From IMG/VR virus record IMGVR_UViG_3300042907_001071, positions 1 to 37,806 of that record: DNA of 37,806 nucleotides, one strand, 5' to 3'. The position numbers were made by a program, and so were the translations under genes. This document shows positions 1 through 37,806 of the stretch, in pieces. Origin of the DNA: a virus. A model generated the notes under the pieces. That model searched no databases and had not been told where the DNA came from. It was given only the letters and a program-made list of their open reading frames with translations. Positions within the stretch are counted from its first letter, which is position 1; each line of letters starts with the position of its first letter.

Positions 1-150
1 AACTGTGGATCACTTTCACGGTTTGGAATGTACACCCCTGCGACATCATCGCAACGAGCTGCCGTAATAGCGGACAGAATTGAGCAAAACAATTCATCAC
101 AAGTTTTTATTGGTTATCAAACACAAGATCTATTTGAGTTGAGCGCATGA
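1..150 (+). CDS. Partial copy (3' end) of the TGT/DpdA-like gene
   Basis: Frame 1 is open from the first base and ends in TGA at 148-150. It encodes the last 49 residues of the protein whose full copy is at 37025-37771, with Ala in place of Thr at residue 219. On the closed circle there is only one gene; this fragment comes from linearising the contig and is not a separate gene or a pseudogene. Confidence 0.9.
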   Translation, partial: NCGSLSRFGMYTPATSSQRAAVIADRIEQNNSSQVFIGYQTQDLFELSA

Positions 151-185
151 AACGATTTATCGAGATGATTATTATCCGGGCATTG
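1..185. repeat. Terminal direct repeat, left copy
   Basis: Bases 1-185 repeat at 37622-37806 with a single difference (G at 58, A at 37679). This is what an assembler produces when it runs past the closure point of a circular or circularly permuted molecule. The difference changes one codon (Ala GCT versus Thr ACT) in the gene lying across the join, so it is a population variant or an assembly error. Confidence 0.95.
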
Positions 186-257
186 CTGACAGTCGTGTTA
201 ATCATTGCATCACCGGCAATCTTATTTGACCTGTGGAGGAAAACGCATCGTGGATGA
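147..257 (+). CDS. Small single-pass membrane protein, 36 aa
   Basis: This short frame starts at ATG 147, overlapping the stop of the preceding gene as ATGA. A basic, amphipathic start (MKRFIEMIII) is followed by a hydrophobic stretch from about residue 8 to 29, with Pro at 23, and then a basic tail (WRKTHRG). The product is probably an inner-membrane peptide. Its 3' end overlaps the GTG start of the next gene by 8 bases, so the run 37025 onward, 147, 250 and 426 looks translationally coupled. No family is recognised. It could be a membrane-acting regulator or exclusion peptide, but nothing in the sequence decides this. Confidence 0.55.
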   Translation: MKRFIEMIIIRALLTVVLIIASPAILFDLWRKTHRG

Positions 258-429
258 GTTAGAAAAGGACGAAAATTATCTTTACGTTAATGCTGCGATG
301 ATACACAAACGCCCAACAGAGGCCCAAGAGGATGAATATATGGCACGAATACGGGTGTTAGTAGTGGATCAAAAAATGAGCAACATGGCGGCAAGAAGCA
401 AGGCATTTAACGAAGTGATGATTAAGTGA
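250..429 (+). CDS. Hypothetical protein, 59 aa
   Basis: I place the start at GTG 250 because GGAGG (235-239) lies 10 bases upstream; the same frame is open from TTG 205 but that start has no such site. The product begins VDELEKDENYLYVNAAM and is a charged, probably helical soluble protein without recognisable motifs. It overlaps the preceding membrane peptide by 8 bases, and its TGA (427-429) overlaps the GTG start of the next gene. It probably belongs to the rightward early transcript that crosses the contig join. No function can be assigned. Confidence 0.55.
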   Translation: MDELEKDENYLYVNAAMIHKRPTEAQEDEYMARIRVLVVDQKMSNMAARSKAFNEVMIK

Positions 430-605
430 TTAACTGGCCCATGCTGGATTTGCAACCAATCAATCTATTTAATCTACCAGCACATTTAAAAAAGCAATGT
501 AAACATGAATACTGCATGATTTTACATAGCTTTAAACAAAAATGGTGCTATGACTGTGGGGCAAAGATGCCCAGTGATAGTCATGTGCCAGAACATCAAC
601 GATAA
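426..605 (+). CDS. Small Cys-rich, putative zinc-binding protein, 59 aa
   Basis: The frame opens at GTG 426, overlapping the previous stop (GTGA), and ends with TAA at 603-605. The product has two cysteine pairs, C25-x4-C30 and C41-x2-C44, with several nearby histidines (KQCKHEYC, then KWCYDCGAK). Two such knuckles suggest a single zinc ribbon. The second knuckle resembles the short 'WCYDCGA' proteins found in many phages, whose role is unknown. A second possible start is ATG 441. The strong promoter that begins the late block lies immediately downstream. Confidence 0.6.
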   Translation: MINWPMLDLQPINLFNLPAHLKKQCKHEYCMILHSFKQKWCYDCGAKMPSDSHVPEHQR

Positions 606-607
606 TG

Positions 608-634
608 TTGCAAAAACACAAGATATGGTATAAT
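608..634 (+). promoter_or_regulatory. Strong extended -10 promoter for the late (packaging/head) genes
   Basis: TTGCAA (608-613) and a perfect TATAAT (629-634) are 15 bases apart, with the extended -10 element TGG at 626-628, which compensates for short spacing. Transcription would begin near 641, about 28 bases before the small terminase gene. Just downstream, at 646-660, lies AATACTATATGTAGT, which is the phage's repressor operator with one extra base. A frame of 11 codons (641-676, MKILYVVFRYE) overlaps the start of the terminase gene but is probably chance. Confidence 0.6.
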
Positions 635-668
635 TGAATCATGAAAATACTATATGTAGTGTTTAGAT

Positions 669-941
669 ATGAATAAAATAGGCGAATCTACGGGAAATAG
701 AGGTAGAGGGCGCAAGAAAGGCGTACCGAATAAGACCACGCAAGAGATTAAGGACATGATTCTTGGCGCGCTGGATGAAGTCGGAGGTCAGTCTTATTTT
801 GTTGCACAGTCGATAGAGAACCCGAACGCCTTCATGACGCTGGTCGGGAAGATACTACCGAAACAAGTTGATGTTGATGCCAATGTCAGCGGTGAATTAA
901 TCGTTAAGGCAATCACCAGGACAATCATTGACCCAACTTAA
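669..941 (+). CDS. terS: Terminase small subunit
   Basis: The 90-residue protein begins with a basic DNA-contacting stretch (GRGRKKGVPNKTT, residues 12-24), followed by helices and a segment NPNAFMTLVGKILPKQV (residues 53-69). This combination is typical of small terminase subunits in P22-like and related phages. It would recognise the packaging site and hand DNA to the large subunit. It is short for the family, so it may be a minimal form. Its 3' end overlaps the large-subunit gene by 14 bases. A packaging (pac) site is expected in or near this gene but I cannot point to one. Confidence 0.75.
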   Translation: MNKIGESTGNRGRGRKKGVPNKTTQEIKDMILGALDEVGGQSYFVAQSIENPNAFMTLVGKILPKQVDVDANVSGELIVKAITRTIIDPT

Positions 942-2145
942 CATCGACACACCACGAGTGTTCAAGCCGTTACTGCAACCCAGTCGCTACAAAGGCGCTC
1001 ATGGTGGTCGTGGTAGTGGTAAGAGTCACTTTATGGCTGAACTGTTGATCGAGGCATGTTTGCTTAACCCGATTAATGCGGTCTGTGTGCGTGAGATTCA
1101 AAAGTCTTTGTCACAGTCAGTTAAGAAGCTGTTAGAGATCAAGATTGAAGCGTTGGGTGTAAGTTCGTTGTTTGAAGTGCAAGAGTCTGTCATCAAGGTA
1201 AAGAATGGTGGCCGCATTATCTTTCAAGGTATGCAGAATCATACCAGCGATTCAATCAAGTCTTTAGAAGGCTTTGATATAGCTTGGGTAGAAGAAGCGC
1301 AGTCATTATCACAACGAAGCCTTGATCTACTTAGGCCGACGATCAGAAAGCCGGACAGCGAACTGTGGTTTAGCTGGAACCCAAGTAAAGACAGCGACCC
1401 GATTGATGTGTTGCTTCGAGGTGAGACACCACCACCCGACGCGATTGTGGTGCAGGCGAATTACATGGATAACCCTTGGTTGCCTGACGTCTTGCGCGAT
1501 GAAATGGAATACGACAAGAAGCGAGATCCTGATAAATACGCTCATGTCTGGTTAGGGGAATATCAGCGTAACTCAGAAGCGCGAGTATTTCGCAATTGGA
1601 AAGTACAAGAGTTTGAACGCCCAGCCGGAACGATATTCAGGCTCGGCTTAGACTTTGGGTTTGCAGTTGATCCTACGGCTTTTGTGCGCTGTAGTGCTGA
1701 CGGTAACTTGCTCTACATTGACCACGAAGCGGTGATGGTGGGCTGCGAGATTATCAACACGCCCGATTTATTAAGGCGTGTGCCAGAGTCGGACAAGTGG
1801 TTTATTACGGCAGACAGCGCAAGACCGGAAACCATCAGTCATTTACAGAAACATGGTTATCCCAAGATTACCTACGCTAAGAAAGGCGCAGGCTCGGTTG
1901 ATGATGGTGTTGAGTTTCTAAAGTCATTTGATATTGTCGTGCATCCAAGGTGCGTTGAGACGATTAAAGAACTGACAATGTACAGTTATAAAACTGACCC
2001 GTTAACCGGGCAGATATTACCGATTTTAGAAGATAAGAATAACCATGTCATTGATGCTCTACGTTATGCGTGCGAAGGCATCAGGCATGTGATTAAGCCA
2101 AGAGATCGGCAAGCGGTTAACGTACCATCAGGCAGTTGGATGTAA
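928..2145 (+). CDS. terL: Terminase large subunit (packaging ATPase/nuclease)
   Basis: The 405-residue protein powers DNA packaging and cuts concatemers. The N-terminal ATPase has a Walker A motif GGRGSGKS (26-33) and a Walker B region FDIAWVEEA ending in two glutamates (about 116-124). The C-terminal RNase H-like nuclease has acidic residues at D242 (GLDFG), D296 (ITADS) and D376 (NHVIDALRYA). Size and motifs fit the PBSX/Terminase_3-6 type. Translation starts at TTG 928 with AGGA (918-921) six bases upstream; GTG 958 is an alternative. The overlap with the small subunit suggests coupled synthesis. Confidence 0.93.
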   Translation: MTQLNIDTPRVFKPLLQPSRYKGAHGGRGSGKSHFMAELLIEACLLNPINAVCVREIQKSLSQSVKKLLEIKIEALGVSSLFEVQESVIKVKNGGRIIFQGMQNHTSDSIKSLEGFDIAWVEEAQSLSQRSLDLLRPTIRKPDSELWFSWNPSKDSDPIDVLLRGETPPPDAIVVQANYMDNPWLPDVLRDEMEYDKKRDPDKYAHVWLGEYQRNSEARVFRNWKVQEFERPAGTIFRLGLDFGFAVDPTAFVRCSADGNLLYIDHEAVMVGCEIINTPDLLRRVPESDKWFITADSARPETISHLQKHGYPKITYAKKGAGSVDDGVEFLKSFDIVVHPRCVETIKELTMYSYKTDPLTGQILPILEDKNNHVIDALRYACEGIRHVIKPRDRQAVNVPSGSWM

Positions 2146-2157
2146 TGTCGGGAGACA
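2146..2157 (+). promoter_or_regulatory. Shine-Dalgarno hairpin, copy 1 (portal gene)
   Basis: TGTC-GGGA-GACA can fold into a 4-bp stem closed by a GGGA (GNRA-type) loop. The loop and the first stem base carry the Shine-Dalgarno core GGGAG. The ATG of the portal gene follows after two bases (2160). The same element precedes the genes at 6705, 19664 and 21661, with the outer pair changing T-A or C-G while pairing is kept. Confidence 0.6.
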
Positions 2158-2159
2158 GC

Positions 2160-4238
2160 ATGGCTAAGAAGAAAGAGAAAGCACCGGATAAGTTCATTGC
2201 AACGGCTCATAAACGCTTTGCAATGGCGTCTGATTCGGAAAGCAAAGGGCGCAAAGAACGGCTCGACGACATCAAGTTTGTACGCTTAGGTGAGCAATGG
2301 CCTGAGTCAGTCAAACGTGATCGTGAACGCCCAGGCGCTGAACGTCCGATGCTGACGATTAACCGGCTGTTTCAATTTCGCAATCAGGTTATTAACGAGA
2401 TACGTCAGAATCGTCCGTCAATCCAATGTCGTCCGGTTGATGATGCAGCGGACGTTGATACAGCAGAAGTATTGCAAGGCTTGCTTCGGCATATTCAAGA
2501 TGTGAGTGGTGCTGATACCGTTTATGACATCGCAGCAGAATGGCAAGTGGATGCAGGACTTGGTTATTTTCGTATAGTCACTGACTATTGTGACCCTGAA
2601 AGCTTTGACCAAGATATCGTCATTAAACCGTGTGTGGATCCGTTTAAAGTCTATTTTGACCCAGAAAGCACCGAGTGTGATGGCTCTGATGCTAAGTGGG
2701 CGTTTGTCGTTGAAGAATGGACGCGCGACGATTTTGAAGCAAGCTATCCTGATGTTGATGTGACCAGTTGGGATGCTAACGGCTCTGGCGATTCAGTGGG
2801 CTGGTATTCAACGGAAGCAGTACGGATTGCAGAATACTTTGTGATTGACACCAAGCCACGCACACTGGCACTGTTACAAGATGGATCGGCGGCATGGAAG
2901 GATGAAATCCCCGAAGAATATCACCACATGATTGAGAAAGAACGCCAATCAGAAACCAAGATTTGCAAGTGGTACAAACTGGCAGGCGATCAGATTCTTG
3001 ATAAAACAGAATTACCCACCTCGTTTATCCCCGTCATTCCAGTTTATGGCTCTGAAGTCTGGATAGAAGGACGCAGACACTTGCACGGACTGACACGACA
3101 TGCCAAAGACCCTGCCAAGCTCTATAATTTCTTTCAATCGGCTAACGCGGAACTATTGGCGCTTGCTCCACGCGCACCTTACATCGCAGCAGAAGGTCAG
3201 CTTGACGGCTACGAACAAGAATGGCAAAACGCGAATAGAATCAACCAGTCAGTCTTAACTTATAACCCTGTTTCATTGCTTGGCAATATCTTAGGTCCAC
3301 CACGCAGAGAACAACCACCCAGCACTAACCCAGGCTTTGAATCAGCGATGAACAGAGCCGAGCTAGACATTAAGGCGACAATGGGTATGTTTGATGCAGC
3401 GATGGGTAACCATGAAAGCAATCAGTCCGGCAAAGCTATTCTCTCGCAACAACGTCAATCTTCAACGGGTAACTTTCACTTTAGCGACAATCTAGCGCGG
3501 TCATTGCGTCATGCTGGTCGTATTATGATCGAGATGATCCCCAAGATTTACGATACACAGCGCGTCGCCAGAATCATCGGTGAAGATGGTGAGCCTAAGA
3601 ACATACAACTCGATCCGAATCAACCACAAGCTAAAACAGAGCAAGAGGATGAGCAGGGCGAGATTAAGTCAATCTATAACCTCGGTGTCGGCAAGTATGA
3701 CGTCACTGTTGCTGTTGGGCCAAGCTATGCAACTAAGCGCCAAGAGGCTGCCGAAAGTATGATGGCTTTTGTACAAGCTGATCCAGCCATATTGCAGATT
3801 GCGGGTGATTTGATTGTGAAAAACATGGACTGGCCGGGGGCGCAAGAAATCAGCAAGCGCATGAAAGCCATGTTGCCACCACAAATCCAGCAAGCGGAAC
3901 AAGAGGGCGAGGCAAAGCCACAAATGGACCCGCAAATCGAGCAACAAATGAATCAGATGGCTGACCAGATGCAGCACATGAGTGAAGCCTTGCAACAAGC
4001 ACAAGCTAATGATAACGAGGCACAGCAAAAGCTTGAGATTGAAATATTCAAAGCTGAAACTGATCGCATGAAAGTAACGGCTGAAATCGCCACTAAACAG
4101 TTTGGCGTCATCCATCAGATGGCAATTGCTGATTTACAGCACACGATGCAAACCAGCACGCTAGGTGATGATAGTGCAGAGCTTGAGCAACAAGAACAAC
4201 AACCACAACCTATTCAGCAATTCCAAGAGGCGCAATAA
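2160..4238 (+). CDS. Portal protein (P22 gp1-like)
   Basis: The 692-residue protein matches the P22-type portal in length, position and style. It has the N-terminal ...LGEQWPESVKRDRE... segment, a clip/stem region with PRAPYIAAEGQLDGY, and a long Gln-rich, Met-rich coiled tail (about 550-690). Portals form the dodecameric ring at one capsid vertex through which DNA is packed and ejected. I chose ATG 2160 because it sits just after the hairpin with GGGAG; ATG 2136 in the same frame overlaps the terminase end and has no such site. The next gene overlaps its stop by one base. Confidence 0.88.
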   Translation: MAKKKEKAPDKFIATAHKRFAMASDSESKGRKERLDDIKFVRLGEQWPESVKRDRERPGAERPMLTINRLFQFRNQVINEIRQNRPSIQCRPVDDAADVDTAEVLQGLLRHIQDVSGADTVYDIAAEWQVDAGLGYFRIVTDYCDPESFDQDIVIKPCVDPFKVYFDPESTECDGSDAKWAFVVEEWTRDDFEASYPDVDVTSWDANGSGDSVGWYSTEAVRIAEYFVIDTKPRTLALLQDGSAAWKDEIPEEYHHMIEKERQSETKICKWYKLAGDQILDKTELPTSFIPVIPVYGSEVWIEGRRHLHGLTRHAKDPAKLYNFFQSANAELLALAPRAPYIAAEGQLDGYEQEWQNANRINQSVLTYNPVSLLGNILGPPRREQPPSTNPGFESAMNRAELDIKATMGMFDAAMGNHESNQSGKAILSQQRQSSTGNFHFSDNLARSLRHAGRIMIEMIPKIYDTQRVARIIGEDGEPKNIQLDPNQPQAKTEQEDEQGEIKSIYNLGVGKYDVTVAVGPSYATKRQEAAESMMAFVQADPAILQIAGDLIVKNMDWPGAQEISKRMKAMLPPQIQQAEQEGEAKPQMDPQIEQQMNQMADQMQHMSEALQQAQANDNEAQQKLEIEIFKAETDRMKVTAEIATKQFGVIHQMAIADLQHTMQTSTLGDDSAELEQQEQQPQPIQQFQEAQ

Positions 4239-4600
4239 TGGCACTTAATATACAAAAGTCGTTTCAATATCAGCCTGTTTTAAATAGGTCGGGTAGTGAT
4301 CACCCATCATCGGGTATTGGCGGCGGTAGTACGCCGATAACTGAATCATCAACTTGCACGATGTTCGACAATGGCTTGACGCTGATTAATAGCACAGTCA
4401 GTGACTTTACCAAGACCATTCCTGTCAATATCGGTACAGACTTTGGCTTTGCGATGATCCAAGCCTCTACCGGCACTTGCACGATTGCAGCAGGCACAGG
4501 CGTTACCTTTATCGGCTCATTGATGGCAACCTCATCAGTTGGCGGTATTGTTGCAGCTATTTGGATTGCACCGAATACTTATGTCATCAAGGTGAATTAA
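4238..4600 (+). CDS. Hypothetical virion-associated protein, 120 aa
   Basis: The start codon overlaps the portal stop (TAATG). The protein is rich in Gly, Thr and Ser and has a beta-type pattern, with STGTCTIAAGTGVTF and an end ...AAIWIAPNTYVIKVN. This style is common at the tips of phage fibres and in small capsid or fibre accessory proteins. There are no catalytic motifs. With the next two genes it forms an insert between portal and scaffold that is absent from the P22 arrangement. The role is inferred from composition and position only. Confidence 0.5.
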   Translation: MALNIQKSFQYQPVLNRSGSDHPSSGIGGGSTPITESSTCTMFDNGLTLINSTVSDFTKTIPVNIGTDFGFAMIQASTGTCTIAAGTGVTFIGSLMATSSVGGIVAAIWIAPNTYVIKVN

Positions 4601-6340
4601 ATGGGATTGCCATTTAACAAGCTTTACAAGTATTTGGGTGGCTTTAACCCGTTATCTTGGTTCGCCAAAAACGAACCCGGCGCCTGGTACGACCCCTCAG
4701 ATTTAACCACATTATTCCAAGACTCCGCAGGTACTCTACCTGCTGCCCTTGAGTATCCTGTCGGCTTGATGCTCGATAAGTCGAAAGGCTTGGCGCTAGG
4801 TGCTGAGTTGGTGACGAATGGGGACTTTAGTAATGGGACTACTGGGTGGAGTATATATTTATCTACTATTTCTAATGTTAATAATACATTAAGAGTGACA
4901 GCAGTAGCAGCAAATACCACAGCCTACGGTACGCAAGCTTTGACAGGGCTAGTTATTGGCTCGTGGTATGCCTTATCTATAACTCAAATCGTAGGAGCAG
5001 GTAGTTCGCTTATTTACAATTATGTTGGCCCAACTGCTTATTCTAATACATATCGAAATTCTTCTAGCCCTTCCACTAAAACAACGAATAGTTATTTTTT
5101 AGCTACAGCAACAACTTGCTATATAACGGTGGGAACATACGGGCCAGCTACTGAAAACTACGCAGACTTCGACAACATCTCCGTCCGCCAAATCGCAGGC
5201 AACCACGCCTTCCAAGCCACCAACGCTAACCGCCCGATACTGAGTGCGAGGGTTAATTTGCTGACTAAGACGGAGGATTTTAGTGATGCGGTTTGGAGTA
5301 AAACTCTATCACCCTGCACAGTAGCTAATAACCAAGTTATTGCTCCTGATGGTAATCTTACAGCAGGAGTGGTAACAGCAAGCGGTACTTATGGTGGTAT
5401 TTGTCAAATAAATACAAAACAAGCGACATCTTATACTCATAGTGTTATTTGTTATTTTAAGTCGGGTACTGTTTCTAAAAGTCGATTGACGCTTGCATCA
5501 ACAGGTTTAGTTAACGGTATTGGTGTTGATTTTATATTGAGCGGGATTGGTTCCTGCACTACCCCTGTAGCTTACGGTACTGGATGGAGTGGAGGAGCTG
5601 CAACCATAACGTCTATAAATAATGGTTGGTATTTGTGTACACTCACAGGCATATGCCCAGCCACAACTGATATTAATATAGTTGTTGGGCATGTAGGAAC
5701 TGCCGTGTCAGGAGATACTGTTGCTATCTGGCACCCAGACCTACGCCCCACCAACTCAGGCGCACTACTACCACCCTACCAGCGGGTCAACACAGCCTCA
5801 GACTATGACTCAGTAGGCTTTCCGCTGTATCTCAAGTGTAACGGTACATCAAGCGCAATGTCTACTAACAGCATTGACTTTACGGCTACGGATAAGATGA
5901 CTGTGGTGACTGGGGTTCGGAAGTTGAGTGAGCTTGGAACAATAATTATGGAATTAAGCGCAACCGCTAGTACAGGCGCTTTTCTAATGTTTTCCCCTAT
6001 AAATTCGTATGGGTACTATAGTGGGGGAACTGTTTTAGTAGACTTAAGAACACCTCTGAACTACCCACCTCCTAATTCTATTGTATTAACAGCACAATCA
6101 TCAATATCAACTCCGATAGCAACGATTCGAGTCAACAGTAGTCAAGTAGGAAAAAGCTCAACCACTCAAGGTTCGGGTAATTTCGGTAACTATCCGCTCT
6201 TTTTGTTTGCAAGAAATGGCACAACGTCAAGAATAGAAGCAAACTTCTACGGTGCCATCATCCGAGGCGCACAATCTGACACAGCCAGCGTTACTCAAAC
6301 CGAGAACTACATGGCTCAAAAAACAGGAATCACATTCTAA
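4601..6340 (+). CDS. Lectin-like virion/fibre protein with carbohydrate-binding-type modules, 579 aa
   Basis: The start (ATG 4601) follows AAGGTG. The N-terminal part has WYDPSDLTTLFQDSAGT and PVGLMLDKSKG, a conserved lead-in seen in many phage surface proteins. It is followed by a CBM-like beta-sandwich starting LVTNGDFSNGTTGW (about 70-200) and a second one starting NLLTKTEDFSDAVW (about 218-390). The C-terminal third (about 400-579) resembles a LamG/concanavalin-like lectin domain. There is no signal peptide. It is probably displayed on the virion and binds glycans. Its position between portal and scaffold is unusual for a receptor-binding protein. Domain calls come from sequence style rather than a search. 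Confidence 0.6.
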   Translation: MGLPFNKLYKYLGGFNPLSWFAKNEPGAWYDPSDLTTLFQDSAGTLPAALEYPVGLMLDKSKGLALGAELVTNGDFSNGTTGWSIYLSTISNVNNTLRVTAVAANTTAYGTQALTGLVIGSWYALSITQIVGAGSSLIYNYVGPTAYSNTYRNSSSPSTKTTNSYFLATATTCYITVGTYGPATENYADFDNISVRQIAGNHAFQATNANRPILSARVNLLTKTEDFSDAVWSKTLSPCTVANNQVIAPDGNLTAGVVTASGTYGGICQINTKQATSYTHSVICYFKSGTVSKSRLTLASTGLVNGIGVDFILSGIGSCTTPVAYGTGWSGGAATITSINNGWYLCTLTGICPATTDINIVVGHVGTAVSGDTVAIWHPDLRPTNSGALLPPYQRVNTASDYDSVGFPLYLKCNGTSSAMSTNSIDFTATDKMTVVTGVRKLSELGTIIMELSATASTGAFLMFSPINSYGYYSGGTVLVDLRTPLNYPPPNSIVLTAQSSISTPIATIRVNSSQVGKSSTTQGSGNFGNYPLFLFARNGTTSRIEANFYGAIIRGAQSDTASVTQTENYMAQKTGITF

Positions 6341-6660
6341 TGACAAATTTTACTAACTGCACGATTATCGTTTTAGCCGAAGATCGAACTAAAGCGCAAG
6401 ACGTAACGACTGACCAGTATTTTAACGCACAAGCTAGTGCGGATGGCCTGTTACCTGTCACGCATTACTTTACATCTGGGCCTTTTAGCAATGAAGAAGT
6501 AGATGCACTTGTAAACACAGCTTGGCCTAAGTGGGTACGATCTGACGATTGGCAATCAGCACTGGCAGGCTTGGGCTTGGTGCAGGTTATACCAGTTGAA
6601 GAGCCTGTTATACCTGAGGTTGATCCTAGCGTTGTTTTAACAGTACCACCAGTCGTTTAG
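6340..6660 (+). CDS. Hypothetical protein, probable partner of the lectin-like protein, 106 aa
   Basis: ATG 6340 overlaps the stop of the lectin-like gene (TAATG), so the two are coupled. The protein has an alpha/beta N-terminal part with WPKWVRSDDWQSALAGLGL (about 66-84) and ends in a Pro/Val/Glu-rich tail. Small acidic proteins directly behind a fibre or spike gene often help it fold or attach, and that is the best guess here. I do not recognise a named family. Confidence 0.45.
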   Translation: MTNFTNCTIIVLAEDRTKAQDVTTDQYFNAQASADGLLPVTHYFTSGPFSNEEVDALVNTAWPKWVRSDDWQSALAGLGLVQVIPVEEPVIPEVDPSVVLTVPPVV

Positions 6661-6688
6661 TATTACCCTCGCCAATAGGCGCTTAACC

Positions 6689-6700
6689 CGTCGGGAGACG
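6689..6700 (+). promoter_or_regulatory. Shine-Dalgarno hairpin, copy 2 (scaffold gene)
   Basis: CGTC-GGGA-GACG folds as a 4-bp stem with a GGGA loop, four bases before ATG 6705. Compared with copy 1, the outer pair is C-G in place of T-A, a compensatory change. A separate short hairpin, CGCC-AATA-GGCG (6670-6681), lies upstream in the same 44-bp gap. Confidence 0.6.
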
Positions 6701-6704
6701 CAGC

Positions 6705-7520
6705 ATGACCGTGAATGATGAAACGATAGTAATTGAAGCTCCACAAGATATGGCAGAAACAGATGCAGTTTTGCCAATTGAAAATGAAGTAATTGAACCG
6801 GAGGAGGAGAAAGTCCCCAAAGGTGTGCAAAAACGTATTGATGCCATCACCAAAGAAAAGTATGAAGAAAGGCGAGAGCGACAAGCCGCACAAGAGCGTG
6901 CTGACCGACTCGAACAAGAACTGCATGAATACCGAAATTCATCAAAACAACCGCAAGCTCCGACGGTAAAAGTTTTACAAGATGGTGCGCCTGATCCCGA
7001 TAGTTTTCCAGCAGGGCGCTATGATCCAGACTACCTTGAAGCACTGACAGACTACAAGGTTAATCAAATATTTAGTAATCAGCAAAAGAATGATATAATC
7101 GCGACAAAGCAACGTGATGTTATAACAATGCAAGAGCAAGCTAGGGAACAATATACCGATTATGACGTTACCGAAGCTGAATTTTTCCAACACCCTTTGA
7201 CCACTGTTCCAGCGTTCAGAGAGTTATTATTAGAAAGCGATAACCCCGCCGAGTTATCCTATTTCTTGGGTAAAAATCCAGAAGAAATGGACAAACTGGG
7301 TGAAATGACACCTGCACAAGCCACTCGATACATTGGGCGACTTGAGGCACAAATAGTACCGATCAAATCGGTTGAGCAGCCTAAACGGTCCGCGTCAACT
7401 GCACCAAAACCCATCGCTCCATTAGGGAGTGCCAAGACCTCCAATGTTATTACCGATCCTGCCGATGCTCAAAGCATGGCTGACTATGTGAAATTGCGGG
7501 AGGCACAAAGAAAAAGATAA
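6705..7520 (+). CDS. Scaffolding protein
   Basis: This 271-residue, highly charged protein lies directly upstream of the coat gene, the usual place for a scaffold. Residues 30-80 form a Glu/Lys/Arg-rich coiled coil (VPKGVQKRIDAITKEKYEERRERQ within it), and the middle has FPAGRYDPDYLEALTDYKV, a pattern common in scaffolds of P22-like phages. The C-terminal end is basic (KLREAQRKR), as expected for coat binding. It would direct procapsid assembly and leave before DNA packaging. Translation begins behind the hairpin element at 6689-6700. Confidence 0.8.
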   Translation: MTVNDETIVIEAPQDMAETDAVLPIENEVIEPEEEKVPKGVQKRIDAITKEKYEERRERQAAQERADRLEQELHEYRNSSKQPQAPTVKVLQDGAPDPDSFPAGRYDPDYLEALTDYKVNQIFSNQQKNDIIATKQRDVITMQEQAREQYTDYDVTEAEFFQHPLTTVPAFRELLLESDNPAELSYFLGKNPEEMDKLGEMTPAQATRYIGRLEAQIVPIKSVEQPKRSASTAPKPIAPLGSAKTSNVITDPADAQSMADYVKLREAQRKR

Positions 7521-7540
7521 CTTAACCGTTTAATTGGCTC

Positions 7541-7603
7541 GCGTCGTGATGACGCCTTAAACCAGTTCGACTGCTCATATTGAGCCAGCGTCGTGATGAC
7601 GCC
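7541..7603 (+). repeat. Twin hairpins upstream of the coat gene
   Basis: The 16-mer GCGTCGTGATGACGCC occurs twice, at 7541-7556 and 7588-7603, 47 bases apart. Each copy can fold as GCGTC-GTGAT-GACGC. The flanks GGCTC (7536-7540) and GAGCC (7582-7586) are also complementary. There is no U-run, so these are not ordinary terminators. They sit in the 108-base untranslated stretch before the most highly expressed gene, and may act in mRNA processing, stability or translation control. The stem resembles the CGTC/GACG of the SD hairpins. Confidence 0.6.
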
Positions 7604-7628
7604 ACAATCCCATTGATGGAAACTTATT

Positions 7629-8873
7629 ATGGCTAATACCCTCTTAACAAGTTCGATCATTCAAAAAGAAGCTTTAATGATTCTTCAGAATGAACTGACT
7701 TTCACAAAAAACGTAAACAAAGAATATTCTGATGCTTTCGGCAAATCAGGCGCTAAAATCGGTGCTACGGTCAATGCTAGAAAGCCCCCTCGTTATGTAG
7801 GTCGTTCAGGTCAAGCGCTTCAAGTTGAAGCCTCAACTGAAAACTATGTACCAATTACTTTAGATACACAATTCGGTGTTGATATTTCATTCTCAACAGC
7901 CGACTTGACTCTGCACATTGATGAATTTGCAGCTCGATTCCTTAAACCTGCGATGGCGACGATTGCCAACAAGGTTGATTACGACGGCTTGCAACTTTAC
8001 AAAGACATCAACCGTTATGTAAATGCCGGTGCTGGCTCTTCGACTTATGGCACTTCTGGTACATTAAACGGTGGATCTGCAACCGTTGCCCAGGTACAAG
8101 GTCAAATCCTAACAGCAGGCGCTATCTTAACTGAATCAGGTGTACCCATTGATTCACGCGGCTTAGTGCTTGATCCTTTATCGCAAGTATCAGCAGCTAC
8201 ACCTATGCTGGCACTGTTTAACCCACAAGCAAGAGTATCTTCTATCTTCGAGAAAGGCTCCATTGGCGCAAGCACATTGGGCTTTGATTGGGCGGCTGAT
8301 GCAAACGTCGGTAACTTTGTGCCAATGGCGGCTGGTTCTGTAACTGCATTAACTGCGGCGCCTGCTTCGGGTGCGTCTGCTATTGCTGTGACTACGACTG
8401 CGGGTACTGTGCCTAAAGGTACGATTGCTACTATTGCTGGTGTGTTTGCCATCAACCCACAAAACAGACAGTCAACAGGTCGTTTGATGCAATTTGTAGT
8501 AACCGCTGATACGGCTGTCACTACAACTGGCACATTGCCTGTTTATCCTGCTTACATTCCATCCGGTCAGTTTGCAACTTGTTCAGGTACGCCTACAGCT
8601 ACAGCAGCGGTCAATATTTTGGCATCGGGTGCTATTGGTGGTACGGGTTCAAGCCAAAACTTAGCGTTCCACAAAGATGCGTTCACTTTAGCCACCGCTG
8701 ACTTGATCTTGCCACAAGGTGTGGATATGTCAGAGCGTGCTAACTACAACGGCATATCAATGCGGATGGTCAGACAGTACGACATCAACAGCGACATGAT
8801 GCCTTGTCGTTTCGATATTCTGTACGGCTTTAAGACTGTTTACCCAGAGCTTGCGGTTCGCGTAGGCGGTTAA
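7629..8873 (+). CDS. Major capsid (coat) protein, P22 gp5-like
   Basis: The 414-residue protein fits the P22 coat family (HK97 fold). Its N-terminus MANTLLTSSIIQKEALMIL, the ARKPPRY segment, FSTADLTLHIDEFAARFLKPAM (in parts) and the end ...RFDILYGFKTVYPELAVRV are characteristic. An inserted Ala/Thr/Gly-rich stretch (about 235-330) corresponds to the surface-exposed telokin-like I-domain region. It is followed by a terminator at 8885-8907, which would keep later genes at lower levels. The upstream twin hairpins may help raise its expression. Confidence 0.92.
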   Translation: MANTLLTSSIIQKEALMILQNELTFTKNVNKEYSDAFGKSGAKIGATVNARKPPRYVGRSGQALQVEASTENYVPITLDTQFGVDISFSTADLTLHIDEFAARFLKPAMATIANKVDYDGLQLYKDINRYVNAGAGSSTYGTSGTLNGGSATVAQVQGQILTAGAILTESGVPIDSRGLVLDPLSQVSAATPMLALFNPQARVSSIFEKGSIGASTLGFDWAADANVGNFVPMAAGSVTALTAAPASGASAIAVTTTAGTVPKGTIATIAGVFAINPQNRQSTGRLMQFVVTADTAVTTTGTLPVYPAYIPSGQFATCSGTPTATAAVNILASGAIGGTGSSQNLAFHKDAFTLATADLILPQGVDMSERANYNGISMRMVRQYDINSDMMPCRFDILYGFKTVYPELAVRVGG

Positions 8874-8884
8874 TAACCCATTTT

Positions 8885-8907
8885 GCCCACTGTCATGGTG
8901 GGCTTTT
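8885..8907 (+). terminator. Intrinsic terminator after the coat gene
   Basis: GCCCAC (8885-8890) pairs with GTGGGC (8898-8903) around a 7-base loop, followed directly by TTTT (8904-8907). It starts 12 bases after the coat stop codon. The short U-run suggests partial termination, leaving read-through for the tail genes. Confidence 0.75.
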
Positions 8908-8923
8908 AACTTAGGAGGCTTCA

Positions 8924-9262
8924 ATGCCAGATTTATACAATGGCGGGTTATCGGGTTCAATGCCTATAGCTACTTACACCGCTACGCACCAAATCAACGG
9001 TGGTACTGCTATCCCTGCGAACTCAGCCGCAGCGGTACAGAACATCACTTTTACCGGCCTAGCTTTAGCGGATGGCAATGTGGCATTTACTTGTCGTGAT
9101 GCGTTAGTGATTCCAAAAGGCTTGTCATTGACTTCTGCGGTAGTGACTGCGGATAACACCTTGAGTGTGCAATGGCGTAACACGACCTTAGCGGCTATTA
9201 CGCCACCGGCTTCTGCTACTTGGACAGCCGTCGTGTACAAGCCATTCTTTTTGGTTGACTAA
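8924..9262 (+). CDS. Small virion protein, possible decoration or head protein, 112 aa
   Basis: A strong AGGAGG (8913-8918) precedes ATG 8924. The protein is compact and beta-rich (SAAAVQNITFTGLALADGN, then VTADNTLSVQWRN and PPASATWTAVVYKPFF) with no charged tails. Small beta proteins encoded directly after a coat gene are often capsid decoration or stabilising proteins, and that is the likely role. Its strong ribosome site and its place just after a leaky terminator suggest a moderately abundant structural product. No named family is recognised. Confidence 0.5.
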   Translation: MPDLYNGGLSGSMPIATYTATHQINGGTAIPANSAAAVQNITFTGLALADGNVAFTCRDALVIPKGLSLTSAVVTADNTLSVQWRNTTLAAITPPASATWTAVVYKPFFLVD

Positions 9263-9307
9263 GTTCACCCCTAGCCAAGGACGGCTAACTTATTTCGAGG
9301 CAAGCGT

Positions 9308-10534
9308 ATGCAGCATTACCAAGACGTTATATTGGACCGCTCAGGAAACGTAGTGATTGGCGCACAAATCACAGTGACTAATCATTTAACTGGTGCAGTA
9401 CAAGCAACGTATAGTGATGTTGATGGGCTTTCGCCTAACAACGTGATCCTGACAAATACGCTTGGCACGTTCAGCTTTTACATAGCAACAGGACGTTACG
9501 ACATAGCCGTTAAAAAAAATGGCACAACAATTGCAAGTTACATTGATTTATTCATTAATGTATACAGTCAAACATCATCAATAAACGACCCTATATTTAC
9601 GGGATTATTAACGGCCGATAACATTGCCTTAACAAACTCATTAGCCGCTCAAGATATTACTGCCAGGGGTGGTATCACTTGTTCGTCTTTAAATGGCGGT
9701 CAGTTAGCGGGGCTGCGGAATCGGATTATCAATGGTTCGGCTATGATTGCTCAACGAGGGTCGGTGGCATTAACTGCGTCAGCTTTGTATGCTAGTGATA
9801 GAGTTTTAATGTCTGTGTTAGGCGGTACAGGAATAACAGCAACTGGCTCGTCATCAGTTCTTGGTGGAACTGCGTCTGGTTTCGGTCATTTTATAACAGC
9901 TTCATTTACAAATGGGCAGCCACTATTTGCTCAGAGAATTGAAAGCGCAAACTGTTTTGATTTAAACAGTAAAACCATCACAGTGTCAGGTAAATTTTTC
10001 CAAAATACTGGGGCATCACAAATTATTCAAGTAAGAATTAGTAAGCCGACAACAACAAAAGACACTTTTTCCGCAGTAACGATTCTTCAAACTTCAGCAG
10101 CAATAACCATACCAAATGGCACAGGTACACCAACAGCGTTTAGTGCAACTTTTACTCTGGGCGCTACAGATGCTTCTCTAGGGTTAATTGTTGAAGTTTA
10201 TATCGCAGCAATAATAACCCAATCAGTCGCAGCACTTTTTGCTATTAGTGATTGGCAACTCGAAATCGGCTCAGTCGTAACGCCCTTTGAACAAAGACCC
10301 TATGGTATGGAATTAGCTTTGTGCCAGCGGTATTATGTTTCATCTCGTTTTTTTATTTCCGGAGTAGTAGCTTATGTTGCATTGCCGACACCAATGAGGA
10401 TTAACTTATCAAGTGCAGTTATTACCGGAGGAGGGGCGGGATTTGCTTTAGCTGATGCAAATACAGCAACAGGCATGATTTGTTTTCAAACGGGAGCATC
10501 AGGGCAAACGATGGCTATATCAGTGGAGCTATAA
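9308..10534 (+). CDS. Tail fibre protein, 408 aa
   Basis: GAGG (9297-9300) precedes ATG 9308. Residues 1-90 form a Cna-B/carboxypeptidase-regulatory-like sandwich (DRSGNVVIGAQITVTN, TGRYDIAVKKNG), a common virion-attachment start. After a short linker comes LRNRIINGSAMIAQRGS (about 137-153), a hallmark of phage fibre C-terminal domains, ending with VTPFEQRPYGMELALCQRYY (about 327-346). The family binds host surface structures. The following gene overlaps by one base and is the likely assembly partner. The position between coat and gp4-like genes is another departure from P22 order. Confidence 0.75.
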   Translation: MQHYQDVILDRSGNVVIGAQITVTNHLTGAVQATYSDVDGLSPNNVILTNTLGTFSFYIATGRYDIAVKKNGTTIASYIDLFINVYSQTSSINDPIFTGLLTADNIALTNSLAAQDITARGGITCSSLNGGQLAGLRNRIINGSAMIAQRGSVALTASALYASDRVLMSVLGGTGITATGSSSVLGGTASGFGHFITASFTNGQPLFAQRIESANCFDLNSKTITVSGKFFQNTGASQIIQVRISKPTTTKDTFSAVTILQTSAAITIPNGTGTPTAFSATFTLGATDASLGLIVEVYIAAIITQSVAALFAISDWQLEIGSVVTPFEQRPYGMELALCQRYYVSSRFFISGVVAYVALPTPMRINLSSAVITGGGAGFALADANTATGMICFQTGASGQTMAISVEL

Positions 10535-10884
10535 TGTATAAATTATATAAAAATGCAGCAATCAGATTATCTGATAACGCTTATGTGGGCATAGAAAACC
10601 CTGAATACCTCACATGGCTCGAAGAAGGCAACACGCCAGAACCTGCTGATATTCCACCCGTCATTATTCCAACACTAACGATGCGCCAAGCTCGACTTGC
10701 ACTTTTAGGTGCTGGACTACTAGACGAAGTTGAAGCGGCTATCACTACGACTGAGAATCGAATATGGTGGGATTATTCGACAACGGTTGAAAGAAGTCAT
10801 CCGCTTGTTAATGCAGTGCTGACGGCTTTGGGCAAGACCGAAACAGAGATGGATGATATGTTCATAGAGGCCAACCTGATATGA
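10534..10884 (+). CDS. Tail fibre assembly/chaperone-like protein, 116 aa
   Basis: I start at ATG 10534, which overlaps the fibre stop and has GGAG (10525-10528) upstream. The protein begins MYKLYKNAAIRLSDNAYVG and continues ...LTWLEEGNTPEPAD, then MRQARLALLGAGLLDEVEAAI and WWDYSTTVERSHPLV. This layout is shared by many small proteins encoded next to phage tail fibres and thought to help fibre assembly. The C-terminal half is a helical bundle. It overlaps the next gene by four bases. Confidence 0.6.
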   Translation: MYKLYKNAAIRLSDNAYVGIENPEYLTWLEEGNTPEPADIPPVIIPTLTMRQARLALLGAGLLDEVEAAITTTENRIWWDYSTTVERSHPLVNAVLTALGKTETEMDDMFIEANLI

Positions 10885-11612
10885 CAATAATAGCGACTTC
10901 ATTAGTCAGCAATACCACCGCGTTAGACATTATCAATGCGTCTTTGCGTTTGCTTCAAGTTAAAAATGATGACGTCGTATTAACTGCTTCAGAAGCCAAT
11001 GACGCGCTTGAAGCATTGAACATGATGATTGACGGCTGGTCGAATGAGTCGCTGATGTTGAGTCATATCACGAAAGAATCATTTACCCTGACACCTAATC
11101 AAGTCAGCTATTCGCTTGGTGCGGGCGGTGATTTCAACACGGACCGGCCGGTTAGCGTCGAAGCGGCTACCATTACCATCAATGGTGCTGATTTCCCCGT
11201 ACAGCAAATGGCGTTTGATGATTGGTCAGCTATTCGCCTTAAATCACTAGCCACCGGATACACAGAATACTTTTACGTTGATGAGACGTTTCCATTGTCT
11301 ACCGTATATCTTTACCCTATCTCAACGATAGCCTCAACACTGACGTTATATAGCAGAAAGCCATTTGTCGGCTTTGCGAATCTAACCGATCAAATTACGC
11401 TACCACCAGGTTACACTCGTGCTATGAAATATCAGCTTGCCTGTGAGATAGCCTCTGAATATCAAACGACCGCAGGACAAGATGTTCAAACCCTAGCCAT
11501 GACAGCGAGAGCAGGGCTTAAGCGTGTTAATAAGCGACCTATTACTACTCAAGTTGATCCTGCATTAATGGCGAGTGGTCAGCAGCGATTTAATATATAT
11601 CGGGGAACCTGA
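10881..11612 (+). CDS. Head-tail adaptor / tail accessory factor, P22 gp4-like
   Basis: The 243-residue protein has the P22 gp4 family start (ALDIINASLRLLQV), then ALEALNMMIDGWSNE and FTLTPNQVSYSLGAGGDF. gp4 monomers attach below the portal ring after packaging and form the first tail section; in P22 itself gp4 also has a peptidoglycan-cleaving activity, which cannot be judged here. The place between coat and gp10-like genes, apart from one insertion, matches P22. It overlaps the preceding gene by ATGA, and the next gene starts on its last base. Confidence 0.85.
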   Translation: MTIIATSLVSNTTALDIINASLRLLQVKNDDVVLTASEANDALEALNMMIDGWSNESLMLSHITKESFTLTPNQVSYSLGAGGDFNTDRPVSVEAATITINGADFPVQQMAFDDWSAIRLKSLATGYTEYFYVDETFPLSTVYLYPISTIASTLTLYSRKPFVGFANLTDQITLPPGYTRAMKYQLACEIASEYQTTAGQDVQTLAMTARAGLKRVNKRPITTQVDPALMASGQQRFNIYRGT

Positions 11613-12862
11613 TGGCAACACTAGCTGATTGGTTTAAATCGCAGACTAAAGATTATGGACAGCTTAAAGATGCTTACCCTAATGCGAAAAAGTTTGGTAG
11701 CGCGTTAAAGCAAGGTGTCAGCAAGCTAGTGCCGACCAATGAGGACTTTCAATCGCCAGAGAAGATGGGCGAGTGGAGTATGGCGGCAGCTATGAACGCA
11801 CCGATGGGGTTAGCGGTTAAGGGGTATGGTAAGGGTAAAGAAATTGCTGATATTTTAGATAAAAAATACGGAAATAATATAGATGCCGATATATCAGGAA
11901 GCAGCAAAGGTTTGACGCTTGATAAAATCATTGTTGATAAGGAAAAAAGAAATCAAGGTTTAGGGTCAAGTTTTTTGCAAGATTTAACTCAATACGCTGA
12001 CTCAAGTCAGCAGCCAATGAGCTTAACAGCGGCTGGTGATTTTGGTGGAAGCAAAGCAAAGCAAATTGATTTATATAAGCGATTTGGCTTTGTAGAAAAT
12101 AAAGGGAAAAACAAAGATTATTCTATTTCTAATAATATGTATAGAAATCCAATTCAAGGGCAGGTCATTAATAACCCAAACATCAACACTGGATTAAGCA
12201 ATAATCTTGCTGATTATGTTGGCTCTCATACTGCCCCAATGAAAGGCGAATCAACAGCTCCTTTGCATGACTTAGCGTCTATTTATCCAGAAGATATTTA
12301 TAGCAACAAAGCAGCACAATATTATGGAGATTATGGTGGATCACATCCTATGGATAGGGAGTCAATTAATGCCATGCACGCCGCCAAAGGCAAGCCAGAT
12401 TCATTAGTGACAATGTTTAGATCCGTTCCTAGTGAGCCAACTATAGAAAAACAGATAGCGCTTTTAGAAAAGCAGAAAGCCTACATTCAGAAAAATGGAA
12501 AAGTACCGCCTACAGCCAATACTAATTTGGATAGAAGTGATTATTATGATGACATTAGCAATCAATTAGATAACTTGTACGCTATGCCACCACAACCAAC
12601 ACAAGCCAAGCCAAGCATCAATAATGGTGACTGGGTAACGCTAAGTAAGGCTTATGCAAAAGAACACGGACAAGCTCATTTAAATAATAACTACAAAATT
12701 CTTAGCAAAAAAGTACCAGCAAGAAAGTTATTTACTAACGCTGATTCAATACATGAGTTTGGCTATGATGAAAGCGGAAAAGCTAATTTGGGATTATTAG
12801 GTGGCATGGCAGGAGCTGGAACATTAGGTGCTTATTTGTACGGAAACAGGGGTGATAGATAA
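11612..12862 (+). CDS. Putative GNAT acetyltransferase / ADP-ribosyltransferase fusion, 416 aa
   Basis: Residues 93-163 look like a GNAT fold. LDKIIVDKEKRNQGLGSSF matches motif A, including the R/Q-x-x-G-x-G/A acetyl-CoA loop, and LYKRFGFVE matches motif B. Residues about 205-388 resemble a phage ADP-ribosyltransferase-like domain: APLHDLASIYPEDIYS, then VTMFRSVPS (candidate Arg at 270), GDWVTLSKAYAKEHG (339-353, in place of the STS strand) and SIHEFGYDE (candidate Glu at 382). The end is a glycine-rich hydrophobic helix (393-410). The gene lies between two head-tail connector genes, so the protein may be packaged and ejected to act on host targets. The DNA is visibly more AT-rich than its neighbours, suggesting acquisition. 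Activity is inferred. Confidence 0.6.
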   Translation: MATLADWFKSQTKDYGQLKDAYPNAKKFGSALKQGVSKLVPTNEDFQSPEKMGEWSMAAAMNAPMGLAVKGYGKGKEIADILDKKYGNNIDADISGSSKGLTLDKIIVDKEKRNQGLGSSFLQDLTQYADSSQQPMSLTAAGDFGGSKAKQIDLYKRFGFVENKGKNKDYSISNNMYRNPIQGQVINNPNINTGLSNNLADYVGSHTAPMKGESTAPLHDLASIYPEDIYSNKAAQYYGDYGGSHPMDRESINAMHAAKGKPDSLVTMFRSVPSEPTIEKQIALLEKQKAYIQKNGKVPPTANTNLDRSDYYDDISNQLDNLYAMPPQPTQAKPSINNGDWVTLSKAYAKEHGQAHLNNNYKILSKKVPARKLFTNADSIHEFGYDESGKANLGLLGGMAGAGTLGAYLYGNRGDR

Positions 12863-14304
12863 TGCCAGAAATTAAGCTTTTTGGCCTTGGTCAACAATCT
12901 AAGTCGACTAATATCACAGCGGCACATCGGCTTAATTTGTATTACGACATGCAAGTTGATGTTGATAAATCACAGGTAGTGGCTTACAACACACCCGGCT
13001 TAAATCTGTTTACCAATCTAGGCGCATCACCCACACGCGGCATGCACTGGTTTGAAGCTTACAATATTCTTTGTGTGGTTCAGCGTGGCAATCTGTTTAT
13101 TGTGGCGGCTGACGGTACATCAACACGCTATACACTCTCCATTACTGATCTTGAAGGGCGTGTGTCAATGGCTAATAATGGTAGCGTTGGTCATCAGCTT
13201 TGTATTGTTACCGGCACAGCGGCTTATATCTATGATGCGGTATCTCATGCAATAACCAATATTTTAACGACAGGTGCTAATCCAATACCTTACGCGGCTG
13301 ATACCGTTACATTCCTGGATGGCTATTTCATCACTAATCGCATTGCTACCGGGCAGTTTTATATTTCCACTGTTTATGATGGTTTAAGCTGGCAGGGACT
13401 GAACTATGCCACAGCAGAATCTAATCCTGATGACTTGGTCGCAGTGGCAGCCGATAAAGGCTATCTCGCATTGTTTGGCACAAGTTCGATTGAATTATGG
13501 GCAAATACCGGCGATCAAGCGTTTCCATTCACGCGCGTTAATGGTTCACCCACAGAGAGTGGCTTGGCTGCACGTTGGTCATTGGCACGCTGTTTAGGGT
13601 TTCATACCGGACTGTTTCGCAATAAACAAGGCGCTATGTCGGTATGTCAGCTCCAAGGCTATCAGTTAATACCGATTTCTAGCGTGGATATTGATTACCT
13701 GTTCAATAACTACGCGACGCCCAGTGACGCCGTCGGCTTTGGTTATTATCTCAATGGTCGGGCGTTCTATCAGATTACGTTCCAAGCTGAGGGAAAATCA
13801 TGGTTGTATGATTTTCAGTCAGGCGCATGGTCACAACTAAAATCATGGGGCATTAGCCGTCATACCGGTGACATGGGTGCAGGCTTTGGCACAAATTACA
13901 TTGTGTCTGATTACGACGATGGGCAATTATATTATTTAGATGCTGATGCGATTACGGATAACGGGCTACCGATTGAACGTGAATTGACTAGCGGACATAT
14001 CTTTTCAAGCAGTCGCAACAATATGACGATCAGGCGCTTAAGGCTGGACATGGAGGGTGGCGTAGGATTGATTTCAGGGCAGGGTGCTAATCCTACCATT
14101 ATGCTACAGATCAGCCGTGACGGTGGGCATACTTGGGGCAAAGAATTATGGACGACGTTTGGCAAGATAGGTCAATATTTAAGCCGAGCTGAGTGGCGAC
14201 GTCTGGGAATGTCGAGAGACTGGCTGTTTAAGTTACGCATTACTGATCCGGTTAAGGTGGTGATGATTGCTGCGATAGTCGAAGCGCAGGAGTTGCAGTC
14301 ATGA
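12862..14304 (+). CDS. Tail hub / packaged-DNA stabilisation protein, P22 gp10-like
   Basis: The 480-residue protein is close to P22 gp10 in length and position. It has a repeated beta pattern consistent with a propeller (ILCVVQRGNLFIVAADG, LALFGTSSIELWANTGD, FRNKQGAMSVCQLQGYQL) and closes with ISRDGGHTWGKE. gp10 binds beneath gp4 and plugs the portal channel, keeping packaged DNA inside. The start overlaps the preceding gene by one base and its stop overlaps the next start as ATGA. Confidence 0.85.
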   Translation: MPEIKLFGLGQQSKSTNITAAHRLNLYYDMQVDVDKSQVVAYNTPGLNLFTNLGASPTRGMHWFEAYNILCVVQRGNLFIVAADGTSTRYTLSITDLEGRVSMANNGSVGHQLCIVTGTAAYIYDAVSHAITNILTTGANPIPYAADTVTFLDGYFITNRIATGQFYISTVYDGLSWQGLNYATAESNPDDLVAVAADKGYLALFGTSSIELWANTGDQAFPFTRVNGSPTESGLAARWSLARCLGFHTGLFRNKQGAMSVCQLQGYQLIPISSVDIDYLFNNYATPSDAVGFGYYLNGRAFYQITFQAEGKSWLYDFQSGAWSQLKSWGISRHTGDMGAGFGTNYIVSDYDDGQLYYLDADAITDNGLPIERELTSGHIFSSSRNNMTIRRLRLDMEGGVGLISGQGANPTIMLQISRDGGHTWGKELWTTFGKIGQYLSRAEWRRLGMSRDWLFKLRITDPVKVVMIAAIVEAQELQS

Positions 14305-14519
14305 AGATACCCCAACCGCCGGACCGAACACCGATACAAGGGGAATTACCGCTGGCATGGGTGCAGTATTTCTCACAACTCACTGACTATTTAAGCTCCA
14401 TCCCAACCAGTCATGTATTACTTAAAAATTACGCCAATGATGCAGCGGCAGCGTTAGGTGGTATTCCGGTCAATGGCTTTTATCGTAACGGCTCAATTGT
14501 GATGCAGAGGGTGGTCTGA
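14301..14519 (+). CDS. Small virion-module protein, 72 aa
   Basis: ATG 14301 overlaps the gp10-like stop. The short protein begins with prolines (MKIPQPPDRTPIQGE), has a helix WVQYFSQLTDYLSS and ends AAALGGIPVNGFYRNGSIVMQRVV. The ending is a pattern I associate with small conserved phage proteins near tail genes; the function is unknown. P22 encodes its tail needle (gp26) at this position, but this protein is far too short and lacks the long trimeric coiled coil, so it is not a needle in the usual form. Confidence 0.55.
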   Translation: MKIPQPPDRTPIQGELPLAWVQYFSQLTDYLSSIPTSHVLLKNYANDAAAALGGIPVNGFYRNGSIVMQRVV

Positions 14520-15001
14520 TGGATTATTTCAATTTACCGGCAATAGCAAACAAATACAACAAAGACATTGCTGCGCTATCTAATATACAAAAGATAGAGT
14601 TAGCAGAATATTATTTAAAAAGCTTTGTTGCAGGTTCTGAGCAAACAGCAAAAGAATTACCGCTTGAGCATTTTATTTGCAACAAAACTTATACACGGCA
14701 AATCACTTTACCTAAAGACATGCTGTTAACCGGGAAAGTGCATAACTTTGACCATGTCAGTATTTTGTCAAAAGGTGAAGTCAGCATTATGACTGACGAA
14801 GGTATTACTCGCATAAAAGCCCCTGCAACATGGATATCAAAGGCAGGTACTAAGCGCTTAATTTATGTGCATGAAGAAACAATATGGGCCACGATTCACC
14901 AAAGTGAAAATACGCTTATAGAAGATTTAGAGAACGAGATAGTGCATGACAGCAATTTATCTTGGATTAATGAAACCAGTTTATTAGGAGCTATACAATG
15001 A
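14519..15001 (+). CDS. Cupin-like phage protein, 160 aa
   Basis: Residues about 58-130 match a small cupin fold: YTRQITLPKDMLLTGKVH, then HVSILSKGEVSIMTDEG, APATWISKAGTKR and HEETIWATIHQ. Proteins of this type occur in many phages close to tail or ejection genes. Histidines at the expected metal-facing places (KVHNFDH) are present, but a complete metal site cannot be confirmed, so it may be a structural cupin. It overlaps both neighbours by a few bases, so it is made along with the ejection proteins. Confidence 0.65.
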   Translation: MDYFNLPAIANKYNKDIAALSNIQKIELAEYYLKSFVAGSEQTAKELPLEHFICNKTYTRQITLPKDMLLTGKVHNFDHVSILSKGEVSIMTDEGITRIKAPATWISKAGTKRLIYVHEETIWATIHQSENTLIEDLENEIVHDSNLSWINETSLLGAIQ

Positions 15002-16581
15002 CTTTTGCAGCAGTAGCAGTGGCGGGCGTTGGTGCAGCCGGAGCAATCGCAAGCGGGGCAATGCAATCAAGCGCAAATGGCAAAGCCGGTAAAGCAGCGG
15101 CGGCAGGGGCGGCAAATGCAACTAGAGCCATACAGCAAGGTGTCGGTACGGCGCGTGCTGATATGCAGCCTTACGCAGACACAGGCGGCTCTGCAAATCG
15201 AGAGCTTGCTTATCAAATGGGATTGGATCAGCCTAAAACACCCACGCCAACGAGTTACGCATTAGGGCAAAGTGGCGATCCTTTGTGGGATCAGGTTCTA
15301 AAAGGTAGTGAGCTTGACCCTGCTTGGGTTAATTCAATGTCAAATGCAACAGGCAACTCTGGTTGGGATGTCAGCCCGCAAACGTCTGAAATCTACAAAG
15401 GCTTATCTGCTAAGTATCAAGCGCTAAAAGCCAAGCAGGGCGACACATATCAAGGGCAGGGGGAAAAAGGTAGCTTAAATGATACCTATGACTTGGCGTC
15501 GTATAAGAAAGATCCTGGTTATACACCCGTAACGTCTTTGGCGTTTGGTGAAGAACAATATAAGAAAGACCCCGGCTATGCACCAGTAACTTCGTTGGCG
15601 TTTGGTGAAGAACAATATAAGAAAGACCCTGGTTATACGCCAATGACGTCTTTAGCGTTTGGTGAAGAACAATACAAGAATGACCCAGGCTATTCGCCCA
15701 TGACGTCGCTTGATTTTGGCATGGAGCAGTACAAGAATGACCCCGGCTATACACCGATGGTCAATTCATTAGAGGAGTTGCAAGCAACCCCAGGCTATCA
15801 GTTTCGATATGAACAAGGGATGCAGGGTGTTAATAATTCAGCGGCTTCGCGGGGTTCTTTGCTCTCTGGGCGACAGCTTAAGGATGTTAATGATTATGCG
15901 CAAGGAATGGCGTCAACCGAGTATCAAGCAGCATTTGACAGGGCGCAAGGCTCGTATGATAAAGCGTTTGACCGAAATATGACAAAGGCTATTAACTCGC
16001 GAGCATTTTATAATGATGCGTTTAATCGAAATACCTCGAATTTCAATAATTCTAGGGCGTCTTATATGGATGCGTTTAATCGAAATACATCAAATGCCAC
16101 TAATTCTAGAGCATTTTATAATGATGCGTTTAATCGAAATACCTCGAATTTCAATAATTCAGAAAATGCGTACAACAGTGCGTTTAATCGAGATACAACC
16201 AACAAAAATAATGCGTTTAATCGCTTGCAAACAATGGCTAATAACGGGCAAGCAGCGGCAGGCGCTCAAGGCAATTATTCAATGACCGGCGCTGCAAATA
16301 TTGCCGGTACAGCATCAAATCTGGGCAACACCAATGCCGGATTAGCGTTAGCTCAAGGGCAAAACAATGCCAATATGGTGACAGGCATAACTAATAGCAT
16401 TAATGACGGCATGGGATACTATAAAGCCAATAGCGGCGGAGGAAGTAGTAGTGTGCCATCGGGCGGGTATGTAGGTGGAGCAACCAACGCCCCTAATATT
16501 TCTAACAGTCAAAACTTATCTGGTAGCAATATGTGGAGTCAAGGCTCTATGTTTCCCAGCAGCATGAAAACTTTTGCATAA
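14998..16581 (+). CDS. DNA ejection (injection) protein with tandem repeats, 527 aa
   Basis: The N-terminus is a hydrophobic Ala/Gly segment (AAVAVAGVGAAGAIASGAM), typical of ejection proteins that enter membranes. Residues about 168-255 hold five copies of a 19-residue repeat (YKKDPGYTPVTSLAFGEEQ). A conserved phage block follows (TPGYQFRYEQGMQGVNN, SAASRGSLLSGRQLKDV, then YQAAFDRAQ). Next come five 18-residue repeats (NDAFNRNTSNFNNSRAFY type, about 320-405) and a Gly/Asn/Ser-rich tail. The position matches the gp7/gp20/gp16 set of P22. These proteins leave the capsid first and help DNA cross the envelope. The exact P22 counterpart is unclear. Confidence 0.75.
   Translation: MTFAAVAVAGVGAAGAIASGAMQSSANGKAGKAAAAGAANATRAIQQGVGTARADMQPYADTGGSANRELAYQMGLDQPKTPTPTSYALGQSGDPLWDQVLKGSELDPAWVNSMSNATGNSGWDVSPQTSEIYKGLSAKYQALKAKQGDTYQGQGEKGSLNDTYDLASYKKDPGYTPVTSLAFGEEQYKKDPGYAPVTSLAFGEEQYKKDPGYTPMTSLAFGEEQYKNDPGYSPMTSLDFGMEQYKNDPGYTPMVNSLEELQATPGYQFRYEQGMQGVNNSAASRGSLLSGRQLKDVNDYAQGMASTEYQAAFDRAQGSYDKAFDRNMTKAINSRAFYNDAFNRNTSNFNNSRASYMDAFNRNTSNATNSRAFYNDAFNRNTSNFNNSENAYNSAFNRDTTNKNNAFNRLQTMANNGQAAAGAQGNYSMTGAANIAGTASNLGNTNAGLALAQGQNNANMVTGITNSINDGMGYYKANSGGGSSSVPSGGYVGGATNAPNISNSQNLSGSNMWSQGSMFPSSMKTFA
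15502..15786 (+). repeat. Five in-frame 57-bp tandem repeats
   Basis: Units begin at 15502, 15559, 15616, 15673 and 15730, each 57 bases, coding for YKKDPGYTPVTSLAFGEEQ and variants. The first three units are closest to each other; the last decays after about 36 bases. Synonymous differences between units show that the repeat is not brand new. Unit number could vary by slippage or recombination without breaking the frame. Confidence 0.9.
15964..16233 (+). repeat. Five in-frame 54-bp tandem repeats
   Basis: GCGTTTAATCGAAATAC-type units recur at 15964, 16018, 16072, 16126 and 16180, exactly 54 bases apart, with a partial unit at 16213. They code for an 18-residue AFNRNTSNFNNSRAFYND motif, probably an extended or helical rod. 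This array lies in the same gene as the 57-bp array and is unrelated to it in sequence. Confidence 0.9.
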
Positions 16582-16596
16582 CTAATAAGGTTAATT

Positions 16597-17766
16597 ATGG
16601 ACATTCCAATGCCACCTGTATTACAAGCCAGATCAATGGCTGATTACATGAAAGAATATGCTGATGCCAATAGCAGCGTGCAACAAAATCAAATGAACGC
16701 GCTTAAGCTACAACGTGCGCCTCAAGACTTTGCTAGGCAAGATAGAGCTGATCAGATTGAAATGGATGATGCTGACAATAAGCAAACCCAACAAAAGGTC
16801 ATGCTCGGCAGTGGCATGGCTAAAGCGGTTTTAACGCAATCAAATGCCCAAGCTAAAGCACAGGGCATACCGGAGGGTTCGCCAGAATACGATCAGATTG
16901 TTAATCAAGTCGGGCATATTTACGCACCTCATTTATCAAAGGTGTTTGGCAAAGAATACGATCCTAATACGCCTATTGATATTAATGCGATAAGGACACT
17001 AGCGGCTTATGATAGCGAGCCGAAGCATAGTCAAGCGGACATAGATTATGAGGTTGCCAAGCAAGAAGCGTTGTTTCCCAAGAATTTAGAATTAGCAGCA
17101 GCTAGAGCTGATGCAACAAGACCACCCGTTAGTTGGAGTTCAGCCCAAGACGGTGCTTATCAAGTTAATCCGCAAACAGGAGAAACTCGTCAGACTGGAT
17201 TGCCACCAAAACAGGCAGAGCCAAAGCCATTGCAAGAATGGATGGTTAAACAAGCCGATTTTGGCAATAGATCAGTTGAAGCAAACGATATTATTAGTAA
17301 CATAGGAAAAGACTACTCGACCATTGCCACATCAATGTCAAAAGGCGTTGAGGATATACCTTTGGTAGGGATGGCGGCTAATGCTTCAATTAGCCCAAAT
17401 GACAGAAGTATAATTCAAGCGCAAAGGCAGTTTATTAATTCCACGCTGCGACGTGAATCAGGCGCTGCTATTGGCAAAGATGAGTTTGAAAACGCACAAA
17501 AACAATATTTTCCAATGCCTAATGATGATGATGTAACCTTGGCGCAAAAAGCACAAGCAAGGGCAACGGTTATTAAGGGATTGGCTAATGGGCTGCCTGA
17601 CGAACTTTTGCCACAAAGCAGGATGCCGGTTGGAAATGAAAATATACAAATAGATATGAAGCACCCAGAAAACCTTACAGCAGAAGATAGGGCGGCATTG
17701 CAAGCAGATGTTGATAAAGAAAAAGCAAAGCCAAAAGGAAAGCTAAAGTTTTTGGGGTTTGAATAA
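16597..17766 (+). CDS. Putative ejection/internal virion protein, 389 aa
   Basis: AAGG precedes ATG 16597. The N-terminal 80 residues are Gln/Asp-rich and helical. The middle is Pro-rich with a conserved-looking PVSWSSAQDGAYQVNPQTGE stretch. The C-terminal part has IQAQRQFINSTLRRESGAA and KDEFENAQKQYFPMPNDD (about 270-310), a block I recognise from internal virion proteins of other short-tailed phages. It is followed directly by the 622-residue protein, with which it probably forms the ejection complex. There is no peptidoglycan hydrolase motif. Confidence 0.65.
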   Translation: MDIPMPPVLQARSMADYMKEYADANSSVQQNQMNALKLQRAPQDFARQDRADQIEMDDADNKQTQQKVMLGSGMAKAVLTQSNAQAKAQGIPEGSPEYDQIVNQVGHIYAPHLSKVFGKEYDPNTPIDINAIRTLAAYDSEPKHSQADIDYEVAKQEALFPKNLELAAARADATRPPVSWSSAQDGAYQVNPQTGETRQTGLPPKQAEPKPLQEWMVKQADFGNRSVEANDIISNIGKDYSTIATSMSKGVEDIPLVGMAANASISPNDRSIIQAQRQFINSTLRRESGAAIGKDEFENAQKQYFPMPNDDDVTLAQKAQARATVIKGLANGLPDELLPQSRMPVGNENIQIDMKHPENLTAEDRAALQADVDKEKAKPKGKLKFLGFE

Positions 17767-19634
17767 TGAAAGTCGCAAAGTTTCAATTCCCTGATGGCAA
17801 GGTGGGTAAGTTTGAAGTGCCTGATGATTATGATGAAGCTAGAGCGCAGTCAGAAATAGAAGCGCAAGTGTATGGAAAGCCAGTGCAACATCCTGAGACA
17901 TTAAGTCGTATAGCTGGACTTGGTGGCAGGGCGTTGTTAGAGGGTGTTGCATCCGTACCAGGTGGGCTATATAACACAGTCAGTGCTTTAGGAAATATCG
18001 GCTCTCCTACCAATAAGCCAGTTACCCCATTAACGCCACCAGAAAGCATAGATACTCAAAAATACGGCACTAATCTAGCTGATTATTTTAATATGCCCAC
18101 CGCAGAGGGTGGTGAGAAGATTCCAATGGAGATGGCTAGAACAGCATCCAGCTTTGCGGTTCCTTTAAGCATTGCAAGTAAGTTAAAAGGAATACCTTCT
18201 CTTGCATCTAAAATCATTGGCTCCAATGCTCCTATACAGACAGCAACAACAGCGGCCATAAGTAAAGGTGCAAGCGAGGTTGCAAAAGATCGCGGCGCTT
18301 CTCCAATAACTCAAGCGGTTATAGGTGCTGGTGCTGGAATGGGTAGTGGTAGCTTAATGAGTATGGCGGCGCCTACTGCAAGAACAGGTGTTAGAGTTGC
18401 ACAAAGCGTAGGCGGTTATTTAGAGCCATTAGCAGGGAGAACATTAAATCGACAAGCTGGGAATGAGGCTGAGACAGTACAAAGATTACTTGAGCAAGGG
18501 GATATTTCAGGCGTAAATCCAATTAGAGATTTTAAGGCTAGGTCGTCCGATATAGCTGGAAATGCTGGCATATCTGGGTTGGCAAGGTTTGTTGAGAATG
18601 ACCCAACATCATCATCATTACTAAGTGAAAGGTCATTTAATAATGCTAAAGCCTTAAAAGATTATGCAAATAAAGCAGTAGGCACTGATTCAAGATTGGC
18701 AAGAAAACAAGACTACTTAAAAAGCCTTGTAACCACAGAATCTATGCCAATGCGAGAAAGGAACTTACCCGTTAATACCGATAATGTCATTGCTTCATTA
18801 CAAAGCTCAATAGCAAAGCACCAAGGAAATCCAGCTATTGTTGATGGATTAGAAGCGGCTTTAGAAAAAATACCTAATGGCGATGTTGGTTTTAATGAAG
18901 TTTATAACTTTAAGCAATACATAGATGATGCGCTTAGGGGTAAATTTGACGACCCCAAGTCTATGCAGATTGCAAAAGCAGGCCACGCTTTAGGTTATGT
19001 AAAAAAAGAATTAGCCAACTCGCTGACACAAACAGAGCCAGAGTTTGAGAAGTTTTTAAAGTCACAAGCCATTGGTGTTAGGCAGTTAACCCAATCAAAA
19101 GAGGCTAAAAAATTATTGGCAGATGCTACAAATAAAACCAGTATTGTCAGCAATAGATCCGGCAGTCAGGAAGAAGTATTTCCTTTCTCAGCAGCATCAT
19201 TAAAAGGTAAAACGCTTAATGAAAAGCTAATGGGAAAACTATCGCCCAATCAAAAAGCAATTATAGAAAACACATCAAGAGCCGCTACCGCTGGCACTAG
19301 AGGCGCTCAGGGCATGGCTAAAGGTTCAAACACCATGCAGAACATGAAAATGAATGAAATGATTGCTGATGATGTAACTAGAGCATTGCTAGGTACTGAT
19401 ATTAAAGATAAGCCTGGATTGCTTTCTAATATAGCAAGACCATTAACCAGAGGTATTTCAAACGTATCAGGGCGCACAAATGAAATTGCCGACATCTTGG
19501 CAAGGGCTGAACTTGATCCTGCTTATGCAGCAAGTTTAATGAAAAAATACAAATTATCAGGGCCGATTGACATGAGTACATCAGCAGGACGAGCGGCTTT
19601 ATATGGCGCTCTAAATCAATCTAACAGACGATAA
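17766..19634 (+). CDS. Large putative ejection protein, 622 aa
   Basis: The gene starts on the last base of the previous one. Residues 1-40 (KVAKFQFPDGKVGKFEVPDD) form a short beta domain often seen at the start of large phage internal proteins. Hydrophobic Ala/Gly-rich segments follow (about 50-75, 125-160 and 185-205), then a long helical remainder. Position and composition fit the third P22-type ejection protein (gp16/gp20-like), which travels into the cell with the DNA. No transglycosylase or enzyme motif is visible. Local composition is AT-rich compared with the coat gene. Confidence 0.65.
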   Translation: MKVAKFQFPDGKVGKFEVPDDYDEARAQSEIEAQVYGKPVQHPETLSRIAGLGGRALLEGVASVPGGLYNTVSALGNIGSPTNKPVTPLTPPESIDTQKYGTNLADYFNMPTAEGGEKIPMEMARTASSFAVPLSIASKLKGIPSLASKIIGSNAPIQTATTAAISKGASEVAKDRGASPITQAVIGAGAGMGSGSLMSMAAPTARTGVRVAQSVGGYLEPLAGRTLNRQAGNEAETVQRLLEQGDISGVNPIRDFKARSSDIAGNAGISGLARFVENDPTSSSLLSERSFNNAKALKDYANKAVGTDSRLARKQDYLKSLVTTESMPMRERNLPVNTDNVIASLQSSIAKHQGNPAIVDGLEAALEKIPNGDVGFNEVYNFKQYIDDALRGKFDDPKSMQIAKAGHALGYVKKELANSLTQTEPEFEKFLKSQAIGVRQLTQSKEAKKLLADATNKTSIVSNRSGSQEEVFPFSAASLKGKTLNEKLMGKLSPNQKAIIENTSRAATAGTRGAQGMAKGSNTMQNMKMNEMIADDVTRALLGTDIKDKPGLLSNIARPLTRGISNVSGRTNEIADILARAELDPAYAASLMKKYKLSGPIDMSTSAGRAALYGALNQSNRR

Positions 19635-19649
19635 ATTAACCATTCATAA

Positions 19650-19661
19650 CGTCGGGAGACG
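19650..19661 (+). promoter_or_regulatory. Shine-Dalgarno hairpin, copy 3 (tail fibre gene)
   Basis: CGTC-GGGA-GACG with GGGA loop, two bases before ATG 19664. Identical to copy 2 over 12 bases although the flanking sequence differs, which indicates that the element itself is what is conserved. Confidence 0.6.
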
Positions 19662-19663
19662 AC

Positions 19664-21322
19664 ATGACCGTAAAACTTGCACCAATTTTCAACGATGCCC
19701 AGCTTGATGACAGCGGATTGCCTTTATCGGGTGGTCTATTAACCTGGTATCAGGCGAGTAGTAGCACAGAATCTGTTACTTATACCGATAGCGCTGGTTA
19801 TGTACCGCAATCTAGCCCTATTGTGTTAAATGCGCGTGGTGAGCCTGATTATCCTATCTGGTTGACAACCGGGATTAATTACAAAGCGGTGCTGTCAGAT
19901 AGCACAGGCACCGTCATTAGAATAGTTGATAACTTGAGTGGTGTAAATGATACCAGCGCGCCTATTATCTCAGAGTGGGTGTTATTCACAGGTACTGCAG
20001 CCTATATTAGCGCAACATCATTTAGCGTAGTCGGTGACCAGACGAGCGTATTTACCGCGTCGCGCCGGGTAAAGGCGTCAGTATCGGGCGGTGTTTGTTA
20101 TGCGACGATCACAACTGCTGTTTATGCGTCGAGCAAAACAACGGTTACTATTGTAAATGATTCAGTAACACTAGATGCGGGCATGAGTTCAGCCTACTAT
20201 GGCTTTATTGATCCTACGCATCCAAGCTTTAACACGGCTGTATCGAGCTATGCGGCTACATCAGGATCATCGGGAACTTGCTCTGGTAATTCAGCTACTG
20301 CGACTACATCGGGAACTTGCTCTGGTAACTCAGTGACAGCGACTACAGCGGGAGCGTGTTCAGGCAATGCGGCTACAGCGACTACCTTTTCTGGCAACAC
20401 AACAAATTGGGCAACGCTTAGAACAACAGCTGTTGCTAATATGATGGGCTGGAAGAACTATGGTAATGGCCATGTTGTTTTTGATGCCTCTGCTGGAACT
20501 GCTCCTGACGGAACTGCGGCAAACAACACAAACCCAACTAATACATGGGTTGCAACGTATCCAACATTAATGGGTTGGAATGGTTCTACCACCTATGGTG
20601 TTCGTGTCGATAGTGCAAGGTTGGCAGATAGCGCCACTACAGCTACTACTGCTACTAATGCTGCTAATGCTACTAATGCTACTAACGCAGGGTATGCTAC
20701 CAGTGCTGGAACTTGTACAGGTAATTCAGCTACTGCTACAACTGCAACCAACGCTACAAATGCCAGTTATGCTACTTACGCTACAGATGCCGATGGGTCT
20801 TTTGTAATTTCTACGGCAACCCCTACCGCAACGCTGTATATAACTAGGACAAATGTAGATGGAACTTCAAATATTCAATTAACTAGTGGAAATGCTTCTG
20901 CTGGTAATACATATACCGCAAAGATAAGTAAAACTGCTGCTAATGGGGCGCTTACTGTTACCAACAATTCTGCAACAGGTGTGCAGTTGACCGCAGGGAA
21001 TAACACATGGACTGCGTTATCTGACGAGCGGCTAAAAGATATTATAGAACCTATAGAAAATGCGATAGAAAAAATCATCACACTAAACCCAGTAATTGGT
21101 AAATATAAAACAGATGAAGTTAATATTCGTAGATCTTTTTTAATCGCACAAGATGTTGAAAAAGTTTTTCCAGAAGCAATATCATATTCAAAAATATATG
21201 ACGATAATGATAAAACAGACGATATAGATTATATGAATTTGGCATATACGGATTTAGTTCCCCTTTTAGTCAAAGCTGTTCAAGAACTATCCGCAAAAGT
21301 AACCGCATTAGAGGTGCTGTGA
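19664..21322 (+). CDS. Tail fibre/spike with C-terminal self-cleaving chaperone (peptidase S74), 552 aa
   Basis: Residues 1-100 are a virion-anchoring domain of a type common in phage spikes (LDDSGLPLSGGLLTWYQA, then SPIVLNARGEPDYPIWLTTG). The middle is very rich in Ala, Thr, Asn, Gly and Ser, with short repeats (SGTCSGNSATATT and ATNATNA types), probably a fibrous shaft. The C-terminus from ALSDERLKDI (S453) to the end is an intramolecular chaperone of the endosialidase/S74 family, which trimerises the fibre and then cuts itself off before the conserved Ser-Asp. FLIAQDVEKVFPEAI supports this. It is the main candidate for receptor binding. Confidence 0.85.
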   Translation: MTVKLAPIFNDAQLDDSGLPLSGGLLTWYQASSSTESVTYTDSAGYVPQSSPIVLNARGEPDYPIWLTTGINYKAVLSDSTGTVIRIVDNLSGVNDTSAPIISEWVLFTGTAAYISATSFSVVGDQTSVFTASRRVKASVSGGVCYATITTAVYASSKTTVTIVNDSVTLDAGMSSAYYGFIDPTHPSFNTAVSSYAATSGSSGTCSGNSATATTSGTCSGNSVTATTAGACSGNAATATTFSGNTTNWATLRTTAVANMMGWKNYGNGHVVFDASAGTAPDGTAANNTNPTNTWVATYPTLMGWNGSTTYGVRVDSARLADSATTATTATNAANATNATNAGYATSAGTCTGNSATATTATNATNASYATYATDADGSFVISTATPTATLYITRTNVDGTSNIQLTSGNASAGNTYTAKISKTAANGALTVTNNSATGVQLTAGNNTWTALSDERLKDIIEPIENAIEKIITLNPVIGKYKTDEVNIRRSFLIAQDVEKVFPEAISYSKIYDDNDKTDDIDYMNLAYTDLVPLLVKAVQELSAKVTALEVL

Positions 21323-21525
21323 TGGCTAAGTTACTAGGCGTTTTTATCTGGCTAAAGCAGAACTTACAACAGCCCGGCACGATGGCGTCACTTGCTGCGG
21401 TTTGTGCGATGGTTGGTGTTAAAGTCGATGCTGGCTTGGTTCAGGATTGGCTGAATACTTTAACCTTAGTATTCGGTGCGTTGGGGTTCTTTTTGCAGCC
21501 AGCGCAACCATTAACAAAGGTATAA
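21322..21525 (+). CDS. Putative holin-like small membrane protein, 67 aa
   Basis: ATG 21322 overlaps the fibre stop (TGATG); GTG 21319 is also in frame. The protein has a short basic start (MAKLLGVFIWLKQNL) and two hydrophobic stretches, about 21-34 (MASLAAVCAMVGV) and 42-60 (WLNTLTLVFGALGFFL), separated by a polar turn. This is the shape of a small two-segment holin, and it opens the cassette that ends with the lysozyme. No specific holin family is recognised, and the gene at 21887 is a competing candidate. Confidence 0.5.
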   Translation: MAKLLGVFIWLKQNLQQPGTMASLAAVCAMVGVKVDAGLVQDWLNTLTLVFGALGFFLQPAQPLTKV

Positions 21526-21680
21526 TAGCGTTAAGCCTATTGGTGTTATGTGGGTGTTCAGCGCATTATTCTTGTGGCCCAACCATAGCGCCCTTAGACG
21601 GGATTTATCAACTTAAACCAGATGGCTTGATGCTGTCAATTTACTGTCGGGAGACAGCATATGAAAAAATCTCTTATTAG
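21447..21680 (+). CDS. Possible small lipoprotein (spanin-like), start uncertain
   Basis: This frame encodes a good lipoprotein signal: NKGIIALSLLVLCGCSAHY, with a hydrophobic core and Cys in the context L-C-G-C. SCGPTIAPLDGIYQLKPDG follows, and it ends by overlapping the next gene by 20 bases. There is no ATG near the signal; TTG 21447 is the farthest open start, giving an extended N-terminus, while rarer starts (for example ATA behind AAAGG near 21520) would give a normal lipoprotein. Outer-membrane lipoproteins in lysis cassettes are often o-spanins, but this one lacks the usual proline-rich region. Confidence 0.35.
   Translation: MAEYFNLSIRCVGVLFAASATINKGIIALSLLVLCGCSAHYSCGPTIAPLDGIYQLKPDGLMLSIYCRETAYEKISY
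21645..21656 (+). promoter_or_regulatory. Shine-Dalgarno hairpin, copy 4 (lysis cassette gene)
   Basis: TGTC-GGGA-GACA, extended to five pairs by C21644 and G21657, stands four bases before ATG 21661. It lies inside the reading frame of the lipoprotein candidate, so translation of that frame would have to melt it. Confidence 0.6.
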
Positions 21681-21894
21681 TTTCTTAGCAAAACTTTTGC
21701 TCGGTGGATCTCTCTGGAACGATGCAAAAAGGTTAGTTCTTGATGCAACCGGTGCTACTCATTTAACAGGTGCTGAAAAACATCAGCGCGTTGTTGATGA
21801 TCTTCGTCAACTATTTGGCAATCTAGCAACACTTACACTCGATACCGCTGCCCAACTCGCTGCACAATGGGCATTAGGTGCTAAAAATGGCTGA
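21661..21894 (+). CDS. Small lysis-cassette protein of unknown function, 77 aa
   Basis: The start lies behind SD hairpin copy 4. The protein has an amphipathic, weakly hydrophobic start (MKKSLISFLAKLLLGGSLW), a soluble centre (HLTGAEKHQRVVDDLRQLFG) and a hydrophobic end (TLTLDTAAQLAAQWALGA). I associate this layout with small conserved proteins next to phage holin genes, but no biochemical role is known to me. It overlaps the following gene by eight bases if that gene starts at ATG 21887. Confidence 0.5.
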   Translation: MKKSLISFLAKLLLGGSLWNDAKRLVLDATGATHLTGAEKHQRVVDDLRQLFGNLATLTLDTAAQLAAQWALGAKNG

Positions 21895-22093
21895 CCCAGA
21901 CTTTCTCATGACCATTATCGGCATCCTAGTATCAATCTTAATTGTAATCATTGGCTGGATAGGTAGTCGAATTTATGAGCAGTTAGGTGAGATTAATATA
22001 ACGCTAACAAATATAGATAGGGAGCTTCGGCAGGAGCTGTCGAGAATCGACACCAGGCTAACTGTCGTTGAAACAAAGATTGGGCGGGTATGA
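21887..22093 (+). CDS. Membrane protein with one TM and coiled coil (holin accessory or i-spanin-like), 68 aa
   Basis: I use ATG 21887; GTG 21878 is nine bases upstream in frame. One strong membrane segment (FLMTIIGILVSILIVIIGWIG, about residues 5-25 in part) is followed by a charged coiled coil (NITLTNIDRELRQELSR, then IDTRLTVVETKIGRV). An N-terminal anchor with a helical tail is the plan of an inner-membrane spanin or of XhlA-type holin helpers, though it is short for a spanin. Its TGA overlaps the lysozyme ATG, tying it to lysis. Confidence 0.5.
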   Translation: MADPDFLMTIIGILVSILIVIIGWIGSRIYEQLGEINITLTNIDRELRQELSRIDTRLTVVETKIGRV

Positions 22094-22539
22094 ATTTAAT
22101 CGAGCGCATTAAAAAAGACGAGGGGTTTTCGGCTACTGTCTATAAATGCCCCAGTGGATTTTCAACCATTGCTTATGGGTATAACCTGGATGCAAACCCG
22201 CTGCGATTAAGCACATTAGAGATTGCCCACGCTCATACGAAAGGTATGCCGCAACATGAGGGTGAGAGACTGCTTAAATTGATGATTGATAATATTGAAA
22301 AAGACTTATCTGAAAAGTTAAGTTTCTGGGCTGATCTTGATAGCATTCGGAAAGATGTATTAATTAATATGGCTTATAACTTGGGTGTGGTTGGGTTGCT
22401 TAAATTTAAAATGACGCTTAATCACATTGGTAAGGGTGAGTACACACAAGCGGCTGATTGCATGATAAAAAGCTTATGGGCAAAACAGGTAAAAAGCCGA
22501 GCTGTTAGATTAGCCCGGCTGATGGAATTTGGCGTTTAA
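22090..22539 (+). CDS. Endolysin, T4-type lysozyme (GH24), with Cys in the Asp20 position
   Basis: The 149-residue protein aligns by eye with T4 lysozyme: MNLIERIKKDEGF gives catalytic E11, and FSTIAYGYN gives T26. Between them T4 has D20, but here YKCPSGF has C20. It cleaves peptidoglycan glycan strands to free progeny. There is no signal or SAR segment, so it needs a holin. Later motifs (LINMAYNLGVVGLLKFKMTL, in parts) match the family, and the length is about that of T4 lysozyme. The stop overlaps by four bases the convergent gene on the other strand. Confidence 0.9.
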   Translation: MNLIERIKKDEGFSATVYKCPSGFSTIAYGYNLDANPLRLSTLEIAHAHTKGMPQHEGERLLKLMIDNIEKDLSEKLSFWADLDSIRKDVLINMAYNLGVVGLLKFKMTLNHIGKGEYTQAADCMIKSLWAKQVKSRAVRLARLMEFGV

Positions 22540-22826
22540 TTATTAAAACCATTATTCGTATCGACAACAATAGGCGCTTGTGTAGCAGCATAAGGGTTAT
22601 TTGGCGAGCTATTGCTGTACTGGCTGCCATACTTGCCATAAGGGTTATTAATGGAGTCAGGACTGTACTGGCTACCATAACGCCCATACGGATTATTAGT
22701 TGAATTAGGTGCGTATTGGCTACCACCTAATTGCCCCAAGTATTTGCCGGTTTGCGGATCGACAATATCAACCGCAAGCGCTGAACTGGTTAATAAAATA
22801 AGTGTTAATGCAATTAGTGTTTTCAT
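22536..22826 (-). CDS. Small secreted protein with NNPYG repeats, 96 aa
   Basis: A clear signal peptide (MKTLIALTLILLTSSALA) is followed by VDIVDPQTGKYLGQLGGS and three 16-residue repeats: QYAPNSTNNPYGRYGS, QYSPDSINNPYGKYGS and QYSNSSPNNPYAATQA. The exported part is polar, Tyr/Asn/Gly/Ser-rich and without catalytic residues. AGGAATCACT precedes the ATG, nine bases after the integrase stop, so it is likely cotranscribed with the integrase. It is not a phage structural or replication gene; it looks like a lysogenic-conversion gene of host origin acting in the periplasm or outside. The precise function is unknown. Confidence 0.7.
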   Translation of the reverse strand: MKTLIALTLILLTSSALAVDIVDPQTGKYLGQLGGSQYAPNSTNNPYGRYGSQYSPDSINNPYGKYGSQYSNSSPNNPYAATQAPIVVDTNNGFNN

Positions 22827-22835
22827 AGTGATTCC

Positions 22836-23837
22836 TTAATCTATATCTTCGGGTTTGATGTGGGTATAGCGTTCTAATGTTTTCCAGTTTCGGTGCAATG
22901 TAAATTGTTGCACCTCTTGAATCTGATATGTTCTAAAAAGCCGAGTCGCAGCCGCATGACGTAAATCATGAAAGTGTAAATCGGTTATACCAAGTAATTT
23001 GCAGGCTCTTTCAAACGATGTACTGATAGAGCCTGAATTGTATGGAAAAATATAAATACTTTTGACTGGCTGGGCGCATACAATCTTCCAGGCTGATTTT
23101 TCATACTTGAAGCGCAAATGATTACCTTTCTTTTTGCGCGGATCTTTTGCATCCCTGACCATACCAGTCTGTCTTTCGTTGTTGTTATCATTCCACTCTA
23201 GTCGGGTAATCTCAGACACACGACGAGCTGAAAAATAAGCAAACCAGATTAAATCCTTCATAGGTATTCTGGATTTGCTGTGGTTAAAAAAACGTGTCAG
23301 CTTCAGCATTTCAACCCATGTTGGTAGTCGTGTTCTTTTATCTGACTTGGCAACTAGATTATGCTTATTTAAAATAACATAAGCTTTTTCAAATACACTC
23401 GCATCATAATCAAAACCAACTACAGCACCCATTGTCAATAAAATGCTTTTTAACCAGATTACGTCATTCCCAACGGTCTGCGGTTTAGCTTCTTTATTAC
23501 GCTCAACACAATGCTCAATAATATCGGTTGCCGTTAGTTTATCAATCGTAATAGCCGCTATTGGATATTTCTTTAAGCGTTCGATGTCATAGTTTTTAGA
23601 GCGCCCATAATTATGAGCAAACTTTGCTTGGTATAGGTCGATAACATCAGAAATAATATGTGTTGATTTCTCGCCATGAACTTCTGCACGTTCAACTTCT
23701 TTACGCCTTTTTTCTGCCCAGTCGATGCAGAGTTGGCGAGTTGAAAAGGTTTTACTTTCGCGTTTACCGCCAAGCGATATGAAGATCCTGTATGATGTCG
23801 AGCCATCACGATTCTTTATTTTTGTAGGTAAAGCCAT
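22836..23837 (-). CDS. int: Tyrosine recombinase integrase
   Basis: The 333-residue protein has an N-terminal arm-binding region, a SAM-like core-binding domain (about 60-160) and a C-terminal catalytic domain. The active-site residues are visible: R206 (SARRVSEI), a Lys near 231-235, H290-x-x-R293 (HDLRH), H315 (LHRNW) and the nucleophile Y324 (ERYTHI). It integrates and excises the prophage at attP. There is no good Shine-Dalgarno before the ATG. Upstream lies a 261-bp gene-free region with repeated elements that probably includes attP. Confidence 0.93.
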   Translation of the reverse strand: MALPTKIKNRDGSTSYRIFISLGGKRESKTFSTRQLCIDWAEKRRKEVERAEVHGEKSTHIISDVIDLYQAKFAHNYGRSKNYDIERLKKYPIAAITIDKLTATDIIEHCVERNKEAKPQTVGNDVIWLKSILLTMGAVVGFDYDASVFEKAYVILNKHNLVAKSDKRTRLPTWVEMLKLTRFFNHSKSRIPMKDLIWFAYFSARRVSEITRLEWNDNNNERQTGMVRDAKDPRKKKGNHLRFKYEKSAWKIVCAQPVKSIYIFPYNSGSISTSFERACKLLGITDLHFHDLRHAAATRLFRTYQIQEVQQFTLHRNWKTLERYTHIKPEDID

Positions 23838-23877
23838 AGTTGCACGTTATGAGAATAAAAATGCACGATGAAAAACT

Positions 23878-23897
23878 CATAGTGCATAAATCGTGCA
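23878..23897 (+). repeat. 20-bp direct repeat in the att region, copy 1
   Basis: CATAGTGCATAAATCGTGCA; matches 24072-24091 at 19 of 20 bases. It is followed at once by a third half-copy, CATAGTGCAATAAAT (23899-23913). Confidence 0.8.
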
Positions 23898-24071
23898 GCA
23901 TAGTGCAATAAATAGTTAAAAATGGCAACAAATGATCAAAGATAAACCAACCAACCCCCAGATAACATGCGGTAAAGTCAACAGGACTTTTAGCGTTGCA
24001 CCCATGCTCGATTGGACAGACATAGTTTAATTAATTATTACAATCAACATCTTAACTTTTTTGTTATCGTG

Positions 24072-24091
24072 CATAGTGCATATATCGTGCA
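24072..24091 (+). repeat. 20-bp direct repeat in the att region, copy 2
   Basis: CATAGTGCATATATCGTGCA; 174 bases separate it from copy 1. An extra ATCGTGCA overlaps its left end (24066-24073). Confidence 0.8.
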
Positions 24092-24098
24092 AGCCTTC

Positions 24099-24356
24099 CT
24101 AATTTGCTAGTAAATATTCCTTTTTTGCTTTCTCTTTTACCTTATCAATGTAATTAGCTACGTCCGCAATGTCAGCCACCCATGTTGATTTATTAGAAAC
24201 ACCAATTCTAAAAACAGGGAAGGGGTATTTATTCGTTGCTGCATTGTTTTTTGCAACTAACTCACTATAGCCAAAATACTTTTTACCTAATTCTGTGATC
24301 GGCACATGCGCTGTTCCAAATTCAGCTAACAATCCAAAATAAGTTGATGGTGTCAT
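24099..24356 (-). CDS. PrtN-like (pyocin activator family) small DNA-binding protein, 85 aa
   Basis: The pattern TYFGLLAEFGTAHVPITELG, KKYFGYSELVAKNNA, YPFPVFRIG and WVADIADVANYIDKV follows the PrtN/pyocin activator family: an N-terminal helix, an HTH choosing a 'LxxLG/KKYFG' surface, and a short C-terminal helix. In Pseudomonas, PrtN activates pyocin genes. In prophages, similar proteins sit beside the integrase and may act as an excisionase or recombination-direction factor. Its place next to the att repeats favours that here. The start overlaps the upstream gene by ATGA. Confidence 0.65.
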   Translation of the reverse strand: MTPSTYFGLLAEFGTAHVPITELGKKYFGYSELVAKNNAATNKYPFPVFRIGVSNKSTWVADIADVANYIDKVKEKAKKEYLLAN

Positions 24357-24820
24357 ACTTCCTCTCCAAATGTTTCATGATGTTCTTTGTGGTGGCTGTT
24401 GCGTTCTCCAATACCGTGTGCTTTCTCTGCACATAAAAAACCTTCAATAAAACCATATCTATAGTCAAGAGTATCCAAAGTTTTGGATTGTATTTCTAAA
24501 TTGGCTATATCTTCATTGCTAAGCGGTTTGCGTTTGGGCGGTGATGTGTAGAGTGGTATTGTTATTCCATCAAAATTCTTTTCAAACCCTACCGATAAAG
24601 TCCGCTCTGTAAAATCTCCTTTTTGGCGTTCGTACATCCAAGCAACAGGCTCAACCATTGCGAGCTTATCCTCGATATGCTCAGGTTGGGCGAGTAGTAA
24701 GCTTGCAAATAATTTCAGGTTATCTGTTAAATCCTCACCTTCAATAAATGGCGACTCTAAACCGTTTGACGTGTTTATAAATCCAGCATTTAAGGCTATT
24801 TCTTCTATACTTTTACTCAT
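24353..24820 (-). CDS. Hypothetical early protein, 155 aa
   Basis: ATG 24820 has GAGG nine bases upstream; a longer frame begins at 24838 but lacks one. The protein has an N-terminal helical part (MSKSIEEIALNAGF), then EPVAWMYERQKGD and ITIPLYTSPPKRKPLSNEDI. The last two phrases form a small module (PVAWM...PLYTSPP...LS) frequent in phage early proteins of unknown function. It ends in a His-rich stretch (NSHHKEHHETFGEE), which may bind metal. The start overlaps the end of the 55-residue gene upstream. Confidence 0.55.
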   Translation of the reverse strand: MSKSIEEIALNAGFINTSNGLESPFIEGEDLTDNLKLFASLLLAQPEHIEDKLAMVEPVAWMYERQKGDFTERTLSVGFEKNFDGITIPLYTSPPKRKPLSNEDIANLEIQSKTLDTLDYRYGFIEGFLCAEKAHGIGERNSHHKEHHETFGEEV

Positions 24821-24980
24821 AAATCTCAACCTCAGCACTAGCTGCTATGTGGATAACTTCGCCATGTTCATCCCAACACACCGAGAACATGCCGTCGATT
24901 CTTTCAAGTCGCAGGATTGTGTTTGATGTATCGCCAACAATTTTAAATAACGTATTGCGGGGCAAGTCGTAGAGTTTCAA
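24813..24980 (-). CDS. Small hypothetical protein, 55 aa
   Basis: The frame begins at TTG 24980, overlapping the TGA of the upstream gene as TTGA, and ends with TAA at 24815-24813, overlapping the next start. The product begins MKLYDLPRNTLFKIVGD and ends ...HIAASAEVEIYE. It is a compact beta-rich protein (TILRLERIDGMFSVCWDE within it) resembling the small KLYDLPRNT-type early proteins of other phages. Filling the gap exactly, with overlaps at both ends, is the main support for it being real. Function unknown. Confidence 0.6.
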   Translation of the reverse strand: MKLYDLPRNTLFKIVGDTSNTILRLERIDGMFSVCWDEHGEVIHIAASAEVEIYE

Positions 24981-25204
24981 AACTGAACCCCGTCATCTAG
25001 TCGCGGTGGGTTAAATCCGGTCGTCTTAATATACAAGTCGAACAACTCCAAAGCCTGATCCCATGCCTCAGAGTGGGCCATCGTTTCGTTTTTAATCTTT
25101 GTCAGCGTCGATTGTGTTATGCCAGTTGTAAACTGTATTTGTTTTTGTGATACGCCCGATTCGTTAAGTTGATGAATCATTGCGGGCCAGTCTATTGGTT
25201 TCAT
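24977..25204 (-). CDS. Small helix-turn-helix protein, 75 aa
   Basis: The region DWPAMIHQLNESGVSQKQIQ followed by FTTGITQSTLTKIKNETM (residues 5-42) is a Cro/CI-type HTH; Q21-Q23 and the T/S-rich helix are the expected DNA-reading helix. A short amphipathic C-terminus (ALELFDLYIK) may dimerise. It probably regulates an early or lysogenic gene or takes part in replication. It overlaps both neighbouring genes by four bases. Confidence 0.65.
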   Translation of the reverse strand: MKPIDWPAMIHQLNESGVSQKQIQFTTGITQSTLTKIKNETMAHSEAWDQALELFDLYIKTTGFNPPRLDDGVQF

Positions 25205-25401
25205 GCAGCCGCCTTTCTTTTTTCGATCCAGTCTAAAATTATTGCTCTCGGATAAAACCCAGTTAACGTCTTATTGCCATTCATGTAAAAATAATGGCTT
25301 GGAGTGCAGGGAAATAAGCCCCTGTGGGCCATGTTGCTTAAATTCGCTATAGAAACACCCAGCAACACAGCTATTTCTTTACGTTCGATTAGATGATCCA
25401 C
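25201..25401 (-). CDS. MerR/AlpA-like HTH protein, 66 aa
   Basis: LIERKEIAVLLGVSIANLSNM (residues 4-24) is a winged-helix start of the AlpA/excisionase type, followed by AHRGLFPCTPSHYF and a C-terminal helix (PRAIILDWIEKRKAAA). Proteins like this act as excisionases or small transcription activators. Two other small DNA-binding proteins are close by (24099 and 24977), so which one is the true excisionase is open. It overlaps the SSB stop by one base. Confidence 0.6.
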   Translation of the reverse strand: MDHLIERKEIAVLLGVSIANLSNMAHRGLFPCTPSHYFYMNGNKTLTGFYPRAIILDWIEKRKAAA

Positions 25402-25808
25402 TAGAAAGGTATGTCTAGATTATCATCGCAGGGCAAATCATTAGCTGGTGCTTGCCTTGGTTGGGGCGCTTGTTGTGGCGCTTGTCCACCCTCTTTTTTG
25501 CTACCGACTAAATCAATAATATTGGCGTTAAGCTCTATTGATGTTTTGGTTGTGCCATCTTTGGCTTGGTATTCATTTGTTCTCAGCTCGCCAGAAACTA
25601 GAATTTGTTGGCCTTTCACTAAATAATCTTTTAAGTTTCCTTCCGCTCGTTTACCGAATAAAGATACTCTGATAAATAGCGTGGTTTGCTTATCTTTAAA
25701 ACCCTGATTATTCGCTACGTTTACTGTTAAAACAGCACTTCCATTCTGCAAATATCTAACTTCGCAATCTCTAGTGACTGTGCATACTGCTGTAAATACG
25801 TTACTCAT
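25401..25808 (-). CDS. ssb: Single-stranded DNA-binding protein
   Basis: The 135-residue protein has an OB fold (VFTAVCTVTRDCEVRYLQNG, LTVNVANNQGF, TLFIRVSLFGKRAEGNLKDYL in parts, and LVSGELRTNEYQ), a Gln/Pro-rich linker and the acidic tip DDNLDIPF, which recruits partner proteins. It coats single-stranded DNA during phage replication and is the usual partner of Sak4-type recombinases such as the one at 29125-29997. Confidence 0.92.
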   Translation of the reverse strand: MSNVFTAVCTVTRDCEVRYLQNGSAVLTVNVANNQGFKDKQTTLFIRVSLFGKRAEGNLKDYLVKGQQILVSGELRTNEYQAKDGTTKTSIELNANIIDLVGSKKEGGQAPQQAPQPRQAPANDLPCDDNLDIPF

Positions 25809-26110
25809 TCTTGTTCCTTTATTGATTCCATTAAAAATTCCAGATCCATACCCGCAAGCCAGTTGATCGTTGTGGCTTCACTCGCGCCAAAATAAAACAC
25901 CAGCGCCAACAGTAATTCATCATCACTCGGCCTTTCACTGGCAGGGCGGGTAAAAGCTTCAAAGTCGTCGGTACGCTTAAACACGGTGGGGATGATTTCC
26001 TGTTCTTGCGCGTCAACGAGTTGTTGCTGAATTAGCGAGTCAGCCACTAACTGTTCCATTTCTCGTGTGGGCGTGTAAGGCCCTAAGATTGCGTCAAATA
26101 ACTCATTCAT
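25805..26110 (-). CDS. Hypothetical acidic protein, 101 aa
   Basis: The protein starts MNELFDAILGPYTPTREME and is strongly acidic and helical, with a hydrophobic helix LLLALVFYFGASEATTINW (about 66-84) near the end. It overlaps the genes on either side (ATGA with the Gp157-like gene, four bases with ssb). It is encoded between Gp157-like protein and SSB, so a role in recombination or replication is likely, but I do not recognise a family. Confidence 0.5.
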   Translation of the reverse strand: MNELFDAILGPYTPTREMEQLVADSLIQQQLVDAQEQEIIPTVFKRTDDFEAFTRPASERPSDDELLLALVFYFGASEATTINWLAGMDLEFLMESIKEQE

Positions 26111-26592
26111 TTTATAGCCACCCTAAAGCCTGCGCTTTCAATACGGACACCAGCACAACCACCAGCGGCCTTGATTAATATCTTATCTATGCTTCTTTCT
26201 ATGCGCCAAAACTCATCAGGAATCATAGATTCATCATCAACCTGTACTGATATGGGCAGCTTAGCCAGTTTGATAACAATATCGTTAGCTGAGACTTTAT
26301 CTTTGCCTGTAATAGTCATGGCATCGTTCAAATAGTCACGCAACCAAACAGCTTTTTTAACTAGATATTGACGTCTAGCACGTTGACGTTTTTCAACGGC
26401 TTCGATAGCATCTGCTTGGGCTTCAATGCTAGTGATGAAGCGCCCTAAGTTCAGCATCTTGTCGTCGATTGTTCCGTCAAGGCTTTCTATCGTATCAATA
26501 GCGGTTTGTTGATCTATTTCGTTTTCTGGATCTGTTAAAAAATCCAGTGCTTGCATGTAACTGGTCGTCAGTTCATAGAGCGATGTATTCAT
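26107..26592 (-). CDS. Gp157-like phage protein, 161 aa
   Basis: I use ATG 26592, which has AAGGA eight bases upstream; ATG 26601 would have its SD immediately adjacent. The protein has a long N-terminal coiled coil (LYELTTSYMQALDFL ... FITSIEAQADAIEAVEKRQR in parts) and a C-terminal beta part with KLPISVQVDDESMIPDEFW and GGCAGVRIES. This order is that of the Siphovirus Gp157 family (named from a Streptococcus phage protein linked to phage resistance), often encoded in recombination clusters. Confidence 0.75.
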   Translation of the reverse strand: MNTSLYELTTSYMQALDFLTDPENEIDQQTAIDTIESLDGTIDDKMLNLGRFITSIEAQADAIEAVEKRQRARRQYLVKKAVWLRDYLNDAMTITGKDKVSANDIVIKLAKLPISVQVDDESMIPDEFWRIERSIDKILIKAAGGCAGVRIESAGFRVAIK

Positions 26593-26981
26593 AAATTCCA
26601 TCCTTTACAGGCATTATTTTTGTTAAATGTAACGGGTATGGCTTTGTTATGCTTATCGCACCATTCCTCGTGAGTTCTTTTGTTGCGCTGTTCCCATGTT
26701 TGAAGAAGAATTTCCGCCTTGGTATGTTTAATGCGATATTTTGTATAGTGGCAACAACTCTCACAACTAATAGCTGGTAAAGCAGTATTAACCTGATCCC
26801 ATACCATTGTTGGTCGTTGCCATAAGGTTAGGCATATCTCAAACCAATCCCATTCTTCACCCTCATTATCACAAAGCACCTGGTGTTCTTCTTCACCACA
26901 ATGCGCCCATACAATTGATGGTTGATGGCTGTATTGATTACATACAGCCGTAAAGCGCTTTACATAATCAATGGGTGTCAT
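26589..26981 (-). CDS. Hypothetical Cys/His-rich early protein, 130 aa
   Basis: The protein begins MTPIDYVKRFTAVCNQYSHQ, is rich in Trp, Glu and His, and has a cluster CESCCHYTKYRIKH (about 73-86) plus further cysteines (C109 and near the end). The C-x-x-C-C pattern with downstream His/Cys could hold a zinc ion. It is coupled to the helicase upstream (four-base overlap) and to the Gp157-like gene downstream. Possibly a helicase partner; no family is recognised. Confidence 0.5.
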   Translation of the reverse strand: MTPIDYVKRFTAVCNQYSHQPSIVWAHCGEEEHQVLCDNEGEEWDWFEICLTLWQRPTMVWDQVNTALPAISCESCCHYTKYRIKHTKAEILLQTWEQRNKRTHEEWCDKHNKAIPVTFNKNNACKGWNL

Positions 26982-28615
26982 GCTGCTTCCTCTAACTGAC
27001 TAAAGTCATAATCGAGTATCTTGGCAAACTTACCGCGCGTGTCTAGGAGTAGGCGTGAGGGTTCTTTTGGCATTTTAGAATCTCGTCTTTCAATATTTCC
27101 AGTTAACAATAATTCCATTACATCATCATCAAAAGGAATACATCTATTTGCTAACCACCTTAACGCCATCTCTCTTGGAAACCCCATTGGATGAAACACA
27201 CACACAAACTCACTGGCAACCCGAATAGGAAACAAGCCTTCATCATCCCAATAATCAACACGCATAGTGTCCAGCTTTCCGTCTCTGCCTGCATTTCTGG
27301 CATACGTTACCCGGCTAATTGATCGCCACTCAGGTTCATAATCTTGGGTTAAGATAGCTTCCCGACTGGCGGTCTTTTCAACCTTAAAAGCGGGTGGTGG
27401 AAATTCATAACCACAATCAGGACATTCACGACGTGCAGCATGAACAATGCTTTCACATTCAGGGCATGACTTAACAGGCGCTTCTCCGTCATCACCTTTA
27501 GTTTTTTTCTCTCTAACGGTAATGGCATCAATCGGTCCATGCCGGTTTATATTCCCTGCATAATCCAACACCAAGCAATCAAACTTTGACTCAGCTAAAC
27601 GCATACCACGTCCGCCCATTTGCACATAAAGCCCTGGTGATTGCGTCGGCCTTAACATGATTAAAAAATCAATGTTGGGAACGTCAACCCCTGTCGTTAA
27701 GCAATTCACATTAGCCAAACAACGAATCTCACCTTTCTTTAACGCATCCAGTAAAAAATCACGTTCAGCTCGTTTGGTCTGCCCTGATATAACCGCACAA
27801 CTAATTCCAAGCTCATTAAGATAAGCACTAACATGGTTAGCGTGTTCTACTGTGATGCAAAATACCAAGCCTGTTTTTCGTGTGCCTATTTTGGGTAGTG
27901 CATCTAATAAAGCGCTTTCAGTTAACGGATCAACCACCGCCATCAATTCACTGTCGATAAATTCACCACCTCGTTTTTTAACAGAGCTGGTATCAATAAT
28001 AAAACTGACTTTCTTGGTCGTTAACGGTGATAAATAACCTTGTGCCAATAAGTCATTAATACTGACTTCGTGAGCAATGCCGGTAAACAACGCACCATCA
28101 CCTTTATGCAAATAACCACTATCCAAGCGGTAGGGTGTGGCGGTTAAACCAATTACCGGCACTTTTCCGCAGAGTCTATTCATTTCATTAATAAACCCTC
28201 GATACATGCCAACACCGCTTTTAGGTATCAAATGACATTCATCAATAATAATGAGTGAGAAATCACCTAATTTATGCGCTTTGTTATGGACTGACTGGAT
28301 GCCACAAAACAACACCTTATTATTGGTTTGCTTCTTTCCCAGGGAAGCGGAATAAATACCCGGATCACATTCAGGATAGGTTGATTTAAGCTTCTCAAAG
28401 TTTTGCGTTAACAATTCTTTTTGGTGTGCCAGGATAAGAACACGACGACCACCGAAGCGCTCAATCATGTCCTTAACCAAAGCAGAAATAACCAAGCTTT
28501 TACCGGCTCCTGTGGGTAGTACAACCAAAGGATTACAGGTTGAATTATCCTGTTTTCTTGCTCTGAAATAATCCCAGATGGGTTCTGGTTGCTGGTAATC
28601 TCTAAGTTGATACAT
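26978..28615 (-). CDS. SF2 DNA/RNA helicase (DEAD/DEAH-like) with zinc ribbon, 545 aa
   Basis: Helicase motifs are all visible: Q-region (LRDYQQPEP), motif I PTGAGKS (34-40), DECH (125-128), TAT (158-160), and the C-terminal RecA-like domain with TTGVDVPN and QMGGRGMR. A CPEC...CPDC zinc ribbon follows (about 386-404), then a domain of about 130 residues. This build matches phage replication/recombination helicases related to RadD and UvsW-type proteins. It would unwind branched DNA or load the replication machinery. It stands directly after the DUF669 gene, a pairing common in phages. Confidence 0.88.
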   Translation of the reverse strand: MYQLRDYQQPEPIWDYFRARKQDNSTCNPLVVLPTGAGKSLVISALVKDMIERFGGRRVLILAHQKELLTQNFEKLKSTYPECDPGIYSASLGKKQTNNKVLFCGIQSVHNKAHKLGDFSLIIIDECHLIPKSGVGMYRGFINEMNRLCGKVPVIGLTATPYRLDSGYLHKGDGALFTGIAHEVSINDLLAQGYLSPLTTKKVSFIIDTSSVKKRGGEFIDSELMAVVDPLTESALLDALPKIGTRKTGLVFCITVEHANHVSAYLNELGISCAVISGQTKRAERDFLLDALKKGEIRCLANVNCLTTGVDVPNIDFLIMLRPTQSPGLYVQMGGRGMRLAESKFDCLVLDYAGNINRHGPIDAITVREKKTKGDDGEAPVKSCPECESIVHAARRECPDCGYEFPPPAFKVEKTASREAILTQDYEPEWRSISRVTYARNAGRDGKLDTMRVDYWDDEGLFPIRVASEFVCVFHPMGFPREMALRWLANRCIPFDDDVMELLLTGNIERRDSKMPKEPSRLLLDTRGKFAKILDYDFSQLEEAA

Positions 28616-28624
28616 TTGTATTTC

Positions 28625-29125
28625 CTAAAAAGGCATATCTTCTTCTAGTTCTTCAATACCAACAGCCGCTAAAGCTTGCTTATTAGCAGAGCCTTCATAG
28701 GCTTTAATGGCATTTCTATAGACTTTGACACCATCATTACGTTTATTCGTACCGTACTCGTCTAACTCAACATCAACGCTAACCTTCATCAGTTTGTCGT
28801 GAAATTGTGAGGTGTCTTTAACTTCCCCAATATGCAGCGCGGTGCAGATCTGTTTCATACGAGTTTGGGCAATACGTTGGGCAATCTCGTTTTTATGGAC
28901 AACACAAAGATTATCAAACAGGGTGCGGCCTTTTGCTTTACCGTCTTGAATGATCAACTTTAAGGTTAAGTTGGTTCCCGTTCCTGCTTTGTTGGGCGCT
29001 AACTCAGAGTCAGTGATGATGATCGAGTAAATGCCTTTTGGTACGGGTTCAAAACCGACTTCAAGTTCTTCTACGTCCATTGGGTTAAATGCTTTGTTGC
29101 CGAATAGTGCTGATAAATTAGCCAT
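28625..29125 (-). CDS. DUF669 protein (probable ssDNA-binding recombination partner), 166 aa
   Basis: The protein starts MANLSALFGNKAFNPMDV and has VPKGIYSIIITDSELAPNKAG and LTLKLIIQDGKAKGRTLF, typical of DUF669. The family adopts an OB-like fold and is encoded beside Sak4-type ATPases. The acidic end LEEDMPF resembles the C-terminal tip of SSB, so it may recruit the same partners. AAGGAAAC precedes the start. Its stop is ten bases upstream of the helicase start and its own start overlaps the ATPase stop. Confidence 0.8.
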   Translation of the reverse strand: MANLSALFGNKAFNPMDVEELEVGFEPVPKGIYSIIITDSELAPNKAGTGTNLTLKLIIQDGKAKGRTLFDNLCVVHKNEIAQRIAQTRMKQICTALHIGEVKDTSQFHDKLMKVSVDVELDEYGTNKRNDGVKVYRNAIKAYEGSANKQALAAVGIEELEEDMPF

Positions 29126-29997
29126 TAGATAGTTTCCTTAGTTGTTAAAAGTTGTTTTTGTTCGTTTTTGGTTTGTTCGTAGGTTTTTTTCAATTCATTT
29201 GGGATTAATTGCCAACAAGTACCTAACTCAAGCATTGATGTACACGCTTGCAACATCGCTAAAAAGTCGGGCGTTGCTTCTACTTCTTCTTTTTCTGGCT
29301 CGATACCACTATCTAACCAAGCTAGTAATAACTTTCCAGTCTCTACGCTAATGGCTTTCGGATCTTTGTCTACAAATAAGCCGGTCCGGTCTTTACTGGC
29401 AACCGCATAATGCCCGTCGTGGATGATGTCAAGAACAGTAGTTAATTCATACTCAACCCCGTCGCGTTGTTCAGCCTTCATGCCTAACTTAACAACTGAC
29501 TTTTTACCCGTAATACTTTCTTGCTGGGCCGTTTCGGTTTTACTGCGAACAGTTACAATAACGTGCATCTTAGATTGCATCATGCGATCTAAAAATGCTC
29601 GATGCCGTGTTGTTGTTTCGTTCCAAGCGCTCCAGGTATTACCCCGATATTTTGACTGGGCAATCTGGTCGTTTAATTCAAGACAGCCACCAGAGCCATT
29701 CCATTCATGGGTGATTGAATCTATAATCAGAATGTCATAACCCGCATTTTCAGCCGCGTTAATGGCTTCTATGAAGCGTTCTGGTGTGTAGGGTGCTGAT
29801 AGTTCTAATACATCAAATTCAGCCATTGTGGAATATAATGAAGCTGAGCCTTTCTCAGTATCAATAACAGCAATCTTGCCACCAATACCGCTGGCTATTT
29901 GTAAGGCTCCGTAGGTTTTACCGCTTCCACTTGGGCCGGTCAGTCCAAGGCGTAACTTTGATTTTTTTCGTTCTGCTTTTTGAAAGGTAAATGACAT
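29125..29997 (-). CDS. Sak4-like RecA-fold ATPase (AAA_24)
   Basis: The 290-residue protein has Walker A GPSGSGKT (21-28), Walker B YDILIIDS with D93, and the sensor-like VIVTVRSKTE. This is the short RecA-core seen in Sak4 single-strand annealing proteins, which work with SSB in phage recombination. AAGGAG lies before the ATG. It is the first large gene of the leftward early operon, with only five small genes upstream, as usual for a recombination cassette. Confidence 0.87.
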   Translation of the reverse strand: MSFTFQKAERKKSKLRLGLTGPSGSGKTYGALQIASGIGGKIAVIDTEKGSASLYSTMAEFDVLELSAPYTPERFIEAINAAENAGYDILIIDSITHEWNGSGGCLELNDQIAQSKYRGNTWSAWNETTTRHRAFLDRMMQSKMHVIVTVRSKTETAQQESITGKKSVVKLGMKAEQRDGVEYELTTVLDIIHDGHYAVASKDRTGLFVDKDPKAISVETGKLLLAWLDSGIEPEKEEVEATPDFLAMLQACTSMLELGTCWQLIPNELKKTYEQTKNEQKQLLTTKETI

Positions 29998-30035
29998 GCT
30001 TAACTCCTTAGAATTGTTTTTTCTTCGCTTTCGTT

Positions 30036-30206
30036 TTAGAATGCTGGTTCAGTTAATTCGTTTAAAATCTGATCTTTTGCGTATTGCTCGGAATAGCCTT
30101 GTAAGTAATAACGAGTAGTACGCTGTGGATAAATACCTTTTTGGCAATCAATCACGCCCTCAAGGTATCTAACCCGTTTAACAAGTAACTTGATCGTGGT
30201 GTTCAC
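30036..30206 (-). CDS. Small hypothetical early protein, 56 aa
   Basis: The frame runs from GTG 30206 (overlapping 29 bases of the upstream gene) to TAA at 30038-30036. A second possible start is the in-frame GTG at codon 18. The product is basic and Tyr/Arg-rich: MNTTIKLLVKRVRYLEGVID, then PQRTTRYYLQGYSEQYAKDQ. It fills the 180-base gap before the Sak4-like gene. Composition suggests nucleic-acid or protein contact; the family is not recognised. Confidence 0.5.
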   Translation of the reverse strand: MNTTIKLLVKRVRYLEGVIDCQKGIYPQRTTRYYLQGYSEQYAKDQILNELTEPAF

Positions 30207-30360
30207 GTTTCTTCCTCACTTTAATTTTTGTAGTAATTGCATAACCCATATGCAAAGCGTCTTTTTTAGCTTTCTCAATCGCATCTTCTTTTGATGATGC
30301 AAAGATGTTCGTTATCGAAAGAATCATGCCGTTAACGGTCATATCAACGTCGAATCTCAT
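30178..30360 (-). CDS. Small hypothetical early protein, 60 aa
   Basis: ATG 30360 overlaps the previous stop (TAATG). The protein has an N-terminal beta part (MRFDVDMTVNGMILSI) and a helix SSKEDAIEKAKKDALHMGY, ending with a very basic, His-rich tail (VRKKREHHDQ). The alternation resembles the small beta-alpha 'dodecin-like' or DUF-type early proteins of phages, without a clear match. Confidence 0.5.
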   Translation of the reverse strand: MRFDVDMTVNGMILSITNIFASSKEDAIEKAKKDALHMGYAITTKIKVRKKREHHDQVTC

Positions 30361-30563
30361 TAGCACATCTCCATTAAGGTTTCAGAAATTCTATCTATCC
30401 AGTAAGGGTTGATAATTTCCCCTACTTCAATGCCTTGCATTGATACGCAAGTAATATCTATTTCTGCTTGGCACCCTGGCTGATACATCGTTTCCATTTC
30501 TTTCGGTTGGTAGTCGAAATCGACATTGAAGGCGATGCCATCTAAGATTACATCTAAGTTCAT
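30360..30563 (-). CDS. Small hypothetical early protein, 67 aa
   Basis: ATG 30563 overlaps the preceding TGA (ATGA) and has GGGG just upstream. The protein is acidic with a beta-rich first half (MNLDVILDGIAFNVDFDYQP), then EIDITCVSMQGIEVGEII and a short helix WIDRISETLMEMC. No motif is recognised. It is part of a tight run of small genes at the start of the leftward operon, the usual place for host-takeover functions. Confidence 0.5.
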   Translation of the reverse strand: MNLDVILDGIAFNVDFDYQPKEMETMYQPGCQAEIDITCVSMQGIEVGEIINPYWIDRISETLMEMC

Positions 30564-30790
30564 TCCCCACCCCACATATCAACTAGCGATTGATCCGAAA
30601 CTGACTGCCAAGAAGTAGCCGCTTCAACCGGCACATAAACCGCTAACAACGCGATTAACACCATCGTTAGCAGACAGGCGAAAGCAATCTTTCCGCGTGT
30701 AATCCTGGCTTCTTCTTCCTGCCAGTGCATGTCGTGTTCATCAAGTTCACGTTGGCGTTTAGCTTGATCTTTCATGATTAGATTTCTCAT
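30560..30790 (-). CDS. Small membrane protein, 76 aa
   Basis: A charged helix (MKDQAKRQRELDEHDMHWQE within residues 6-25) precedes a membrane segment IAFACLLTMVLIALLAVYV (about 35-53), then a short outer part ending VDMWGGE. ATG 30790 overlaps the stop of the preceding gene; ATG 30775 is a possible inner start. It would be an inner-membrane protein with its N-terminus in the cytoplasm. Its role is unknown. Confidence 0.5.
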   Translation of the reverse strand: MRNLIMKDQAKRQRELDEHDMHWQEEEARITRGKIAFACLLTMVLIALLAVYVPVEAATSWQSVSDQSLVDMWGGE

Positions 30791-30990
30791 TTCATTAACC
30801 CCTTGTCGATAGGTGTATATGTTGACTCGATTTCAGCCAATTCATAGATTCGGTTGTTCTTAATGACAAATGTGCCGCTACGAGTGATAAACAGCTTGGT
30901 GTAAGCTTCTGAGCTGTAGACATGATCGACAGTCGCACCTAAGATAAAAACGATGGCGATGGTGATAAGTTTTGATAATTTTGTGTTCAT
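30787..30990 (-). CDS. First gene of the leftward operon: small exported or anchored protein, 67 aa
   Basis: ATG 30990 has GGAG (31000-30997) six bases upstream, a better choice than the in-frame start at 31002. The N-terminus is a signal-anchor (KLSKLITIAIVFILGATVDH), followed by a small beta-rich domain (AYTKLFITRSGTFVIKNNRI). It is the first coding sequence after the long structured leader. Function unknown; a membrane-exposed early protein could take part in superinfection exclusion. Confidence 0.55.
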   Translation of the reverse strand: MNTKLSKLITIAIVFILGATVDHVYSSEAYTKLFITRSGTFVIKNNRIYELAEIESTYTPIDKGLMK

Positions 30991-31002
30991 TGTTTTCTCC
31001 AA

Positions 31003-31305
31003 ATATTATTATTGTTTACTACGGTTTATTAAGACTATCCACTCCGCCAGTGCGCGTCTCTAAGCTAAGAGTGAGTAGATAGTCTTAATAAATCTCCCAA
31101 AAAGTCCCCCACCGAAGTGAGGGTTTCAATGTGCCAGATGGCGAGGAGATAACCCTTCAAGGTTATAAGACTAAACACGATCAGGCAGCCCCCGATAACC
31201 TGAAAATGCTTAGTCTTATAAAAAAAAGAGCTGTGCTGCTAGGGTCTGTGTCTCATCGACGTCCTGCAATCATTCGACGGTGATTTTCCGTTTGTTGCTG
31301 TGTTG
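31003..31305 (-). ncRNA. Structured ~300-nt leader of the leftward early operon
   Basis: No gene is visible here. The transcript from the leftward promoter would run from about 31305 to the first ATG at 30990. It holds two long inverted repeats: 31163-31174 pairs perfectly with 31210-31221 (12 bp), and 31025-31039 pairs perfectly with 31078-31092 (15 bp), extended by 31041-31044 with 31073-31076. Both stems contain TAAGACTA/TAGTCTTA. A boxA-like CACTCTTA (31073-31066) lies in the second. Such a leader fits an antitermination or processing signal. Confidence 0.55.
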
Positions 31306-31311
31306 AGGTAA

Positions 31312-31351
31312 ATAATACCATAGTATTAATTTATAGCAATACTATAGTAGT
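31312..31351 (-). promoter_or_regulatory. Leftward early promoter with two repressor operators (PL/OL)
   Basis: On the minus strand, TTGCTA (31339-31334) and TATTAT (31317-31312) are 16 bases apart. Two operators cover it: AATACCATAGTATT (31314-31327) over the -10 and AATACTATAGTAGT (31338-31351) touching the -35. Each differs by one base from the perfect palindrome AATACTATAGTATT found in the repressor-Cro region. They are 24 bp apart, the same spacing as there. Confidence 0.8.
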
Positions 31352-31423
31352 AATTTTTCAAACAAAATCCCACACAACACACTAAGTGTTTGATTAAACG
31401 CAGTATTTATTTTTCGATAGGCA

Positions 31424-31448
31424 CAAAAAAACCGCAGTTAAGCGGTTT
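31424..31448 (-). terminator. Intrinsic terminator, leftward (end of the lysogenic operon)
   Basis: Read on the minus strand, AAACCGC pairs with GCGGTTT (31448-31442 with 31435-31429) around a 6-base loop, followed by a T-run to 31425. It would stop transcription from the repressor side before it reaches the leftward promoter. Confidence 0.8.
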
Positions 31449-31469
31449 GGTGTGGATTTTGGTGGTACA

Positions 31470-31507
31470 AAAGCAAAAGGCCTCGCATAAATTAATATAC
31501 AAGGCCT
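31470..31507 (-). terminator. Second leftward terminator-like hairpin
   Basis: AGGCCT at 31502-31507 and at 31478-31483 can pair around an 18-base loop, followed on the minus strand by TTTTGCTTTT. With the hairpin at 31424-31448 it forms a tandem stop. The rest of 31449-31606 shows only small hairpins (for example CCTC-AAAA-GAGG at 31551-31562) and no gene. Confidence 0.5.
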
Positions 31508-31606
31508 CAATTTGACATCATACCGGATTGCAATCTCCTATGTATGACGGCCTCAAAAGAGGACTTAAGCCCGATACCTGAGCAGAGCGGGGACATATTA
31601 ATTATA

Positions 31607-31984
31607 TTATTTTTTTGTCCTGCCTGTTAAAAAAACTACTGCCAATCCAGTTAATGCTACTGTTGCTATTGTTCCACCAGCGCCAGGCTGTCCATTTAAG
31701 GCTACATAAGAACCGCTGATAATACCAGTAATCCCGATAATTAAAGCGCATACTTGGCCTATTATTCTTTCAATTAAAACAAAAGAGTTTAGCCTTAATG
31801 TTTCTTTTCTTCGGTACTCTGCTTCTATTTGTGTTTGTTGAATTACCCAATCAACTGCGTCTGGCTTAAAAATACTAAGCTGTTCAAGCTGGGCAACTGG
31901 AAGGATAGGACTATCTGAATCATGTTGTTGTAGAGTTAAGTCGCCATTTCTTCGGCTAACTTTGGCGGTGGTTGATCTACCCAT
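31607..31984 (-). CDS. DUF2335-like membrane protein, 125 aa
   Basis: The soluble N-terminal half has ILPVAQLEQLSIFKPDAVDW and a helix QTQIEAEYRRKETLRLN, followed by two membrane segments (VCALIIGITGIISGSYVAL, and TIATVALTGLAVVFLTG) with the turn NGQPGAGG. This is the DUF2335 layout, an inner-membrane family common in prophages and of unknown function. It is encoded in the repressor direction and ahead of a terminator, so it is probably expressed in the lysogen. Exclusion of other phages is a reasonable guess. Eight bases overlap with the gene upstream. Confidence 0.7.
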   Translation of the reverse strand: MGRSTTAKVSRRNGDLTLQQHDSDSPILPVAQLEQLSIFKPDAVDWVIQQTQIEAEYRRKETLRLNSFVLIERIIGQVCALIIGITGIISGSYVALNGQPGAGGTIATVALTGLAVVFLTGRTKK

Positions 31985-32159
31985 GATATTTATTAATAGA
32001 TCGCCTCATATCCCTGCCAAGGGTTTTGAAATCGCCTGATATTTTTCCAATATCTTTTGAAAATCCTTTTTTATCTGGGTACTGATAGTCATCGCTATAA
32101 AAAATAACTAAAACAGACTTGGCTCCATCTATCAAATTCTTAACAAAATTATGTTTCAT
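31977..32159 (-). CDS. Small basic hypothetical protein, 60 aa
   Basis: GGGG lies five bases before ATG 32159. The protein begins MKHNFVKNLIDGAKSVLVIF, has an aromatic DDYQYPDKKGF patch and a basic end (GRDMRRSINKYHG). It overlaps the DUF2335-like gene by eight bases, so the pair is made together and may work together at the membrane. No family is recognised. A promoter candidate is found between it and the repressor gene. Confidence 0.5.
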   Translation of the reverse strand: MKHNFVKNLIDGAKSVLVIFYSDDYQYPDKKGFSKDIGKISGDFKTLGRDMRRSINKYHG

Positions 32160-32195
32160 ATTTACCCCGACTACGGCTGTTAATCAGCTCTTGTA

Positions 32196-32225
32196 TATAT
32201 AGTATAACGCCAATCCCGTCATCAA
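32196..32225 (-). promoter_or_regulatory. Candidate promoter for the two lysogenic accessory genes
   Basis: On the minus strand TTGATG (32225-32220) overlaps the repressor stop, and a TA-rich block CTATATATAC starts 17 bases on; CTATAT (32202-32197) or TATATA (32201-32196) could serve as -10. A separate promoter would allow accessory-gene expression in the prophage, as for classical morons. Read-through from the repressor gene is equally possible. Confidence 0.35.
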
Positions 32226-32911
32226 CTCTCTTTATTTCTATCATTCTGCGCACTGCTCAATAGAGCTTTAAAACTCATCGTTCGTGAGTGATCATTGGCA
32301 TCTTTGCATTGCGGTTCACAGTAGCACGCATTATTTTTACAGCTCTCTTTTATCAGGCCAATGTAGCGCTCATTAATCTCCAGCGCCTCTTTGTGGCGTT
32401 CCATTACGCAGCGATCCTGCTCGATAGCCATCTCTTTTAGCATGAGACGGCTGTCGTGATCACTTACCCGCCTGTCATGAGCCTGCGGTTGCTGGACTGG
32501 CAGGTTCACCCCCCCCCCCACATTTTTAGATGGGGTTGTCAATGGTTTATTTGGGTTATTTTCGAGGGTTTTAGGGTTATTTTCTTGTGTTTGAAGAAGC
32601 TTATTTGTCATTTGCTCAATAAATAACCAATTTTCATCATTTAGGCTTTCAACTATTTTTCGTTTTTTCTTTAGTCCAAAATTGCTGCTTTGAATCAACC
32701 AATCAGGAGCAAATTCATCTTTTCCACTATAGAGCCACATTGCATCAATATCTAAAGTGTAAGAAAGAACAGCGTCATATCCTGATGAGTTTTGATCACC
32801 TCGCTCTATTTTTGAAATAGTTCCTTGACCAACACCGGATACCTTAGCCAAATCTTCTTGCGAAAGGCCTTTTTTTTCTCTAGCTAATCTTAATCGTTCA
32901 CCGTATTTCAT
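32222..32911 (-). CDS. CI-like repressor with N-terminal HTH and no S24 domain, 229 aa
   Basis: I start at ATG 32911 (MKYGERLRLAREKKGLSQED); the longer frame would run through the operators. Residues 4-58 are an XRE-type HTH (LSQEDLAKVSGVGQGTISKI, then RGD). The region 80-130 is a polar linker with Asn/Pro repeats. G131-135 is coded by the G-run, and the C-terminal part is a charged helix with Cys-rich KNNACYCEPQCKD. The LexA/CI autoprotease (S24: cleavage Ala-Gly, Ser/Lys pair) is missing, so RecA-driven induction in the usual way is unlikely. There is no Shine-Dalgarno. The neighbouring operators and divergent Cro-like gene support the function. Confidence 0.8.
   Translation of the reverse strand: MKYGERLRLAREKKGLSQEDLAKVSGVGQGTISKIERGDQNSSGYDAVLSYTLDIDAMWLYSGKDEFAPDWLIQSSNFGLKKKRKIVESLNDENWLFIEQMTNKLLQTQENNPKTLENNPNKPLTTPSKNVGGGVNLPVQQPQAHDRRVSDHDSRLMLKEMAIEQDRCVMERHKEALEINERYIGLIKESCKNNACYCEPQCKDANDHSRTMSFKALLSSAQNDRNKES
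32509..32519. repeat. Homopolymer of 11 C/G inside the repressor gene
   Basis: Eleven C on the plus strand give eleven G in the repressor coding strand, coding V-G-G-G-V at residues 131-135. Losing one G puts TGA right after the glycines (134-residue product); gaining one gives a stop about ten codons later. Both truncated forms keep the DNA-binding domain and lose the C-terminal part. It is the longest G/C run I noticed in the window. Confidence 0.9.
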
Positions 32912-32913
32912 AG

Positions 32914-32949
32914 TGAACCAATCTAATACAAAAGTATTTATAAATCCAA
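32914..32949 (-). promoter_or_regulatory. Candidate repressor-maintenance promoter (PRM-like)
   Basis: On the minus strand TTGGAT (32949-32944) and TTAGAT (32926-32921) are 17 bases apart. Transcription would begin near 32914, only about three bases before the repressor ATG, so the mRNA would be almost leaderless, which fits the missing Shine-Dalgarno. The leftmost operator overlaps the -10, as OR3 does in lambda. Confidence 0.5.
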
Positions 32950-32988
32950 CTACGTTAGTATTGCTTTTTTCCAATACTATAGTATTAT
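32925..32988 (+). promoter_or_regulatory. Three operators at 24-bp spacing and the rightward early promoter (OR/PR)
   Basis: Sites: AATACAAAAGTATT (32925-32938), ACTACGTTAGTATT (32949-32962) and the perfect palindrome AATACTATAGTATT (32973-32986), exactly 24 bp apart. The promoter is TTGCTT (32961-32966), 16 bases, TATTAT (32983-32988). The third site covers the -10 and the second touches the -35, as at the leftward promoter. Transcription would begin at about 32995-32997. Confidence 0.85.
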
Positions 32989-32996
32989 TAGTACCC

Positions 32997-33284
32997 ATGA
33001 ATACATCCAATTATAAAGAAATTGTCAAAGCCTCTGTGGCGGTCGCTGTAATGCGATGCGGAACACAAGAAAAGCTTGCTAAAAAAGCCGGTATTACTCA
33101 AGGCGCTATTGGCAAGTATCTTCGTGGGGATGCTTTGCCAACTGGAGTAACAGCAAATAAATTGAGTTTTGCAGTTGATGGAACTCAGGATCCTGCAAGT
33201 TTTGCTCCTCATATTTTTATAGCCGCTTCTTTTTTAACCGGCATACCCCGCGAAGAAATCCGACCCGACATATTTGGAAAGTAA
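32997..33284 (+). CDS. Cro-like / YdaS-type regulator, 95 aa
   Basis: The start is ATG 32997; a longer frame from 32913 would be read through the operators and is rejected. Residues 5-50 form a HTH of the YdaS/Cro type (VAVMRCGTQEKLAKKAGITQ, then GAIGKYLRGDALP), followed by ANKLSFAVDGTQDPASFAPH, which is characteristic of these small regulators. It would turn off repressor synthesis and favour lytic growth. The expected transcription start falls at or within two bases of the ATG and no ribosome site is present, so the mRNA may be leaderless. Confidence 0.8.
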   Translation: MNTSNYKEIVKASVAVAVMRCGTQEKLAKKAGITQGAIGKYLRGDALPTGVTANKLSFAVDGTQDPASFAPHIFIAASFLTGIPREEIRPDIFGK

Positions 33285-33473
33285 ATGGCACGAGACTTTA
33301 AAGAAGAAACGTTACTCAACTCTGCCGAATTTTATATGTTGCGTGAATTAGCTGGGCAGATGGGGTTATCCAAGTCTGCGACCTTACGTCTAGCACTGCT
33401 CCAGCTTGGTGATAATTTTCTCAGAAAACAAAGGTGTTCAGATACTAGGGAACGCCATGAAGATTTAATGTAG
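33285..33473 (+). CDS. Small ribbon-helix-helix-like early protein, 62 aa
   Basis: ATG follows the Cro-like stop directly, with GGAAAG just before the stop. The middle reads SAEFYMLRELAGQMGLSKSA and TLRLALLQLGDNFLRKQR, a helix-turn-helix rhythm like Arc/MetJ-type dimers, ended by a charged tail. It stands where CII is encoded in lambdoid phages and could be a regulator, but there is no CII similarity. A bidirectional terminator follows. Confidence 0.55.
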   Translation: MARDFKEETLLNSAEFYMLRELAGQMGLSKSATLRLALLQLGDNFLRKQRCSDTRERHEDLM

Positions 33474-33510
33474 TAATTAATAAAATATAGTCTAGCGAAT
33501 TTTAAACAAA

Positions 33511-33550
33511 AAAAAGCCTCGCATCCGACCAAAGATTTCGAGGCTTTTCT
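33511..33550. terminator. Terminator between the regulatory genes and the primase (tR1-like)
   Basis: AAAAGCCTCG (33512-33521) pairs with CGAGGCTTTT (33539-33548), loop 17 bases, T-run on the right and A-run on the left, so it could act in both directions. The replication genes beyond it share the rightward direction, so read-through or antitermination is needed to express them from PR. The promoterless gap 33551-33595 holds only a possible 15-codon frame (33564-33611). Confidence 0.75.
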
Positions 33551-33595
33551 TAACACTACGAGAATGATTATGCCAGAAAACAAACTTAAAACAAT

Positions 33596-35881
33596 ATGTC
33601 AGCACAAATAGAGCTAGTCGTAAGTAATGCAGAGCCAACCATTGATCTTGAATCAAGGCTGGGCTATGCGTTGCGTTATGCGGCTTTAGGCTGGCATATT
33701 TTCCCACTTTGGAATGTCAAGGCAGATGGTCAATGTGCGTGCGGTGAATTAGATTGCAGTAATTCAGGCAAGCATCCTCTGCATAAGTTAGCGCCTAAAG
33801 GACAAGACAATGCAACCACTGACCGCGCACTGATTAAGAAGTGGTGGGGTAGTTATCCAGAAGCCAATATAGCGGCTCATTTAGCTTCATCCAATTTATG
33901 TGCCATTGATATAGATCCTCGTAATGGTGGCATGTATACCATTGAAGCGATAGAAGCCGAACACGGACCTTTATTATCGGATGTTTTGCAATACACAGGC
34001 GGTGGTGGTGAGCATCGAATCTTTCAATTACCGGCTAATCAAACCTTACCTGGTAAATTAGGTAAAGGCATTGATGTTAAGGCAAACGGTTATATTGTCC
34101 TTGAACCAAGCAATCATTTTAGTGGTGGCTCGTATACCTGGGAAGCATCCAGTGATCCTTTAAATGGTGCGATTGCATCTCCATTACCGGATTGGTTGCG
34201 TGATTTAGCACGCACTAAGATGGTCTTAGCTGATGATGCCGTCAGTCCTGCCATTCCTTTATCCGATGGTGAATTAATCGAGCTGGAAGCCGCTTTATTT
34301 TTTATTGATGCGTCTGATCGTGAAATTTGGTATCAGGTCGGGATGGCTCTGCAAAATGATTTAGGCGGTGGTGCTGGTTTTGACTTGTGGTGCGATTGGT
34401 CGCAACGCTCTGATAAATACGATTACAAAGACCAGCTCAAAGTTTGGAACAGTTTTAAGCGTAAAGGCTTATCGGGTATTACCAAAGCCACTATTTTTAA
34501 AATGGCAATGGAGGCCGGTTGGGTTAATAAGCCGGTGATTAGTCAAATCACTTGGTCACCTGAATTACTGTATATCAAACCAGAGGCACCCATTTACAGT
34601 GAAGTCGAACGGCTCCCTGGTGTATTGGGTGAGATTCAAGACTATTACAATGCAACCGCTAAGATTCCACAACCGGCCTTTGCAGCTCAAACTGCTTTAG
34701 GCATTGTGTCAGTTATGTTGGGTCGTCGCTTTAAAACTGTCTTTGATGATTATGCCTCCTTGTACTTTTTAAACATTGCACCGACAGCCTGTGGCAAAGA
34801 ACACATTAAACGGGTTACTGAGGATGTGCTGAAAGCCTGTGATATGGAAAAGCTTTTAGCCGGTGATGGTTACACGTCAGCCGGTGCTGTGTTATCGACG
34901 TTGAACACTAAGCCGGTGCATATCTCAGTGATTGATGAATTGGGGATGTATTTGGAAGCCTCCAACAGTAAAAGTAATTTTATCGGTAAGTCAGCCAATA
35001 CAACCTTAATGGAATGTATTGGCCGTTTAGGGGGTGATATTCGCTCAAAGAATTATTCCACACTGGGATCTTCAAAAAATACTGAGGGTTCGTTAACCAT
35101 TAAAAACCCCGCCATTACCATTCAATCAATGACAACACCATCCACGTTTTATTCCAACTTGACGGTTGAGATGATTAAGGATGGTTTCTTTGGTCGTTTC
35201 ATCACTTGTAAAAGTAATCTACCCCGTATTGCACCTAAAAAGACACGCCCGTTAAATGTGCCTTTATCCATTATCAATTGGGCAAAAGCCATTAATGATC
35301 GAGCAATGGAACATGATCCTGCCTCTTGCTCTTTAAACTCTCCCGAAGTAACCGGGGAAGTGATTGTTCTTGATGAAACAGAAGGTGCTGAAAACAGACT
35401 GACTGCTTTTGCTGAAAAGATGGTGGTCTTGATGAACGAACTGGAAGCAGAAGGTTTGGAAGGTTGTATTGGTCGTTATGGTGAATTTTCCGGTCGCTTA
35501 TCTCTATTGATTGCTTTAGCTGTTAATCCTTTTGCAACCACTATAGAAGAAGATCACGCCACTACTGCTGTGCGTTATATGGATAAGTTATCTTTGGCTG
35601 TCGTGACTGATGTTAAAGAGAATATTGTGGGTTCAGAATTTCAACAAGCCAAGCATGATGTTTTGGCAGCCATTAGAAGTAAGAAGGCGGGTTATTCAGA
35701 ACGTGACATGAATCGGGTTGCACCGTTTACCAAGTTTAAAGAAAAAGATCTTGGCGACGTCATCCAGTCACTACTAAAAGCCGAATTAATCGCTTTGGTG
35801 AATACTCGTGAAGGTAAGCCAGGTAAGCCAAGAAACGTCTTTATGGCTATAAATAGTCAATTAAATGATGAATTGACATGA
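33596..35881 (+). CDS. Primase-polymerase / DUF3987 helicase-like replication protein, 761 aa
   Basis: Domain 1 (about 18-205) is a bifunctional primase-polymerase: C48-x-C50-x3-C54 zinc-type cluster (CACGELDC), the metal-binding ID-I-D of LCAIDIDPRNGG (D105 and D107) and GEHRIFQLP with H140. Domain 2 (about 220-310) is PriCT-2-like (REIWYQVGMALQND, DLWCDWSQRSDKYD). Domain 3 (about 330-761) is a DUF3987-type helicase-like region with a degenerate P-loop TACGKEHIK in place of GKT/S. It would make primers and help open the origin. No Shine-Dalgarno is seen. The iteron cluster follows directly. Confidence 0.87.
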   Translation: MSAQIELVVSNAEPTIDLESRLGYALRYAALGWHIFPLWNVKADGQCACGELDCSNSGKHPLHKLAPKGQDNATTDRALIKKWWGSYPEANIAAHLASSNLCAIDIDPRNGGMYTIEAIEAEHGPLLSDVLQYTGGGGEHRIFQLPANQTLPGKLGKGIDVKANGYIVLEPSNHFSGGSYTWEASSDPLNGAIASPLPDWLRDLARTKMVLADDAVSPAIPLSDGELIELEAALFFIDASDREIWYQVGMALQNDLGGGAGFDLWCDWSQRSDKYDYKDQLKVWNSFKRKGLSGITKATIFKMAMEAGWVNKPVISQITWSPELLYIKPEAPIYSEVERLPGVLGEIQDYYNATAKIPQPAFAAQTALGIVSVMLGRRFKTVFDDYASLYFLNIAPTACGKEHIKRVTEDVLKACDMEKLLAGDGYTSAGAVLSTLNTKPVHISVIDELGMYLEASNSKSNFIGKSANTTLMECIGRLGGDIRSKNYSTLGSSKNTEGSLTIKNPAITIQSMTTPSTFYSNLTVEMIKDGFFGRFITCKSNLPRIAPKKTRPLNVPLSIINWAKAINDRAMEHDPASCSLNSPEVTGEVIVLDETEGAENRLTAFAEKMVVLMNELEAEGLEGCIGRYGEFSGRLSLLIALAVNPFATTIEEDHATTAVRYMDKLSLAVVTDVKENIVGSEFQQAKHDVLAAIRSKKAGYSERDMNRVAPFTKFKEKDLGDVIQSLLKAELIALVNTREGKPGKPRNVFMAINSQLNDELT

Positions 35882-36102
35882 ATTGACAATTAAAAATGTC
35901 AATTTAACATGATGATTTTAAAAAGAAAACAGGTGAATTGGCAAATTGGCAAGGCTTCCGATACATACCCTAATGTATTACAAGGTAGGTATGTATCGCT
36001 ATATATTTGTCAATTCAATATATATAGGTGTATTTATTATATTAATCAACAGGTTAAATTGACATTAAAAGTCTGCCAATTCATGTCAATTCATGTCAAT
36101 TC
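35855..36102. other. Iteron cluster, candidate replication origin
   Basis: The 8-mer AATTGACA or its complement TGTCAATT occurs seven times exactly: 35871, 35881, 35897, 36008, 36057, 36084 and 36094. At the left end GAATTGACAT and GAATTGACAA stand in tandem (10-bp units); at the right end ATGTCAATTC is repeated in tandem in the opposite orientation. Between them is a very AT-rich stretch and an 11-bp inverted repeat, CGATACATACC (35959-35969) with its complement at 35988-35998. The gene-free gap between primase and RusA is taken up by this. Confidence 0.7.
35959..35998. repeat. 11-bp inverted repeat within the origin candidate
   Basis: CGATACATACC (35959-35969) and GGTATGTATCG (35988-35998) are perfect complements with 18 bases between. 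It could be a protein site or a hairpin used in primer synthesis. Confidence 0.8.
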
Positions 36103-36108
36103 AAAATT

Positions 36109-36474
36109 ATGAACATAACAACATTAACCCTACCTTGGCCACCATCAATCAACCACTACTGGAAGCATCGAGTAATAGGAAGAAGGGCGCAAATTTATAT
36201 CAGCAAGGAAGGAACAGAGTTTAAGCAGGCCGTTAATAGGCTAATTAAAGAAATCGGCTTAAACACGCTAACAGGTCGGGTAATGGTCGATATTGCTTTA
36301 TATGCGCCTACGCTGAGGAAGTATGACATTGATAATCGAGTTAAGAGTTGTTTGGATGCTTTAACACATGCCGGGGTGTGGTTGGATGATGAACAAGTCG
36401 ATCAGTTAAGCGTGACTCGATGCGAAAAAATACCAGGCGGGAAAATGCTGGTGCAAATTAGAGAGATTGTTTAA
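36109..36474 (+). CDS. rusA: RusA-type Holliday junction resolvase
   Basis: The 121-residue protein starts with the RusA signature LPWPPSINHYW and has the catalytic acidic cluster RKYDIDNRVKSCLDAL (D73, D75) with DDEQV (D93/D94). It resolves four-way junctions made in phage recombination and replication and clears branches before packaging. Length agrees with E. coli RusA. It begins seven bases after the last iteron and is coupled to the next gene by an overlap of one base. Confidence 0.9.
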   Translation: MNITTLTLPWPPSINHYWKHRVIGRRAQIYISKEGTEFKQAVNRLIKEIGLNTLTGRVMVDIALYAPTLRKYDIDNRVKSCLDALTHAGVWLDDEQVDQLSVTRCEKIPGGKMLVQIREIV

Positions 36475-36635
36475 TGGCTAAAAAAATTGATGACATCAAG
36501 GCGTACCAAAGAGCTTGGTATATAAAAAACTACAAAGTAATCAAGCCAACCAACAAGCAAATGGCTAAGAAGCGCGAACTGTACCGCAATCATTTAGCTG
36601 AAACAGGAATTATGGATCGGAGTTTATTGAAATGA
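36474..36635 (+). CDS. Small basic hypothetical protein, 53 aa
   Basis: ATG 36474 overlaps the RusA stop (TAATG), with GAGAG a few bases before, and its TGA overlaps the next start (ATGA). The product is strongly basic and helical (MAKKIDDIKAYQRAWYIKNY, then KQMAKKRELYRNHLAET). The AYQRAWYxKNY pattern resembles short phage and restriction-alleviation-type basic peptides but is not decisive. It may bind nucleic acid. Confidence 0.6.
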   Translation: MAKKIDDIKAYQRAWYIKNYKVIKPTNKQMAKKRELYRNHLAETGIMDRSLLK

Positions 36636-36940
36636 ATACAGAAAAAGATGCACAAATAACATTTTTATTACAAAAAATAAAACTAATGGAAGGTGAAAAT
36701 CAACCACAAAAAAAAGAAATAACTAAATTACCTGAAAATAAAACTTATTCAAAAGATCAGTATCTTTTTACTGTTGCTCAGTTAATTGCAAAGCACCCCG
36801 CATTTAAGACAGGCGGCTTGCGTTCATTAATATTTAATGAGCATCAAAACGGATTAGCTAAAACAGGGGCTATTATCAGAATTGGCCGAAAGGTTTTGAT
36901 TGATGAAAACAAGTTCTTTGCTTGGGTAACTGGCGGCTGA
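36632..36940 (+). CDS. DNA-binding-type accessory protein, 102 aa
   Basis: Residues 1-40 are charged and helical (coiled-coil-like). Residues 45-102 contain YLFTVAQLIAKHPAFKTGGL, RSLIFNEHQNGLAKTGAI and IRIGRKVLIDENKFFAWV. The last two form the small winged-helix element found in excisionase-type and plasmid/phage accessory proteins, where the G(L/N)xKxGAIxRIGRKxLID pattern is common. It is placed between RusA and the late genes, so a late-gene or copy-number regulator is possible. Confidence 0.6.
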   Translation: MNTEKDAQITFLLQKIKLMEGENQPQKKEITKLPENKTYSKDQYLFTVAQLIAKHPAFKTGGLRSLIFNEHQNGLAKTGAIIRIGRKVLIDENKFFAWVTGG

Positions 36941-36941
36941 A

Positions 36942-37025
36942 ATGACTGAACTATTTTCCATCCCTTTTTATTTGTCAGTAATTATATTTATGTTTGTCAT
37001 GTATCAGCTAAATCGGTGGCCTTGA
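36942..37025 (+). CDS. Very small membrane peptide, 27 aa
   Basis: The frame from ATG 36942 (two bases after the previous stop) to TGA 37023-37025 encodes MTELFSIPFYLSVIIF and MFVMYQLNRWP, nearly all one membrane helix. Its stop overlaps the start of the next gene (TGATG). The exact fit between two genes and the hydrophobic content favour a real peptide. It would insert in the inner membrane; role unknown. Confidence 0.45.
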   Translation: MTELFSIPFYLSVIIFMFVMYQLNRWP

Positions 37026-37771
37026 TGATTCATTATCACGGTACGCCAATTGGTGGCAGTCGCCAAGATGCTGCGCGTTTCTTAGTGGGTAGACATGCTC
37101 TAATACCATTTGGACGGCAAGATGATTTAGGTGCTGTGCTGGAATTTTGCCAAACATTCTGTGTTGATAATGGCGCGTTCAGTCACTGGAAAAGTGGTAA
37201 AGGGAAAATTGATTTTGATGCTTATTTAAGTTGGGCTGAATCGTTGCGGAAACATCCATCATTTGATTGGGCGCTTATTCCTGACATTATTGATGGAACA
37301 GAAGAAGATAATCTTGCATGGGTGAATTTGTGGGTAAGGTCTGGCACTCGTTGCAAAGGTGTTCCAATATGGCATATGCACGAATCATTTGAATACCTTG
37401 AATGGCTAGTCGATAGTTTTGAAATTGTTGCGCTTGGTAGTTCAGGCGATTACTCAAGTCCTGGCACAAAAAAATGGTGGGGAAAAATGACGGACGCTAT
37501 GCGGGTTATTTGTGATGATGAAGGCAGGCCAAAATGCAAATTACATGGGTTACGAATGCTAGATCCTGAGATATTTACACGATTGCCGCTTTCATCTGCT
37601 GATAGCACCAATGCCGCCGTTAACTGTGGATCACTTTCACGGTTTGGAATGTACACCCCTGCGACATCATCGCAACGAACTGCCGTAATAGCGGACAGAA
37701 TTGAGCAAAACAATTCATCACAAGTTTTTATTGGTTATCAAACACAAGATCTATTTGAGTTGAGCGCATGA
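37025..37771 (+). CDS. TGT/DpdA-like protein (possible 7-deazaguanine DNA-modification enzyme), 248 aa
   Basis: I start at ATG 37025, overlapping the preceding TGA; GTG 37016 is a longer option. The order of motifs resembles the tRNA-guanine transglycosylase fold of the DpdA family: VDNGAFS with D48, WALIPDIIDG with D87, VPIWHMHESFEYLEW, VALGSSGDYS, KLHGLRM and LPLSSADSTN with D193. DpdA swaps guanine in DNA for a 7-deazaguanine base. The protein is shorter than many family members, and no queC/D/E or folE gene is present here, so the base would have to come from the host. This is inferred from motif order only. Confidence 0.55.
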   Translation: MIHYHGTPIGGSRQDAARFLVGRHALIPFGRQDDLGAVLEFCQTFCVDNGAFSHWKSGKGKIDFDAYLSWAESLRKHPSFDWALIPDIIDGTEEDNLAWVNLWVRSGTRCKGVPIWHMHESFEYLEWLVDSFEIVALGSSGDYSSPGTKKWWGKMTDAMRVICDDEGRPKCKLHGLRMLDPEIFTRLPLSSADSTNAAVNCGSLSRFGMYTPATSSQRTAVIADRIEQNNSSQVFIGYQTQDLFELSA

Positions 37772-37806
37772 AACGATTTATCGAGATGATTATTATCCGG
37801 GCATTG
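37622..37806. repeat. Terminal direct repeat, right copy
   Basis: Repeats bases 1-185 (offset 37,621) with A in place of G at 37679. It includes the end of the TGT-like gene and the first 39 bases (37768-37806) of the small membrane gene that is complete at 147-257. Confidence 0.95.

Follow-up and report, generated by a model that had tools for sequence, protein, structure and literature searches.

Late genes of the window and their ribosome-binding sites

The window (the whole stretch of 37,806 bases that was analysed, an IMG/VR virus record) derives from a temperate P22-like podovirus, as judged by family matches to its encoded proteins, which include terminase, portal, scaffold, P22-type coat protein, head closure, S74 fibre, endolysin, integrase and repressor. 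The 12-mer YGTCGGGAGACR (YGTC-GGGA-GACR), a short hairpin carrying the Shine-Dalgarno (SD) sequence, occurs exactly four times in the window, each time on the + strand and 2-4 nt before an ATG, just as the preliminary description had it; in dinucleotide shuffles of the window the pattern occurs 0.01 times on average and at most once. The features concerned are as follows:

2146-2157, + strand: SD hairpin TGTCGGGAGACA (TGTC-GGGA-GACA), 2 nt before the portal ATG (2160)
2160-4238, + strand: portal gene (phrog_156, E 1.5e-146)
6689-6700, + strand: SD hairpin CGTCGGGAGACG (CGTC-GGGA-GACG), 4 nt before the scaffold ATG (6705)
6705-7520, + strand: head scaffolding protein gene (phrog_8865, E 2.2e-30)
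7541-7555, + strand: MCP-leader hairpin GCGTC-GTGAT-GACGC, copy 1, non-SD, in the scaffold-MCP gap
7588-7602, + strand: MCP-leader hairpin GCGTC-GTGAT-GACGC, copy 2, non-SD, in the scaffold-MCP gap
19650-19661, + strand: SD hairpin CGTCGGGAGACG (CGTC-GGGA-GACG), 2 nt before the tail fibre ATG (19664)
19664-21322, + strand: tail fibre gene with S74 chaperone domain (PF13884; phrog_5481)
21645-21656, + strand: SD hairpin TGTCGGGAGACA (TGTC-GGGA-GACA), 4 nt before the ATG at 21661
21661-21894, + strand: 77-aa ORF without family match, upstream of the probable endolysin gene

The identities first proposed for the portal, scaffold and S74 tail fibre genes are supported by these family matches (phrog_156, phrog_8865 and PF13884), but the supposed lysis gene at 21661 is an ORF without any family match that merely adjoins, on the upstream side, a probable endolysin gene (22090-22539 matches endolysin). 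In L252, the homologous 77-aa ORF is preceded by the same hairpin as that at 21645, which is the sole window site with a fifth pair (flanking C-G at 21644-21657). The near-identical relative L005 has four hairpin copies in a 37 kb contig, all on one strand, among them the portal hairpin of position 2146, there with an A-T fifth pair. The spacers and flanks of the window copies are unlike each other, and the copies are therefore not those of one recently copied leader. When the window was scanned for stems of 4 bp or more with SD loops of 3-6 nt, no SD hairpin was found at any other late-gene start, so the claim that no other late gene has the element holds for SD hairpins, but it overlooked the two related non-SD hairpins of the MCP leader.

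The predicted folding energies of the hairpins range from -1.6 to -6.0 kcal/mol, and a sixth pair added to the A-T type would bring the predicted energy to -6.6 kcal/mol. The hairpin is the predicted dominant local fold in most 80-nt contexts, and the four SDs of the window have predicted unpaired probabilities of 0.51-0.77, above those of most other late-gene SDs there. Within 21630-21660, an 8-bp stem between the upstream ATGCTGTC and GACAGCAT could compete with the SD hairpin; a two-state switch at this fourth site was considered and rejected, conservation being unsupportive because the homologue in L252 lacks the upstream copy. The SD hairpin is absent from all of the eight GenBank P22-like phage records that were checked, and no named phage was found to carry it.

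Conservation and covariation at gene starts

The cleanest test is provided by the scaffold start, for which relatives were gathered by protein homology and not by motif. The hairpin there is CGTC-GGGA-GACG in the window and L010, CGGC-AGAG-GCCG in L008, CGCC-GGGA-GGCG in L537 and L543, and TGCC-TGGA-GGCA in L526, and CGTC-AGAG-GACG stands at the same place in L006 and L007, before an inserted ORF. In a distant second clade of podovirus-like contigs, all listed loci have TGTC-GGGA-GACA at the scaffold start except L618, which has TGTC-TGGA-GACA. Across the eight distinct scaffold-site sequences the four pairs are 100% paired, the SD is always kept and two stem pairs are changed on both sides, giving a covariation score that was reached by 0 of 500 shuffles. 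The covariation that had been described for the stem within the window is thus borne out beyond it, at the outer pair, the second pair from the loop and the fifth pair. The assignment of the loop to the GNRA class is correct for GGGA at all four window sites, but not for the minority of orthologous sites with TGGA or AGAG loops, which keep the SD.

In six relatives (L006, L008, L010, L526, L537 and L543) the hairpin overlaps the final codons of portal. The encoded residues differ (TSGDAQ, TAEAAQ, TPGGAQ, TSEDAQ, LPGGMQ) while pairing and SD are unchanged, which indicates selection on the RNA. Many other relatives, close ones included, have no hairpin at all at the scaffold start, and the element must therefore have been gained and lost. 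Retention of GGGAG with loss of pairing had been named in the preliminary description as the outcome that would count against a structured element; many relatives are hairpin-less, and those that keep the hairpin all keep its pairing. The portal leaders of L008, L009 and L010 have no SD hairpin and share instead (A/C)CCGC-N4-GCGAGT before the ATG, in which the loop letters vary freely among relatives.

The association with gene starts was assessed in loci likewise collected by protein homology rather than by motif. In clade 1, SD hairpins with 4-bp stems are found at 10 of 84 start-associated NGGAG sites and 3 of 789 others (p 9e-9; such p-values are somewhat too small, since a few contigs, L005/L525 and L008/L544, were counted twice). 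In clade 2, the corresponding numbers are 30/45 and 14/342. No excess of SD hairpins at starts was present in more distant clade-1 scaffold homologues or in random viral loci, and a distant clade-2 set had a weak excess (6/149), all from one repeated site with an AGGA loop. The genes downstream of the hairpin, in P22-like, T7-like and other phages, include those of portal, scaffold, major head protein and head-tail adaptor. Contigs of 4-7 kb with an ORF of 76-82 aa were considered as microviruses, an identity that was rejected because their genes are those of portal and major head protein.

For the pattern scans of viral contigs, a site was called start-like if an ATG 1-9 nt downstream began a reading frame of 60 or more codons that extended little upstream and overlapped no long ORF; the resulting fractions describe the matches listed (about 120 per pattern) and not prevalence, and the first four pairs of the sites were fixed by the search pattern. 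Among the matches listed, TGTC-GGGA-GACA was start-like at 40 of 109 distinct sites (37%), compared with 10 of 99 for the mispaired CGTC-GGGA-GACA (p 5e-6), 12 of 107 for the same stem with AGGA, a stronger SD, in its loop, and 1 of 100 for the reversed loop. The emphasis that had been placed on the GGGA loop is upheld by this preference over the stronger SD in the same stem. As the mispaired stem and the AGGA loop are both unenriched, neither the SD nor the stem alone explains the enrichment, which belongs to stem and GGGA together. Of eight G-closed GNRA loops, GGGA alone spells GGAG, which may account for its choice. The CGTC/GACG form is not enriched among the matches listed in viral contigs (13/105 start-like, versus 10/99 mispaired), and the two CG copies of the window therefore rest on the clade evidence. 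In bacterial genomes, 8 of the 117 matches listed were start-like, a background level, and these few were not specific to phage structural genes.

The fifth pair, formed by the bases just outside the four pattern-fixed pairs, was free in the search. It is Watson-Crick at 30 of 46 start-like TGTC sites among the matches listed (19 A-T, 8 T-A and 3 C-G), compared with a shuffle mean of 13.5, and at none of the ten mispaired controls listed. When the downstream proteins of the listed matches were clustered into 28 independent families, about 20 families had the fifth pair in every resampling, compared with 9.0 expected. A sixth pair is found at none of the 30 paired sites listed, where chance would give about a quarter. 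The fifth pair being common and the sixth never found, the helix consists of four or five pairs and then stops. Computation establishes where the hairpin lies and on which strand, that it covaries, that its stem is capped in length and which loop it prefers; it is an element of the RNA, specific to one strand and located at gene starts.

Related hairpins away from start codons

In clade 2, a conserved five-pair hairpin, CTGTC-GGGA-GACAG, lies a few bases after the scaffold stop codon. No start codon stands in register with it, the MCP ATG being about 180 nt further on, and the conserved leader to which it belongs also holds another covarying helix. Its counterpart at this position in L211 is ACGTC-GTGA-GACGT, in which the GNRA loop is retained and the SD is lost. 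In L214 and L231, the hairpin stands 13 nt from an ATG that has a separate SD. A pure SD role does not explain copies that have no start codon in register or stand 13 nt away from one with its own SD; they speak for a function of the hairpin in its own right, for example as an operator. The leader between scaffold and major head protein genes in clade 2 (L603 6775-6957, L211 6182-6370 and relatives) is conserved over about 180 nt and apparently structured, and has no credible match in Rfam.

The MCP leader of the window holds a second, related hairpin class. Its two non-SD copies have counterparts at the same place in L526, L537, L543, L544, L010, L531, L006 and L546, and many relatives have none. 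The stem is CTGTC/GACAG in L531 and contains wobble pairs in L006 and L546, while the GTGAT loop is invariant; the covariation of this clade-1 hairpin, among few sequences, is suggestive.

Possible functions and comparison with known systems

The best explanation, with a probability of about one half, is that the hairpins serve as structured ribosome-binding sites on late mRNAs of the phage. A stem of 4-5 bp, closed by C-G, would carry the GNRA tetraloop GGGA, and since loop and closing G together spell GGAG, the hairpin would itself be the SD, at a distance of 5-7 nt from the start codon in the window. In a loop of this type, the final three bases, GGA, would be expected to stack onto the 3' strand and turn their pairing edges outward; the anti-SD of the rRNA might therefore begin to pair with the loop and go on to melt the weak stem. 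With its capped stability, the stem could stop the SD from pairing elsewhere without blocking initiation, and the chosen late genes would thereby obtain an initiation site independent of their surroundings. In the MS2 coat hairpin, stabilities of -6.6 to -7.9 kcal/mol were not limiting for expression and -9.5 kcal/mol cut it to 20% (PMC9894550), and protein S1 unfolds structured mRNA on the 30S subunit (PMC3858243). The predicted energies of the present hairpins are weaker than the limiting range of MS2 coat, and the ribosome should therefore open their stems easily.

The preliminary description had proposed either a loop-presented ribosome site, which fits the data better, or an RNA switch or protein-binding operator that would set dosage or timing. 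Switch, dosage and timing are conjectural, and we consider an operator distinctly less probable than the ribosome site. If it is an operator, a phage or host RNA-binding protein would read the GTC-GNRA-GAC hairpin and repress or protect a set of late genes together. The presence in a genome of four or five copies that share a strand, the importance of loop identity beyond SD strength, the invariance of the closing C-G and the third G-C pair, the copies without start codon (including that of L211 with a GNRA loop and no SD), the related covarying hairpin in the MCP leader and a stem that by itself looks too weak for repression are all in its favour. However, the TGGA and AGAG loops at orthologous sites keep the SD and not GNRA, the element precedes unrelated genes in P22-like, T7-like and other phages without a known common protein, and no candidate binder was found, a CsrA homologue being absent from the window. 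A wider form of this idea, that the GTC-GNRA-GAC module recurs in late mRNAs of unrelated tailed phages where a shared trans-acting factor coordinates structural genes at translation, with the SD built in at start codons and omitted in the MCP leader, is speculative and, if anything, more doubtful. The P22 scaffold is known to autoregulate. A link of this autoregulation to the scaffold site was discarded, as no paper on it was found in the open literature and the element also precedes unrelated genes.

The remaining explanations are much less probable. That these are ordinary SDs which by chance fell within short inverted repeats, or that one leader was recently copied, in either case with unselected pairing, is improbable: although the copies have the core GTCGGGAGAC in common and random viral loci (the mispair-control group) show no enrichment of SD hairpins at starts, both-sided changes occur at orthologous sites and at the unsearched fifth pair, the mispaired stem is unenriched, and flanks and spacers differ between copies. 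The orthologues at hand already tend to have more compensatory than one-sided, pair-breaking changes. It is equally improbable that the sites are targets of a GGAG-cutting endoribonuclease of the RegB kind that would inactivate or process late mRNAs. By sequence and fold, the GGGA-loop sites have the geometry of T4 RegB targets, namely GGAG with GGA unpaired and the fourth G constrained (PMC3014915), but the AGAG-loop orthologues lack GGAG, the genes concerned are late ones, and T4 late transcripts are RegB-resistant (PMC3014915). A RegB profile matched nothing in the window, which says little since it matched no control genome either. A cis-acting attenuator or RNA thermometer, whose stem would limit translation and melt with temperature, agrees with a short weak stem at the SD but not with an SD in the loop instead of the stem, nor with energies below the range that limits MS2 coat translation, and is very unlikely. 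Least probable of all is a palindrome acting at the DNA level, such as a regulator or promoter site; TGTC-N4-GACA is indeed a DNA inverted repeat, but the loop orientation is fixed (reversed loop start-like at 1/100 of the matches listed), the spacing to the ATG is that of an SD, and copies within one record share a strand. A T7-type promoter, suggested by its start sequence GGGAGA, was rejected because the conserved upstream block is absent and the site is located at the SD.

Rfam 15 has no matches in the window and two implausible ones (E up to 5) in the sites and their relatives, hence nothing at the gathering score and nothing credible below it. No paper describing the 10-mer as a phage element was found in the open literature, the papers that contain it being unrelated. 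The element is best placed among the structured translation initiation regions of phages, with no family membership claimed. The SD lies in a covarying hairpin, and both SD and spacing are kept through compensatory changes. The MS2 replicase operator is a comparable phage hairpin that includes a GGAG SD. So does the MS2 coat hairpin, in which weak stems are likewise not limiting (PMC9894550), but that hairpin is 27 nt long with the start codon inside, whereas those described here are 12-14 nt long with the start codon outside. Structured initiation regions of T4 inhibit genes e, soc, 49 and I-TevI and enhance genes 25 and 38 (PMC3014915); like the present hairpin, they are cis-acting RNA structures at phage gene starts and are conserved among relatives. 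In the T4 structures a helix hides the SD or the start codon, or the two are bridged (PMC3014915), whereas the SD here is in a tetraloop on a stem of 4-5 bp, with copies recurring before several genes of one genome. No stable helix of the inhibitory T4 type sequesters the SD or start codon, the SD being mostly in the loop of hairpins predicted at -1.6 to -6.0 kcal/mol. Sites of CsrA/RsmE resemble the element in that a loop GGA overlaps the SD, in an ARGGAU hexaloop (PMC9111926), but the element has an NGGA tetraloop with C-G closing, AGGA is not favoured, and the AGAG loops of L006-L008 have no GGA.

The hairpin probably shapes the production of these virus proteins. Structure at a ribosome-binding site is usually regarded as an obstacle, but phages have repeatedly kept the SD of portal, scaffold and major head protein genes in a defined hairpin of capped stability. 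If the hairpin is read by the ribosome in the way proposed, it represents a natural initiation site of portable design, resistant to interference by neighbouring RNA; if it is read by a protein, it marks an unrecognised translational regulon of phage assembly genes. Lambdoid boxB elements have a 5-bp stem and a GNRA-like loop, and occur in several copies. The present hairpins share with them the short stem, the GNRA-like loop and the multiple copies, and the MCP-leader hairpin further resembles them in its length of 15 nt and its 5-nt loop; unlike boxB, the SD hairpin is located at late gene starts and carries the SD. RNA elements below the usual size for family searches are detectable when position, covariation and control patterns are combined.

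A megablast search of the window against phages gave no match, and a 579-aa ORF in the portal-scaffold interval (4601-6340) has no match in PHROG or Pfam. The gene at 37016-37771 matches queuine tRNA-ribosyltransferase (phrog_887), which P22-like phages do not usually carry.
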